A DNA stretch of 64,000 nt from positions 1,922,001 to 1,986,000 of the forward strand of contig OY101117.1 in assembly GCA_956465555.1 (NCBI GenBank), given 5' to 3'. Of the stretch, positions 1 through 64,000 are shown piece by piece. How positions within the stretch are numbered: position 1 is the first letter of the stretch; the number at the start of each line of letters is the position of its first letter. This DNA comes from Nitzschia sp. pyKryTriq1 (taxonomy: Eukaryota; Bacillariophyta; Bacillariophyceae; Bacillariales; Bacillariaceae). Under the pieces are notes generated by a model. That model ran no database searches. It had not been told where the DNA came from and saw nothing but the letters and a program-made list of their open reading frames with translations. The translations under genes were made by a program, and so were the position numbers.

Positions 1-765
1 CGGGGGCCCGGGACGGAATTGCGGGCGGAAGGGCGAGACCAAAAAGGTGGCAATCATGCCCAAGGGCGAGGCCGAAGCACCGGCCATCATGCGCAAGCAA
101 AAGTCGAGCAAGACAAAGACGGTGAGCCAGTGGGCCCAAAGCTCGTCCTTGAATACCGCGCAAACGACACTGAGGGCGCACACTTGAAAGCCGGTTACAC
201 GGATGACGTAGTTGTTGACCACATTGGGGAACCAGAAAAGAGGGTTCATGGCCACGCCGCGGTCGGCAGGAATCAGGCGGGCAGTTTCTAGCCTGTCAGT
301 ACCGACGGCGCGAGATTTGTTGACCAAGCCCTTGAGTAAGGTGTCGAGCTTGCCCTTGTGGTGGAGGGCCTTGACATCATCGCATCCTCCAATGAACGCG
401 CCCTTGACGAACACCAACGGGACAGTGGACTTTCCAGTCTTCGACTTGGCGTAGGCAAAAATCTTGCCGCCCTCGGGGTGCAAGTTCACTTCGACGGAGT
501 GAACGGTAACGCCAATCTTGTTGATCAAGAGATCCTTGACATCTCGGCAAAAGGGACAGGTGGACTTGCTGATCACCATAACGGCATGTAGGTCAATCAT
601 AGCATCGATCTTCTCCGTAAGATCAGCCCCAGGATAAGATTGAATGTCGTTGATGACAATCGAACCACCAGCGGGGTCACGTTCCTTGGAAGCCCCAGCG
701 GCGACTTCAATGTCCTCGAAGACCAGGGGAGAAACTTCGTTTGAGGCTTTCGTGTTGGGTGGCAT
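1..765 (-). CDS. Glutaredoxin-DUF4395 fusion protein, partial (C-terminus beyond the window)
   Basis: The minus strand is open from the ATG at 763-765 to base 1 (255 codons) without a stop, so the 3' end lies outside the window. After about 60 residues there is a glutaredoxin-type thioredoxin fold with the redox motif STCPFCRDVK, followed by a strand-helix pattern and a TVPLVFVKGAFIGGCDD block that carries the cis-proline and GG(C)D glutathione-site signature of glutaredoxins. About 60 residues later comes a hydrophobic segment with VVNNYVIRVTGFQV and LDFCLRMMAGASASPLG, which resembles the bacterial membrane domain DUF4395. Inferred role: a membrane-tethered glutaredoxin. The compartment is unknown; the N-terminus is polar and shows no signal peptide. 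The glutaredoxin part is well supported; the DUF4395 assignment rests on recalled motifs. Confidence 0.8.
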   Translation of the reverse strand, partial: MPPNTKASNEVSPLVFEDIEVAAGASKERDPAGGSIVINDIQSYPGADLTEKIDAMIDLHAVMVISKSTCPFCRDVKDLLINKIGVTVHSVEVNLHPEGGKIFAYAKSKTGKSTVPLVFVKGAFIGGCDDVKALHHKGKLDTLLKGLVNKSRAVGTDRLETARLIPADRGVAMNPLFWFPNVVNNYVIRVTGFQVCALSVVCAVFKDELWAHWLTVFVLLDFCLRMMAGASASPLGMIATFLVSPFRPQFRPGPP

Positions 766-1180
766 GGTGCGAGTGAGTGACAGAAACAAGATATGAAATG
801 GGGAGGCGCAAGCGGTTTGTCTGCTGCTCTCTTTTCAATTTTATGAACGCTTTTCTGGCATCGTCTTCGTTGCGGCCGTTGGTGCAGTCTACGTATTACG
901 AATATTCACACCACCCGTGAAATCTTCGTTCTTGCTTCTTTCGAAAGCCGCCGTCCGCCTGCCGTGTGCTAAGGCCGTGCTAAACAGCGAACCGGTTCGT
1001 CGAATATAAATGAAGAATCATTCTACTATCATATATGCCGGTAGTACAAGTACTATTTTTTATAAAACTGTACCTGGGTACGGTGTACAGGGGCTCGCTT
1101 CGCTCCGCCCCTTCGGTTGCACATACTACTTCATTCATGTGCAAGACCTGCCCTCTGTTCCTTAGCGCGAATGGCGAACA

Positions 1181-1396
1181 GTAGGGGAAGGTCGACGAAC
1201 ATTTATATACACCCGTCGGAGTAGGGGAAGGTCGACGAACATTTTTAATTGATTACTTATATATACCCGTCGGAGTAGGGGAAGATCGACGAACATTTTT
1301 ATTGATTAATTATATGTGCCCTTCGGAGTTGGGGAAGGTCGACGAACATTTTTGATTCATTACTTATATAGGCCCTTCGGAGTTGGGGAAGGTCGA
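1181..1396. repeat. Tandem repeat, 5 units, period about 54 bp
   Basis: Units begin with GT(A/T)GGGGAAGGTCGACGAAC at 1181, 1221, 1274, 1328 and 1382, so the spacings are 40, 53, 54 and 54. Each unit continues with an AT-rich stretch (ATTTTTxATTGATTA) and ends in CCCGTCGGA or CCCTTCGGA. The first unit is shortened and the last is cut off. There is no open frame through it. Confidence 0.85.
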
Positions 1397-1419
1397 TCGG
1401 CGGGGAGCCTTGACGTATC

Positions 1420-1729
1420 ATCGCTTCTTTGAGCTCATAACCTCAAGACGCAGTTTCCGTACGTCGTCCGGGAGAACCTCGCTCTACTCCTGATTCATTC
1501 GCTCCTTGCGCTGCTGTACTTGTACGGCAGCAACTCATACTTCGTTTCGATGGTTGTCATCTATCTCTCCGCCTTCTTGGCCCCTCTCGTAGAAGGCTTC
1601 GACTTTCTGTTTGGCCTTTTCAAGCTTTGTTTCTCTTGCATTTCGTGCCACACTTTTCATCGGGTTGCGGCTCCCATCGAAAACAGGGTTTATGGGTACG
1701 GAAGATGATGATTCCAATGACAAACCCAC
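1420..1729 (-). pseudogene. Possible decayed coding remnant, Lys/Glu-rich helical
   Basis: On the minus strand an open segment (1535-1729) encodes a charged helical sequence (motif RNARETKLEKAKQKVEAF). The same frame continues after a stop with QQRKERMNQE and, after another stop, DDVRKLRLEV. That amphipathic, Arg/Lys/Glu-rich pattern across two stops suggests the broken C-terminal part of a coiled-coil or Myb/SANT-like gene. No family could be named, and chance is possible. Confidence 0.25.
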
Positions 1730-2144
1730 CGTACAGTACAGTACAGTACAGTACAGTACAGCACTACTGTAGAGTAGTGGTTCAGTACTGTACTGTTCCT
1801 ACTGGTAGACTGTCCAGTACTGCACCTTGTGGCGCACGCGCTAGTAACGTGTTTCGTGATGACGTGTGGAGTCTGTCCGTCGGCAGTAAGAGTTACATTC
1901 TCAGTAAGAGTTACACGGTAGCTCCAGATACCACATGTAACTCTCAGCGAGAACTGGCTGTACTGTATTCTAACACCCGCGTGCTTTTACGCGCGCAGCG
2001 AAAAACGGCATTACTTTTGCAACGGCATCACAAATCACAACACACCAACAACAAAACTACAAATACCAGACCACCCACCAAAGCAATAAGTGAGTCTATG
2101 AGAGGAGTCCAGTGTGTAAACTCCTTCGAACAACATTTGATGCC

Positions 2145-3500
2145 ATGGGTGTGATCGAATCTGAATCGATTGCCGATGCGTCCAACCTGTCCAGCTTTTA
2201 CTTTGAAAAGACGTCAGCCCAGCCGAATCACCCAAAGATCCTGAAACCGTATGTATCCAAAGATTGCATCGAAGTGGTTCCCATCAACGAGAGCCGGGGA
2301 CGTGGCATGGTGGCGAAAAAAGACCTACCGGCGGGGACTTGTCTCTTTGTGATTCCTCCGACTGTTGCCGTGCGAGTCGACAAAGTACTGGAACAATGGA
2401 GAAAGGATAGCTCCAAGGGAAGCAAGGTGGTCGCTCTCGAATCTGTTGCAGAAGATGTCTTGTTACAGGAAATGCATGATGCCATAGAAAACGCAAAGAA
2501 CACCGACGCGAGAGTGGCGAACAGTTTTCTCATCTTGGAGGGACGTAATTCAAAAGATGTCTTGGATACCATTCCCTCCATAGATTGTCTATTAGCGTTG
2601 GACGAGACGAGCCCCCTCTTGCAGGAGGAGTTCAGTATGGAGGACCTGCGACAGATTGTCCGTCGGAATGCTTTCGGGCCCGATTTTGTCACGTACTCGA
2701 CGATTGTTCGGGATCTGCCAAAACATCCGCATCGGATCCTGGGACTTTATCCGTTGGCAGACATGATGAATCATTCTTGTCATCCAAATACGGTTCGGGT
2801 GTATGTGGGGGAGTACATGGTTGTTCATACATCCACCACAGTCGCGGCAGGAGAAGAAATCGTAGCCAGTTATGTCCCGCCGACCTTTTCGTACCCTCAG
2901 CGACACGCCATTTTGCAACAAAATCACGGCTTTGTTTGTGCCTGTCGTCGGTGTGAAGTCGAGGCCAATTTTTGGGATAATCCAGTGGAACAGGTTTCGA
3001 ATTTGGTGGAAATGCAACAATCTCCAGACACAAGCATCGTTAAGGTGATGGATGCAATTCATTTTCTTGAAGAACAATTATTGCCGTCTGCCAAACCCAA
3101 CGAGTTACAACGATCCCTTCGGCTTGGGTTTACGCCTCTTTATGTCTCTTATCTCAATCAGGCATTGTCGACTGCTTCCGTAGGTGACGAAGATTTATTG
3201 AGATTGTGCATGCAACTGCACTTTGGATTTGTATCGTGCAATCCTTCCAGTACCGAACACCTCTCGATTTTGCACCTAGGGTATGAACTGATTGGAAAGC
3301 TTCACAGTAAAGCTGGAAACGACCAAAGCAAGACACTCCCTAAACTTCGATTTTGGACAGAACAACTAAAACAAGCTTGTATGACACGCTACGGAAGTAT
3401 GGGTCATGACCTTGATGGGGTCCGTCGGATGATGCAACATACGCGATTGGTACTAAGAACTCCGGATGGAATGCAACGAGCAACGTACACCTTCATATGA
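2145..3500 (+). CDS. SET-domain protein methyltransferase (SMYD-like)
   Basis: Single exon, 451 residues, starting at the ATG in GCCATGGGT; the slightly longer open frame upstream has no ATG. A SET domain covers roughly residues 45-275. The N-SET strand pair is seen in ESRGRGMVAKKDLPAG, the catalytic NHSCHPN motif in MMNHSCHPNTVRVY, and the end of the SET fold in AAGEEIVASYVPP. It is followed by a post-SET zinc cluster, CACRRC. No MYND finger is visible in the split SET region. The C-terminal 150 residues are helical, as in SMYD proteins. It probably methylates lysines of histone or non-histone proteins using S-adenosylmethionine. The substrate cannot be predicted. The gene is convergent with the carrier gene 191 bp downstream. 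Confidence 0.85.
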   Translation: MGVIESESIADASNLSSFYFEKTSAQPNHPKILKPYVSKDCIEVVPINESRGRGMVAKKDLPAGTCLFVIPPTVAVRVDKVLEQWRKDSSKGSKVVALESVAEDVLLQEMHDAIENAKNTDARVANSFLILEGRNSKDVLDTIPSIDCLLALDETSPLLQEEFSMEDLRQIVRRNAFGPDFVTYSTIVRDLPKHPHRILGLYPLADMMNHSCHPNTVRVYVGEYMVVHTSTTVAAGEEIVASYVPPTFSYPQRHAILQQNHGFVCACRRCEVEANFWDNPVEQVSNLVEMQQSPDTSIVKVMDAIHFLEEQLLPSAKPNELQRSLRLGFTPLYVSYLNQALSTASVGDEDLLRLCMQLHFGFVSCNPSSTEHLSILHLGYELIGKLHSKAGNDQSKTLPKLRFWTEQLKQACMTRYGSMGHDLDGVRRMMQHTRLVLRTPDGMQRATYTFI

Positions 3501-3691
3501 TGATTCACTTCACAGCGTGAATGATGAATCTAAGCATGCATTGACAGCAAAGACGCCAAATCAATTCTATCTCTAGGATGTATGCGACTGCAAGCAGCCA
3601 AATCCCTTTGTTTAAAATGCAAAAAACAAGTCTCGCAATTTGCCCCAGCAGTCGCATAGTATTTTTTGATAGCCACAACACGTTGTCTTTC

Positions 3692-4877
3692 CTAATGTGA
3701 TCCGGTTGCTGGAAGTCCCAAAAGCTGTTTCACGACATCGTAGATAACCAATTGACTCGTAATGATCATGCCAACATGAACAATTCTCGCCCCAGTACCA
3801 CGGAAGAATTCAGTCAGGCCACCGCGCTCGTAGAGACCCCCTAATACCTTGCCGAAACTGCCTGGTTCCCTCCCTTTGTAGGTTTCCGTCAAAATCATAT
3901 CTCCTGGTTGGCTGAGAATACACGCCACTAGTGAGGCACAAAAGGCAGCCGAGATGCTAACCAGCCATTTGTTTACCACCTCCATAATATTCGAAAGAAA
4001 AGTGTACAAAGCCGCCGCAATCACATCAAACGAAACTTGTTTTCCGAAGGTATAGCTGAAGAGGGAGAAGCAACAATCTTGTCAGACTTCATTTCGTGAT
4101 ATCTTCATCAAAAAATCATTGCGGCACCTACGGTACTTGTTTTGCCAACATGGCTAAAACGCCTCCAAACAAACTTGCAAAACCGTTCTCTCGGATCAAT
4201 CGGGGTAACCCAGTCAGCAGAGAATCATTGGCGTATTTGGGATCGGTTACTTGTCGAATCCGTAGCGACTCCATCGGACAGAGCAATAACGCGGCAACGG
4301 CACCCGCAATGACGGAGGCCATCACAAACGCCATTGCTGTATTGTCTTTTAACAATGCGGCAAAAATGGGTTTGGCCACTTCGTATACTCCAAACTACGG
4401 TATAAATTGGAATCATGAGCCTGGCATACGCGTGGCATATCCAAAAAGAACTCTATAATAGTAAGTGGCTCACCTTCATGGCACCCTCGATTCCGTAGCC
4501 AACCACTGTAGGTCCCAACCCACTCAGCAAAGCTCCCGGGCCTTCGTTTTTGACAATTTCGACAGTCGCCGCTAGCATCCCATCGCTGTAGGCCTATGCA
4601 AAGAAAACGATTTGGATTAGGGTCTAGGCATCTTTCCTCGTCCTTAATAACAAAGTAGGCGACTCACTTCTGGATTGGCTTGAATACGGGTCTTGACAAC
4701 ATCGATCGGCGTCGTGATTCCATGCGAGAAAGCGGCACAAGTTCCTCCAGCTACAAAGAACCGATAATCCATCTCTTGCAACGCCTTCAGCGCTGCTGCT
4801 CCAGCCGAGCTCGCATCGGAAACTTGGCTGCTTCCAAGAACCGCCAAGACGGAGGTTAATGCTGTAATATATTTCAT
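3692..4877 (-). CDS. Mitochondrial carrier family protein, phosphate-carrier-like
   Basis: Predicted exons complement(3692..4055, 4132..4394, 4474..4593, 4668..4877), all GT-AG and in phase, giving 318 residues, the usual size for SLC25 carriers. Three carrier signatures are visible: PIDVVKTRIQ in repeat 1, PMESLRIRQV in repeat 2 and QPGDMILTETYK in repeat 3. The blocks GPTVVGYGIEGAMKFGVYE and AKQVPYTFGKQVSFD resemble phosphate carriers (SLC25A3/Mir1), which import inorganic phosphate into the mitochondrial matrix. The odd feature is the N-terminus: MKYITALTSVLAVLGSSQVS followed by DASSA reads like a cleavable signal peptide, which most SLC25 carriers lack. ER or plastid-envelope targeting is therefore possible. 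The family is certain, the substrate likely, the location open. Confidence 0.85.
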
Positions 4878-5600
4878 GATCTAACGGTGTGGATACGAAA
4901 CTACTACTGTAGTCTATTCTCAGTCTTGATAGAAGGTACCGGTAGTACTTGTTATGCCATTCAGAGTTCAAAGGTTTTTGGGTTTGGGCAGCGCGGGATG
5001 ACGCTTTGAGCTGCTTTGACACCCCTGTGGAAATCAATGAAGAATCATCATCATCGGCAACTACAGTACCTGGCACCAGTACCGGTACTGTACCAGAACG
5101 CAGCAGTACTGTACCAGTACTCGCAACTCCGCGCGGTGGGTGTGAGTGATGGGAACGCGGAACGCGGAACACAGCGCGCGCTGCGGTCACTCAAGATTCA
5201 TTCTGATGATGATTCATTCGAATCCAATTATTCCGGAAGATCCTCGTGGACGTTTGGGCGCGCGAGTGTTTGATAGGGTATGGAATCAGGAATCGGAGAA
5301 ATCGATTTCTCAAATCGATTGAAATTTTTTCCATTTCATCTTTACCTCTTACTTGGATTCTTCGACGCGCGGCGACGTGCTTGTCGTCAACCGATCGCCT
5401 TGCTTTATTTGGAGAGATGCGGATGCTTGTCTCGCGAGAGGCAAGCTAACCAACCCATCCGCCAATGGTGCTACTCGTACAGAGCTTCTTGTAAGGTGTG
5501 TAATCCCCACGGGAAACCGGTTTAGGCATAAATCAGTCTACGACGCTGATCACTCACTTTGTTCCTCTCGAAATCTGTTGCAGTCATTTAATTTAGCAAA
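4878..5600. other. Divergent promoter region, carrier / RPL17
   Basis: About 720 bp. GTAC palindromes cluster at 4935-5120 (for example CAGTACCTGGCACCAGTACCGGTACTGTACC). A candidate 5'-UTR intron of the downstream ribosomal gene runs from GTAAGG near 5490 to a TTGCAG at about 5577-5582. No gene supported. Confidence 0.5.
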
Positions 5601-6164
5601 ATGGTCCGTTATTCTGTAGAGCCCGAGGTACCGGAAAAGACTTCCAAGTCTCGAGGGAGCCACTTGCGTGTGCATTTCAAGCACTGCCGTGAGATTGCTC
5701 ACTATACCAAGGGAATGAAGGTCAACACCGCCCTCAAGTACTTGGACGATGTTCTTTCTTTCAAGGCTGTCATTCCTTTCGTCAAGTTCACTGGAGGTAT
5801 TGGACGCAAGGCCCAAGGCAAGCAGTGCAAGTCCCCTGGAAACATTGGTCGATGGCCAGTAAAGGCTACGGCCGTGTACAAGGATCTGTTGCGAAATGCC
5901 GTTGCCAACGCCGAAACAAAGGGATTGGACCCCGATAGCCTCGTCATTGATCACGCTCAATGCAACAAAGCCCCCCCGGGTCGTAGGCGAACATACCGGG
6001 CGCACGGTCGTATTGGAAAGTACGCCAGTCAGCCCGCTCACATCGAAATCATCTTGAAGGAGACAACGGAGGGTGTTGAAAAGATGGAAGAAGAAGCCAA
6101 GCCCATCAAGATCACCAAGAAAATGGCCGCCATGCGTCGATTTGTCAAGGTTGGAGAAGCTTAA
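5601..6164 (+). CDS. RPL17: 60S ribosomal protein L17 (uL22)
   Basis: Single coding exon of 187 residues, matching the usual eukaryotic L17 length. The start MVRYS, the block RGSHLRVHFKHCREIAHYTKGM, the core GRKAQGKQCKSPGNIGRWPV and the C-terminal signature AQCNKAPPGRRRTYRAHGRI are those of uL22. It lines the peptide exit tunnel of the cytosolic large subunit. The ATG sits in AAAATGGTC. A short intron just upstream in the 5' UTR is plausible, as in other ribosomal protein genes, but is not proven. A Lys-rich tail ends the protein as in other eukaryotes. Confidence 0.97.
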   Translation: MVRYSVEPEVPEKTSKSRGSHLRVHFKHCREIAHYTKGMKVNTALKYLDDVLSFKAVIPFVKFTGGIGRKAQGKQCKSPGNIGRWPVKATAVYKDLLRNAVANAETKGLDPDSLVIDHAQCNKAPPGRRRTYRAHGRIGKYASQPAHIEIILKETTEGVEKMEEEAKPIKITKKMAAMRRFVKVGEA

Positions 6165-6589
6165 ACAAATAGCAGAAAATTGGTATTACAACCTTTCTCG
6201 TGGACTTGGGTTTTGTAGTAAATATTCGTTTGCAGAAAGATGACACATCTACTAGTTGTTTGTAGAAAGACGAATTGTTTACGGAGAGATGAAGAACTGT
6301 ACGTCCTGTTGTCGCAATCACTACCGGAAGTCCTAGGTTGAGTGTATAGCAAGTGAGTAGAAGCGATTCTTGGGAGACGGTGACTCTCCAGCTACCTGTG
6401 ATTTACTAGCTAACTGGTGTACCGCCCATTGGTAAAAACCAATCTTTGTTCTCGAGTATAGGCGATGCGTACAAACAACGATTGGCGCCTTTGTTCCCTA
6501 TTCCAGATTGAGGCGTCTTCTTGAGAACTGCATGCAGCTGCTAACATCTGTACTTTGCAGCTCACGTGACCGTCCACTCGCCCTTTCCA
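6165..6589. other. Intergenic between convergent RPL17 and aspartokinase
   Basis: 425 bp of presumed 3' UTRs. I see no gene, repeat or structured element. Confidence 0.5.
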
Positions 6590-8439
6590 TTAGATGCCGA
6601 CTTGTTCTTTCTTCTCCACAGCTTCGGCTGGTTCCATGTCAACCGCGCACTGGTTTTCGAAGAAACAAGAGTGGAGATGAAGAATGGCTCCCTCCAATTG
6701 GTCAGACTTGAGGATAAAAGAGATATTCACCTTGGAGGCTCCCTGTGAAAGCATTTCGACTCCAATATTTTCAGTCGCAAAAACTCGGAATACAGTAGCC
6801 AACACTTCGGAGCTTCTATTGACATCAGCGATCAAAGTCAAGATACTCATATTATCCTTGCGAGTGATATCGGCACAGTCGGTGAGGTCGTCGATCAAGT
6901 TCTTGATCTCATTGTTGTTTTGCTTCTTGTCTAGGGTCAAGGACACAGAAACTTCAGAACTGGCTAGGACGTCAACCGAGAGCTTGTGCTTTTCAAACTC
7001 GGAGAACACTCGTGCCAAGAATCCATAGGCTCCCAACATTTGTGTAGAATGAATGTCTAGAACAGTGATTCCTTTCTTGTATGTGATGGCGGTTACCTGG
7101 TGCAAGAAAGAGATCTGAGTCTACTGTAGACGAATGCAACACCCTATATCAAAAGTCTGGTAGGAAACTTACCAATCGGTCCTTAGCAGACTTTTCTTGC
7201 TTAATAAAGGTTCCAATTGCGGCAGGATTGTAGGAGTTTTTGACACGAACCGGTACATTGTACTTCATAGCTGGTTGCATGGCAATGGGATGCAAAACTT
7301 GTGCTCCAAAGTACGCCAACTCGGCGGCCTCCTCAAAACTGACTTGGTCCAAAGCTACCGCGTGAGGAACCACCCGAGGATCCGTCGATAGAATACCGTC
7401 AACGTCCTTCCAGACTTGGATTTCGTCAAGACCAAGTGATGCACCCAAAGCTGTAGCCGTCAAATCCGATCCACCACGGCCCAAGGTAGTGATCTTTCCA
7501 TTTGGGTCATGTCCGATAAAACCAGTAACAACAGCAACGACTCCTTTGTCGATGCGTTCAAAGGCTTTTTGTACAGCGCCTTCATGCTCGGGTAGTAGCT
7601 TAGCATCCCCAAACTGCGAATCTGTCAGGACTCCAACATCCCAAGCGTCAAAAGCCTGAGCTGGAACCCCAATTTGATTTAATCGGGCCGCCATGATACG
7701 AACGCTGCAGCGTTCTCCGTAGCTCACAAGTTGGTCCAGGGATTTTGGTGACAATTCCTGGATCATTTTTACGCCCGTAAGCATTTGCTCGCACTCGTCC
7801 AACAAACTATTCACGTCGTCTTTCGTATTCTTCGAAAAGTTGAAGACATCCATGGTATTGCTGTGCAACGTGCGGATGGCATCCACACAAACTCGTCCCT
7901 CTTTGAATGTAGAAAAATGAAAGTGAGTCAACTTTGAAACCCTACTCACCCAGCCTCGCCAGTCATTCGGAAAATGAAAATCTTACCCAATGCGAATTCT
8001 CCAGCAGAAAGCAGGTTGTTGGTGGTCTTTCCCATGGCCGAGCAAACAACAGCACGTGGCTGGAAACCTTCCTCAATTTGGTCCTTGATCAAGTGAGCGA
8101 CATGGTCGATGCGCTCATCGTTGGCCAGAGAACTCCCACCAAACTTAAAGACGCAACTTGTTTTGGGCTTTTCGAGAAGTCACAACGTGCCGAGAGTTAG
8201 AATCCAAATTGAAAGCTTATCCGTACAACGCAACCGGATTACATTCGACTCACCACTTCGCTATTTCCCAAGCCATTGATCTTGGACAAGCCTTTCTTAT
8301 AGTCTTTGATCTGATCGGCCAAAAACAGTTGTGTCGGACTTTGCGTCCTCGGTGGCACAACCGCCTGTAACGCGGGTTGGAAGCCAAAGGTAGGAACCGA
8401 GGCCACGGACCCGAAAATTGCGAAAGACAGAAACTTCAT
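6590..8439 (-). CDS. Aspartate kinase, monofunctional, plastid-targeted
   Basis: Predicted exons complement(6590..7096, 7173..7900, 7987..8167, 8254..8439), all GT-AG and in phase, 533 residues. It phosphorylates aspartate, the first step to Lys, Thr, Met and Ile. Kinase motifs: FKFGGSSLAND (nucleotide/aspartate site), GRGGSDLTATALGASLG and WKDVDGILSTDPRVVP. Two ACT domains follow (TVLDIHSTQMLGAYGF and MSILTLIADVNRSSEV) and would bind the feedback amino acid, usually lysine or threonine. The N-terminus MKFLSFAIFGSVASVPTFGF is a signal peptide ending near FGF|QPA, close to the diatom ASAF-type plastid cleavage motif. A homoserine dehydrogenase domain is absent, unlike the second aspartokinase at 52.1-55.1 kb. 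The bare GKTTNNLL stretch fits the plant/bacterial class. Strong call. Confidence 0.93.
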
Positions 8440-9414
<975 letters not shown>

Positions 9415-11032
9415 ATGTGATCGAAAAAAGTCGGAAGGGAATGAAAGAGCGTCGCCGAAATACTGGGTGGTTGGTGTTGATTCTCTAGATTTTACTAGCG
9501 TCATAGACTTCCGATTGTACAACGATAGCTCGAGCATTCACTTCACCGTCTCTTCTGTAGATGCACTTGCTGCAAGAGAGCGCAGAATTAATAACACTGA
9601 AAATATATTGTTTTAGAGATTGCGATGATTAGTTACCCTTTTGGTTTCACCTACCCACCGATGATCCATACGAGGAAGGGGCCAGGTCAAGGCTAGAGTG
9701 ATGGCTTTCATGGAATTTCATGATAGCAATTCACGGATGGGCTACCAAGTTCCCTAGGTAGTCAACCAGACCGCCCTTTTTACATGAGAAACACTATCAA
9801 GGAGGTCTTTTACACGTGTTGGTGTAACTCGTGATTCCAGATACTATATCAGTAGACTATCCCGGCGAGTGGTAGTAACCTCGCGACGTCTGAACAGGGT
9901 GACCATTTTCTCATTTTTCATTACCATCGGAAGTACCAGATACTCCGAATCTGCTCCGAATAGCTTACTAGGTAGTTTAAAATGATGACCTCCGTCGTCT
10001 TTGAAGACGCGCAATCCTCTTCATCTTATTCCGAGAGATTCATTGCTCTCGACCGTTAAGGTAGTAACTAAATTAGACTGTACTTTTCGCTGCTTTACGA
10101 TATGGTATTACTCTACGGTAGTACTGTCGTACGGTAGTGGATGACCCTTATCTACCCAATACCGGTACCAGTACTGTGGATGTACCACCCAGGAATACAA
10201 CGCTCCGCACAACCATGTAGACCCAGTACTAAACCTACGTACCCCCTAACTCCTCCCCCTCACTCGCTACCGGTACATGTACTTGTACCCCCCAACGCTC
10301 CCAACACCGCACCGCAAGCGCACGTACAGTAAGTACTATATTCCAGGCTTGCAAGCCTCATGTCGCTTGATGCGTCGCAAGTTGAAAGTCGTCGTCGTCA
10401 GTCTTGTGAAAAAGGGGGGATGCGCCGCGTGTTCGATGGGCGCACCAAGGAGACAACATGGGCGCAACCCCGGATCAGCTCGCACGGTGGTTAACGCGTC
10501 TACAGTAGTACGTACATACAGCGTACCGGTACGTACATACATACCGGTACGGATAGCGCGCCCCCCCACCCCCTCACCGAAACGGTATAAGGGCATATAT
10601 ATCACTGTGACATGCGCACGACCGGTTCTTTATATTAAACTTATTATATCTGTAGATTGTTGATTGAACCATCTTCCCAATTTTGGATTAAGGTGTTCAA
10701 GTCTTTTGTGTCGTACTTATGTCGTATGTATTGAATTATATAATAGGGATCTGAATACAACATAGGACACAAACCGTTGAAGACGATAGCCGCTGTCAAT
10801 AACGGCATCCTCCTCATTTTTCTCGGTTGCAACAACGACCTCCATCATTTTCAACATCAACGACTTTGTGCACAAACGATCAAACTCACAAGCAGGCATC
10901 TCTACCGGTTACCGGTACCAGTACGGGTAAAAGCCATCCACAATTTTACCAATTCACAAAGCTACAGTATCACAAGAGTCGACCCGTAGTACTATTATAC
11001 TCCATTCGTACACGTAGTCGACGAAATAGAAG
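9415..11032. other. Long intergenic region with GTAC palindrome clusters
   Basis: About 1.6 kb with no supported gene. Clusters of CCGGTAC/GTAC palindromes lie at 10115-10340, 10500-10560 and 10900-10990. A C-run (10559-10572) and AT-rich stretches at 10630-10650 and 10730-10745 occur. Short open frames on both strands have no recognisable motifs. Confidence 0.5.
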
Positions 11033-13109
11033 ATGCTACAACAAAGGCCAATCGGGAAACATGTCAATATGCTGTTGCTGATGGTACTGGGGCTGATTTT
11101 GAATACAACGGATGCCCTACGGAAAGATCTATATGAGGTCGGAAGTGCGGATGATAAACGTTCATCCCTTCGAGGGAAACCGACATTCTCAAGAAATCGC
11201 GCTTCTTCTTCTTCTTCTAGGAACCAACCTCAACATTCCAACAGGGAAAGAAACCTATCCTTTGGGGCTCCAGAAGAAACAAATATTCTTCCCGATCCAG
11301 AACTGATTGGAATTGTAGAAGATAGAAGATTTCATGCAATGGAACTCATGTTTGAAGCTGAAAAAATGATGTTTGCTCTCCGCATGAGCATGAGCTTGAG
11401 CATGAGTATGGATATGAGTATGCCATCGGTACCGGTACGTTGATTTAAAGACAAAATCATGTTGCAAACACTATTTTCCAGTCTCTTACTGTGTGTCCAT
11501 ATTAGACGCCGTCTCTTCCTCCCTCTCCGTCTGGTGAAGCTACACCATCTCCAGCGCCCGTAGCGCAGACAAGTGCACCAGCCATTCCAACCGTTGCTCC
11601 CATCGTTTCAACCCCTTCACCCGACGCATCCTTGTTGCCTCCTGACGCCACAACACTGCCCACTCCCCAGACACGAACTCCAACACGAATGCCTACAGGA
11701 ATTGCGACGGAAGCGCCGGCGATGACTGAATCGCCTGTGGAAACGCCTGTCGCAATGCCCGTGGATATGCCTGTGGGAACACCCTCCGAAACGCCAGTCG
11801 AAACACCCAGCCCAACTCCAGTAGTGGAACCCACCACATTTTCACCGAACGCATCAATAGTGCCACCACCAGGTCAGACGACGCCAGCTCCAGCTGAGAC
11901 AACGCCAGCTCCCACGCCTACGCCTGCGCCCACGCCTTCAGTGTGCAATGGCATTTCACCGGAACAGAGAGCTGACGAGTTGGAGCGTCAAGTATTGGAA
12001 ATTTCTGAAATCGAAAGACTGATTCCTGGATCCACCCAGGATGTTGCGTATCAATGGTTGGTGAATGAGGACGAGCTGCAGGTTTGTCCCGACCAGTTAT
12101 TGGATGTCAGGCAGCGCTACGTCATGGCTTTGCTCTATTTTGCAACTGATGGCGATAATTGGATTTCATGCGCAAGGTCAAGTCCGGATTCAGTTTCCAA
12201 CTGTCCTTCAGAATATGCTGCATTTCTTAGTGGAGTGAATGTATGCCTGTGGTTGAATGTCACCTGCTCTCAAAATGAGATCTTGGGAATCTCAATCGGT
12301 ACGTATGACAGAAGGAGATAAAAAAGAATTCACGCTCTTTTTGCTAACACATGCGAATACTTGTGATTACAGACGAAAACAACCTCAGCGGCTCACTTCC
12401 TCAAGAACTTGCGAAGCTCGAGAAGCTGGAAGAAATCGATTTTGATGAAAATTTCAACATTGCAGGTCAGATTCCAGCTTCTTTCGGATCACTTCCGGAC
12501 CTCAGAGTCCTCGACCTGGATACAAATAAGATTTCTGGTTCGATTCCCGAAGAATTGTACGATGCGGGACAGCTACGGACAATCGACATGAACGACAACC
12601 AGATTACGGGGACACTTTCGACGAGACTGGGGGAACTTAACTATCTTCGAATTTTGATGCTTGAGGACAACAGAATCACAGGGACGCTCCCCAGCGAAAT
12701 TGGAGAAATGAAGAAGTTGCGATATCTCACTCTCGACAACAATGGCCTAGAAGGCTCCATTCCTCAGACCTACTCGACGTTGAAATATCTCGAATTCCTG
12801 ACACTTCACAGTAACGCAGGAATCAACGGAACAATTCCTGAGTTTATTGGCGATTTCAGGAAACTGAAGGTGCTATCATTATTCAATACGGATATGTCGG
12901 GCGAGATACCTACTCAATTGGGGAAACTTGACGATCTACAATCATTATTCCTGCACAATGCAAATTTCACAGGGACAATGCCTCAAGAGATTTGCAATCT
13001 GAGGTCTACGAACTCAGGGGAAGATGGCAAATCGTTAAGACAGTTGACTGCTGACTGTGCAACCCCCAATCCTAGAGTTGTTTGCGAATGTTGCACTGGG
13101 TGCTTTTGA
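11033..13109 (+). CDS. Secreted leucine-rich-repeat protein with Thr/Pro-rich stalk (copy 1)
   Basis: Predicted exons 11033..11434, 11506..12298, 12373..13109 (GT-AG, in phase), 643 residues. A hydrophobic N-terminal stretch (NMLLLMVLGLILNTTDA) looks like a signal peptide or signal anchor. A Met/Ser run (MSMSLSMSMDMSMPS) and about 150 residues rich in T, P, A and E repeats (TPVETPVAMPVDMPVG) form a probable glycosylated stalk. A globular segment with RYVMALLYFATDGDNW follows, typical of diatom LRR proteins, then about nine plant-type repeats of the LxxLxxNxxSGxIPxEL kind from ENNLSGSLP to NFTGTMPQEIC. The protein ends in VVCECCTGCF. The function is unknown; surface adhesion, cell-wall or receptor roles are guesses. 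A paralogue lies 1.3 kb downstream. Confidence 0.85.
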
Positions 13110-14381
13110 AATACTAGTGATAGCTAGTGGGGACTACGTATATAAAGGGAAACAAGGAATCGCAAAAGTAGTATAACATCGTATTTATCAAAATATTAAT
13201 CCTCGAGTTTACTTTACTACTACTAGTCTAGCTCCCCCAAGATTCTTGCCGAATTATTCCTCCAAGAGCTTGTCCAACGTCTTGGGTGCTGATGATTGAT
13301 GATTCGGCTCCAGAACGTCTCCTCAATGAGAATCATTATTATTGTGACAAGCTCTGAGCACTTCTACAGGCTACTGTGTACAATGTGATTCGAACTTGTT
13401 CTCATGTGTTTTTTTTGCTACAGTAGTAGTACTGTACTGCTGGCACGTACCTTTTACCGGTTGGGCAATGGTATACCAACGGTTCCAAAGAAAAATTATA
13501 TTTTTACCGCTTCACGCCGAGCAATCATGACGACCATGCGAAGGTCGTACGAATTGCACAGCTTTTCACTTGTGTCAGACGAGAAAGTACCGGTAGGTCA
13601 CTCTGCTAGATATCTGAAATTGCTTCACACAAGGATGTACTAGTACCTGTAAGCCAGTGATCAGACAGTCCGCATGCCGGTACAAGGTTTTCACATGAAT
13701 AAATCTACTACAGTAGAGGTGTAGATGTGTACTCTGTGATCGTCTATCTCATGGGCATGGTGTACGTACTCGTACGACCGGAACACGAAACCAGCACCAG
13801 GCACTCTCTGTACAACTAGACTTCTACTACCAGTAGATACCAATAGAACTAGTACTGTAGTAGGTACCTCTACTAGTAGTAGTAGTCGTCGGTTGAGAAC
13901 AATATAATTATTGTTTTGTGCTCCACTGCAATTTTGGTACTTAAACCAAGGTAGTCTCGCCCCGCGCTCGGGAAAGGAAAAAACGCTCTAAGTAATCGAA
14001 ATCATTATTAGGATTTACGAATGGTTTGTATCGCTGTCGACACACTGTACTTATGCCCACCCGCCAAATCTGCAGTATCGATATACAATCACGAGGAAAA
14101 TCAATCGACAAAGTCCCTATGGTCGCTGACGCCAAAAACGCTTGCCACCGAAACTGAAACTCCAAATAATCAAAATCTTGTCAACGCATGTGGCGTATTT
14201 CTTCCGCCGACGATATCAGGTCCAGAGTTGAAAGAAACGACAATATCGACAACATTACAGCTATCACCAAAGCACCTAGATCGAATTCCTTCCAATATTA
14301 TTCGAAGGAAAATCCTGGTACAGGGAAAGTTGACAGTCTGGGATTTCCATTATTCGTTCTGTTTGAATCAAGAAAACAAGG
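13110..14381. other. Intergenic between tandem LRR genes
   Basis: About 1.27 kb. Contains scattered GTAC/CTACTAGTAG palindromes (13420-13460, 13590-13700, 13755-13885) and a TAGTAGTAGTAGTCGTCG run near 13875. Open frames here (13404-13643, 14021-14488) show no family motifs. No gene supported. Confidence 0.5.
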
Positions 14382-16124
14382 ATGAAATTCAGTTTATTCA
14401 TACTTCTAGCATTCGGTGCTCGTGGGCCCATCGATGCGGCAACACAGCATGGCCGACGGTTGAGAACTCAGGTGTATCCCGAGGATGAACTGGCAGAAGA
14501 TACACTCTCCTCTGTTTTCAACGTATTCCAAGTAGAAATGAGTATGGCCACACCAAGCCCAAGCAATGCTCCATCGAAGGCGCCCGGTGAGTTCCCTTTC
14601 CTTTCCGTCTTTTCTTTCAACTTTATTAAAAAAAGATGGATTTATCCTCATGATTGTCATACCCTACTCACCCTGTCCCGTTCTACATTCGATCGAAACT
14701 TTGTCACTTCTCGCATAAAGTGGTAAGTGTCACTCAAGCTCCTACGAAAGCACCCACGGAAGCGCCTACCAAAGCACCTACGGAAGCGCCTATCTCTATT
14801 GCTACTGCAACACCGACTCGGGTAGAATCAAGCAGTCCCACTAGTACCCAAACGGTGGCACCTTCGAGAAGTCCTACAATGGGCCCTACTGTGAGCCAAA
14901 CCGACAATCCTACTGATGCACCTTCGTTGAAGCCTACACCAGCTCAGACTGGAAGCCCCACATCGGAACCAACCGATACTCCGTCTCCAGAGCCATCTGT
15001 GCCTCCGTCTCCACAGCCGAGCGTAACACCATCCAGTGCACCTACTTTCAAATGTAATTTATCAGAGGATGCTAGAGCGGGCTTGATTTCAATTTTCGTC
15101 CGAGCAATATCATCAGCCTCCGATGTTGACACCCCTGGATCGCCTCAAAATCTTGCTGCCGATTGGCTTATCAACCTGGATCCTCTTTATATGTGTCCTC
15201 AAGATGTCAATCTCAACCAACGCTACACGATGGCAGTATTCTATTATAGTACCCTAGGAGATCGTTGGACACAATGCAGCGCCCCATCAGATCTTGATGA
15301 CAAAGCAGCAATAGATGCTGCAAATAGCGAGTGCTCGATCGAGGCACCAGGGGGCGATTCTGACGCCTGGTTGACCCCAAGCTCTGAGTGCGACTGGGGA
15401 GGACTGGCTTGCGACGACGGGGATTCCATTGTCCGGATTGACTTTGGTACGTAACCGATACCTTTGATTATACTCTCTACTCTATCAGTATGCACCTTTG
15501 CCAGTGCTCACCATCATGTCACGCATATCTAGAACAAAATGGCATTGCAGGGACTCTGCCATTCGAGCTCAAAGAGCTCACCAACTTAAGATTCTTGCTG
15601 TTGGAAGAAGGCGTTCTCACCGGAACAATCCCTTCAGAACTAGGTGAGATTGGTTCGTTGGAGCAAATCGATTTGAATTACAATTTGTTGAACGGAGAAA
15701 TTCCAGAAGAAATCTTCTCTTTGAAAAATCTCCGGCAATTGGACCTGAACGACAATGAGCTTAGCGGTACCATCAGCACTCGTATTGGTTATTTAAGTCG
15801 TTTATCGTTCTTTCAGATCGAGAATAACAAATTTACTGGCGAGGTTCCGACCGAGTTGGGTGCCCTGAAATTGCTAGGTAAGCCGGCCCCATGTAAACGA
15901 TTTCCGCTCTGGTAATACTTCATCTCATAAATTTGCATGTGTCATCATTGATCTCCGCAGAGGTCGCTACAATGGACAACAACTATTTGTCAGGAACGAT
16001 GCCAGGGGAAGTCTGTGAAAACATCTCTGATGTTTTAGAGGTTTTGACAGCCGACTGTCAAGGAGCGCCAAATAGGCCGTCACCTCCCCTTGTTGTTTGC
16101 GACTGTTGCACTGGGTGTTTCTAG
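14382..16124 (+). CDS. Secreted leucine-rich-repeat protein with Thr/Pro-rich stalk (copy 2)
   Basis: Predicted exons 14382..14586, 14721..15446, 15533..15877, 15961..16124 (in phase; the acceptor before 14721 is the least certain), 479 residues. The signal peptide is MKFSLFILLAFGARGPIDAA. It carries the same MSM segment as copy 1, then tandem KAPTEAPT-type units and other S/T/P repeats (about 115 residues). A globular block with QRYTMAVFYYSTLGDRW and Cys pairs follows. There are fewer LRRs than in copy 1 (about five, NGIAGTLPFEL to NYLSGTMPGEVC). The end is VVCDCCTGCF, nearly the same as in copy 1. Shared intron positions and ends show tandem duplication with loss or gain of LRR units. An extra intron interrupts the LRR block. 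Confidence 0.83.
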
Positions 16125-17546
16125 GATAACCACACAAGTTGCACTCCACCGTCATCGTCGTAGGCGGAATATTACTTTTATTTCATAGAATGTAACAAAG
16201 ACAGACATATTATTACGTAATTCGCGCCACGCACCTGTAGTAGTACAGTACTACCGGTACCATACTGTACCGGTACGAGTAGACTGGATTGCGCCGCGTG
16301 TTTTCGTAGCGCCTCGTAGTAGAAACTGTCATTCTCACCGCCGCGGTGTGTGCGCGACCCATTTAATCCAGGGAGTCGAAGTCACAAAAAGGGCGAAGGT
16401 CGAAATTCGAAAGGCGGAGAAGGCAAAGATGGCAAACATCGACATCACATACATCACATGATACCTTTTGTTATCATTTAGACTACATCATTATCATCAT
16501 CATCATCATCATTGTCTCCCTCTTCCTCATCAATAAATTGGTTAAGAAAACCGATGTATTAGAACATCTTGGCTTCTCACTTGGTCTTGTATTAGAGGCA
16601 TCAATTACGAAAATCATCATCTGCAATGCAATGAGTGTTATTGTACCATGAAATACTGTTATAAGAGAAGATTCGTGGCATGCGAGACACCAAAATGCGG
16701 CAAAAGCAAATTCACCAACTCCAAAGCGAATATCAAAAACTGCAAACACAGTTATTTTGGCGCGATACCGGCATGAATGCGCGGTATTGGCAGAGGTTCG
16801 CGCGGAATATTTGAATTCGGCAAACCTGCGGGACAATAAAGCGCGGGAGTTTTTGAAAGGGAGAAGTCGCGCACATTAATTAATGTTGACCGGTTCTATC
16901 AATAAAGTGATTCTAACGGCAGTGAAAAACAAGACGGTGGCCAGGCCCCTAGATGGGGTACTTCTTCAAGTAGCCGAATATCCTCATTAATCCTTGGAAA
17001 TGACCCTCCCTAGCGGCCATTTGGTACCTGGCATAGTTCGAAACTGCGTACGCAATATCAAAACGGCCTAGTGTTAGAGCGATCTACTACAGCGTCATCG
17101 CCTTTTATCGTTTTTCTTCTTTCAATGTTTCCTCTCGACACGTCAGCTCTAAAGAATTCGATTTTTTTCCTTTTTTAGTCATATCAGACAAATATTATCG
17201 ACGTAGTACAGGTATGTACAAGAATTTTCCCAAGTCGCACGACCACGCGCATCTGTACGACGGGGAAGTTGCAGTACCGGGACATACTCGTACCGTTAGA
17301 GACTATGCTCTCAGTGATCTTGATGTTTTCTTCCACGTGGAAATATTTACCGTGCCAAAGTACCGGTACAGCCCTGGCCCTGTTTGTATCACGACGATCC
17401 CCCACAATCCACAACATCATCGATCATCGATCGGAAAGCAAGAGCTCTCCTTCATCATGATGATGGAAAGATAGACACAGTTCTGAGCCAGAGAACCATA
17501 ATCCACGGGGTAATACGCATATTCATAATAGTTATCACACACCAAC
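16125..17546. other. Intergenic with ATC microsatellite and GTAC palindromes
   Basis: About 1.4 kb. GTAC/CCGGTAC palindromes at 16225-16285 and 17200-17375; an (ATC)n run at 16493-16512. Open frames at 16483-16836 (minus) and 17184-17474 have no coding signature. No gene supported. Confidence 0.5.
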
Positions 17547-18511
17547 ATGAAATTCGCTGTTTTGTCAAAGTTGGTAAGTGAAAGGACTTGCAAGTCGCCA
17601 GCGTTCCTTGTCCCAATACAAGTACCTGAAACATAACCACGCGCTCAGCGCTCACACGCTTTCTGAAATCCAAAAATCACCATGCGCACGCTGACTTCGT
17701 TCTTATGTCTTAGGTGCTTCTAGCGGCGGCGTTGATTCTGTGTGTTGCAGCCGCAAAAACTCCAATCTCAAGCATTCAAGTCACTCTGCGTGGCAAAAAG
17801 TATGATCTCGAAGACATCACGACCGTTTCCGAGCTACAGGAGCGTCTATCCGAAGCGTCTGGTGTAGAGCCATCGCAACAGGGCCGGGTACTTTTCAACG
17901 GCAAGAGATTGGATGCAGGCGAGTGTTTGAGCGAAGTTGGAGTTTCGGAGGGCGACCAGCTGAACGTGGTACCAGGAAAGGCAAAGTCAAAGAGCAAGTC
18001 GAGCCGCGCTGGAATTGGTGCCGCCGCTGGTGGTGCCAAGGAAGCACCTTCTTCGAACGCGGTGAAAGATATGTTGGAAGGTTCAGGGATTGACACCAGC
18101 AAACTGGATGACTTGATGAAGAGCATGGGTGGTGGTTCTGGGGGCGAGGCTCCGAGTATTCAGGAGTCAATGGAGATGATGTCTGGAATGATGAACTCTC
18201 CCATTTTTCAAGAGTACATGAATGACCCCGAGCGCCTTGAACAATCTCGCCAAATGATCCTACAAAACCCAATGCTCAAGAGCATGATGGGAAGTATGCC
18301 TGGTATGGAAGAGATTTTGAACTCGCCCGAAGCATGGAAGGAGGCTATGCAAGCGGCTGCGTCAATGTATCAAAATATGGACCAAAACGAACTTATGCAG
18401 GCCATGATGGGAGGCGCCACGGGTGCGGGAATGGATGGTCTCTTCGGCAATTCAGGAGATGGGGGTGCCGGTATGGCGGCGCTAGATGAACTTTCGGAAG
18501 GAGAAGATTAA
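17547..18511 (+). CDS. Secretory-pathway ubiquitin-like protein with ubiquilin-type Met-rich region
   Basis: Predicted exons 17547..17573 and 17714..18511, 274 residues. The tiny first exon (MKFAVLSKL) completes a signal peptide (VLLAAALILCVAAAK). Residues about 27-105 form a ubiquitin-like fold (IQVTLRGKKYDLEDITTVSE, ...RVLFNGKRLDAGECLSEVGV) without a C-terminal GG at the usual place, so it is probably not conjugated. After an A/S/K linker, a region rich in Met and Gln (SPIFQEYMNDPERLEQSRQM, NPMLKSMMGSMPGMEEIL) resembles the STI1-type chaperone segments of ubiquilins. Inferred role: ER- or plastid-periphery quality control or import (compare the symbiont-derived ERAD machinery, SELMA, of diatoms). 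No plastid ASAF motif is clear, so the final compartment is open. Confidence 0.72.
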
Positions 18512-18906
18512 AAATATTTTTCGCGACTTCGTCAGTTGTCACCATGTAGTTCTATTCACGACTTGGTAGTGTATTTGGCGTAACGACGTTGTAGACAATA
18601 TGCAATTCTTCATCTTTGATGTACAGCTGCTACAATCACGCACGTGATCACAACGACTAGAGGCAGGATATGAGACATAGAACCCATCTCCAGTTCAAAA
18701 GCTTTTACTGTAGTGATTATTCCTATCAACATGACACTTGATTTATTTCTATCGCGGATTTGCTTGGGCTTGCGACGCTTCGTGCTATTCTTGTGGTGCG
18801 GCAATCACTTGAGGTGACGTCCTTGGATGTCGTTTCCTCTTGGGTCAGAGTACCAGAAGCTGTCAATAATCAACTTGATGACCCGGTGGCCAAAGGATAA
18901 GAACAC
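18512..18906. other. Intergenic between convergent UBL and Lhcx-A
   Basis: 395 bp; presumed 3' UTRs. Nothing further seen. Confidence 0.45.
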
Positions 18907-19657
18907 CAGGAATTTATCCTTGGAAGTGTTCGAAGATTCCCTTTCCGTCAACAAGCTCTTGGGCCATGAAACCGGCGGCGGCAAGCATGGCAAGACGACC
19001 GTTTTGGAGCTCCTTCGTTTGAAGGGTGAAGAACTCCTCAGCATCGTCGGGCTTCAAGCCAAGGGGATCAAATCCAAGATCTCCAGGGACATAGCTGTCA
19101 CGAAGAAGACCAGGCTTGGAAACAGGTACGTTCTCGGGTTCGACCCATCCGATGGTGGCTCGCTTTTGTTCGGCGGCTCCGATGGTCGCGACCAGAAGGG
19201 CCCAGAAAAGAGGAGGGACTTGTCCAAGGTGAGTGATGGCAGGACCAGACACTTGGGCATCGAAAAGGAACGAAGATCCTTCGACCTTCTCTCCGACGAG
19301 GAAACCGACGACCTGCAGGAAGACAAAAAAACGACGGTCAGAAAAATGGTTCGTCAATATCATTTACTCTTCCCACAGAGCAACTCATTGATTTTTTGCA
19401 CAAGTACTTACAGCAAGCATGGCAACACGACCGTGGGTCAATTCAGCCTCCCGGTAACGCTTGAGGGTGGCCGCATCGGCCTTCTCGGCGAATCCAAGAG
19501 GGTCGAAGATTCCGACAGGGGGGAGAGCACCGGGAATGTCATCAACGGTGAACTTGACGGCGGTGGACTTTCTGCTGGATGTGGCAGCAGGGGCAAAGGC
19601 AGCGGCGGAGCCGACGAGAGCAAGGAGGGCAGCAGTGAACTTCATGTTGTCGATTGA
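18907..19657 (-). repeat. Left arm of 751-bp inverted duplication (Lhcx copy A)
   Basis: This segment is the reverse complement of 20641-21391. Reading both, I find one difference, the first base of codon 3 (TTC here, ATC in the other). Identity covers both exons and the 99-nt intron, then stops 12 nt before the start codon and 7 nt after the stop codon. The spacer is 983 bp. Confidence 0.93.
18914..19645 (-). CDS. Light-harvesting chlorophyll a/c-binding protein, Lhcx (LI818/LHCSR) type, copy A
   Basis: Predicted exons complement(18914..19312, 19412..19645), 210 residues, close to the usual Lhcx size. The plastid presequence is [20 protein letters not shown]: a signal peptide followed by an AAF|AP plastid cleavage motif. 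The mature protein begins with an LHC N-terminal FDPLGF block. Helix 1 contains the chlorophyll-binding [16 protein letters not shown], and helix 3 the mirror motif [16 protein letters not shown] with [12 protein letters not shown] before it. These three-helix thylakoid proteins bind chlorophyll and fucoxanthin; Lhcx members dissipate excess light. The Lhcx rather than Lhcf subclass is judged from the [10 protein letters not shown] block and the ELVDGKGI end. It is divergently paired with copy B and differs from it by one residue (Phe3/Ile3). Confidence 0.9.
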
Positions 19658-20640
19658 GTAACTGAAAATTAGTTTGACCTGTCAGAAAATTATGAAAGAC
19701 TTCGGAAGAAATCTTGATGTATCGGCAGAGGTCGAAACCTCTCGAAACGATGCGGATTTTCGGTTGGATGTGCTGTTCTTGTGTGCATAAAAATTCACGC
19801 CACGTCTTGTTTGTCTTCGGTCAGCACGCCGGCGTTGTTATGAGAATGGGCGAAGCGGGAAAGACGTACAGTACTGGTACCGGTATGAGAGTGTACCTGG
19901 TACTGTACCGGTACAAGTGTACCGGTAGGTAGCACTCTACAGTACAGGTACTTCGCACAGTACACCGTACCTGCACAGTACCAGTACCGTTGTGTACCTG
20001 CACTGAACAGCCCGGTACAGTACTGTTCCAGTGGTTGGGAACCTGGTACGTACCATACTCGTACGTACTGGTACATCGGAGTGGGCAATCATGCATTTTT
20101 GATTGGACAATCACAGGTGCACGTCAGATCTTTCTCGATATCAAACGTGAAACGTGTTCGCCGCCCTGGCGCAACGCACGTGGATAGTTCGTTCGGGGCT
20201 CGTAGCACTGCGTCATTTTTGTCGTCAGCGACTGTGTAACGTCACACGTACAGTACAAGTAGCACGCGCACACGGCCACAAACGGTAAGTACGTAGGCCC
20301 TACTCGTACCGGTAGACGTATGTGGCGGCGCTGGCGAACTCGTAGACTAAAGGTACCGGTAAATGCTTGTACTGTAGTCTACTTGTACTTGTACCGGGTA
20401 CACTATACCACAGCAGGGGGAGAGAACCCCCCCCAGCGGGTGTGCCGAACAAAACACTTTCGTCGGGATGGTGGCGAACCGGTGCGCAGTCGTCATCGAC
20501 CAAAGTCATCGCATCCATCATCATCAATCCATCATCGATCATCACTATGATACTGGATCGTCGGCCAGGAAAGCATTCTGAGCTAACCGACGACACTTTC
20601 CCATTTTTTTCGTTTCCCAGTTTCTCGCCAAATTATCAAT
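19658..20640. promoter_or_regulatory. Shared divergent promoter region of the Lhcx pair
   Basis: 983 bp between two head-to-head Lhcx genes, so it must hold both promoters. It contains dense GTAC/CCGGTAC palindromes at 19866-20070 and 20245-20405. CACGTGGA at about 20177 and TGACGTCA-like pieces (ACGTCACACG) at about 20240 could be G-box or bZIP sites; this is inference. The two halves are not copies of each other. Confidence 0.5.
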
Positions 20641-21391
20641 TCAATCGACAACATGAAGATCACTGCTGCCCTCCTTGCTCTCGTCGGCTCCGCCGCTGCC
20701 TTTGCCCCTGCTGCCACATCCAGCAGAAAGTCCACCGCCGTCAAGTTCACCGTTGATGACATTCCCGGTGCTCTCCCCCCTGTCGGAATCTTCGACCCTC
20801 TTGGATTCGCCGAGAAGGCCGATGCGGCCACCCTCAAGCGTTACCGGGAGGCTGAATTGACCCACGGTCGTGTTGCCATGCTTGCTGTAAGTACTTGTGC
20901 AAAAAATCAATGAGTTGCTCTGTGGGAAGAGTAAATGATATTGACGAACCATTTTTCTGACCGTCGTTTTTTTGTCTTCCTGCAGGTCGTCGGTTTCCTC
21001 GTCGGAGAGAAGGTCGAAGGATCTTCGTTCCTTTTCGATGCCCAAGTGTCTGGTCCTGCCATCACTCACCTTGGACAAGTCCCTCCTCTTTTCTGGGCCC
21101 TTCTGGTCGCGACCATCGGAGCCGCCGAACAAAAGCGAGCCACCATCGGATGGGTCGAACCCGAGAACGTACCTGTTTCCAAGCCTGGTCTTCTTCGTGA
21201 CAGCTATGTCCCTGGAGATCTTGGATTTGATCCCCTTGGCTTGAAGCCCGACGATGCTGAGGAGTTCTTCACCCTTCAAACGAAGGAGCTCCAAAACGGT
21301 CGTCTTGCCATGCTTGCCGCCGCCGGTTTCATGGCCCAAGAGCTTGTTGACGGAAAGGGAATCTTCGAACACTTCCAAGGATAAATTCCTG
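20641..21391 (+). repeat. Right arm of 751-bp inverted duplication (Lhcx copy B)
   Basis: Reverse complement of 18907-19657 with one base difference seen. The ends sit just outside the start and stop codons; flanking UTR sequence is unrelated between arms. Confidence 0.93.
20653..21384 (+). CDS. Light-harvesting chlorophyll a/c-binding protein, Lhcx (LI818/LHCSR) type, copy B
   Basis: Predicted exons 20653..20886 and 20986..21384, 210 residues. Protein identical to copy A apart from Ile for Phe at residue 3 inside the signal peptide, so the mature proteins are the same. The intron is also identical. Promoter and 3' UTR sequences differ, so the two genes could respond to different cues while making one protein. 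See copy A for motifs. It is followed by about 1 kb without a gene. Confidence 0.9.
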
Positions 21392-22462
21392 CTGTCATCG
21401 GGCCATCCAGTTGAAGTATCTTTCAACGGCAGCCCCTGACATGGAACTAATGTTCCCTCGTTTGCATAGTAATTATTTCCTCTAGATCCATCACCTTACT
21501 ACAGTGCTGAACTTGCAATGTATCACCATCATCTTTCCTTGCCAGGCCCAATATTTGTATTCGAGAATAGGCCCATGCTGCTGTGACGGCATTTGCTGGG
21601 CGACCGCGTGCTTCCCCCACGAATTTCTTGTGGCGCGAGTTGGGAAAGATACGTGAGACAAGGAAAAATCCAAGGTACCTATCTTCCTTTCCCTGCTGAG
21701 CTACAGGTACAAGAAGTGTACAAAGTACTTCAAAGGCGTAGAAACGAAAGCATAGTTTGCCCACCATCATTTGTGAATGAATGACAACTATCGATTGTCT
21801 ACAAGTATTTTGTGAAGCAATGCCATCAGATTTCTTCAAACGCCACGCTTCTTGGCTCCTTGTCTCGAAGTCAGACTAGAGTCAGAACTATGGTATGACT
21901 TCCGAGTCCAATTTTTCGCAAGTCAGTTTCGGCCAAAGAACAATACCCAACGGCGCGGAATCCGAACATTGACAGCAAGGTGCCGCTAAATTAGGAGTTT
22001 TACTTTTTCGCGCTGCTTTCGTCTTCGTAGAGATCGACCGACCAACTACGCTTCCAAGTACAACAGATGCTGCATGTTTCTCGAACATCCATAGACGCAG
22101 CCGGTTCTGTGTTGTTGCTTTTAGCTGGAGTTTCAGTTCTGACAAAATGAAGAATTTGCTGCTTTTTCGGGACTGCTCTGCGAGTAAACTCTGCCCGAGT
22201 ATTCGTACCCGTACATCCCCAGAGCAGAAAAGATAGTTTTATACATCGTCTTTGCCAGGCCAGTTTGCAGTCCCGGTCGTGCATGCAAAGCGCTGGACCG
22301 GAAAGATCAAAGTTTGGCCTGCAGTATGTATCCGTATAGCGGATGGAAAATGCTGGTCTCAGCTATAAACAATGAGACCGAACCCTGTACAAACTACGCC
22401 ATCATTCTGCCCATGTGGGGCCAGTTCGCGCTAAGGAAGCCCCTCCTTCGCAATGAATTCAA
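21392..22462. other. Intergenic between Lhcx-B and TPR-like gene
   Basis: About 1.07 kb. Small open frames on the minus strand (21888-22284) show a few Cys/Trp residues but no family pattern. No gene supported. Confidence 0.45.
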
Positions 22463-23227
22463 CTATGCAGCAGCGGCGAGGTACGATGGCCGACACTGCA
22501 ATCTCATTATTGCGTTGAGGACAAAATGATTGGTTTGTTCCTGCAACAGAGCGGAGACATCGGAGGGTTCATCCGACATGGACGTTCCAATGCTTTGGGC
22601 GTAGAAGATAAGTTGATCTGACCAAAATCGCGCATCGTCGTTGTGGCCAAGTTCCTGACAGCAACCACCCAAGTTGTTCAACAGTGCCTGTGTAAAGAAG
22701 TCAATCATGTGATTTCCTCTAGAACCATGACAGACAAGGCTCTCCATCAGATTCCAGCTCTTGAGGTATAAAGCATATGCCCTCCTCAACCGATTCCCAG
22801 AGCCTCTGCTCGTACAATGGTACACAATGGCCATGTTCCAAATGATAATGGCGGACAGTATCATTTCATTGGCGATTGGGTTTTCCGAGTATGCTGTGGG
22901 CGAAGATACGACTTCCATTGCCTGCGTGAAGCAATGAAAGGTCTGAGCATCCATGGGACCGTCCTCGCTCAGCAACTTGGCCTTCAATATGGGTATGAAC
23001 GGGTTGACTACCGAGCCCACTGCGCCGGAAAGACAATTGTGGTGCGGTAGTGCGAGAGTGCAGGACTCACACTCAGCAGCAGTCGGCGAAGTGATCGATT
23101 CCAGTGCATTGCGGAAGAAATTTACTGCCGACTGATAGTTCCTTGCCTCGTAGCACTTGACGCCTAGATTGTTCTTCTCCACGACCTTGAGCATGTTGCC
23201 TTGAACTGGGTTGTGTTTTGTCTCCAT
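22463..23227 (-). CDS. TPR-like helical protein, unknown function
   Basis: Single exon, 254 residues, ATG at 23227. It begins with a TPR-like helix pair (NNLGVKCYEARNYQSAVNFF, then RNALES) and has two more repeat-like blocks (WNMAIVYHCTSRGSGN then RRAYALYLKSWNLMES, and ALLNNLGGCCQELGHNDDAR with FWSDQLIFYAQS). This layout is common in a diatom family of short TPR-like proteins that I cannot name. No signal peptide or catalytic motif. Such repeats usually bind other proteins. The coding assignment is strong because of the consistent helical repeats; the role is unknown. Confidence 0.7.
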   Translation of the reverse strand: METKHNPVQGNMLKVVEKNNLGVKCYEARNYQSAVNFFRNALESITSPTAAECESCTLALPHHNCLSGAVGSVVNPFIPILKAKLLSEDGPMDAQTFHCFTQAMEVVSSPTAYSENPIANEMILSAIIIWNMAIVYHCTSRGSGNRLRRAYALYLKSWNLMESLVCHGSRGNHMIDFFTQALLNNLGGCCQELGHNDDARFWSDQLIFYAQSIGTSMSDEPSDVSALLQEQTNHFVLNAIMRLQCRPSYLAAAA

Positions 23228-24089
23228 CTTGTTCTTCTTACACTATTTTTTGTGGCTCCTCTCTTTTTCGTGATCACAAGGTAGGTGTTTGCAATTCTGT
23301 TGACGGAGTAATAATCTCGTAATGTATCTATCCCGGAAACTTTTCACTTTTGCGGTCGATTGATTGATGGATGGTGAGTGGTGAGAGACGAGAAAAGAGA
23401 AAGAATTGGGGTGTGTACTGAGGTACTTGTACTCTCTCTACTCTACTCTAGAGAGAGTAGACCTGCTACCACTAATCACTACCGGTACCCCCGAAAGGCG
23501 CGTTGTTAGAGGGGGTCAGTTCTGTTCTGTTGGTTGTTACGTTCGTACAGTAGACTAGACCTGGTCTACAGGGTGACGGTTATCGGGGGGCGCCGAGTGA
23601 CAGCTTTCCGTGTCGAAAAATACATAAGGTACACGTGTTTTGGATTGTCTAATTGGCTACAGCAGGACTGACGACGACTATCATCTGACGACGACGCAAG
23701 AATGAATAAATGATGAGAATTATAGTATCACTCAAAACTGAAACTGCGACGTTTTGTAATTATGACCAAGAACTCCACCGAAATGAAAACGTCGAAAATA
23801 CACCCAACTTTGGTACATAAATGAACTAGTAACTCCTCAGTCCGAACCAGATCATCAACCATGCCACCAACGTCATGCAGGCCAGCGGTCGGTGGTACCG
23901 GTACTTGTGCGAGGTGCGCCGCCACGCACACTCCCGTCTTCACACGCACGACGACCAGGGACCAATAAATAGGAGGGATGTGCAACGCGCATAGGAGGCG
24001 TAATTCCCTTCGTGGCAGAAAGCAAGCCACCTTCATCACGGCGCATCGCGCACAATTTTTCTCCGTGTTAAATCCTCGTAAAACGCCAA
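23228..24089. other. Intergenic with CT/GTAC-rich stretch
   Basis: About 860 bp. A CTCTCTACTCTACTCTAGAGAGAGTAG inverted repeat lies at about 23432-23462, with GTAC/CCGGTAC palindromes to 23570 and at 23894. No gene supported. Confidence 0.5.
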
Positions 24090-24260
24090 GGCCTTCAGCC
24101 GGGATGTGCTCTGAAAAAGGGGGTTGAGGTTCGGTCTCGAACCCACGGCCTCACACTCTGTGCGTTAGCCTTTAGCCATTGAGGCATTTGGAGCTCTCTT
24201 ATTCAGAGGAGTGGGGAATGTCTTAAAGACTGTCTTGTGCCGTGTCCTGTGTATTGCACT
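24090..24260. repeat. 171-bp direct repeat, left copy, with tRNA-like Pol III boxes
   Basis: Identical to 25865-26035. On its minus strand it carries an A-box-like TGCCTCAATGG (24176-24186), a perfect GCCT/AGGC D-arm-like stem, a B-box GGTTCGAGACC (24133-24143) and a T5 run (24114-24118). The anticodon and acceptor stems do not pair well, so it is tRNA-like and not a tRNA gene. Confidence 0.85.
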
Positions 24261-25395
24261 CTCCCCCAAGACATTTCTCACTTAGATGCCTTGTATCAGT
24301 TGTTAATTGTTTTTATTGCTAGGCGGGCGTGGTCTTTTGCAGGCGTGCGTGGTCAGAGGGCCGACGCTTCACGTCATAGTAACCATTACACACTGCAGTA
24401 CGAGCCGCGCGCGCTTTGGAATTGTCGGGCTTCGCCTCGAAGTGTATTTTTTTTCCGGCCATTCTTGGCGCTTCGGGTCGTGTTGAAGTTGTGTTTTTAT
24501 TACTCATGGTGCGGTCGTACGCTCCTTTATGTTGTTGATATGCCCATATTTGGTGTGGGCGGGTGGGCGCTGCTCGCTCTTCCACTTATTGGTTATTCTT
24601 GTGTGTATGTGCCCTTCACTGGGGGCGTGCAACGACTCGTAGTTACGGGATTCAATTCGTGATTTAAAGTAGATGAAATTAAAAGAAGTGAGACTATTTT
24701 TCTGGGGTGTTTTGAGAGATGAATCTTTTGTAATCGTAAGGTAGTCGTGAAGTGTCAGGGGCACGAACGACTTATCATAAATGTAGTGGTGATGGCGATC
24801 TTGGATGTCTTGTGAAGTTTGTGAAGTAAGGATCGCCTCTAGATGAAATGCAGTAGTCATTGACGGAGGTGTCACGACTAGTAGGAACGCTTGCGTCAAG
24901 GTAAACGTTGGCCAGCGTAGCATCATCAAGCTCGGCCTGCGCGATGGGCGCGCCAGGCAGGAGCGCAAGTAGGCGATTGTGGTAGCGAAGGAGGGAGAGG
25001 AACATTTCGGGGTCGACCTCTCCCGGTTTCCTGAGCGACAGGAGGAACTTCTTATGGACGTGGTAGTCGTCCGGCTGAAAGCGTTGCGAAGTGAACTCAC
25101 TGATCGCTTGATCGAAGTTGGCGACTGTCTCGTTGAGACCGGTGGTGATGTCGTCCCACTTGGTCTCGTGGTCGTCTTCAAGATGCATTTGAAATTTGTT
25201 AAAAAGTCGGGGACCAGTAGTCCACGACATGACTCGTCGAGCCTTCTCGGGCGGGAAGGGTGGGATTTTTCTTCTTTTCTCCCCCGAGTTTGTAGTGCCC
25301 TTCTGCTACACTGTGGGCGTGTGTTGCAATTGTGCCGTGCGGGTGATCAGGCCGTCGGTATATTGCGATGATTTTTGTTTATGGTTGTTATTATT

Positions 25396-25547
25396 TATAG
25401 TAGGTTGGTTGGTCGAGAAGCACTGCTACCTCTTGAGGCTTCCGTACGGAACTCCTCCCAATGGTTTGCTTGTTATAGTAGGTTAGTTGGTCGAGAAGCG
25501 CTGCTACCTCTTGAGGCTTCCATACGGAACTCCTCCCAATGTTTCGC
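25396..25547. repeat. 78-bp tandem duplication inside the fossil element
   Basis: Two copies starting with TATAGTAGGTTxGTTGG at 25396 and 25474, differing by only a few bases; the second copy is slightly shorter. Confidence 0.85.
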
Positions 25548-25864
25548 TAGCGTGTTATTTTATGATTATTGTTTTTAGTGGTTGTTATTTTTACGGCGCA
25601 ACGGCACACTTCAATGGGGGCTTATCTTTTGGACCCGAATTGGGTTGTTTAATGGTGGATTGTTGAGTGGCTCTACGGCGCACAGATAGGGCTTATCTAA
25701 GCTCTTGTTGTTCTTTTGTCTTCTTGTTATTATTGCCCTTGTCAGGGGCTTTTTGCTGTTCGGATTAGTCAATTGCGCGAACCTTCGCGTTGGGTTTGTT
25801 CGTACGTTGATTTTTTGTGCTATGAATTCATAATGCACTATGCATGCAGTCAGGAGTCACGTCT

Positions 25865-26035
25865 GGCCTTCAGCCGGGATGTGCTCTGAAAAAGGGGGTT
25901 GAGGTTCGGTCTCGAACCCACGGCCTCACACTCTGTGCGTTAGCCTTTAGCCATTGAGGCATTTGGAGCTCTCTTATTCAGAGGAGTGGGGAATGTCTTA
26001 AAGACTGTCTTGTGCCGTGTCCTGTGTATTGCACT
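25865..26035. repeat. 171-bp direct repeat, right copy
   Basis: Identical to 24090-24260, with the same tRNA-like boxes on the minus strand (B box 25908-25918, A box 25951-25961). Confidence 0.85.
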
Positions 26036-26159
26036 ATCAATTATCACCACTCAGAGTAGAACCCCAGACGTTTGCACTCTTCCCCAGTACAACACTGTCA
26101 AAGTACAGTCAAAATTGACCGCACAGCGCCAACGAAGCGTTAAATCAAAAAAACCACTC

Positions 26160-26420
26160 AACAATGACGACCTCCAAAGCGTCCTTTGGCATAAATATGC
26201 CACATCCCGTGCTAACACGCATTGAGGGAAGGCCAAATGCGGTCACCCTCCAAGAACTCACCAAATAGGTCTACACCAATGCCATGAGTATCACATCTAC
26301 TCGCGGCAGAGGCTTAAATGGCCATTTGGGCATCGTAATGCTGCCCACTGCAGCTTACACACTGCGCACGCTCGTTGTGTGGACAAAACTACTTCCAATG
26401 TCTTGATGATGACTCTGAAG
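26160..26420 (+). mobile_element. Broken gag relic of a diatom LTR retroelement
   Basis: The plus strand holds a degraded gag N-terminal region with the diatom retroelement-like blocks HPVLTRIEGRPN and RGRGLNGHLGIVML. It is broken and short, with no pol genes or terminal repeats recognised. The sequence up to about 26700 may belong to the same relic. It is an older fossil than the neighbouring 171-bp-repeat element. Confidence 0.55.
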
Positions 26421-27167
26421 CCTAAATGGACATACGATGTTGCATCCTACTGCGTACAAGTACCGCGCCACTGAAGATCCTGTACACGCACAATCTGCCA
26501 ACGTCAAGCTCCACGCGTTATAGCATTCTCACTGCGGTGAGGGTGTGTTGATATTCGGGTACCCGGACGTAGCCGTTTATCCCGACACATCACAAAGCCA
26601 TAGCGACAATGACCCATAATTTGTGTAGCTCCCCGTTATCACATTGACCTTCACCTTTTAGGACTTCAATACTCAGGTTCGCCTCTGATCGAGAGGAAGA
26701 TTCCCTTCTACTGACAGACTAACAGACCGGACCCAGATCTGGTGCGCGCGTACCCAGACTCGGATCTGGGTACTGTACGACAATTTCGGGAATGACCCAC
26801 TGACTGACTGACTGACTGACTGTTTTCAGTTTGTCTGTGGATTTCGCAGTTCCACGTGGCGGGTTTGTGATGGGCTTGCGAGATGATGATGATGACAACT
26901 GCGACGCGACGACGGGCCGTTGATGATTTTTTGATTGCAAGCTGCATGCTGGATGCTGGGTTTTTGATGATGAATGAAGATGTGGAATGTTGAAGTGACG
27001 ATGGGCTTGCTTTGAAATCAAAATCAAAAAAAGTTATTGTGTGTTTGAAGACTATCCTCGCAACGGTGCACACATAGACGAGCCATTAGCCGAGAAGGTC
27101 GTCGCACTTCGCGCAACTATAATTCTCGACTGGATATCACATTCCTTCGTAAAAAGTATTCATCGTC
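26421..27167. other. Intergenic with ACTG microsatellite
   Basis: About 750 bp. A (GACT)n/(ACTG)n run of about 7 units at 26794-26822 and a short near-repeat of ACCCAGATCTGG/ACCCAGACTCGGATCTGG around 26733-26770. No gene supported. Confidence 0.5.
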
Positions 27168-28632
27168 ATGGCACCAAAAACGAAAGGAGGCAAAGGAAAA
27201 GAACGACCGCCCCCAGTGGACAAACTTATCCTTCCAGCGATCGGAATCGGCCTTGCGATCTTGGCCTATCAGTTTTTCCAAGGAATCAGGGCAGAGGTGC
27301 GTTATTTTGAACTGACTGTATATGCTTATATTGCGTGAATGTTCGCCTAAAAACTCACGACATCTGCTGCTGTATGGTTCACCAGGTTTCCAGAATCAAC
27401 GTAGAAGATGAACTAGAACTTCGAGAAGTATTTTTTGGTGAAGGAGACGGCAAGAATTATGCGGTACTTTGTCATCCCGAAGACGCTAAATATCCTATCT
27501 CCAGTGTGTTCAGTGACGCCAGTAGTGATGGCAGTGCACCTGCAGAATTCAGAGTGCTCGATTGCAACCATGTTTTGAGCAGTGAAAAGACTGTATACGA
27601 GCGATTCAAACTGAAGGAAAAGCCCCGACCCACTATATTTGTATCAGGGAAAGTAGGAGAACCAAAACAGGTACGATGGAATTGCTCTTCGGTTGCGCTT
27701 CAGCCTTTCGTATCAATTTTTCTGACATCTTCTGGATTTGAACGTAGGTTCCAGCAAAGCATTTGAAGACTGGTACCATGTTGGTCAAGGCATTGAAGAA
27801 TTTGCTAGAGCCCAAAGCGGAAAAGATTGAAACGACGCAGGATCTGAGATCGAAATGCTTGGAAAAGGATATTTGTGGATTGCTGCTAAAGGGCGGTAAG
27901 CAATCGCCCAAGTATGTGAAGGATGCCATCGCCAAGCTGGTAGTTGAGTTTCCCAAGATTGCATTCGCGGCGGTGGATACGAGTGTATTGTACGTGAAAG
28001 GACTGGAAGCTGAATTTCTACCAGAAATGGTGGATGGGCAACCACGATTTGCTGTCTTTCAAAAAGTTGCCGGATCCACGGATTCGAAGAGCAAGGATCG
28101 TTTGAAGACTTCTGTGGTGGCGCTTCCTAGCAGTGGTATTTCGTACGGGCCGATGAGCAATCTGGTTGCTGGTGTTGTCCAAAAGACCCAGGAAATGCAA
28201 AAGGTTGCCACTTTGCCGACCATCAAAACTCGCACGAAGAAATTGGTCGAGGAAGAGCAAGCCAAGCGACAACGGCGTCTCGATCAACAAAGGCGACAAA
28301 GCGAAGGCGGTAGTTCTACTCCTCCTGGTTACTTTTCTGGAGAGAACGATGGCACCAAGGAAGGGCGAAAGTCTGAAAGAGATCGGCGTCGGGCGGAGCA
28401 CCGGGCCAACAATCCAGACTTTCGTGAAAAGACACCGGAAGAAATCGCGGAAATGGAACGTAAGCGTCGTCAGAGAATGGAGGAAGAATCCGCCAAGTGG
28501 AATATGGCGGATGAAGATGCACCACCAGAGGGTGCACCAGTTGGTGACGGCGACTATTATGTTGAAGAAGAAGATGATGGTGGCGATAATTCAGATGAAG
28601 AGGACGACGAAGATGTCATGGATCTAGATTAA
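27168..28632 (+). CDS. Membrane-anchored thioredoxin-fold-like protein with charged C-terminus
   Basis: Predicted exons 27168..27296, 27386..27670, 27748..28632 (GT-AG, phase 0), 432 residues. A Lys/Pro-rich start is followed by one membrane span at about residues 22-41 (KLILPAIGIGLAILAYQFF). The middle (about 50-260) alternates strands and helices like one or two thioredoxin folds (RPTIFVSGKVGEP; CGLLLKGGKQSP; FPKIAFAAVDTSV), with single cysteines and no CXXC, so it is probably not a disulfide reductase. The last 150 residues are highly charged (EEEQAKRQRRLDQQRRQSEG, then an acidic tail DDDGGDNSDEEDDED-like). DnaJ-type ER proteins of the DNAJC16 kind carry similar inactive folds; that link is only suggestive. 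Function unknown. Confidence 0.7.
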
Positions 28633-29048
28633 ATAATGTAATTTGCCGCTTTGTTCAAACATTCCTACGTAGAGAGCGTACAAGTCAGTCTCGCGGTGAA
28701 TTTACTCTACTAGAGTGATGTGGTACTATTCTAGTTTTTTGTTCTGTACTGAAAAGGGCCTGTACAAGTACCGGTTCGGTAGCCTACAAATACCCTTGCA
28801 CTTAATCATTGTACAGTACGGCGTAGCGTGGCGTCTGCCGCCCCCCGTACGAGTATGTACGGTAGAAAACAGTTGGGGTTGGAACGCGAAACAAGCAACA
28901 CCCAAGAAGAAAGCGTTGCGTTGCCGAGTTGCGACCATCTCGACATCTTCTCTCTCCCTCAAGACTCAAGAGTTCACCTTGCGCAGGGAAACTCTGTTAC
29001 TTCTATTCAGACACTACCGAACTTCTAGACTGACAAGTGACAAAGCAG
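28633..29048. other. Intergenic 416 bp
   Basis: Contains GTACAAGTACCGG and related palindromes at 28760-28865. No gene supported. Confidence 0.45.
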
Positions 29049-30062
29049 ATGGCGACGATGAATCCCAATCCAAATGGAGGTCCGCAATGGGCAAATCCGC
29101 ACGGCACTGGTGGTGCGACGGCGGATGTGTCGCAACAAGAGTCGGAGTTCTTTGCTCCTCTTAGCACTCTCGACGAACCTGTTCGGGAAACAATCATGAG
29201 AGACGTACGATCAGTGGCCAGCAAGCTCAGGGTAGTCCTCCTGCCCATGGATCGAACGGTAAGTGACGACGGCGATACGAAACGATAGCGTTGGTGGTCC
29301 TTCGCGATCGGAAAAGCACCGGTCCGTCGCAGTCTTTTTGAGATCTATAATACTGTACCACCGCTCACTGACCTCTTTTTCTCTTCGAAAGCTGCCTTAC
29401 GGTGGGTATGCAGGAGTCTCTCAGTCTGAAAATGTAGAACTTACAGATCGAGACAAGGAAATCATCCAACGGTTGAAAGATTGGGATTTGTGGGGCCCCC
29501 TAATTGTATGTCTGGCATTGGCAGTTTTGCTTTCGTTCAAGGCGCCAGTTGGTACGTGCGGTTGGCATTGCGGTAACTTTCCGGGCTGCGACAAAGTGCA
29601 TATTGTACCCCTACAGTCTTTCGTGAATTGCGGCTTTCTCACTTCTGTGTGTTCCTTCTCCGGAAATTATTCTTTCAAAATCGCCCTTCCCACACTCCAG
29701 GACAAGCTAGCATAGTCTTTGCCGCTGTCTTTTGTGCTGTGTGGATGGGATCCGCGGTGGTCACTATCAATGCGCAACTTCTGGGTGGGACTATTTCCTT
29801 TTTCCAATCCGTCTGTGTTCTGGGATACTGTGTCTTCCCCATGACCATGGCCGCGCTTGCTGTAGATCTATTCAAGATGATTCCGCTAGGGGCACTGTCG
29901 ATGCTTCTGGACCTGGCGGTATTGGCAGTTGCCTTTTTATGGTCGACGCGAGCCTCAGCTGTCTTTATTGGTCAATATATTGCGGCACCTCGACGGGTTT
30001 TGGCAGTGTTCCCCGTCTTGTTCTTTTACACTTTTCTGGCTTGGTTGATCCTACTATTCTAG
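29049..30062 (+). CDS. Yip1-domain Golgi membrane protein (YIPF6-like)
   Basis: Predicted exons 29049..29258, 29392..29551, 29701..30062, 243 residues. A soluble N-terminus with the STLDEPVRETIMRDVRSVAS and DWDLWGPLIVCLAL blocks typical of the YIPF6/Yip4 branch is followed by five hydrophobic spans (for example FAAVFCAVWMGSAVVTINAQ, SVCVLGYCVFPMTMAALAV). Yip proteins bind Rab GTPases and help shape and traffic Golgi and ER vesicles. Start chosen at the first ATG (GCAGATGGCG). The third exon begins right after a clear TCCAG acceptor. It ends 87 bp from the convergent C2-domain gene, so their 3' UTRs probably overlap. Confidence 0.88.
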
Positions 30063-30149
30063 ACTTTTTCACATAAAACATACGTATAAAAAGACCGTCA
30101 TTGTTGCACCACTAGACTAGACATCGTGGTGACTATGAATGTCTTCTTC

Positions 30150-33056
30150 CTAGCCTACTTCAGTTTTAGGTATTGGAATAATATTTCCGTACAACTTTTG
30201 TCCTGGAACCTTGGACCAAATCTTCTTGTGGGAACCAATATCTTGATAGCAGCCGTCGGTACTCTTGATAGCAGTAGTATCTCCGTCACCGTTCAATGAT
30301 ACAAAGGTTTGGGCAAAAGATGATGATGTGGGGACGCTAGCAAATCGTGAAAAGTCCACCGCTGGGACGGCTTCACTGTACTTCCCGTAATGAGCTTCGC
30401 GGGCCGCTTGTAGCTTGAGATTATCTTCGACCACAATTCGACCTGATTTCCCCATTTCGTGTACCCATTTTGATGTAAGCATGTTTTCCAAAATGTTGGG
30501 TCTGCTGGCAATCTCCTCTTTCATCTCTTCCACAGTCTCAGGAATTCCATCCGCTAGTAGCTGTTCCTTGGTTCGATAGTAAGGTTGTACCCAAATAATA
30601 TCAATAAACTTATTCTGTGGACCCAGAATAATCCATACCACCGCTCGCAGCGAAATGTTGATAATGACGTGTTTGTAAGGAAAGAGTGCCCATGTGGTTG
30701 CGAAGAGCAACAGGTCGATGGTGAGTTTGTAGGTACTTCCAGCTCGCCAATTGACAAAGTTTCGAAAGAGTCGACTGTATTTGCAAACCACTACAAGTTT
30801 GACAAGAAGAATTGTTGTTAGAGAACCACAGTCAATCAACAGCAGCATCGAAGGAAAGCATGACTGAACGTTACGTACTTCGCAAGCATACATGGGCATA
30901 GTACAAGTAGTTGACGTAGAGCTTGGAAAATACAGATCCACTTTTGGAAACAGTCGAAATGTCCACTGGAGTGTTCTTGCTGTAGACTCGATAGACTTTG
31001 AGAGCTCCAATAATGCTGGTGTACAAAAATGCCATGACACGAATTCCTTTGTATTGATTCAGCCGTCGTAAGATTTGGGCTTCCTCCGCGCCCTTCTCCG
31101 GTTCAATCACAACCTTTTGTGTAGATGAAAAGTGGTTGTTGACTGCCACACGGGTAAAAGATCGGACCCGTGACCATGGTGATGGGTGATTGCTCAAATA
31201 GTAGTTGTTGCATAGCAGGGCATAGGCGATCAAGTAGAACGCAACGGATGGCATGTAAGCGGGGAATTCCACCGCCAAAGAGAGGCCCACAAAAAAGACG
31301 ATGGAATCAATTGGAAACCATATTGAACATCCCCATACAGTTACTCGTCCTCTCCACAGTAAAATATGAGCCAACACGTCAAGGAAGTAACAGTATCGTT
31401 GCCAGTGTTCAAGCACCTCTGTAGCGTATAATTTCACGGATTCCAAAGTCACATCAGTCATGTCCGTCGAGCCCCTCGTCAGATAGCGAAGCGTTTTCCA
31501 AGCTTTTGCCGTGCGTACATTGATGATGAATCGAGGTGGACGTACAAACGATTGGGCTTTGCTTGCATCGGCGGCATTGTGCCAATGTATCCGGAGCCGA
31601 ACTGTCAAAGTCCCCCGGGACTGAATATGAGGATGGCAACACAGTAAATGTTCAGCACGGGGTAAGGAGTCCATCAATCGTATCACTACGAGCCCACCCA
31701 TATCTACATTCTATTGGCGGGACTTGCACATACCTCGTTTTCGTGATACAATGGATACTTCAATGTGTACATGGTCTCCTTTTCAAACAAGGTCGGCACG
31801 ATGACGACGCGCCCAATTGGATCATGAGACTCCAGAGGGTTGTCATCGTAATCAAAGACGCCCAACATCAGAATCGAAGAAGGGTGCTGAATGTGAAATT
31901 CAAAGGCCCTGTGAGACCACGGCATCCATCGAGGATTGAGTGAGTCATGGATGACAGCGGTGCGAACAAAGTTGTCTTCGAAGACACAGGCTACAAAGGC
32001 GTCTGTCAAACCATCTACTAATTCCATGTCCTGTATAATAGCAAGCAGAACGAGGGAAGATGACGATGAAATCGCATCAGCCATAGGTAATACTTTCGAG
32101 AAATCAAGACACTTTTACTTTGACAATGCACCTACCATGTTCGGCAAATCGTCGCATCCCAAAATTTCAAGGAATATTGAGCCGTAATTATCCGTGGCCC
32201 CACCTGCTGCTTCCACCCACGAACGACTTGGCTCCATAGCTATTTGTTGAATCTTTGATTTCGTCATGTATGTGGTATCCTTGGGATTGTCAGGATCTGG
32301 GAAGGGCCATACCCGATAGGCCTTCTGAGAAGTGTTATTCTCCACCACCGTCGTGTGGTTTCCAATGATCCCTTTAGACGACACAAATTCAAAATCAACA
32401 TCGCCAGCATGATCTGCCCTGGGACGAGTGCTACTACCGTTTCCCCCTAGATGAAGCTCTTGAAAGGTGGTCCAATCTTGAGGGGTCGCTTTTCGAAATC
32501 GCAAGGCCAACACAATGCCAAGATGCTGTTCGGACATGACAGGATATTCACGACGGTTCGAATCTCCATTGGCCAACAAAATCGGATACGTCAACTCCAC
32601 TGTTCCAATCACGTCCGTGGCCATTATGCCTGGAATACCGACCGATTTGCGACACAACTCAATCTGGATCTTTTCCCCGGGTTGTGATTTTTTATCCAGT
32701 TCGACAAAACAAATTGATTTTGTTTTCAGTGTCCAAATCGGTGCGGTATCATTGGGTATAGTCTTGGTGCGATGAATGACGCTTTTCTTGTTGTCGGATG
32801 CTTGTACTTTCGAAACGACACAAAATGAATCCACATCATCTCCAAGTGTCGAGAGACCCATGGCCCCGACAATCTCCAAAAGAAAACGACTTGTAGTGCT
32901 CGTAGTGGTGTCATGATTCGAAGAGGTCAAATCTTGCTCTCGACGACGATGCATCCCATAGTCCTCCTCCTCGTCGTCGTCACTGCTGCTGTTACCATCG
33001 TCGGACCCTTTTGCATGAGATTCACGGCGACCAAAGCCGCCACAGTGTCGAAACAT
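30150..33056 (-). CDS. Multiple-C2-domain transmembrane protein (MCTP-like)
   Basis: Predicted exons complement(30150..30790, 30879..31710, 31734..32030, 32136..33056), 896 residues. The 31710/31734 join uses a very short 23-nt intron and should be checked; the others are ordinary. After an acidic linker (SSSDDDEEEDYG) there is a first C2-like domain (LLEIVGAMGLSTLGDDVDSF) and a second (IFLEILGCDDLPNM ... HDSLNPRWMPWSHRAFEFHI ... LGVFDYDDNPLESHDPIG) with the Asp-rich loops of calcium-binding C2 domains. The C-terminal half has several membrane spans (VVIWFPIDSIVFFVG-like, LTIDLLLFATTWALF, VIINISLRAVVWIILG). MCTP and related proteins tether membranes, often ER, in response to calcium. The exact family is inferred. 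Confidence 0.72.
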
Positions 33057-33848
33057 GGTGACCGAAATTGAAACTATCTATAGGAAAGAATGCGATAACA
33101 CGATCACTGCGAAACTCTCAGATCCGAAGCTTCAGAATCTTTCTGTCGGTCAGATAACAAGAGAGGTGGAGGTCGGTAGCTGTTGGTGGATACCGGTAGT
33201 CCAAGCTTCACTTCCGCCGAAACGACAAGACCAAAGATGGGACGAAAGATGAATGATGATGTGATTTTGAAGAACAATAAAGGAGACAGAAGACGCCATC
33301 ATCTCTACGTATTACCGGTACGTACCGGTACCTGGTACCTACATACGCGTTCGTACGTGTACAGTACTTGTGTACCACCGGCGTACCAGGTACGGTGTAC
33401 ATATGTGTGCTGCTTGTGCTCTTTGCTGTCCGTTGTGGCAAGGTTGTGGTTGCTTGTTCTGCCTCGCTCTCAAACGGGAGCGGCACCGTTATCCTTGGCG
33501 GCACGCTTGCAGAATTTGTACCGGTATGTACGTTTGTACTTCGTACGCAGGTGACGTCGCACGTCGCGCCAGTCGCCAAAAAACACCGTTTGATCGGGCT
33601 AGTCAAATTTTTAATTCGGACGAAGGACAAACCAATGAGCCGAGCTCCAACCAACAAAACGCAAAACAACGACGCAAAATAATGAAAATCCACCAACAAG
33701 GAAAAGAACAAAAAGCTACTGTACCCGTTCCGCTCACACAATACGGTACACTTTCATATCCATCGTCATCGATTGATTCCTTCACCACTGGACCATCCCT
33801 CCAGTACGCCTGTCCTCTTTCCCGCAAATTATAGCATAATACTTCATC
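33057..33848. other. Divergent promoter region, C2 protein / PNO1
   Basis: About 790 bp, with a dense GTAC/CCGGTAC cluster at 33312-33405 and 33518-33550. Open frames crossing it on both strands have no motifs. Confidence 0.5.
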
Positions 33849-34850
33849 ATGACTATGCAACTAGAGACAGACAGTGGCAGTGGCATGGATGTTCAGATGA
33901 CTTCAGCGTCCACTACCATTGACCCTTCGGTCGTGGAATCCCGGATTCGACAATCGGTGTCCTTGCAAAACTCTGATCAGGCCATGGACGAGACCGATCA
34001 ACCCGTCTTTCCTGAGATTTCGGCATCTCAAGCCAACGGAAACAAGGTGGAATACCGAAGGATTCGATGCCCGGCGCATCGATACACTCCCTTGCGAGAA
34101 CACTGGGAACAAATCCTCACGCCCCTCGTGGAATACCTCAAGTTGCAGGTAAGAATATTCTTCGATTGCAGCACAGCACACTTTATCAAGAAAATGGCAC
34201 GGCAGCGGAAGAAATATCCCTTTCCGTCGGAATGTACATTGTGTTGTTCCTGGAACTTCAAACCCTCCGGGAAGCCTCAATTGTATAAGGAACGAAATGG
34301 GGCAACCTTGAGTTGTAGTCTGATGTCACAATGCGCCCACTTTTCGTGCAGTAATTAGAATTGAACTAGTGTTTCGGGTGATACTATTCTAATACACTTT
34401 CTTTTGTTCCAGGTTCGATTCAATACCAAAAGTCGTTGCGTCGAAATGAAAACCAGTCCCCATTCAATGGTGGGTGCCTTGCAGAAGGGAGCCGATTTTG
34501 CCGGTGCGTTCATGATGGGATTCGAAGTTCAGGATGCCGTGGCCCTGTTGCGATTGGACGATTTGTACGTGGAAAGTTTTCAAGTGACTGATGTTAAGAT
34601 GCTCAAGGGTGATCACCTTTCCAGAGCCATTGGTCGAGTGGCTGGTCAAGATGGAAAGACACGATTTGCTATTGAAAATGCGACGAGAACTCGGATTGTT
34701 ATTGCCGATCAACGAATTCACATGTTGGGATCGTATGCCAATCTACGAATGGCGCGAAATGCTATTTGTGATTTGATTTTGGGTGCCCCACCGGGCAAGG
34801 TATATAACAACATGCGAAATGTGGCCAAGCGAATGAATGAACGATACTGA
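33849..34850 (+). CDS. PNO1: RNA-binding protein PNO1 (Dim2), 40S ribosome assembly factor
   Basis: Predicted exons 33849..34148 and 34413..34850, 245 residues, as expected for PNO1. The N-terminal 65 residues are low-complexity. The conserved part starts at YRRIRCPAHRYTPLREHWEQ and includes VRFNTKSRCVEMKTS, GADFAGAFMMGFEVQDAVAL and the KH2 block GKTRFAIENATRTRIVIADQ, ending GKVYNNMRNVAKRMNERY. PNO1 recruits the Dim1 methylase to pre-40S particles and binds near the 3' end of 18S rRNA in nucleolus and cytoplasm. The 264-nt intron splits the conserved region. Convergent with the ferredoxin gene, 57 bp apart. Confidence 0.95.
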
Positions 34851-34907
34851 GAGGCGTGTATATGTGCCGAAATTACACGAGAACAATTACTACGATAGCT
34901 TAGCTTA

Positions 34908-35739
34908 CTAATTCCATACGTTATTCACTCCCCTTGGTATTCGAATTTCCAGCTGTACTGGACTCTCAATCATTTCCTTGGTGAGTTTGACTTGGCATCC
35001 CAGCCTAGAAGAGTCTTCGGGTTCGTACGCTAGGTCCTAGATTGGTTGGGGTGCAAAAGAGTCCATGATAATTAGCATTATCACCCACGCAATTCAGATA
35101 GTACACCACGAGCCATTCTGACTCATGATAACTTACCAACATGTCCAGTTCTGATTCCTCGGGCTCACTCAAAAGGGCTTGAAATTCGGGCTGATCAATA
35201 TAGATTTGACACGTGCAACAACTCATAATCCCGCCACAGGTGCCTTCCATATACTCGGACATCAGCTCTTCGTTCTCCTGTGCGACTTCCAACACGGAAT
35301 CGCCGAGTTTCCACTTGAGCTCAAACGATGTCCCATGGTGAGGGATCGATACTTTCAGGAGAGTTGACGGTCTTGTCGGTCTTCCTTGTCGTTTCGTGAG
35401 TTGTTCCTGGACCGATACTGCCAAGGCTTCGAGGCCAGCCTTCCCAAAGGCTTCCAAATGTTCAATTCCAATCTTAGCTCCATGGACCGATTGTAACGCT
35501 TTGAAGATTCCAGAATGAAGTTTTGCGTCAATCCCATGCTCCTTCTGAAGATAATCGCTGAGTTCCTCGGTGGTTTTGGCAAGCGAGAGCGAGGACGTCC
35601 CGTGAAATGTGCGGCGGCATGGTGAAGCGAGGAATAATCGAGGCGAATCATCTCTCCATCTCGAGAATATTGATATCTTACTCCTCCTTATGTTCAAGAA
35701 ATGGTGACATAGCCGTGTTGTTGTAGGAAATACTGACAT
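34908..35739 (-). CDS. [2Fe-2S] ferredoxin, mitochondrial/adrenodoxin type with N-terminal extension
   Basis: Predicted exons complement(34908..35036, 35137..35739), 243 residues, starting at the ATG of ACCATGTCAG. The N-terminus is rich in Arg/Ser (TTRLCHHFLNIRRSKISIFS) and looks like a mitochondrial presequence. A helical block of about 70 residues follows (ELSDYLQKEHGIDAKLHSGI). The ferredoxin fold is at about 130-243 with cluster ligands CGGIMSCCTC (C-x5-C-x2-C) and the fourth Cys in SSRLGCQVKL, as in adrenodoxin/Yah1. Such proteins supply electrons for Fe-S cluster and heme synthesis. The helical insert between presequence and ferredoxin fold is not part of the standard protein. The active-site pattern is secure; the compartment is likely. 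Confidence 0.87.
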
Positions 35740-36164
35740 GGTCAAGGCAAGAGTAAAAGTACGATACTGAAGAGTGCCCTCATCTTGTGTTTTGTGTTTG
35801 TTCCTTCGCCTTTCAGCGACCGACGATGATGATGCCGCGTTTTTGTTCCTTCTTCCTTTTTCCCGCGTTTTTCTTTATCGGCATTTCGCACTTCGCCTCA
35901 GCCTGCCTTACGTCGCGTAAATACTGTATGTAGTAAAATAGCAGGAAAATGATTTGAGTCGGATGTATCAAACGCAGCATACGCACTTCTAAAAAATACC
36001 CGGTACCCGGGTACATCCTTCTTTCCTGTTGATCAACAGTGCCATAGACTCTTCTTTTAGTATCTTGTTAGAGTTTCTCGTCCGACCATGCGCTTAAGGG
36101 GACAGAAGAGCCTGCATTCCAAAATACCAGTGCGAGTACCTCCAGATTCCTCGTACATACCAAG
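35740..36164. other. Divergent promoter region, ferredoxin / 2OG oxygenase
   Basis: 425 bp; contains CCGGGTACCCGGGTAC near 35999-36014. No gene supported. Confidence 0.45.
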
Positions 36165-37478
36165 ATGATCGCTCCAAAGAAAAATTGGATTCTTGCTTCC
36201 GTCGTGGTTGTTGCCTTGGCCGTCCCCGCTGAACCGCAAGAAGCTGAAGTCGACTTTCCTTCTATTATTGATGCCGACGATGTTGCCTATTTTTTTGAAA
36301 ACGATGATTTGGAGGGACTTCATTGGGCCTTGACCAGCGTCTTTGCCAATTCGGAACGAGTGAATCCCAGCTCGCCAACCAAGTTGCCAGAACAAATTGT
36401 GAGCCGAGGAGGAGGGTTGAAATATTCCACCGAATACAAACTGTTGCATGATCTGGAACAAGCTGAATATCTTGCCCAGAATTTAGAGGATCCAACTCAA
36501 GCCAAATTCTTTGGCGAAACGGTCGCGCCCATATATCAAGGAATGCTGGATCGAATCCCGCCGTTAGAAGAGCTGGATCGTACGAATGGGTTGTATCCCT
36601 TTACCAAGACGGACTACTACGAAGAGGGGATCGGATCCGTATACAACAGAGCTCTACGACTTACTGATTTTGGCGCACTAAAGGACCAGAACGGGAAGTT
36701 GATCCCATTGTTAAATCCAGAATTGGACGTTGAACAAATTGAGAAAAGCATGTTATCCGACGGAGTCGTTGTGGTTGACAACTTGTTGACTCCCGATGCA
36801 CTTCAAAGAATTCGACAAGTCATGTTGGAAAGCACCGTATTTTTTCAGGTACGAGACTGAATCATCGAATGCGCTGGCCGTGGTTTCGGAAGTGCTACAC
36901 TATTGCTCATCTTTTGCTTCTTTCAGACTAAAATGCCACAAATATTTGGAGGATATGTTGGTGCCTATATTGACGACGGTCTACATGATCGGCTTCTCTT
37001 GCAACTTGCATTCGAATTATACCGGAAACTACCTAACATTTTCGAGGGACACTTTCTTCGATATTTGTGGGCGTACAAGTATGATTCAACACTTACTGGG
37101 ATCAATACGCACGCGGACCAAGCAGCAGTCAATGTGAATATTTGGTTGACTCCTGACGATGCGAATCTAGATCCAGGCTCGGGTGGACTAGTCATCTTCA
37201 TGGTGAAGCCTCCTATGGATTGGGATTTCGAAAAGTTCAATACTGCCACTGAGTTTGTACACGAAACGTTGTTGAGGCCTTCTGACTACGCCAACCGCAC
37301 GATTCCTCATAAACAAAATCGGGCGGTCATCTTTGACTCGGCTCTGTTCCATCATACGGACTCGTTCAATTTCAAACCAGGCTACGACAATCGTCGGATC
37401 AATCTGACCTTGTTGTATGGAAAGATGCGCATGGCATCAGAGGGTACTACTACTTCATCAGCCACCATTGAGCTCTAA
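36165..37478 (+). CDS. 2-oxoglutarate/Fe(II)-dependent oxygenase-like secreted protein
   Basis: Predicted exons 36165..36848 and 36927..37478, 411 residues. The signal peptide is NWILASVVVVALAVPAEP. The N-terminal 170 residues are helical and unassigned. The C-terminal double-stranded beta-helix region carries a likely iron triad: His and Asp in INTHADQAAVNVNIWL (HxD), a distal His in FDSALFHHTDSF, and an Arg (YDNRRINLTLLYG) for 2-oxoglutarate. Family members hydroxylate proteins or small molecules; the substrate is unknown. ER or secretory location is inferred from the signal peptide. The stop codon is only 16 bp from that of the convergent kinase gene. Confidence 0.78.
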
Positions 37479-37494
37479 CAACGCGGGGGGTGAT

Positions 37495-40467
37495 TCATTC
37501 TTTTTCGTCCTCAAACTGTCGAAAGATCTTTTTGAATTCCTCTAAGCTGACTTGCCCGTCGTCATCGACGTCTACAAACTTCATCAAGTGATGAATCTCT
37601 GACATGGGAAACTTGGGATCCATTCTACAGACAAAAGCGAAGCTGTGAGTTACATGGAAGAAAAATGATGGGTCCTCCCGACCAAATACTTACCGATGCA
37701 TCAGCTGCCTCACTTCTTCGGCATTCAAAGATCCAGACTGAACGAGGGAACACGCAAACGACGAAGTAAGATAGAGGAATCATCATATAACCTCTACTCT
37801 GGTGATCAGCGAAGTTAAAGTCGTACCTTATCCAGGTCAGCATCGTGAAAGGCTGCAACTATATCGTCATCACTTAGGCCTCGATTCTTATGAAGAGAAA
37901 ATTGTTTGACAGCCTTCTTAAATAGTCGCTTGCGGCACATATTCCGCAGCGCAGCTGATGTACCTGGACTGGAATTCACAACTGCCATGAAATCCTCTCC
38001 TAGCATCTCATGAATTCGACAAGACTCAGAAATGCAGCGGACGGTCGATCTTATAAATGATAATAGTTTGAGATATAGAGTATCAAGCATTGCTTATGAA
38101 GCCACACATATTCAGAACTTACGATCGAGGTTTTCCGAATAAGAGAGAGGATTCACCAAAGGAATCACCGGGGACATACTTGTGCACAACAGTCCCGTTA
38201 TGAAGTACTTCCAACTCGCCTTCAAAACATAAGAGAGTATAATAGTCAGCAATATTGATTGGGCCGGCTTGGCATAGCTGGAAAGTGTACATACCTCCGT
38301 TGGTGTCGTCAACACGGAACATGGAAGTTCCCTTGTCGCCTTCCTTGTAGACAAAGTCGCCTTTCTTCAGCGTCAGTACCTTGACATTACGTTGCAGTCG
38401 CAGCAAATTCTTGGCATACGAGAGATTTCGCGCTCGCCATTTACGTCGTAATTCATTGCGGGTCTCGGCCGAAGTCTTGGTGTAGCGGTCAAAATCTGCT
38501 CGTTTGATTTCGATCACATCAACTGGCGTAGCACACCTAGCGGACGTAAATCTTTTGCTCTCGTCCTCAAGCAGACTGCCCTCTCCGAAAAAATCGCCAC
38601 GTCGCAACAATGCTACAAGCTGACCCTTCCGGGTCTGGATCTCTACTTTTCCTGAGCTCAAAAAGTACATGGTGCTACCCTCGTCGCCAGCATGAAAAAT
38701 ATAATGGCCTCTGGGATAATGCCGTTGCTGCAGGCCCGAGAACAATTTGGTAAAATCGGACAAAGACACTTCCGCTTCTGGTCTTGAAGCCGATTTATCA
38801 TCTTGAGATGACTGCTTCAAAAAATCGTTGGTATGTTTGGAGTTCAACACTTCCCCCGTGTGTGCAGTAACTAGCCGTCCGATGTCGGTGCCCGTGACAT
38901 AGCCCTTGTTTCCTTCATCAAGCACATCAAACACAAGTTTCATGATGGGTACCCCGCCTCCTTCACGACCGTCATCTGTATTCTTCCGCTTTGCTTCGCT
39001 CATTGTCATGTCTCTGTGTCCCTGTGTCACCAATAATGCAAACACACTGGCCTCCAACTTATGCTTAAGATCTTGAAATTGCGAAAGTTTCTTGTCGGAG
39101 TCCTCCATTTTCTCTGTGGATGCCGTTTCTCCGCGCACCCAGGGATGATGTAGTAACTCGTAGGCAGAGATACGCTCCTTTGGATTCGGATTCATTAAAC
39201 GTTTCATCAGGTCAACGGCAGATTTGGATAAATGACCCACGTCGGCGTCATCCAACGGAGGATTCGGATTGTGTTGAATGGCTGCTGCTACTTGCTTATC
39301 AGTCCGATCACATCGGGGGTCAAATGGGTGAACTCCAGTCAACATGATATACAAAATTACCCCCAGCGCCCACATATCCACAGCTGGTGTTAATGAAGCC
39401 TTGGCCTGGAACCGCTCCGGCGGCCAATAGCCAGTCGTCCCTGTCTCGTCCTCATTTTTAGTCGTCTTGGACGAGGACCTCACCCCAGGGTTCAAGACCG
39501 CACAACCGAAATCAATGATTTTGATGGTTCCTCCGCGTCGATTTCTGGAGCATAGCAGCAGATTTTCTGGTTTCAAGTCAGCATGGATGACTCCAACACC
39601 ATGCAAAAATGCCAAAGCTGACGCAATTTCGAATACTAGGCGTGCCGCGTCGGCCTCCGAATAGGCTCCGTCATTACTCAAATGATCAAACATCTCTCCA
39701 CCACTGATCAAATCCAAGATGAGATAAAAATGTGTGTAATCCTCGTACATGTCACGGAGACCGGATATGTTCGGGTGCCCGCCGTTGTCAAAGATTCGCA
39801 ATAACGCTTCAGTCTCATTCTTAAACGAGGAAGAGTTGGTAAATCGTTTTGATATTTTCTTCAAAGCCACCTTTTCTCCTGTCGTCGCCAATCGAGCTGG
39901 ATGGACCGAGCCATACGCACCCTCTACCGCATCATCACAAGAAAGGCGGCAAGCGCAAAAGCACAAAAGTTGAGAAAACTCCACGGACATCGAGCAAGGA
40001 CAAACATACTCTCTATCTCGACATTTCAATCCAGGAAAGATTCATTCACACTAGTTGATCTTACCTCCTAGTACGGTCTTCCAGTCGACTTTATACTTTT
40101 CATTGAGCCCCCGACCGGCCTTCGAACGCATGCGATGAAGCATCACATTTCTCGGCTGCCTCATTGACTTTGACGACGACTCGTTATGTGTAACCAACAG
40201 GGATGAACCAAGCCAAGGGGGCGAACCACTACTTGAGAAAGCTCGACAATCCTTAGCATCCCCGTCCGATAGCTGGGAACACGAGATAACACCGGTAAAT
40301 ACCAATGCCGAGGTCAACGCAGAAGCATAAAACGCCGACGAGGAATCGTATGGCGGTGTTTGTGACGGGTTTGGAAGCTGTGGCTGTGATGCTTTTGCTG
40401 CCAATGTTGCGACGTGTCGACGTCGTCCTTGGACGATAAGTTTTGGGATCGTGGTAGGAACTCTCAT
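37495..40467 (-). CDS. Protein kinase with two cyclic-nucleotide-binding domains and EF-hands
   Basis: Predicted exons complement(37495..37624, 37694..37737, 37827..38049, 38123..38219, 38295..39923, 40065..40467), all in phase, 841 residues. An N-terminus with possible presequence and membrane span (SALTSALVFTGVIS) is followed by a CDPK-like kinase domain at about 125-395: glycine loop VLGEGAYGSVHPAR (split by an intron), VALKKI lysine, catalytic HADLKPENLL (Ala replaces the usual Arg, so non-RD), DFGCA, GTTGYWPPE. A degenerate EF-hand (LDEGNKGYVTGTD) comes next, then two CNB domains with FGEGSLL and FGESSLLFGKPRSST phosphate-binding cassettes, and two C-terminal EF-hands (DADLDKSGSLNAEE, split by an intron, and DVDDDGQVSLEEF). 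It would join calcium and cyclic-nucleotide inputs on one Ser/Thr kinase. Confidence 0.88.
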
Positions 40468-41009
40468 TCTGAAATCTCCTGAAATAAGTTATTGCAGAGG
40501 AAATTGAAAGGAAGTGGGTTTTTTGTTGCACTAGTGGAGCTAGTGTTTCATGAAAGACTTAATATGGATGGAGGAAGGTTCACATCGATCAAAGCCCAGA
40601 GAACGAATGATGATCGATCGTCGGTCGCGTCGGCGGGAGATGATGCGATGACGATGACGAGATCACATGGATTGATTCATCCTTCGATGATCTTCCCATT
40701 CATTCGACGTGCGAGCGCGCGGATCGATCGATCGGATTCAGGTCGGATTGGTCGGATTATGAAATAGGTATATACGTACGTATGAATTCTCTTTATATCT
40801 CTAATATCTACACATTTTGAATATAGATACTTACATATGTATAAATAACCCTTCATGATTTCGAATAATCCGATCGTAAAAATCTGGCTTGAAGCTTCAA
40901 AGATCGCGCTGTCCGAATCGGCACCACCAGATACCTTTTTTTGGCTTTATTCTCAAGCTACAGACGACTTTTTCAACACATTTCCACCTGAAAATTAATC
41001 AAGTTGACC
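40468..41009. promoter_or_regulatory. Divergent promoter region, kinase / FCP gene
   Basis: 542 bp. GATC/CGATCGATCGG runs at 40610-40750 (GATGATCGATCGTCGG, GGATCGATCGATCGGATTCAGGTCGG), a GATGATGCGATGACGATGACG stretch and AT-rich sequence at 40765-40860. No gene. Any regulatory role is inferred from position. Confidence 0.4.
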
Positions 41010-41943
41010 ATGAAGGCCGTTCTATTCGCTGCTCTTGCCGGTTCTACCGTTGCCTTTGTACCCCAAAGTGCCTCCAAGGCCTCTACCGCCGTCAATGGCG
41101 CCATGGAGGACTTGAAGTCCATAGCTGAAAAGTCCAATCCCGTCTTGAAGGTGAGGAGAAAGAATGCCAGTACAGTACTTGTATGAGCATCTGCTGTTCC
41201 GAATTCGTCAGCAGGCTTTCAAAAAGACATAATACTATTTGAAATCCGCTGCAGCTTTGATCGCCCTGTTGTGTGTCATAGCTGCTGTCCAGTTGGTTAC
41301 AGTGTTGTCTCACCGATCTTTCACTGCGCACTCTCCATGTTCTCCCGCCACCTTCAACCTGCAGTACTACGATCCTTTGGAGTTGGCCAGCACTTCCATC
41401 TGGGGCAGCGACCAAGCTGGAACTATCGGATTCTTGCGTCATTCTGAAATTAAGCACGGTCGTGTCGCCATGGCTGCTTTCATTGGATACATCGTCCAAT
41501 CCAACGGCATCCACTGGCCGTGGCCCATGACGATCGACGGAACTCCCTTCCCCTACGATGCTGGATCTCCGCCTGAACAATGGGATGCTCTTCCCGATGC
41601 TGCCAAATGGCAAATCATCCTCTTCATTGGATTCTTGGAACATTTCTCTGAGTCCAACGGAACCCACTACATGAAGGGTGGCAAGCCTGGAGCCTTCCCC
41701 AAGTTCTCTGATTCGGACAAGATCCCCCACCCTGTCCCTTTGAACTTGTTCGACCCCTTTGGTTTCAGCAACGGCCGCAGCGAAGAGGCCAAGGAAAGGG
41801 GGCGCATCGCCGAGATCAACAATGGCCGATTGGCACAAATCGGAATTTTGGGATTCTTGTCGGAACAAAAGCTGGCGGGATCCGTGCCTCTCTTGGAAGG
41901 AGTGGTTCCTCCATATGCTGGAGAGGTCATGGCTCCCTTCTAA
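41010..41943 (+). CDS. Fucoxanthin-chlorophyll a/c-binding antenna protein (FCP family)
   Basis: Predicted exons 41010..41150 and 41365..41943, 239 residues. The presequence MKAVLFAALAGSTVAFVPQS is a signal peptide ending in the diatom VAF|VP plastid motif. Mature protein: YYDPLELASTSIWG, helix 1 with FLRHSEIKHGRVAMAAFIGY, helix 2 near WQIILFIGFLEHFSE, the block HYMKGGKPGAFPKF, then PVPLNLFDPFGF and helix 3 with AEINNGRLAQIGILGFLSEQ, ending GVVPPYAGEVMAPF. It is a thylakoid light-harvesting protein. It differs clearly from the Lhcx pair at 19-21 kb and has longer loops, so it belongs to another FCP subclade; I do not assign which. The 214-nt intron lies right before the mature N-terminal FDPL-like block. 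Confidence 0.92.
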
Positions 41944-42642
41944 ATTATCGTTGCTTTCACGACTGATGATTCAACCCTCTTCCTTTGATCTAGATTGTTT
42001 CCATCGCCTGTAGCTACCGCACTGCGGGACGAGGTTTGGTTTTTCGAGCGGTAGGGATCGTCCTGGCTCTCTGATATAGAATCGGCCGAATAGGATAGGC
42101 CATGATGTAATAAATAGGTATGATCAAGAATCCCGAATATACTTGTACTGTATGTAGATATATCTATACCGATACACAATCCTTTGCTTATATATTTGCT
42201 GCTCCGTAAGAATGCGAATCTTAAAGAATGTCTACTAGTAATAGACTGAATCTACGGTTGTAGAGATTGTCAGGAAGATCTTGACAAGGAGCCATTCCAC
42301 GATCTTTTCAGTCTTGATGATTAAAATTTATTTTTACCAGTCCCCTGCACATGTCCCTTGGGAACAGGACTGCCCAGCTATGTGTACCTGGTGTACTGTT
42401 TGACCAGGCAGTAGAAGCCATCAGTTGAAAACGGAGGATTGGTCATCCGGTACGTACAAGGCATCCGGTAAAGTTAAAGTTCAGAAAATCTCGAAAGAAA
42501 AATGACAAATGCAAGTGAAGTATCACAACGGATCACATCTATACTATCAGTAGAACATACGTGCAAGCTCTGTAGGGTTCTATACCGTACTACCAGAGCA
42601 GTGTGGATGAAAAGTAGGGCGCTTGTTTGGGAAGATTGTTCT
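41944..42642. other. Intergenic between convergent FCP and Rab genes
   Basis: About 700 bp, largely 3' UTRs; some GTAC motifs at 42384-42395 and 42450. No gene supported. Confidence 0.45.
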
Positions 42643-43463
42643 TTAGCAGCAGCCGCCCACGGAGGACTTGGGCGCCTCATCCGTAGGAGTTGATAGATTG
42701 ATCGGTCGATTATCGCCAGCCATGGAAGCTTGGTCCGTGCTTGCGGCGCCGGGAACAGCTCCGCCAGATCCTTCAAATTCGTCAATTCGTTTGTGCTTGA
42801 TGGTGGTGGCCAGCGCCGTGAACATTTTCTCCACATTTTGGCCCGTGAGGGCAGACGTCTCAAAAAACTGTACACCGTACTCATCTGCCAGTTGTTTGCC
42901 TTCCTCCAACGTTACGACTCTGTCATTATCCAAATCACTCTTGTTACCACAAAGTACAATGTCGCAATCAGCAGGAGCCCTCGTTTTAATGTCTCTCATC
43001 CATCCAATCACATGATCAAAGGAGGGTCTGTTGGAGATGTCGTATGTCAGAACGAAGCCATCTGCTCGTCCGAAAAAGTTGGAAGTCAGCGATCGGAATC
43101 GTTCTTGTCCCGCCGTGTCCCACAGCTGCAATCGCATTGGGGCGCCTTCGATCTATGATTACACGTAGAAGTATCGTTCGAAAACAAGACAAAATCGAGT
43201 ACCAAGAAGCGTGAGAATACGTAAGACTTGCCACACTCCTGAGCTGAGCTGTTTCCAAGCAGAACGCGTCGTACCTTGACCATTTTATCTCTGTAATCCA
43301 CGCCGATTGTTGTGACAAACTTAGTAGAGAAGACATTTTGATCGAATCGAAGGACCAAAGACGTCTTCCCACATGAAGAATCTCCAACCATCAGCAAACG
43401 AACAATATAAGCGCCTTTCGCCCCCATTTGAAGCGGGCGTGGTTGCCCTCCTTGGCCTTCCAT
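42643..43463 (-). CDS. Rab-family small GTPase
   Basis: Predicted exons complement(42643..43152, 43275..43463), 232 residues. G-box motifs: GDSSCGKTS (P-loop), TTIGVDYRDK (effector loop), WDTAGQERFRS (switch II), NKSDLD and ETSA. It ends in GGCC, the double-cysteine site for two geranylgeranyl groups, so it cycles on and off membranes during vesicle transport. The effector loop suggests the Rab1/Rab8 group, but the exact Rab is not fixed. The start ATGGAAGG is the first ATG with a sensible N-terminus; a longer frame upstream is leader. The intron splits beta-strands 2 and 3 at a common Rab position. Confidence 0.93.
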
Positions 43464-43915
43464 GGTTCTTGGTTTGCAAAAACTGATACAGATTACTACT
43501 ACGTGCAACAACTAAGCACTAACAGACACAACAGAGTCTCTTGAGAGGCGGTGCGGCAGTGCTTTGTTCCCCTGGTTGCTGTCGTCGTCCTCATTGTCAC
43601 TCGTGCTGCCGCTCGCCGCTCATCATTGCCGCCGGCGGGGTGCTAGCTGGCTAGCGTCATCAGAACACGAATCGCACCGGATAGAACTTCCGAAGGACAC
43701 TCATCTAAAGTATGCTAAAACTGTCGACTTCGACGTTGATAGAGCGTGCACAGCCCTTTTGCGCGGGCCAGCAATGCTCCCGCCGTTTTTCGTAAATTCC
43801 GCGCGCGTTCTTTCATTCGCCAGCAACCTGCGGTACTTTCGGGATTTCTTGGGTTCACGAAAACTGCAGAACATGCCGGCGCATAAAATAACAGATACTG
43901 AACGGACAGTACGAC
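43464..43915. other. Intergenic before the GGAATTCC array
   Basis: About 450 bp upstream of the Rab gene. Open frame without motifs. No gene supported. Confidence 0.45.
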
Positions 43916-43916
43916 A

Positions 43917-44070
43917 TGGAATTCCGAATCCCAATTCGGAATTCCATTTTGGATATTGGAATTCCATTTTGGAAATTGGAATTCCATTTTCCATTTTGGA
44001 ATTCCATTTTGGAAATTGGAATTCCATTTTCCATTTTGGAATTCCAAAATGGAATTTGGAATTCCAAAAG
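43917..44070. repeat. GGAATTCC array, left: 8 units with a strict 20-bp period
   Basis: Eight GGAATTCC palindromes spaced exactly 20 bp apart (first at 43918). Spacers are AT-rich variants of ATTTTGGAAATT or ATTTTCCATTTT and mirror those of the right array when reverse-complemented. Each unit is a palindrome within a larger palindromic array. Open frames here encode MEFQ/NSKME-type repeats and are products of the array. Confidence 0.92.
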
Positions 44071-44673
44071 GGGGCGAGTGCCGACTAAGGGGTCGCTCCC
44101 GCCACTCCAGTCAAGCGACAGTAAATCACAGCGCTACGGATCCGTTGGAAGCGCGCTATTTTAAAAGGTGTTTCTGCTATTTCACAACGCGCGTGCCACA
44201 ATTAATACGTCAGCAAATAACGATATTGCGTGATATAAAAAATAAAATTACACAGCGATTTCGATTTCTCGTGATCATCATCTAATCTCTTATTCTACAG
44301 TATTACTGTTCTCTTACGATACTACTCGCTCATACATGTAAGTTTTAACGTCCAACATACAACTACTGTAGAGTACTGTATTCAAACTACCGTAGAGTAC
44401 TGTATTCAAACGCTACGAGTACTCGTTGTACAGTCCTGTAGTTGTACCGGTACCGGTACGCACAACAATCAAAATAGGCCGGCGACCATGGGATTATTTT
44501 TCATGCGCGGCCGGCGCGAGAAGAAGCGCCAGTGCGCTTGAGAATACTTGTACCGGTACCTGGTACTGTACGAGTACCGGTAGTTGTACAGGGCAGTTGG
44601 GTATGGTTCTCTGGTACAGGGCGCAGCGGGGGGCGTTCGTTGCGAACCGCTCACCCCCTTAGGCAAATAAAAC
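44071..44673. other. 603-bp spacer between inverted GGAATTCC arrays
   Basis: AT-rich first half (44160-44300), then a GTAC cluster at 44370-44590 including GTACCGGTACCGGTAC at about 44444-44459 and ACCGGTACCTGGTACTGTACGAGTACCGG at about 44550-44580. Both inner edges carry a short CTAAGGGG-like match in opposite directions. No gene supported. Confidence 0.6.
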
Positions 44674-44826
44674 TTGGAATTCCAAAATGGAAAATGGAAT
44701 TCCAATTTCCAAAATGGAATTCCAAAATGGAATTTGGAATTCCAATTTCCATTTTGGAATTCCAAAATAGAAATTGGAATTCCAATTTCCAAAATGGAAT
44801 TCCAAAATGGAATTTGGAATTCCAAG
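44674..44826. repeat. GGAATTCC array, right: 8 units with a strict 20-bp period, inverted relative to the left array
   Basis: Eight GGAATTCC palindromes at an exact 20-bp spacing (first at 44675) with AAAATGGAAAAT, AATTTCCAAAAT and AAAATGGAATTT spacers. The reverse complement reads like the left array. Confidence 0.92.
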
Positions 44827-45189
44827 GGCTTATGTATTTAAATTGACACTTAGGATTTTCGGGTTCAACGGTTCGCTGCAATTCTGCCGATAGCCGGAGA
44901 AATCCCGAAATTACCGCAGGTTGCAGAGCAGGCAGGTGTGGCTCGACAGCCGGCCAGACGGACGGAGGCAGGAGGAGTTTCCCAGGGGGCTAAATTAGCC
45001 CTTTGAGTTTCCAATGGAAGGCGCACGTCTCACAACGGCTGCGTCAGCTCACCGTCCTACGTCATGTCATTGCCCTATGCACGAGGTAGTCCACAAGAAT
45101 GATTGAAAGTGAAAATTATGAGCTAGAGATGAATTGTTATTTTGGAACTACTTGTTTCAAAATCAATTGTTGAGAAAAGATATTGCGCT
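44827..45189. other. Intergenic 363 bp after the arrays
   Basis: G-rich segment near 44935-44990 (CCAGACGGACGGAGGCAGGAGG). No gene or clear repeat. Confidence 0.4.
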
Positions 45190-45577
45190 GACTTGGCAAA
45201 ATATTAATCTTGCATCATGACTTTCACATGGTTGACCTAGTCGTTTACGAGCATTTCGGAGAATTCCGCCATGAATTCGGTGCCTCGGTCGAAGGTGACT
45301 TCTTGAGGCCACGGGTAGCGTGCGCGTTGTCTGCGCGTTCGATGGATTCCATGCGCTCGCAGAAATCCACGAATTCGGTGACATTTGCGTCGACCCAGTC
45401 GAAATCGTGTTCGATCATTTTTCGTTGCCACGAGCGAGGAATTCCGAATTCCATCAGATCGACAATTTCGTCTTCATCCAATTTGGCTGCTGGCGGTCCG
45501 CCAATGGTTGCAGGAGGAAATTTGGGCAGATACGAGTTGAGTTCGTTAATTCGAGCGGCGAACTGTTTAGTACTCAT
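45190..45577 (-). mobile_element. Broken LTR-retroelement relic: gag and integrase pieces side by side
   Basis: The minus strand carries a gag-like piece (about 45300-45577; motifs DEDEIVDLMEFGIPRSWQRK and EFVDFCERMESIE) next to an integrase-core piece (about 45225-45320; RYPWPQEVTFDRGTEF, matching the D-rich integrase motif FDxGxEF). The region between gag and integrase (protease, reverse transcriptase) is gone, so this is an internally deleted, broken fossil. No terminal repeats found. Family probably Ty3/gypsy-like by the integrase piece. Older than the 24-kb element. Confidence 0.6.
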
Positions 45578-45912
45578 GTCGATACGGGGCTACTAACATT
45601 TTTTGCGTCCGTTATCGAACTGCTACTCAACGTCTGCACTTCATCCGTCAGGTCTTTCAGTCTTCGACTCCTCCGATAGAAGTGCATCGTCGACAGGTCA
45701 GAGACCAGTTCTTTATTTGTAGTCTGTACGATAGCGTCTGGCCCGTTCAGTTGCTACATATAAAGTTGTGCAACTCTAGAGAGGGATAGTAGCATAGCTG
45801 CCAGTAGTTGGTCTACCTTGTGGAACCATTGTGCTACGAATAAAACGTTTCTTCACAAGTTCCAACTTAAAATTTCAAGAGCCGGTCCTGTAGGTATCAA
45901 ATTGTGATTCAT
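45578..45912. other. Intergenic 335 bp
   Basis: Probably partly 3' UTR of the eIF2-alpha kinase gene. Nothing else seen. Confidence 0.4.
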
Positions 45913-48531
45913 TCAATCGATTTCGTCTCCGTTGTTACCATCTTGTTCTTGTGGTGATCGCTCAGCAACACTTTCCCTTGGTGTACTACAAGTTGAAGCT
46001 TTCAATTGCTCCATTTCCCGACGAAGCTTTTCAATCATTTCGTCCTTTTCAATAAGCTCCTTCTTTTGCTGCTCCAGCTCAGATTCTCTTCGTTCCAAAG
46101 ACTTTCGGAGCAGGGCATTGTGCAACTCTCCCGCATTTTCACCCTGCTGCTCCGTTTGGACTAAGGTCATTTTCGGTGTCGTCAGAGAAAGCGAACCTTG
46201 AGTTCGGAGGGAGGACAGTTTCCTGAGAATAGAATTTGCTGAGGGTCGTTGAACAGGTTCTGGATGCGTACATGCCAAGATAATATTTGCAATGTCCGGG
46301 TAGTGGTCCACGAGCCATTGTTGTACACCTTGTTGTTGACGACACTGTTGGAAGTTATGCAGTCTCTCATGTTCCGTCTCGAAGCAACACACCAACTCCA
46401 AAAAGATCAGTCCCATACTAAATATGTCTGCGGCCGTCGAATATGTCTTTGATGTCAATTGTTCCGGCGCTGCATAGGAACGAGTTCCGATACCTGCGGT
46501 CAATAGAGGATTGCTCGGAGTGGGTGCTTTGCGAAACTGAGCCATGGCGGTCGAGGGGTTTGGCCTTGGTATCATGGTTCCCTTCTTAGCATTATGCCAG
46601 TGTTCAGTATGAGAGTTTGACGAGAAATCATCCAAACCAAAAGAAGATTTGGGCTCAGAGCTACACACGTCATCATCGGTTGTCTTTTTGTTCCCGTTAC
46701 GGGTCATATCCAGTAGCTGCTTGCTGAGTCCAAAGTCCCCAATTTTGATTACTTGACCATCCTTACTAGCGAAAATATTGGCAGGCTTTAGATCTCGATG
46801 AATAATCTCCTTTTCGTGTACATGCGCCAGTCCTTTGACTATTTGTTCGAAAATCTTGAGAGCTGGTCCGACCCGTTGCTGATAGTCCTTCTCGGAAACT
46901 TTGGAGTTGCGTTCACGGATCCAGTCCGCCAAAGAGGCCGAATGACATAGTTGCATTTGTATGTACAGAGAAATTTGGTAACGGTACGCAGGCTTTACTG
47001 ATACTGGATTCCCTCCATTCTTTCGGCCACGGTTCGGAGCGTCCTGGGGATTCCTGCCTTTCTTCATGAACAGAATAGAGGACGATGAATCCTCATGAAT
47101 CCCCGCGCGCTCAAATTCATCCAAACTTTGATCATGATAGCTTTCCCAATTTTGATCGCTAGAGTCCACACTGCTTCCAAAAGAGAATCGGCGTCGCCGC
47201 TGCCATAAACCACTGGAGGAAGCCTCTTCGCTCTCGAACGATTCACCACCGCCTTGCTCGTAGAAGCGACTGCTCTCATAAGTATTGTCGGATGGATCCG
47301 CGAATCTACTATTCATGGCGGCATCATCCCCCAACGTACCTGGATTCATGAGATCCGGCAATTCGTTTGTCAGTAACAAGCGACGCTGCTGTTGACGTCG
47401 CTGTTGTGCATGAGTTGGCGAGCCCGCTGGGGAAGTGGCGGCCGAGGCCTTTGCTTCGACGGTTGTCGGACCACCCGTCATCCATGATGGCTCCAACCAA
47501 CTTGTGTAGTATCGGACCACGTTGGGATGATCACTGACCTTGGCTAAACACTCAACTTCTCGTACAACTTCTTGGATCGAATCCTTTGAATACCCAGTAG
47601 CATCAAACTCCACCTTTTTAAGGGCATAGTCACAGCCATCCATTTTGCGAGTCGCATGAAAAACGTGACCAAAAGATCCTGATGCCAGCAGAGCTATTTG
47701 CACAAATTCCCGCTGATATCGACTCAGAGATAAAGGAAAATGTTTCACATCCCATGGTTGTTGTAAGTTTGTGTCGTTGATCGAAGCACTGGTGGGGTTA
47801 CCGACAGCAGGGGTGCTGTCACCTTCCTCTTCGCGAGAGCGGCTTTGCTGTAGGTGTTCGTATTGTGCTAGAGTTGCTCGAATTGCGTAGGCTTCCGCAG
47901 ATCGTTGTGGGTCCCCCGAAGCGGCAAAGACAGCCGCCAGTTTGGTAGTCATGTTGTTCGTAGTGGTAAGTGCAAGTTCGTGGGCGATTTCCTCACATGC
48001 TGCTGACGTTATGGAATCATCTGTACCGCCACCCTCTGACGAAGATAAACTCGAGACTGCCGCAGAATCTTCTCTTTTTACGCTTTTGCCCTGGACATTC
48101 ACCGATTTATCGACTGCTGTCAGCAACTGCCGAGTAATTGTTGGAGATATATTTGGCACCAACCCGAGTTCAAACAAAAAATGAATCGATTCCCTATCCA
48201 AAATCCCTCTTTCATACAACTCTACCACATGAATCGTAAATGTTTTGGGTGTTGGATCATGAAGGGCGCAGACTTGCGCCAAGAGCATTAAGAGGAGGAC
48301 TTGTCTCTCCTGATCAGCACTGACTGTGGCGTCTTCGGCATTGCTGTTCAAATGGTTGTTGGTTTCGGCAGACTGGAAGCTCTGTTGATGGAATGAAGCA
48401 GTGTGAACGCTTGGCCGGCTGGACGGCGAGGAGTCTTCCACCGACTGCACGGATGCCTCTGAAGCATCAATATTAGAGACACCACCGGTGTATTCCACAC
48501 CCGAAATGTCGGCATCACGAGACTGACGCAT
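45913..48531 (-). CDS. eIF2-alpha kinase (GCN2/PERK/HRI-like)
   Basis: Single exon, 872 residues. A low-complexity N-terminus is followed by a helical region (about 75-190), then a split kinase domain: [20 protein letters not shown] (glycine loop), YALKKVEF lysine, [20 protein letters not shown], an insert of about 150 residues rich in Ser/Glu/Gln, then [16 protein letters not shown], catalytic [23 protein letters not shown], a second insert, and [13 protein letters not shown]. The Q(M/L)QLC motif and large insert are hallmarks of eIF2-alpha kinases, which stop translation under stress. No haem-, RNA- or lumenal sensor domain is recognisable in the N-terminus, so the stress signal is unknown. 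A C-terminal coiled coil ([20 protein letters not shown]) suggests dimers. Confidence 0.92.
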
Positions 48532-49301
48532 GCCTACTGATTGAGGTTGCAGTGCTCTTCACGGACGACAGTCAAAATTCAAAATGCTGTAACACCAAAT
48601 AATGGGCTGTTGCCCGAATTAGGAAGGCATGAAATTCGATGCAATCGATTTCTAAAATTCAAAATAAATGATATCAAACGCAAAGGTGGTGGCTAGGTAC
48701 TTTGCCTTTTCTGGTCGATTGTGTTGCAATAACTTCGTGGACACAAACAACATGCATGAAAGGAGTACCTGGTACCAGATGCATGAAAGAAGTATATAGA
48801 CTACAGTACTTGTACAAGGAAGTCGTCAATCGATTCACGATTCACGATGCAACATCAACATCAACATCGATCGAAAACCATTGTCCAAAAATCACATCGA
48901 TCATCATCCGCAGAGTGCTTGTGCTCGCCGGCCTGCGTGAACATCTGCCGTACACATACAGTACTGTACCGGCCGGTCGCAGGGCAAGTAGCCGGCCGAC
49001 TCGCTCTCGGCCGCCGGCTGCCACAGAGTGGTTTTCACCGTCCATTTTTTTACAAGGCGGAAGATGAAGAGCAGGCAAGATCGTCGTTGTTCGTTGTTCG
49101 TCGTTCGTCGTCGAGAGGAGATGCCATCAGCGATCTTCCACGTAGGAATAGTACCACGGTAAAGGCAGTGCCAAAAACCCCGCGAACTCCGAACTCGAAA
49201 TCTTTCCGTGTCCCAAACCGATGACCAAAATTGGCATTGTCGTCACAACAACAACAACAACAACAACCCGTAGTGCATCTGAAGCATTTAGTACTCTCAC
49301 C
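48532..49301. other. Divergent promoter region, eIF2-alpha kinase / cold-shock gene
   Basis: About 770 bp with GTAC motifs at 48764-48815 and 48950-48975, CATCAACATCAACATCGATCG at about 48850 and GGCCGGC palindromes at 48970-49015. A (CAA)n run at 49238-49264 lies within an alternative in-frame 5' extension of the downstream gene. Confidence 0.5.
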
Positions 49302-50597
49302 ATGGTAGAAAAAGTAAAAGGAAAGGTCAAGTGGTTCTCTAACCGCAAGGGTTTTGGCTTTGTCTCCCCTGCTAGCGGAGGCGATGACATTTTCCTGCAT
49401 CACTCGAGAATCGTGTCGGATGCCGAGTACAAAACCTTGGTAAGTTAGCCTTCTCGTTCTTCGTCTTCTCGCTCGGTGGAGATCAATTCTTCATTTCTTT
49501 CCAGCAAGTCGTGTTGCTTTGGTCATTGGTTTGGCTGTTCGTTCCATTCCACCACAGGCATGTGAGAGTGGCTGTGTTTGGCTGCGATCGATGGATACTG
49601 TAGCTCGAAGATCCAGGCTCCGTTTACGTGTCCTGTCCGACAACGCCGCCCCCCTTTTATGAATCGTCTACACTGCTTTTATTTTTGCTCAAATGCTCTT
49701 CTTTGTGGTATTTATCATCTTTCAGAGAGACGGCACCGAAGTAGAGTTTGAAGTCGGTTCCGATGAAAAGGGTAAGCCATTCGCTGACAAGGTGACATTG
49801 GAGGATGGAACGCCTATCCCACCTCCCGATCCGGCTCGTAAACGAAACAATAAGAAGAAACCAAAAGAAGCTACCGCTGAAGGCGATGAAGCCAAGGATG
49901 ATGCTGGCGAGGGAACCAAGGAAGAGAAGAAAAAGGGACGCACTCGCAACAAGCGCCGAGCTGCCAAAAAGGAGGCTGCTCCCAAGAGCGATTGGTATAC
50001 CGAGCTGGATGAAGCGGTGCAAAAGTCTATCGAAGGTCGTAGTATCAAGATTGAATCGGGCCGCGCATTTCTTTCTGTCGGCGATGCTCGCTTGAAAGTG
50101 GGAACTGGTGGTTACATCACGCTGGCCCATACTTCAGGACTAGTTGCAGAGGGAACCTATACTTCTGATAAGGAAGGAAAGTTGGTGGCCACCTGGGAGC
50201 GCGTTCTCAAATTGGACGGCGAGGAATGGAAAACTTCTAGCGTGGAGGTGGAAAATGGAACACTTCTGAAGGAAATTGACTTGAAGGATGGTACGTGAAC
50301 GAGACTGGGCATGGTGTGGGCATCACCTCTAGAGTGCAATATCGGTATTCTCATTGTTTTCTTTCCTCAGATTCTGTAAAAGCTACCGGCAACGACGAGA
50401 CTCCCGATACCTTGTGGGGCGAGGGAAAACCTGATCCCAAGGAGTCTCTGGAAAAGAATGGATTCCTCATGCGAAAGGTGGCATTGAATGCCGCAGCAAA
50501 CCCGGGTCGTCGTGGCCGCGGGCCTCGAAACCGAGGAAAGAAGGGGGCCAAAGGAGACGGAGTGGGAGCCGCGGCCCCAGCGCCCACTTCTACATAG
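49302..50597 (+). CDS. Cold-shock-domain nucleic-acid-binding protein
   Basis: Predicted exons 49302..49439, 49726..50290, 50371..50597, 309 residues. The cold-shock domain is at residues 1-75: [17 protein letters not shown] contains the RNP1 motif KGFGFV, and [10 protein letters not shown] the RNP2 motif, followed by [21 protein letters not shown] basic Lys/Glu linker ([12 protein letters not shown]) leads to a 90-residue domain ([20 protein letters not shown] to LKLDGEEW) that I do not recognise. The end is Arg/Gly-rich ([18 protein letters not shown]), typical of RNA binding. Likely role: RNA chaperone or translation regulator (Y-box-like). The ATG at 49302 has the context ACCATGG; an upstream in-frame ATG at 49221 would add a Thr-rich stretch encoded by CAACAA repeats and seems less likely. 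Confidence 0.88.
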
Positions 50598-50692
50598 CAT
50601 CATAGCAGGGAACGGAAAACTGGCAAATGTCCAGAAGACTGTGACTGTGAGTGAGGCTGGCTTGAAGGCAGAAAGTACGTAGAGGATTAAAG

Positions 50693-50800
50693 ATGGACGC
50701 AAGAAAATATAGCTACAAATTGATAGAAATCGTCGATCGACCCATAGGAGGAGGTAGCTGCGTTTATCTCGCCAAATGCTTTCGTCCTAAAGATTCGCTT
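50693..50800 (+). pseudogene. Orphan kinase N-lobe-like fragment
   Basis: An ATG-initiated stretch reads like the first strands of a Ser/Thr kinase (YKLIEIVDRPIGGGSCVYLA, with a glycine-rich loop), but no kinase core follows: the frame runs into the 3' end of the next, opposite-strand gene. It may be the relic of a truncated duplication or a chance resemblance. Confidence 0.3.
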
Positions 50801-50861
50801 GAGAATATATTAAAGCCTCTATTCTCTCTAGTAGCTGTGAACCTCAATCTGTTTATTTCTG

Positions 50862-51734
50862 CTAGGAATCATCGGCCACTCGGTTTGCCATCGCCATAGC
50901 AGTGTATTTGAGGCCTGTTGTGCCTTGCATGAACTTGGCTTTTCGTTGCTCTCGACTTCGCTTGGTTTCTCTCATTTCTATTTCTCGTTTGGCAAAATGT
51001 GCCGCCTTTTGCGCTTTGGCTCGAATGCCATCTGCTGGTAGCTCTTCTTCTACGTCCGGCTGACGTTGTTTGTTCCATTCTACCAAGACCTTGAGATCTA
51101 TACAAACGGCATCTCGATCGTCCGACGAGCGAAAGGATATCCTTGCTGCCTCTTTATTTGGTCGCTTCTCATCAGTTCTATGAATATCCTTGCAAATAAT
51201 AGACAGCATCGTAGGCTCGATCTTGTCAACCGAAACGATCCGATGCAGAGGAATTCCAAGCTGATACCCCAGTGCATTCTGCTTCATCAACCCCCCGAGT
51301 CCCTTTCTCGGACTACCACCACTCCCTTCTCCTTCCTCTTCATCTGATCCAATACGAGGCAAAGGTTTGATTTGCAATTCGGGGAACGGGTTCCCTTCGT
51401 TCACATTGTCACTCGTCGTATCAGCAATGACTAGCTGCGAAGGTGTGGGTGGTTTCGTGTCGGAATGTTGCTTGGCACCCCCAAACAACTTCTTGACAAA
51501 TCCTGATGCTTGTTCGACCCTCGAGGGTCCGCTATGCCAGTCAACACGACTTCCAAGCTTGTTCAATTCATTCAGTGCCGCCCTGGCATGTCTGTCTTCC
51601 TCCTTTTCACAGCAGAAGAGAAACATGCCGAGGCGAAGAGTCATGATGGGTCCCCCTGTAAACATGACGTCAACTCGTGGTTCGGTGTTCAGAAGAGTTT
51701 GGTCGCTGGTGAATACAGTGAGAATGGTAAGCAC
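50862..51734 (-). CDS. Uncharacterised protein, possible PH/GLUE-like N-terminal fold
   Basis: Open from 51734 to the stop at 50862, about 290 codons. The 5' end is unresolved: the open frame starts with no ATG, and an upstream ATG (51828-51830, reading MRSKGVV) could join by an intron ending at the CACCAG just before the DQTLLNTEPRVDV segment. The first internal ATG is at 51665. Visible parts: a strand-rich block (TLRLGMFLFCCEKEED; GYQLGIPLHRIVSVDKIEPT then MLSIICKDIHRTDE; ARISFRSSDDRDAVCIDLKV) that would fit a PH/GRAM/GLUE-type fold such as in VPS36, interrupted by an acidic low-complexity loop, and a basic Arg/Lys/Glu helix near the C-terminus (KREIEMRETKRSREQRKAKF). No catalytic motif. 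Function unknown. Confidence 0.6.
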   Translation of the reverse strand: MLTILTVFTSDQTLLNTEPRVDVMFTGGPIMTLRLGMFLFCCEKEEDRHARAALNELNKLGSRVDWHSGPSRVEQASGFVKKLFGGAKQHSDTKPPTPSQLVIADTTSDNVNEGNPFPELQIKPLPRIGSDEEEGEGSGGSPRKGLGGLMKQNALGYQLGIPLHRIVSVDKIEPTMLSIICKDIHRTDEKRPNKEAARISFRSSDDRDAVCIDLKVLVEWNKQRQPDVEEELPADGIRAKAQKAAHFAKREIEMRETKRSREQRKAKFMQGTTGLKYTAMAMANRVADDS

Positions 51735-52088
51735 AGATGTCGACTGCTATGCTGCTGACGATGTTTTCATCAATAATCCTTGAAAAGCTTTGTGGCACCT
51801 GACTTGACCACGCCTTTGGATCGCATTGTGTGCATGATTGTCGTGTCCTTGTGTGGAGATCGGAGAAGTCACATCTCAATAAGTCTGGCTGGAAAACGAC
51901 TGGTTCGACTTGTACATTTTGAAAACATGAAGAAAATGAAAATGAGAAATATCTGAAGAACCTACAGACATTATTGAAAAGCTAGCCAGAATTGAAAAAA
52001 GATTGTGTATGCTCCAGCAGGGATCAATGCCCAGTGCAAAATCTCCCCGAGGTCAACGTAGGAGAAGTTATTGAGTTAGTGGCTGCGT
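51735..52088. other. Intergenic about 350 bp
   Basis: Contains the possible first exon of the upstream minus-strand gene (about 51800-51830). No other feature seen. Confidence 0.4.
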
Positions 52089-55000
52089 CTACTTGAGGCA
52101 CGCATGGGATCCCGTCCGGGACAAAGATCCCGACTTGGGCCCGATCTTGTTGCTCATTAAACCTAGCACTTCAGCCAGCAACGCGCTGGAGGTACAATCT
52201 GCACCGGCCGCGGGACCCTGAATCACCAAAGGATATTGCTGGTAGCGATGAGTGAAAAATCGGACACATGCACTAGTGGGAGGTGTGACGGCGAAAACGT
52301 GGCTATTCGGTACCTCCAATACTTTGATATCCAATGATTGGGTTTTCACATCGACGCTGGCAATATGCCGCAGAACGCATCCCTTTTCGGCAGCCGAAGC
52401 AACTCGCTGACGGATGACTTCATCGTTGTCTTCGAGTCTTTCGCTCTTTTTCAGGATATCCTCAAGAGAAAGACTAGAATCAAAACCAAGCTCCTTGGCT
52501 AAGATCATCATCATCCGCGCCGTGTACTCGTTGCTAAGATCGTGCTCTGGGTCGGTCTCCATCAAATGCAACGAAACGGCCTCCTTCAAGGCTTCGCTGA
52601 AGGAGCACGCATCCCCCAGGTCGGCTTCGGCCTTGAAGGCCCCTCCTGTCATTTTCTCATCAAATAAACCGCATTCAGAATTCCTGGGTGGTGGTGATAT
52701 GCGGTACATGATGTATGACATGGACACCGAAAAGATGCCGTCCACTCGACGGATTTTGTCGCCCGAACTCAAGAGTGTACGAAGTGTACTGATAACAGGA
52801 ATAGCCCCCGATACCGTTACCTCTCGCATGTATTTGGCAGAAAGTTTTCCACGGGCCCTTTCGGCCGCGTCGATGGCGTGACGTAATTCCTTCGGACCTG
52901 ATAGACCCTTACCATTAGCGGTCACGACGTGAACACCGGCTTCGAGCCATCTGGGGTGGTATATACTGGCCTCTGCGTCACTTGTACAGTCGAATATTAC
53001 ATGATTGGCCGACTCTTCCCTCAACACTGCATGAAGGAATCCACTTAGGTCAGCCTGCTTAGAGGATTTGGCAACGCCGGGCAGAGAATTACCGGTGAAC
53101 GAAATACGAGGATTGGAGTCGCTGGGATTGATGGTATCATCCAAAACGCTCATGGTGATAGAATCGTCCGACGCCTCCTTGGCAATGGTATAGAAAGTAG
53201 TGTTGGTGCTCTCCAGCGCGACGGCGCATACTTGCAGGTCGACATCAAAGGTTTCCCGGATATTATTGCGTTGAGCTTCCAAAAGACGAAGCAAAGACTT
53301 GCTTTCGTCGTTCATTCCTATCACACCCACACGGACCGTTGTATGTGAAAGACGAAAGGCTGCATGCAGAGCTCGCAATGCTCGTGTGGATTGCGATGCC
53401 GACACGACTGCGGAAACATTTCTTTCGGAGCAACCTTGTGAAATTGCCAACACGTTGATTTGAGCGTCCCCAAGGGCAGTGAAAAACCGACCAGATACTC
53501 CAGCCACGTGGTACATGCCGTCTCCGACCGCTGCAATAATACTCGTTGGGCTTTTCACAGTAATCTCGGAAATACGATTTTGTTTCAACTCCTTTTGGAA
53601 TTCCTCTGAAATAGCATTCCTCGCCAGCTCAGCATGATCCTCAATGGTAGCAAACGTAATCGAGTGTTCTGAAGAGGCCTGAGAAATTAAGACAACGTTG
53701 ACGCCGACGGCCTCCAAAGTACCAAACAATCGTTTGGCAACACCGTGAACTCCAATCAAACCCGAACCTTCAACATTGATGAGGGCCATTCCATCGATAC
53801 TGGAGAAACCGCACACACACTTATCAGGTTCCGTATTTGTAGTCGACGAAAGGTAAATACGAGTTCCTCGGAAGGTGGGGTTGAATGTGTTTCGAATATA
53901 AATCGGAATCTGAGGGTTGCTGGAGATAGCAGGTTGCATGGTCTTCGGGTGGATCACCTGTACCAAACGTACATTAAAGCGAGAGTGAGTTTCCACCATT
54001 AACAACGCTCGAAGATGTGCCGCGGCCTCCGATGATAGTTCTTACTTTCGCTCCAAAATAGGCCAATTCCATAGCTTCATTGTACGAGACCTCCGCCACT
54101 GCATGTGCGTTTGGGACTCGTCTAGGGTCCGCACTCAATACTCCATCCACATCCGTCCAGATCGAAATCATTGTTGACTGCAAAAGCCGACCCATGATAG
54201 CCGCCGAGTAATCTGAACCATCCCGTTGCAGCGTGGTGGCCACACCCTCGGTATTGGATGCTACATACCCAGTAATAACAAAATGCATCTTGGTCTTCGC
54301 ATCACCGCCTAATTTCGAAAGTTCTGTCTTGTATACGTCCTCTAGCTTTTTCTGAGAGACATCCCAGACAACCGCACCATCCTGGATAGCATCTTCGTCC
54401 ACGGTGATGATGCGCCGAGCATCAATGTACACGAAATGATGTTCTGGAGCGGATCGCTTCTTCAACAAGGCCGACAGAATCTGGGCACTCCAAAGCTCGC
54501 CATAACCACTCACAAGCTCCCTGATGCGAGATGCCTGCCATTTCATTAGCGCCACAGTCTTTAGAATATCTTTGATATCATCGATGTCGGCCTTTACGAT
54601 GTCCAATAGTCGATCCTTCTCCCCGTCGCCAAATAGATCATTGAGGCAATTGGAATGCTTGTCTAGAACTAGGCCAAGAAGCTTCTCCACTTCGGCCTCG
54701 TCACGAGAAGCCGCAGATTCAACCGAATTCAGCAATAGATCGGTGACTTTGGGTTTGCCGCCCATTGCAGACACAACCACGGCCATGTTGACGGACCGTT
54801 CCGGTACAACATCATCTTGGCCCTTGCTGATATTCTCTTCTACAATTTTGGCTGCTTCGCGGTAGCAGTCGGCATTGGCGACACTAACAGTAATTGCATT
54901 GGGTTGAAGAAATGAATACAAGTATTAGGCACCAAGAAGGAAGAACAATAAGTAGACCAATATATTTCCAAAATTAGACACCAAGAAGGAACAATAATAC

Positions 55001-55125
55001 ATAAACCGATCACCGCATGGTTGGAGTTCCAAAGCTTCTCACCTCGTCCCACCAAATTTGTGGACCTGCCACAATTTGCCCTCGAATCCAAGCCACTTTC
55101 CATTTTCAGGTATCGCACCGGTCAT
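52089..55125 (-). CDS. Bifunctional aspartate kinase-homoserine dehydrogenase
   Basis: Predicted exons complement(52089..53957, 54046..54883, 55043..55125), 929 residues from the ATG at 55125. It catalyses steps 1 and 3 of the aspartate pathway to Thr, Met and Ile. Aspartokinase motifs: [15 protein letters not shown] (built across the first intron), [33 protein letters not shown]. Two ACT domains with [16 protein letters not shown] and [17 protein letters not shown] give threonine control. Homoserine dehydrogenase: [12 protein letters not shown] (nucleotide fold), [30 protein letters not shown], and catalytic-region [20 protein letters not shown]. The open frame extends about 44 codons upstream without an ATG (FEAAPEAASEPSTFCSRPRR), so an upstream exon with a plastid presequence is likely. 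It partners the monofunctional aspartokinase at 6.6-8.4 kb. Confidence 0.92.
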
Positions 55126-56065
55126 CTTGTCAGTTGCAGATACAGATACAGATACAGATACAGTTCTTCGTGGGCGAGAGCAGAAGGTGGAAGGTTCTGA
55201 AGCAGCTTCTGGAGCAGCTTCAAAGTTTTGATTGAATGAATGTATCTGCCTTATCAATGATTTTGTGATCCTCAGGGTTTGTGGTTGGAACTTAAAATTG
55301 GAACGTGCGATAGTACTCGTCTACCGATAGTTCTGAGTTCTATGCGTTCCTCATCCAAGCACAAGGACCGAGCGCATGAAATTTGATGGTCGGCGTCGTG
55401 TGTGCGTGTCTGTGGTCGGTCGGTGAGAAGCTTTTGTGGCGCTCAGGTTTAGTCATCGATGCTGTTTGAGGGGAGCGCCAGAGACGTGCGTCACTTGTCC
55501 CTTAAATTGTGATTATAGGTATGAAGCCATTTCATCTCGAGCTATCCATTTCATCTTATAATAACATTTATCTCATATTGAGAAATAGACCTCTTCAGTT
55601 ATGTACCATACAGTTGAAAATTCATTTGCATGCTTTCCCGCCATATCTTTTTTGATCCCCCCAAAGCTCGAACGAGAGGTTCTGTCAGTAAGTTGCGCAC
55701 GTTCCAAGTACGGTAGTTCCAACTACAAACGAGAAGAGATTCGGTCGTTGTCGCCATCAGTTGTCATCAGTGAACGAGCAATCAGTTATCAGTTGTGCCG
55801 CCAGCGACAGCAGACAACAACGACTCTTCTCTACTTTTCTTTTCAATAACATAGAGAAGAGAGTCAGGGAGTATACGGATACTCTGTTGAGTGCACGCCG
55901 GGCTGTGATGCGATACTCGTACAAAGATAAAAGGAACGAGATAGAAAACTCTGTCGGTTGTCAAAAGAACGATTAGTCGCCCATGAACACCCTCTGTTGG
56001 AGCGGGGTAAGACAGAAGACAGGTGACTGTCTCGATACTAGAATTCACTAGCAGATAGCACACCG
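55126..56065. promoter_or_regulatory. Divergent region upstream of AK-HSDH and glycosyltransferase-like genes
   Basis: About 940 bp. A hexamer run (AGATAC)n, about five units, at 55138-55164, lies in frame with the presumed presequence of AK-HSDH. The rest is AT-rich with no supported gene. Confidence 0.45.
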
Positions 56066-57016
56066 ATGGTAAACCTGACTGGAGATGAAGTGACAGGCCA
56101 GAGTTCAAACCTTTCCTCGGTCGTTACAATTGTAATTGTGACATCGCCGACGGCAAGCAATCCAAACACGGAAATGATCGACAGATGTATTGCGGGTGTC
56201 GTTCGATCCTTTGCTGCTTTGAAAAGTTGTCCAATTATCATAGCTTGTGATGGCGTTCAAGTTGTGGACGATTCAGTGCCGAAGAAGCATCAACAACAGG
56301 CCAAGACGAAGCGCATATTCGGCAAGTGCACGAAGGAAAGTTTTGATCGGTATGAAGAATATTGCAAAGCATTGGAAGCAAGGGAATGGTTAATAGTTGA
56401 TCGGCAGACAGAATGGAAAGGTTTTGCTCTTACTCTGCGGAGTGCTTTGAAGCAAGTCACTACTCCTCTTGTCATGGTTTTGCCCCATGATTATGAATTG
56501 AGCCCCAGTGCGCTGGTAAAAATCGAGATTTGTGGCATGTTGCATGAAATGATGGAATTCACGGACATCAACTACATTGGACTTCCGAACCCTCGATCGT
56601 CGACACTTAAATCTCGACATGCTGAAGCATTGAGAGACTTGCATACTCGTACAATTGTTCGAGGAGACATGGAAATTTCTTTGGAGCCGATGGCCATGTG
56701 GAAAGAAAACCCCCACTTTGCCAAGATAGAAGCATATCAATCTATCGTTTTCTCGAGACACTACAAGCGTGGTCAGTTTATCGAAGACACATTGGGACAA
56801 GAAATGCTAGCAAACATCAAAGAAAAGGGGAGAGATGCTTTTCATGGCACATATTTGCTTTCTTTGGATCTGCCGTGTTCATTTCATATGGATGGGCCAA
56901 GGTACCTCCCGATCTTGGAACGCCAAGCACTCCACTACTCTGTACAAGACTTTGAGGTGGAAGCAGCGGAGCAAGCATGCCACTTTGTGAGCAAAAGAGT
57001 CCACAATCATATCTAG
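56066..57016 (+). CDS. Glycosyltransferase-like protein
   Basis: Single exon, 316 residues, ATG in ACCGATGGTA. A Rossmann-like start (VVTIVIVTSPTASNPNTEMI ... CPIIIACDGVQVV) is followed by a central hydrophobic strand with a likely DxD substitute (TTPLVMVLPHDYELSPSALV) and a block INYIGLPNPRSSTLKSRHAE. C-terminal FIEDTLGQEMLANIKEKGRD and HGTYLLSLD complete a GT-A-type pattern seen in short diatom and viral sugar transferases. No signal peptide or membrane span. Family assignment is by pattern only; a nucleotide-sugar transfer role is inferred. Confidence 0.6.
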   Translation: MVNLTGDEVTGQSSNLSSVVTIVIVTSPTASNPNTEMIDRCIAGVVRSFAALKSCPIIIACDGVQVVDDSVPKKHQQQAKTKRIFGKCTKESFDRYEEYCKALEAREWLIVDRQTEWKGFALTLRSALKQVTTPLVMVLPHDYELSPSALVKIEICGMLHEMMEFTDINYIGLPNPRSSTLKSRHAEALRDLHTRTIVRGDMEISLEPMAMWKENPHFAKIEAYQSIVFSRHYKRGQFIEDTLGQEMLANIKEKGRDAFHGTYLLSLDLPCSFHMDGPRYLPILERQALHYSVQDFEVEAAEQACHFVSKRVHNHI

Positions 57017-57975
57017 CTAGGAGTAGGGCTACTAGCACTTCAATGAAGGTGGGTAGTACCGGTAGTCATCGTCAGATACTGCATACTGCATCGATTGAGG
57101 GCACGAGCATTGCGCTACTAGTTTGTCAGAAAGAGATGCTCGATTGCTTCTCTACTACAATAGCTTGAGAGAAAACCTACCCTACTACGAAGTACAACAC
57201 TCTTCTTTATTACTCTTACTTTCTACTCTCTCTTTGTAGAACGGTACGATCTACTCTAGCTACTGGTAGTACTGATAGTAGAGCGGGTAGGTACACAGTA
57301 CTGTGCCGTACCAGGTAAGATATGCGTCTGCTGGGACTGTGGAGACCTGGGTACAGTACCTGGTACCAGGTACCGCACCGGTACAGTACATACCGGCGCT
57401 AAAGTACGAGGTACGCCCTGTACCGTACAGTACGTCGTACGGTGTACGGTAGACGACGACGACTCTACCGGTACCAGGTACTCTACAGTTCACTGCACGG
57501 TACGTACCGAGTACTTGTACTGTACCGAGAGAGTATGCAGATACCGTAGGTAGAGATTAGTAAGTACAGTACTGGTACGGTACTCGTACTGTACACACTT
57601 TGTACTGTATCCTAAGAGATAAAGAGAGACGCCGGGTAGCACGGGTAGAGTAGGAGCTGTATCTTCAGTACAAACTCTACGTACAAGTACCTGAGAGACC
57701 TGCTCTCGTCGACCAACAAAAATTCGAAAATGCGAACGAAGTGTCACCGCCTTGTCGTCGTCGGTCGTCTCATTTGCGTATCGGTTGAGAAATTTTCAGA
57801 CATGGATATTGGGTCGGCGTCATCGATTGTTGACACCACTTCTTGTCAACTTCATCGACGATTTCTTTCTCGATTTACATTCGATTGGATGCGTCGACGA
57901 AATGGGAACGATTCCAACCAAAACCAGATGCGAAAAGACTTCTCACAAAATTGAAAGTTGCAAAAGAAAAGCAGC
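57017..57975. repeat. Intergenic GTAC-palindrome island
   Basis: The densest GTAC cluster of the window: I counted about 35 GTAC tetramers between 57241 and 57695, where about two are expected by chance. Recurrent forms are TACCGGTA, GGTACC, GTACAGTAC and AGTACTxGTAC. Lies between two genes on the same strand; the last 250 bp lead into the isocitrate lyase start. No gene supported. Confidence 0.8.
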
Positions 57976-60005
57976 ATGCGAGTCGTCAACAGCATCAGCG
58001 TTCAATTCAACAGCCAACCCAGCACGATGCCATCCTCCCAGAAGAACAAGAAGAATCAACCTATCGTCCCGAAAGTTCCAAGGGGTCTTAGGTCGCTTCC
58101 CGTCGTCGCCCCATCCTCTGACAGTCGGTCGGATTACAAGTATCTGCAAGCCGATGCTGCTCAGATTGAGGAGTGGTGGTCGAGTCCCCGCTGGCGTCTG
58201 ACCAAGCGTGTTTACTCAGGTGAGTCCCAATCTTCTGTCTTTGACACCATTGATTTTTCATTTTCCTGTGACATGTTCCACTGATGCTATTTTTCTTGTC
58301 GTCGTCAAAATATCTTTTAGCGATGGATGTGGCTTGTCTTCGACCTTCGCGGGAAGCTCGTGGAGGTGTGGCCATGGCACCCAACACCAGCTTTTCAGAC
58401 GGTCAGTCGAGAAAGCTCTTCGACTTGTTGACTAGGCTTCATAAAGTTGGAGGGTATTCCCACACCTTTGGTGCGTTGGATCCTGTTCAAGCCGTTCAAA
58501 TGGCTCCGCATCTTTCGAGCGTCTACGTCAGTGGCTGGCAATGCAGTTCCACCGCATCGACGACCAATGAACCTGGGCCAGACTTTGCCGAGTGAGTATA
58601 CCTTGCGTTTCACTGGTTGTGCACGAGTTCAAAAATAAGGCAAATATTTTCTCACGATTTTTATTTTATACAGCTACCCCATGAACACTGTTCCAAACAA
58701 AGTGGACCAGCTAGTCCGAGCCCAGCTCCACCATGACCGTCGCCAAAACCAGGAACGATCCGCAAAACTCCTGAACAATCAGGATCCAGGACCAAAAGTT
58801 GACTACTTGACACCCATTATCGCCGATGGAGACACTGGTCACGGTGGGCTTTCGGCCGTCATGAAATTGACCAAGCTTTTCGTTGAAGCTGGTGCCGCCG
58901 GTATTCACCTTGAGGATCAAAAGCCGGGGACAAAGAAGTGTGGTCACATGGGTGGAAAAGTTCTTGTCAGCACCCAAGAGCACATTGATCGATTGGTGGC
59001 TGCTCGTATGGCCGCTGATATTCTTGGCTCCAACCTCATTCTTGTGGCTAGAACCGATGCCGAAGCTGCTACTTTGCTGGATTCAAACCACGACGGACGT
59101 GACCATCCTTTCAGTAAGTATCCGACAAGTCAAAATTATCATTGAAAGTTATGACGTTATCTCACAACAAATTGCTCTACTATAACTCAGTTTTGGGAGT
59201 GACCCAGCCTGGAGTTCCAAGCTTGCATGAAGTCATTGCTGCTGGTGGATCGCAGGAAAAGTGGGCTAAGAGCGCTAGATTGATGACCTTCGGTGAGGCT
59301 GTTCTTGCGCAGATCGACGCCTCCAGCGTATCAACGGCTCGGAAGCAGCAAATGCGTACTCGGTGGATGACCAGCGAACCTGATTCTCTTTCGAATGCCG
59401 ATGCACGCAAGATTGCCGATTCGATCTTTGGAAAGAAGAATTTCGTTTTCTTCGACTGGGAGAGTTGCCGCGTGCGAGAAGGGTACTACCAACTTCGTGC
59501 TGGTATCGACTACTGTATTCAACGCGCTCGAGCGTACGCTCCCTATTGCGACCTCATCTGGATGGAAACGGGAGTTCCAGACGTGAACGATGCTGTAAAA
59601 TTCAGCGAAGGAGTGCACAAGTATCATCCAGAACAGAAATTGGCCTATAACCTATCTCCAAGCTTCAACTGGGACGCTTCGGGTATGTCGGATTCTCAGT
59701 TGGCCAACTTCAACGATGACCTTGGAAAGCTCGGTTATGTCTGGCAATTCATCACGTTGGCTGGATTCCACTCGAATGGACTGGTGATTACCAAGCTCGC
59801 AAGATCGTTCGGAGATCGAGGAATGCTTGCTTACGTCCAAGACATCCAGAGACAAGAACGCGACCATCAAGTCGAATTGCTGACTCATCAGAAGTGGTCG
59901 GGTGCAGAGCTTGTAGATCAAATGGTCAACGTAGCTTCTGGTGGGGTTTCGTCCACGGCAGCCATGGGAGCCGGTGTCACAGAAGCCCAATTCAGTTCCC
60001 ACTAG
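57976..60005 (+). CDS. Isocitrate lyase
   Basis: Predicted exons 57976..58219, 58321..58591, 58674..59113, 59191..60005 (all GT-AG, in phase), 589 residues, like eukaryotic ICL. It splits isocitrate into succinate and glyoxylate in the glyoxylate cycle, letting cells live on fatty acids or acetate. Motifs: [10 protein letters not shown] near the start, [25 protein letters not shown], the catalytic [11 protein letters not shown] signature with the active-site Cys, [26 protein letters not shown] and [11 protein letters not shown] near the C-terminus. The N-terminus [20 protein letters not shown] could be a weak mitochondrial presequence; the next ATG would start at MPSSQK. The end SSH is not a typical peroxisome PTS1 signal. 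Convergent with the glycosidase-like gene. Confidence 0.96.
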
Positions 60006-60128
60006 AGGAGGAGTACCTAGCGTTTCTGAACGGTGCGAGGAATTTCCATGATCCGTGAAATGTTCCAACCTAAGCCTTTTTAAATAATGGTCCAAAATGT
60101 ATTTAATTCCTATTTCTACTATAATCTA

Positions 60129-61544
60129 TCATACAATTTCCAATGCGTCTTTTCCAATTGATCGATCGGCCCACCTGACGCTCCCCTTTGTGCTTGTCGC
60201 ATTAAATGTGACGGTAGTTCCACTCGCAAAAATTCTAGTCCATACTGTGGTCACTGGATCATACACGGCATCACTCAAGGGTTCTCCCAATGGCTTTTCA
60301 AAGGCAGGGTCCCAATGAGTAGGGAATCCAGCTTGATCCCATCTCCAACCACCCATGGTAATAAAATGGTCGGCTCCCGCTCCACACAAAAATACCGCCA
60401 GTACACTCTCAGTCAAATCGAAGGTATGACATTGATAGATCAGCCTTTGACTCAACCGCTGTGCGGTCGCAGTGAGATTTTGCAACATTTCAATGGTCTG
60501 GTTCTGCGGGGGGCAACGTTCTTGCAAGGCTGCATTGACATGATCTCCCAATTCAAAGGAATCCTTTCCAATCAAATACCCACCAGTTTTTTGCAATGCG
60601 ATCATCGTCTCCTGCATCATCTGTCGATGACCCTGATTCCAGGCTACTGCCCTTTCTGCACTCAATCCTAATGATTTCTGGATGTAGTCCGTCGTATGAC
60701 TAGACCACTGGTTGGCTTCCAGGGCTGAAAAGTCAGCACCACATCCATCAATCAAACCCGTTGCTGTCAGGTTGAGACACATTTCTTTCCAGTACTCTCG
60801 TACCTTGGCTTTTGTGTGATCGTAAACATGACAATGGGACCACGATTCTAACGCGGGTAGACCACTGGTATTGACCAAAAGATATGAATCATCATCATCC
60901 GATAGTGATGATTCGAGGAACTCGGCCGGTCGAAAGTATCCAGTGCTACACGGGACGGCAATATCCGGATTCAAGGTTCTATTGAGATTGTCGTCTGTGT
61001 ACTTGTTGGGTGGTGGCCATGACCATCCCGTATAAATTAACATCGTATCCATCCACACTGCAATACTCGCGGTCGGATGGACGGCCTTGATCTGTTTAGC
61101 AGCCGAAATCCAAGCTTCGTCCTCCCAATAGAAAATGTTGCTGATGTTTGAAGAATTGGCGCATGGATCTTCGTCGAAAGGAATTTCGTTGGTATTTATA
61201 CCATCATTGTTGTGAAGGCTATGGCATAAATCAGTCGAAAAGGCTTGAGTGCCTTGCCATTTTTCCAAGGTGATGAGTGGATAGCGTTTCAACGCTTCGA
61301 GGTCCTCTGGTAGAAATTCTAAACCAGTAGGGCCCCGAGTGTCCAAGCGACTGCCATGAAAGCTGACCGGAACTGTATCCCAAGAGTGGATTAGGCCTCG
61401 GACAAATGATGACGATGACGATTCTGGACCACTCGACTGCCCGATCATGACCTTGTAGAATGTTTGAAGTAAGGGAAAATGGAAAAGAACGAAGGGTGAC
61501 AGCATGACGATGATTTTTTGTCGCTTGGTGGATTTTGGATCCAT
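60129..61544 (-). CDS. Secreted/type II membrane glycoside-hydrolase-like protein
   Basis: Single exon, 471 residues. A short basic start is followed by one hydrophobic span (IIVMLSPFVLFHFPLLQTFY), a signal anchor. The lumenal part has alternating strand-helix blocks of a (beta/alpha)8 barrel: YPLITLEKWQGTQAF, SIAVWMDTMLIYTGW, LIDGCGADFSALEANQW, TGGYLIGKDSFELGDHV, FLCGAGADHFITMGGWRWDQ. The IDGCGADF aspartate is a plausible nucleophile. Similar proteins occur in oomycetes and diatoms as putative glycosidases without a tested substrate. I cannot assign a GH family. The many N-x-S/T sites fit a secretory protein. Confidence 0.6.
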   Translation of the reverse strand: MDPKSTKRQKIIVMLSPFVLFHFPLLQTFYKVMIGQSSGPESSSSSFVRGLIHSWDTVPVSFHGSRLDTRGPTGLEFLPEDLEALKRYPLITLEKWQGTQAFSTDLCHSLHNNDGINTNEIPFDEDPCANSSNISNIFYWEDEAWISAAKQIKAVHPTASIAVWMDTMLIYTGWSWPPPNKYTDDNLNRTLNPDIAVPCSTGYFRPAEFLESSLSDDDDSYLLVNTSGLPALESWSHCHVYDHTKAKVREYWKEMCLNLTATGLIDGCGADFSALEANQWSSHTTDYIQKSLGLSAERAVAWNQGHRQMMQETMIALQKTGGYLIGKDSFELGDHVNAALQERCPPQNQTIEMLQNLTATAQRLSQRLIYQCHTFDLTESVLAVFLCGAGADHFITMGGWRWDQAGFPTHWDPAFEKPLGEPLSDAVYDPVTTVWTRIFASGTTVTFNATSTKGSVRWADRSIGKDALEIV

Positions 61545-61992
61545 TTTGGATCCGATGGACCCGATGACGTCATCGCATGTCGTTGCGTGCGGTCGCGTGC
61601 GATCCCGGCACGGGAGAGGGAGTCGTACAATTTATGACCCGTTCGAACAAAACAGTCGCGGATATCTTGCGGCATTCGTGAAATTCAGAGAAGCCAAAAA
61701 GATCGCATCTCTCGTACCGGTACAGGTACGTGTACGGTACAGTAGCTTGGGGAGAGCGAAGAATTCTCGCCGCACCTGCCTGCCACATGCCCTCCCATCC
61801 ACCGAAAGATCTAGCTAGGTCAATGCGTCGCGTCGCAAGCAATCTATCGGTAGTCCCCCTACCAGTACGGTACAAGTACCTCCTGCTGCATGCATCGTAC
61901 GGGCACCGACCGCCTTGACGACAGAAATAACCCCAACGGCACGTATTGAGTATTGTCTATCAATAAGGAAAAACAATACACCTTTAAAAATA
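61545..61992. other. Divergent promoter region, 448 bp
   Basis: GTAC motifs at 61717-61740 (ACCGGTACAGGTACGTGTACGGTACAG) and 61860-61880. No gene supported. Confidence 0.45.
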
Positions 61993-63009
61993 ATGACGAG
62001 TACAATGTGGCCAAAGTTGTCGACGCTGTTGGTAGTTATTTCTTCGCTCTGCCATGCCTTCCCAGCACCGTCCCGAACCATGCGGGTCTCCGACGTGCTC
62101 CCACCCAGAAGTGGGTCTTCCTTGAATAATCCACAGGCTTCATTTGCGGAGACCTTTCTAAAGGACGATCCTTACAGCATTGCCACCTTGTTGTTGGGAA
62201 CCCTCCTCGAAGAAAGAGCCACCAGCACGGATTTTTCGGCCGCTGGAGTCTTGCTGAAGTTGAATCCTGATTTTCGGTCCAAGCAGGAGCGACAAAAACG
62301 TCGCATTGAAGAGTATGTCACTCTTCTATCAAACATGCCGAACAACAGCTACGACCCGTCGAAATGTCTGCTAGGACCACTCTATTGCACGCTATATTCC
62401 TTCAACCCGAGCAATCCGAACCAGGACCCGCCGCTCTGGGAAAAGATTAGTATGAAGGCGGAAAATCTCAAGGGCCAGCAGTACTTTATGACTCCAGATT
62501 TCGAACTAGCGGTGGTGAACTATGCTCAAATTTGGGGGAGTCAGTTTGCCATTCGAGCACAAGCCACTTTTTCACCAGTATCCAAGGAGGCTGAAAAGGA
62601 AATGCGAAAGAAGAAAAGAACCAATAAGAATGACTTGTCGTCCTTCCTTGTTCAGTGGCAACCCTTTCAAAAAGAAGGCGAAATCGTCAAACAAGAAGAC
62701 AAACCCCGACAAATGAGCATTGTTGCCAATACGGACAAGAGTCCCGACACGGCGTTGCGTGCCTGTCCGGACCGATATGAGTTTCGCACCTTTGCCGCCG
62801 AATTCCAATTTGGCGACACGGTGGTACCCATTCCCATCGAGGGAAACGCCCAATTTGCCGTGCTGTATGCAGATCCTCGTCTACGTATCTTGTTGAGTCC
62901 TACTGGATCTCAGTCCGTGGTGGGGCCCTGGGAACAATCGGGGCTAGTGGTGGTACAAGTCCGTAGTGATCTGGTTACCTCCGATTCGGTTCCGTTGGAT
63001 CTAAGATAA
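61993..63009 (+). CDS. Plastid-targeted protein, possibly PAP/fibrillin-like
   Basis: Single exon, 338 residues. MTSTMWPKLSTLLVVISSLC followed by HAFPAP is a signal peptide with the diatom plastid motif HAF|PA, so import through the four plastid membranes is predicted. After a linker, helices (KQERQKRRIEEYVTLLSNMP) and strands (KCLLGPLYCTLYSF; AENLKGQQYFMTPDFELAVV; SQFAIRAQATFSPVS) build a barrel-like domain. The C-terminal DPRLRILLSPTGSQSVVGPW resembles the DxxLRIxRG end of fibrillins (PAP), which bind lipids at thylakoids and plastoglobules. The fibrillin link is tentative; plastid location is more secure. A Lys-rich loop (KEMRKKKRTNKND) is unusual. Confidence 0.68.
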   Translation: MTSTMWPKLSTLLVVISSLCHAFPAPSRTMRVSDVLPPRSGSSLNNPQASFAETFLKDDPYSIATLLLGTLLEERATSTDFSAAGVLLKLNPDFRSKQERQKRRIEEYVTLLSNMPNNSYDPSKCLLGPLYCTLYSFNPSNPNQDPPLWEKISMKAENLKGQQYFMTPDFELAVVNYAQIWGSQFAIRAQATFSPVSKEAEKEMRKKKRTNKNDLSSFLVQWQPFQKEGEIVKQEDKPRQMSIVANTDKSPDTALRACPDRYEFRTFAAEFQFGDTVVPIPIEGNAQFAVLYADPRLRILLSPTGSQSVVGPWEQSGLVVVQVRSDLVTSDSVPLDLR

Positions 63010-63824
63010 AAAGGAGGGAGTGCTCTTATTATTTCTCGTCTCGTCTCGAGGAGAACATGATGGTGAAAGTCCCCCCTGAACAAAGCAATACTTCTCGGAT
63101 GCTACATGCACGAAATATACTGAATAATGGGGTCTTTTTATCAGGTGGTGCTTTTCTGGCTGCGGCCCGTACTTGGGGATAATGTCAAGAATTATAGTAA
63201 TAGTTGCCGCCAAAAAGCATGTAACATAAAACTCATTAGAAAAAGGAGATACGAGGAATTCTTTGGGTTTCCTCTTCTAAGATCTTTTCCAGCATTGGGA
63301 TTGCAATACCAACTGCTGTACTGTATTCTCCTCAATTCTCTATCTAGACTACTGCGCTGTACCGGTAGGAGGAGTACCGGTACTGTACTGTACCGGTACC
63401 AGGACCAGGTACGAATGCTCGCTTGTTGTTCTGCTTGCTTTTTGCTGTCTGTGGCTCGACGATTTATTCGACTGACTTGTGTTTCGTCCGTGCTCCGTTC
63501 CCCCAAACGCCTTCGCGCCATCCTTCGGTCCTTCGAACGCGCCAAACTGGCTTATGATAAACGCAAAGGGCGGGAATTCGTAGATTTTTTACGCATGGTA
63601 GGATATTCACGTGAGATTCTACAGCAAGATCCGGGCGTCGAGACCAATGATAATTTGGCAACCCCGCACTACCGGTATGTGCCGCCACCGCCGCAACAAC
63701 GACAACGTCGGACGGAGGGAGCCGCCATAAAACTTCGCACCGCCGCATTTATTTCATTGCTGTTGCTGTTTGACAACCACTCTCCTCCCTTCCTCTATCT
63801 TCTCTACACCGATTCCCTTTCAAA
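63010..63824. other. Upstream region of PCNA
   Basis: About 815 bp. GTAC/CCGGTAC palindromes at 63357-63412. A GGGCGGGAATTCG at about 63567-63579 contains an E2F-like core (reverse TTCCCGCCC), about 250 bp before the PCNA start. No gene supported; the long open frame 63127-63843 lacks motifs. Confidence 0.45.
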
Positions 63825-64000
63825 ATGTTTGAAGCTCACCTAGACGAAGGAAAGACCTTCAAGGACATCATCGACGCCATCAAGGACCTCGTGCAAGACT
63901 GCAACTTGGACTGCACGGAGGAGGATGTCTCCATCCAATCCATGGACTCCGCACACGTTTCCTTGGTCTCGGTTCGCTTGGCGAGTAACGCCTTCAGCCA
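63825..64000 (+). CDS. PCNA: Proliferating cell nuclear antigen (PCNA), N-terminal part, cut by the window edge
   Basis: The last 176 bp encode the PCNA start MFEAHLDEGKTFKDIIDAIK followed by DLVQDCNLDCTEEDVSIQSM and DSAHVSLVSVRL. This is the first beta-alpha-beta part of the DNA sliding clamp, which encircles DNA and holds polymerase delta and other replication factors. The start ATG (CAAAATGTTT) is the family start. The rest lies beyond base 64000. Confidence 0.95.
   Translation, partial: MFEAHLDEGKTFKDIIDAIKDLVQDCNLDCTEEDVSIQSMDSAHVSLVSVRLASNAFS

What the first reader, a model, noticed from the sequence alone, without database searches (positions are those of the whole stretch)
43917..44826. 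Two inverted arrays of a 20-bp GGAATTCC repeat flanking a 603-bp spacer
Each array has eight GGAATTCC palindromes at an exact 20-bp pitch, close to two helical turns, so every site faces the same side of the helix. The right array is the reverse complement type of the left. The spacers only switch between ATTTT/AAAAT forms with GG or CC steps. The whole could be a foldback element, a phased protein-binding array, or a cruciform-forming unit. It fits no mobile family I know, and I recall no description of it.
Basis: seen in the sequence. Interest (0 to 1): 0.78.

Follow-up and report, generated by a model that had tools for sequence, protein, structure and literature searches.

The report
Diatom transposon with mirrored repeat arrays
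The two mirrored arrays are the inner arms of a small jumping DNA element that seems unable to move by itself, found at eleven places in this diatom's genome; it is a new family of a known kind whose driving enzyme is still missing.

Summary
In detail: two arrays of eight GGAATTCC at an exact 20-bp pitch, in inverted orientation. They are the subterminal arms of a 1,100-bp non-autonomous DNA transposon, window 43824-44923, with 26-bp terminal inverted repeats (one mismatch) and a 3-bp CAG target-site duplication. The genome (40.65 Mb, pennate diatom) holds 11 loci with these ends: 6 with both ends and identical CAG or CTG duplications (6 of 6), 5 with one end. All 17 ends found abut CWG. Four copies differ by at most one base and one 5-bp indel in unrelated flanks, so movement is recent. 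Four paralogous sites lacking the insert match the joined flanks of one copy. Array length varies and has collapsed to one core in one copy. No coding match in six frames; no autonomous partner found. CWG duplications point to a NuwaI-like PHIS (PIF/Harbinger-related) transposase, but the termini differ and NuwaI was described only from animals. Likeliest role of the arrays: multiple binding sites for transposase or a partner (inferred). A new member of a known kind.

The parts
43821..43823 (.). left copy of the 3-bp target-site duplication, CAG
   Evidence: identical CAG at 44924-44926; 6 of 6 two-ended copies have identical CAG or CTG on both sides
43824..43849 (+). left terminal inverted repeat, 26 bp, CAACCTGCGGTACTTTCGGGATTTCT
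   Evidence: 17 such ends in the genome at up to 3 mismatches, reversed-pattern control 0; length and mismatch
43850..43916 (+). left unique subterminal stretch
   Evidence: sequence; conserved in copies
43917..44067 (+). left array: eight TGGAATTCC-type cores at 20 bp
44068..44673 (+). 606-bp spacer without recognised coding
   Evidence: shared by other copies; no Pfam match in six frames of the element, stops read as X
44674..44825 (-). right array: eight cores at 20 bp, inverted relative to the left array
44826..44897 (+). right unique subterminal stretch
   Evidence: sequence; conserved in copies
44898..44923 (-). right terminal inverted repeat, 26 bp, one mismatch to the left
44924..44926 (.). 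right copy of the target-site duplication, CAG

Best explanation
Window 43824-44923 is one copy of a non-autonomous cut-and-paste DNA transposon family. A transposase supplied from elsewhere recognises the 26-bp terminal inverted repeats and inserts the element at CWG trinucleotides, which are duplicated (ends, duplications and dispersed copies shown; the enzyme inferred). The arrays, read as TGGA half-sites every 6-7 bp with a palindromic TGGAATTCCA every 20 bp, most likely serve as multiple binding sites for the transposase or a partner DNA-binding protein that brings the two ends together (inferred). The arrays lengthen, shorten and collapse by exchange or slippage between units (length differences shown, mechanism inferred). 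The mobilising enzyme is most likely of the PHIS group (PIF/Harbinger-related, NuwaI-like), inferred from the CWG duplication alone; I put that part at about one half and the binding-site role at about one half. The confidence below is for the transposon identity together with recent movement.
For: Six of six two-ended copies carry identical flanking CAG or CTG, and 17 of 17 ends found abut CWG. The window copy and L048 (C3:2489122) are identical over all 1,100 bp; L049 (C1:874455) differs by one 5-bp length difference only; L050 (C2:2775475) by that and one base. Flanks of the six copies (500 bp each side, 30 same-side comparisons) score 8-15 in 29 of 30, opposite-side controls 8-12; the exception, window against L054 on the right, is a different shared repeat. 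Four paralogous sites lacking the insert align through the junction of the joined L054 flanks. Arrays vary: 8+8 cores in four copies, 8 and 4 in L054, 6 in L052's left, one core in L057. 44 of 45 cores are exact while linkers come in 14 forms. Four matches over the cut-off (of 5 in all) to PF13359, a domain of PIF/Harbinger-type transposases (recalled), exist in the genome.
Against: No autonomous partner was found: an 18-base end pattern with up to 2 mismatches gave the 17 known ends plus 7 unpaired matches, against 13 for the reversed control. In the 1.5-kb flanks held, none of the 5 PF13359 loci has a CWG-flanked inverted repeat of the kind scanned for; one weak end-like match in L060 stands alone. 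The termini begin CAACC, not the GGG usual for NuwaI (passage). Protein binding to the arrays is untested. The four paralogous sites read CGG where the inserted site has CTG, so the ancestral target trinucleotide is inferred; the other five two-ended copies gave no junction-spanning match. L057, with a single core, still has both ends and a duplication.
Confidence: 0.9

Rival explanations
1. Same transposon, but the arrays have no role in movement: they are passive tandem expansions produced by slippage or abortive gap repair inside the arms.
For: Array length differs widely between copies, and copy L057 with a single core still has both ends and a CAG duplication. Gap-repair expansion was proposed for Medicago MtPH-A6-4 (passage).
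Against: Cores are nearly invariant (44 of 45) while linkers vary, and 5 of 6 two-ended copies keep inverted arrays at both ends. Shared descent and homogenisation could also give this.
Confidence: 0.35
2. The arrays act at the chromatin or secondary-structure level: hairpin or cruciform formation, or nucleosome placement (each array is about 150 bp in the young copies).
For: The left array alone folds at -51.5 kcal/mol against -24.4 (sd 3.17) for 200 shuffles, z -8.55. In the prediction for the whole element the two arms pair in long stems (no shuffle control at that length).
Against: A 10-bp dinucleotide rhythm is absent and the strong rhythm is 6.67 bp. Array length varies from one to eight cores. 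Single-strand folding shows potential only.
Confidence: 0.1
3. Segmental duplication or an assembly artefact rather than a transposon.
For: Two copies are identical and two more nearly so.
Against: Unrelated flanks, precise ends, 3-bp duplications, paralogous sites without the insert, and copies on six contigs, C1, C2, C3, C4, C9, C11.
Confidence: 0.02

Closest known systems
NuwaI group of the PHIS superfamily (Han et al. 2015, PMC4482050; passages seen)
   Same: 5'-CWG-3' target-site duplication; terminal inverted repeat of 26 bp lies within their 12-61 bp range.
   Different: Their termini usually start GGG, here CAACC; reported there only from animals, here a diatom; no transposase seen in this family.
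MtPH-A6-4 PIF/Harbinger elements of Medicago (PMC2213677; passages seen)
   Same: 3-bp duplications and variable tandem repeats in subterminal regions, in some elements on both sides in opposite orientation; repeats tied to internal rearrangement.
   Different: 60-bp repeat unit (2-35 repeats) rather than 20 bp with a palindromic core; PIF/Harbinger TWA duplication (recalled) rather than CWG.
Galileo, a Foldback-like P-superfamily element of Drosophila (PMC3688188; passages seen)
   Same: Tandem repeats inside long inverted arms; there they hold binding sites for the transposase's THAP domain.
   Different: Different superfamily, arms over 1 kb, different duplication length (recalled).
MITEs in general (recalled)
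   Same: Short, non-coding, terminal inverted repeats, small target-site duplication.
   Different: 1.1 kb and only 11 loci; internal arrays.

Membership tests
Non-autonomous TIR DNA transposon | terminal inverted repeats shared by dispersed copies | tested here: met
   17 ends at 11 loci; 6 with both ends, 5 with one end in the stretch fetched
Non-autonomous TIR DNA transposon | target-site duplication of fixed length | tested here: met
   3 bp, CAG or CTG, 6 of 6
Non-autonomous TIR DNA transposon | sites without the insert | tested here: met
   paralogous sites for 1 of 6 copies (L054), 4 sites, with CGG in place of CTG
Non-autonomous TIR DNA transposon | no transposase gene of its own | tested here: met
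   ORFs of 50 aa or more listed; no Pfam match at E 0.01 in six frames; introns not modelled
NuwaI (PHIS) | CWG duplication | tested here: met
NuwaI (PHIS) | termini usually starting GGG | tested here: not met
   termini start CAACC; feature from passage
NuwaI (PHIS) | autonomous member with DDE transposase and Myb/SANT protein | tested here: inconclusive
   PF13359 domains present in the genome but none linked to these ends
PIF/Harbinger in the strict sense | TWA duplication (recalled) | tested here: not met
   CWG
Foldback elements | long inverted arms made of tandem repeats | tested here: met
Foldback elements | 8-10 bp duplication of the classical type (recalled) | tested here: not met
   3 bp

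The most novel reading that the evidence does not exclude
The linkers change almost only by complement exchange (A to T, G to C) in 8 variable columns out of 20, while keeping the pattern of weak and strong bases. This would fit arrays that are constantly rewritten by strand switching inside hairpins, with selection keeping an array of TGGA half-sites: a foldback arm that evolves by flipping small segments, in a CWG-targeting transposon outside animals.
Probability: 0.2. Interest if true: 0.55.

Novelty: new member of a known kind. Interest (0 to 1): 0.36.

Why it matters
It adds a recently active, CWG-targeting transposon family to diatoms; the CWG-targeting NuwaI group was reported only from animals in the survey of PMC4482050 (passage). 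Its copies, with arrays of one to eight cores, form a natural series for testing what subterminal repeats do in transposition.

Tried and rejected
Autonomous partner: the C11 copy (L056) has a 66-aa open stretch beside its array. It turned out to be part of another dispersed repeat, with 4 other matches in the genome and none of this family's ends or arrays in those four loci, apart from one weak end-like match (within five mismatches) in L069 taken as chance. PF04827 gave nothing, but its 14 control genomes also gave nothing, so this is no evidence. Inverted-repeat scans of the five PF13359 loci gave 1, 5, 0, 5 and 2 candidates against 0-6 in shuffled sequence.

Bent DNA or nucleosome phasing: rejected as leading idea because the 10-bp rhythm is absent. 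Viral contigs: no exact match to one array pattern or to the end pattern. Bacterial and archaeal genomes: two contigs with three or more cores at 20 bp but unrelated linkers, read as unrelated tandem repeats. Of the 86 GGAATTCC pairs at 20 bp in the genome (listing cut), 83 lie in the copies by my count, one at C1:2382250 is an unrelated palindrome, and two were not listed and not seen; (52 matches, up to 2 mismatches of one unit) lists only places in known copies.

Literature: word searches (open-licence PubMed Central only) showed no description of this family in the listings; a repeat-library entry would not show there. Also looked at: PMC2872659 (abstract and outline), PMC12595863 (passages, its CWG hits are an author's initials), PMC13149256 (passages); none bears on this element.

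Corrections made on re-checking: the single difference first counted between the window copy and L048 lies in the duplicated CWG, so the elements are identical; the Pfam scan was widened from one frame to six. Confidence in the transposon identity was set at 0.9 after this.

Full report
What is there. The two arrays are as described: eight GGAATTCC at 43918-44065 and eight at 44676-44823, each step 20 bp (22 in the window against a mean of 1.3 in shuffles). The arms are inverted repeats of each other, 93 nt at 95% and 129-131 nt at 87-88% complementarity. In the plain end-to-end register the inverted match is 78% over 151 nt and the direct match 82% over 154 nt. Because the core is a palindrome, each array is also partly self-complementary, so some of the inversion is trivial; the linkers carry the orientation, and the best long matches are the inverted ones.

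The real unit. Searching the window's own genome (40.65 Mb, 20 contigs) with 43700-45050 gave several copies whose matches end at the same two points, about window 43820 and 44924, and partial ones that share one of these points. There lie 26-bp terminal inverted repeats with one mismatch. The end pattern occurs 17 times at up to 3 mismatches with a reversed-pattern control of 0. Eleven loci hold these ends. With both ends: the window copy; L048 (C3:2489122-2490221), L049 (C1:874455-875559), L050 (C2:2775475-2776579), L054 (C2:3772260-3773159) and L057 (C2:1582068-1582841). With one end in the stretch fetched: L051 (C4), L052 (C3:1730312), L053 (C2:2902516), L055 (C9) and L056 (C11). Lengths of the two-ended copies are 1100, 1100, 1105, 1105, 900 and 774 bp.

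Target-site duplication. In 6 of 6 two-ended copies the three bases outside the left end equal those outside the right end: CAG, CTG, CAG, CTG, CTG, CAG. At all 17 ends found the outside trinucleotide is CAG or CTG. The 500-bp flanks of the six copies score 8-15 in 29 of 30 same-side comparisons (opposite-side controls 8-12); the exception, window against L054 on the right, score 107, is a different repeat at window 45071-45189.

Sites without the insert. I joined 120 bp of each flank with one CWG for the six copies and searched the genome. For L054 the junction is spanned by four other places (C12, C17, C6, C2:2466918) at 78-91% identity. Read base by base they run through the junction without a gap; in one of them a 22-base extra stretch begins a few bases downstream. 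All four read CGG where the inserted site reads CTG. So L054 sits inside an older repeat and its insertion added the element plus three bases. The other five copies gave no junction-spanning match.

Age and change. Window and L048 are identical over 1,100 bp; L049 adds five bases and has no mismatch; L050 has the same five-base length difference and one mismatch. With unrelated flanks this means recent movement. L054 differs from the window copy by 37 mismatches and 208 gap columns; the long L052 match is 84% with gaps counted. Arrays by exact cores: 8+8 in the four young copies; 8 (one 13-bp step) and 4 in L054; 6 in L052's left; 5 (one irregular step) in L051's right; 7 plus one damaged in L053's right; 3 plus a changed one in L055's right; 4 plus one damaged in L056's right; and in L057 one core joining the left outer flank straight to the right outer flank. 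L057 looks like the product of exchange between the outermost cores of the two arrays, with an unrelated insert as well (inferred).

Array grammar. From nine distinct arrays (the identical arrays of the four young copies counted once) I tiled 45 in-register units. Left out: out-of-step units of L054, L051 and L055, the damaged last unit of L056, and the terminal core of each array, which has no following linker. 44 of 45 cores are exact, and the linkers come in 14 forms, of which 42 of 45 units obey W5-SS-W5. Four linker positions are nearly fixed too (44 of 45 each), so the unit reads TGGAATTCCA WWW TSSA WWW: three TGGA half-sites (either strand) per 20 bp. In the eight variable columns the two states are complements (A/T or C/G) with a single exception. 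These columns do not vary independently, so I attach no probability. The strong rhythm is 6.67 bp; power at 10-10.5 bp is below 1 in the same units in which 6.67 bp scores 23-59. This speaks against phased-A-tract bending and against a nucleosome-positioning signal.

How it probably works. Shown: inverted ends, 3-bp CWG duplications, dispersed identical or near-identical copies, insert-free paralogous sites for one copy, no Pfam match in six frames. Inferred: a transposase made elsewhere cuts it out and pastes it at CWG. The duplication matches the NuwaI group of the PHIS superfamily (passages of PMC4482050), and the genome has four PF13359 (DDE_Tnp_4) matches over the cut-off. But the termini differ from NuwaI's usual GGG, NuwaI was found only in animals in that survey, and none of the PF13359 loci could be linked to these ends in the flanks I held. 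I put the PHIS assignment at about one half. The arrays are most simply read as repeated binding sites near the ends, as reported for Galileo (passages); [quoted passage not shown] Against this, the collapsed copy L057 still has both ends and a duplication, though the collapse may have followed its insertion.

Host. The window's aspartokinase-homoserine dehydrogenase (638-aa ORF) is closest among named sources to Nitzschia sp. Nitz4 (73%), then to other diatoms; unnamed sequences reach 88%, and one 100%. The element lies between an ORF with a Ras-family match (42643-43137, minus) and an ORF with protein kinase matches (45913-48531, minus), outside both.

Verdict. A real, multi-copy, recently mobile non-autonomous transposon family with unusual short-period inverted arrays. 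A new member of a known kind; the enzyme that moves it and the role of the arrays remain open.

Noticed in passing
window 44476-44537: This piece of the element's spacer is 83-90% identical to 11 listed places, all within about 14 kb of contig ends (C2, C7, C9, C10, C17), so it resembles a subtelomeric repeat.
   Followed up: no
window 45069-45237: Another dispersed repeat right of the element: parts of it are 95-97% identical to stretches in L064 (twice) and next to copy L054.
   Followed up: partly
L056 2600-2790; L066-L069: A different repeat family, five matches in the genome including this one, abuts the right array of the C11 copy and mimics a short open frame.
   Followed up: partly
L057 2700-3270: The collapsed copy carries an insert of about 570 bp in which a stretch is directly repeated, seen by eye in the printed sequence.
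   Followed up: no
window 1203-1396 and 25395-25548: Tandem repeats of period 54 (3.6 copies) and 78 (2 copies).
   Followed up: no
L070 5799-5846: Cohnella fermenti has an unrelated 20-bp tandem repeat that also contains GGAATTCC.
   Followed up: partly
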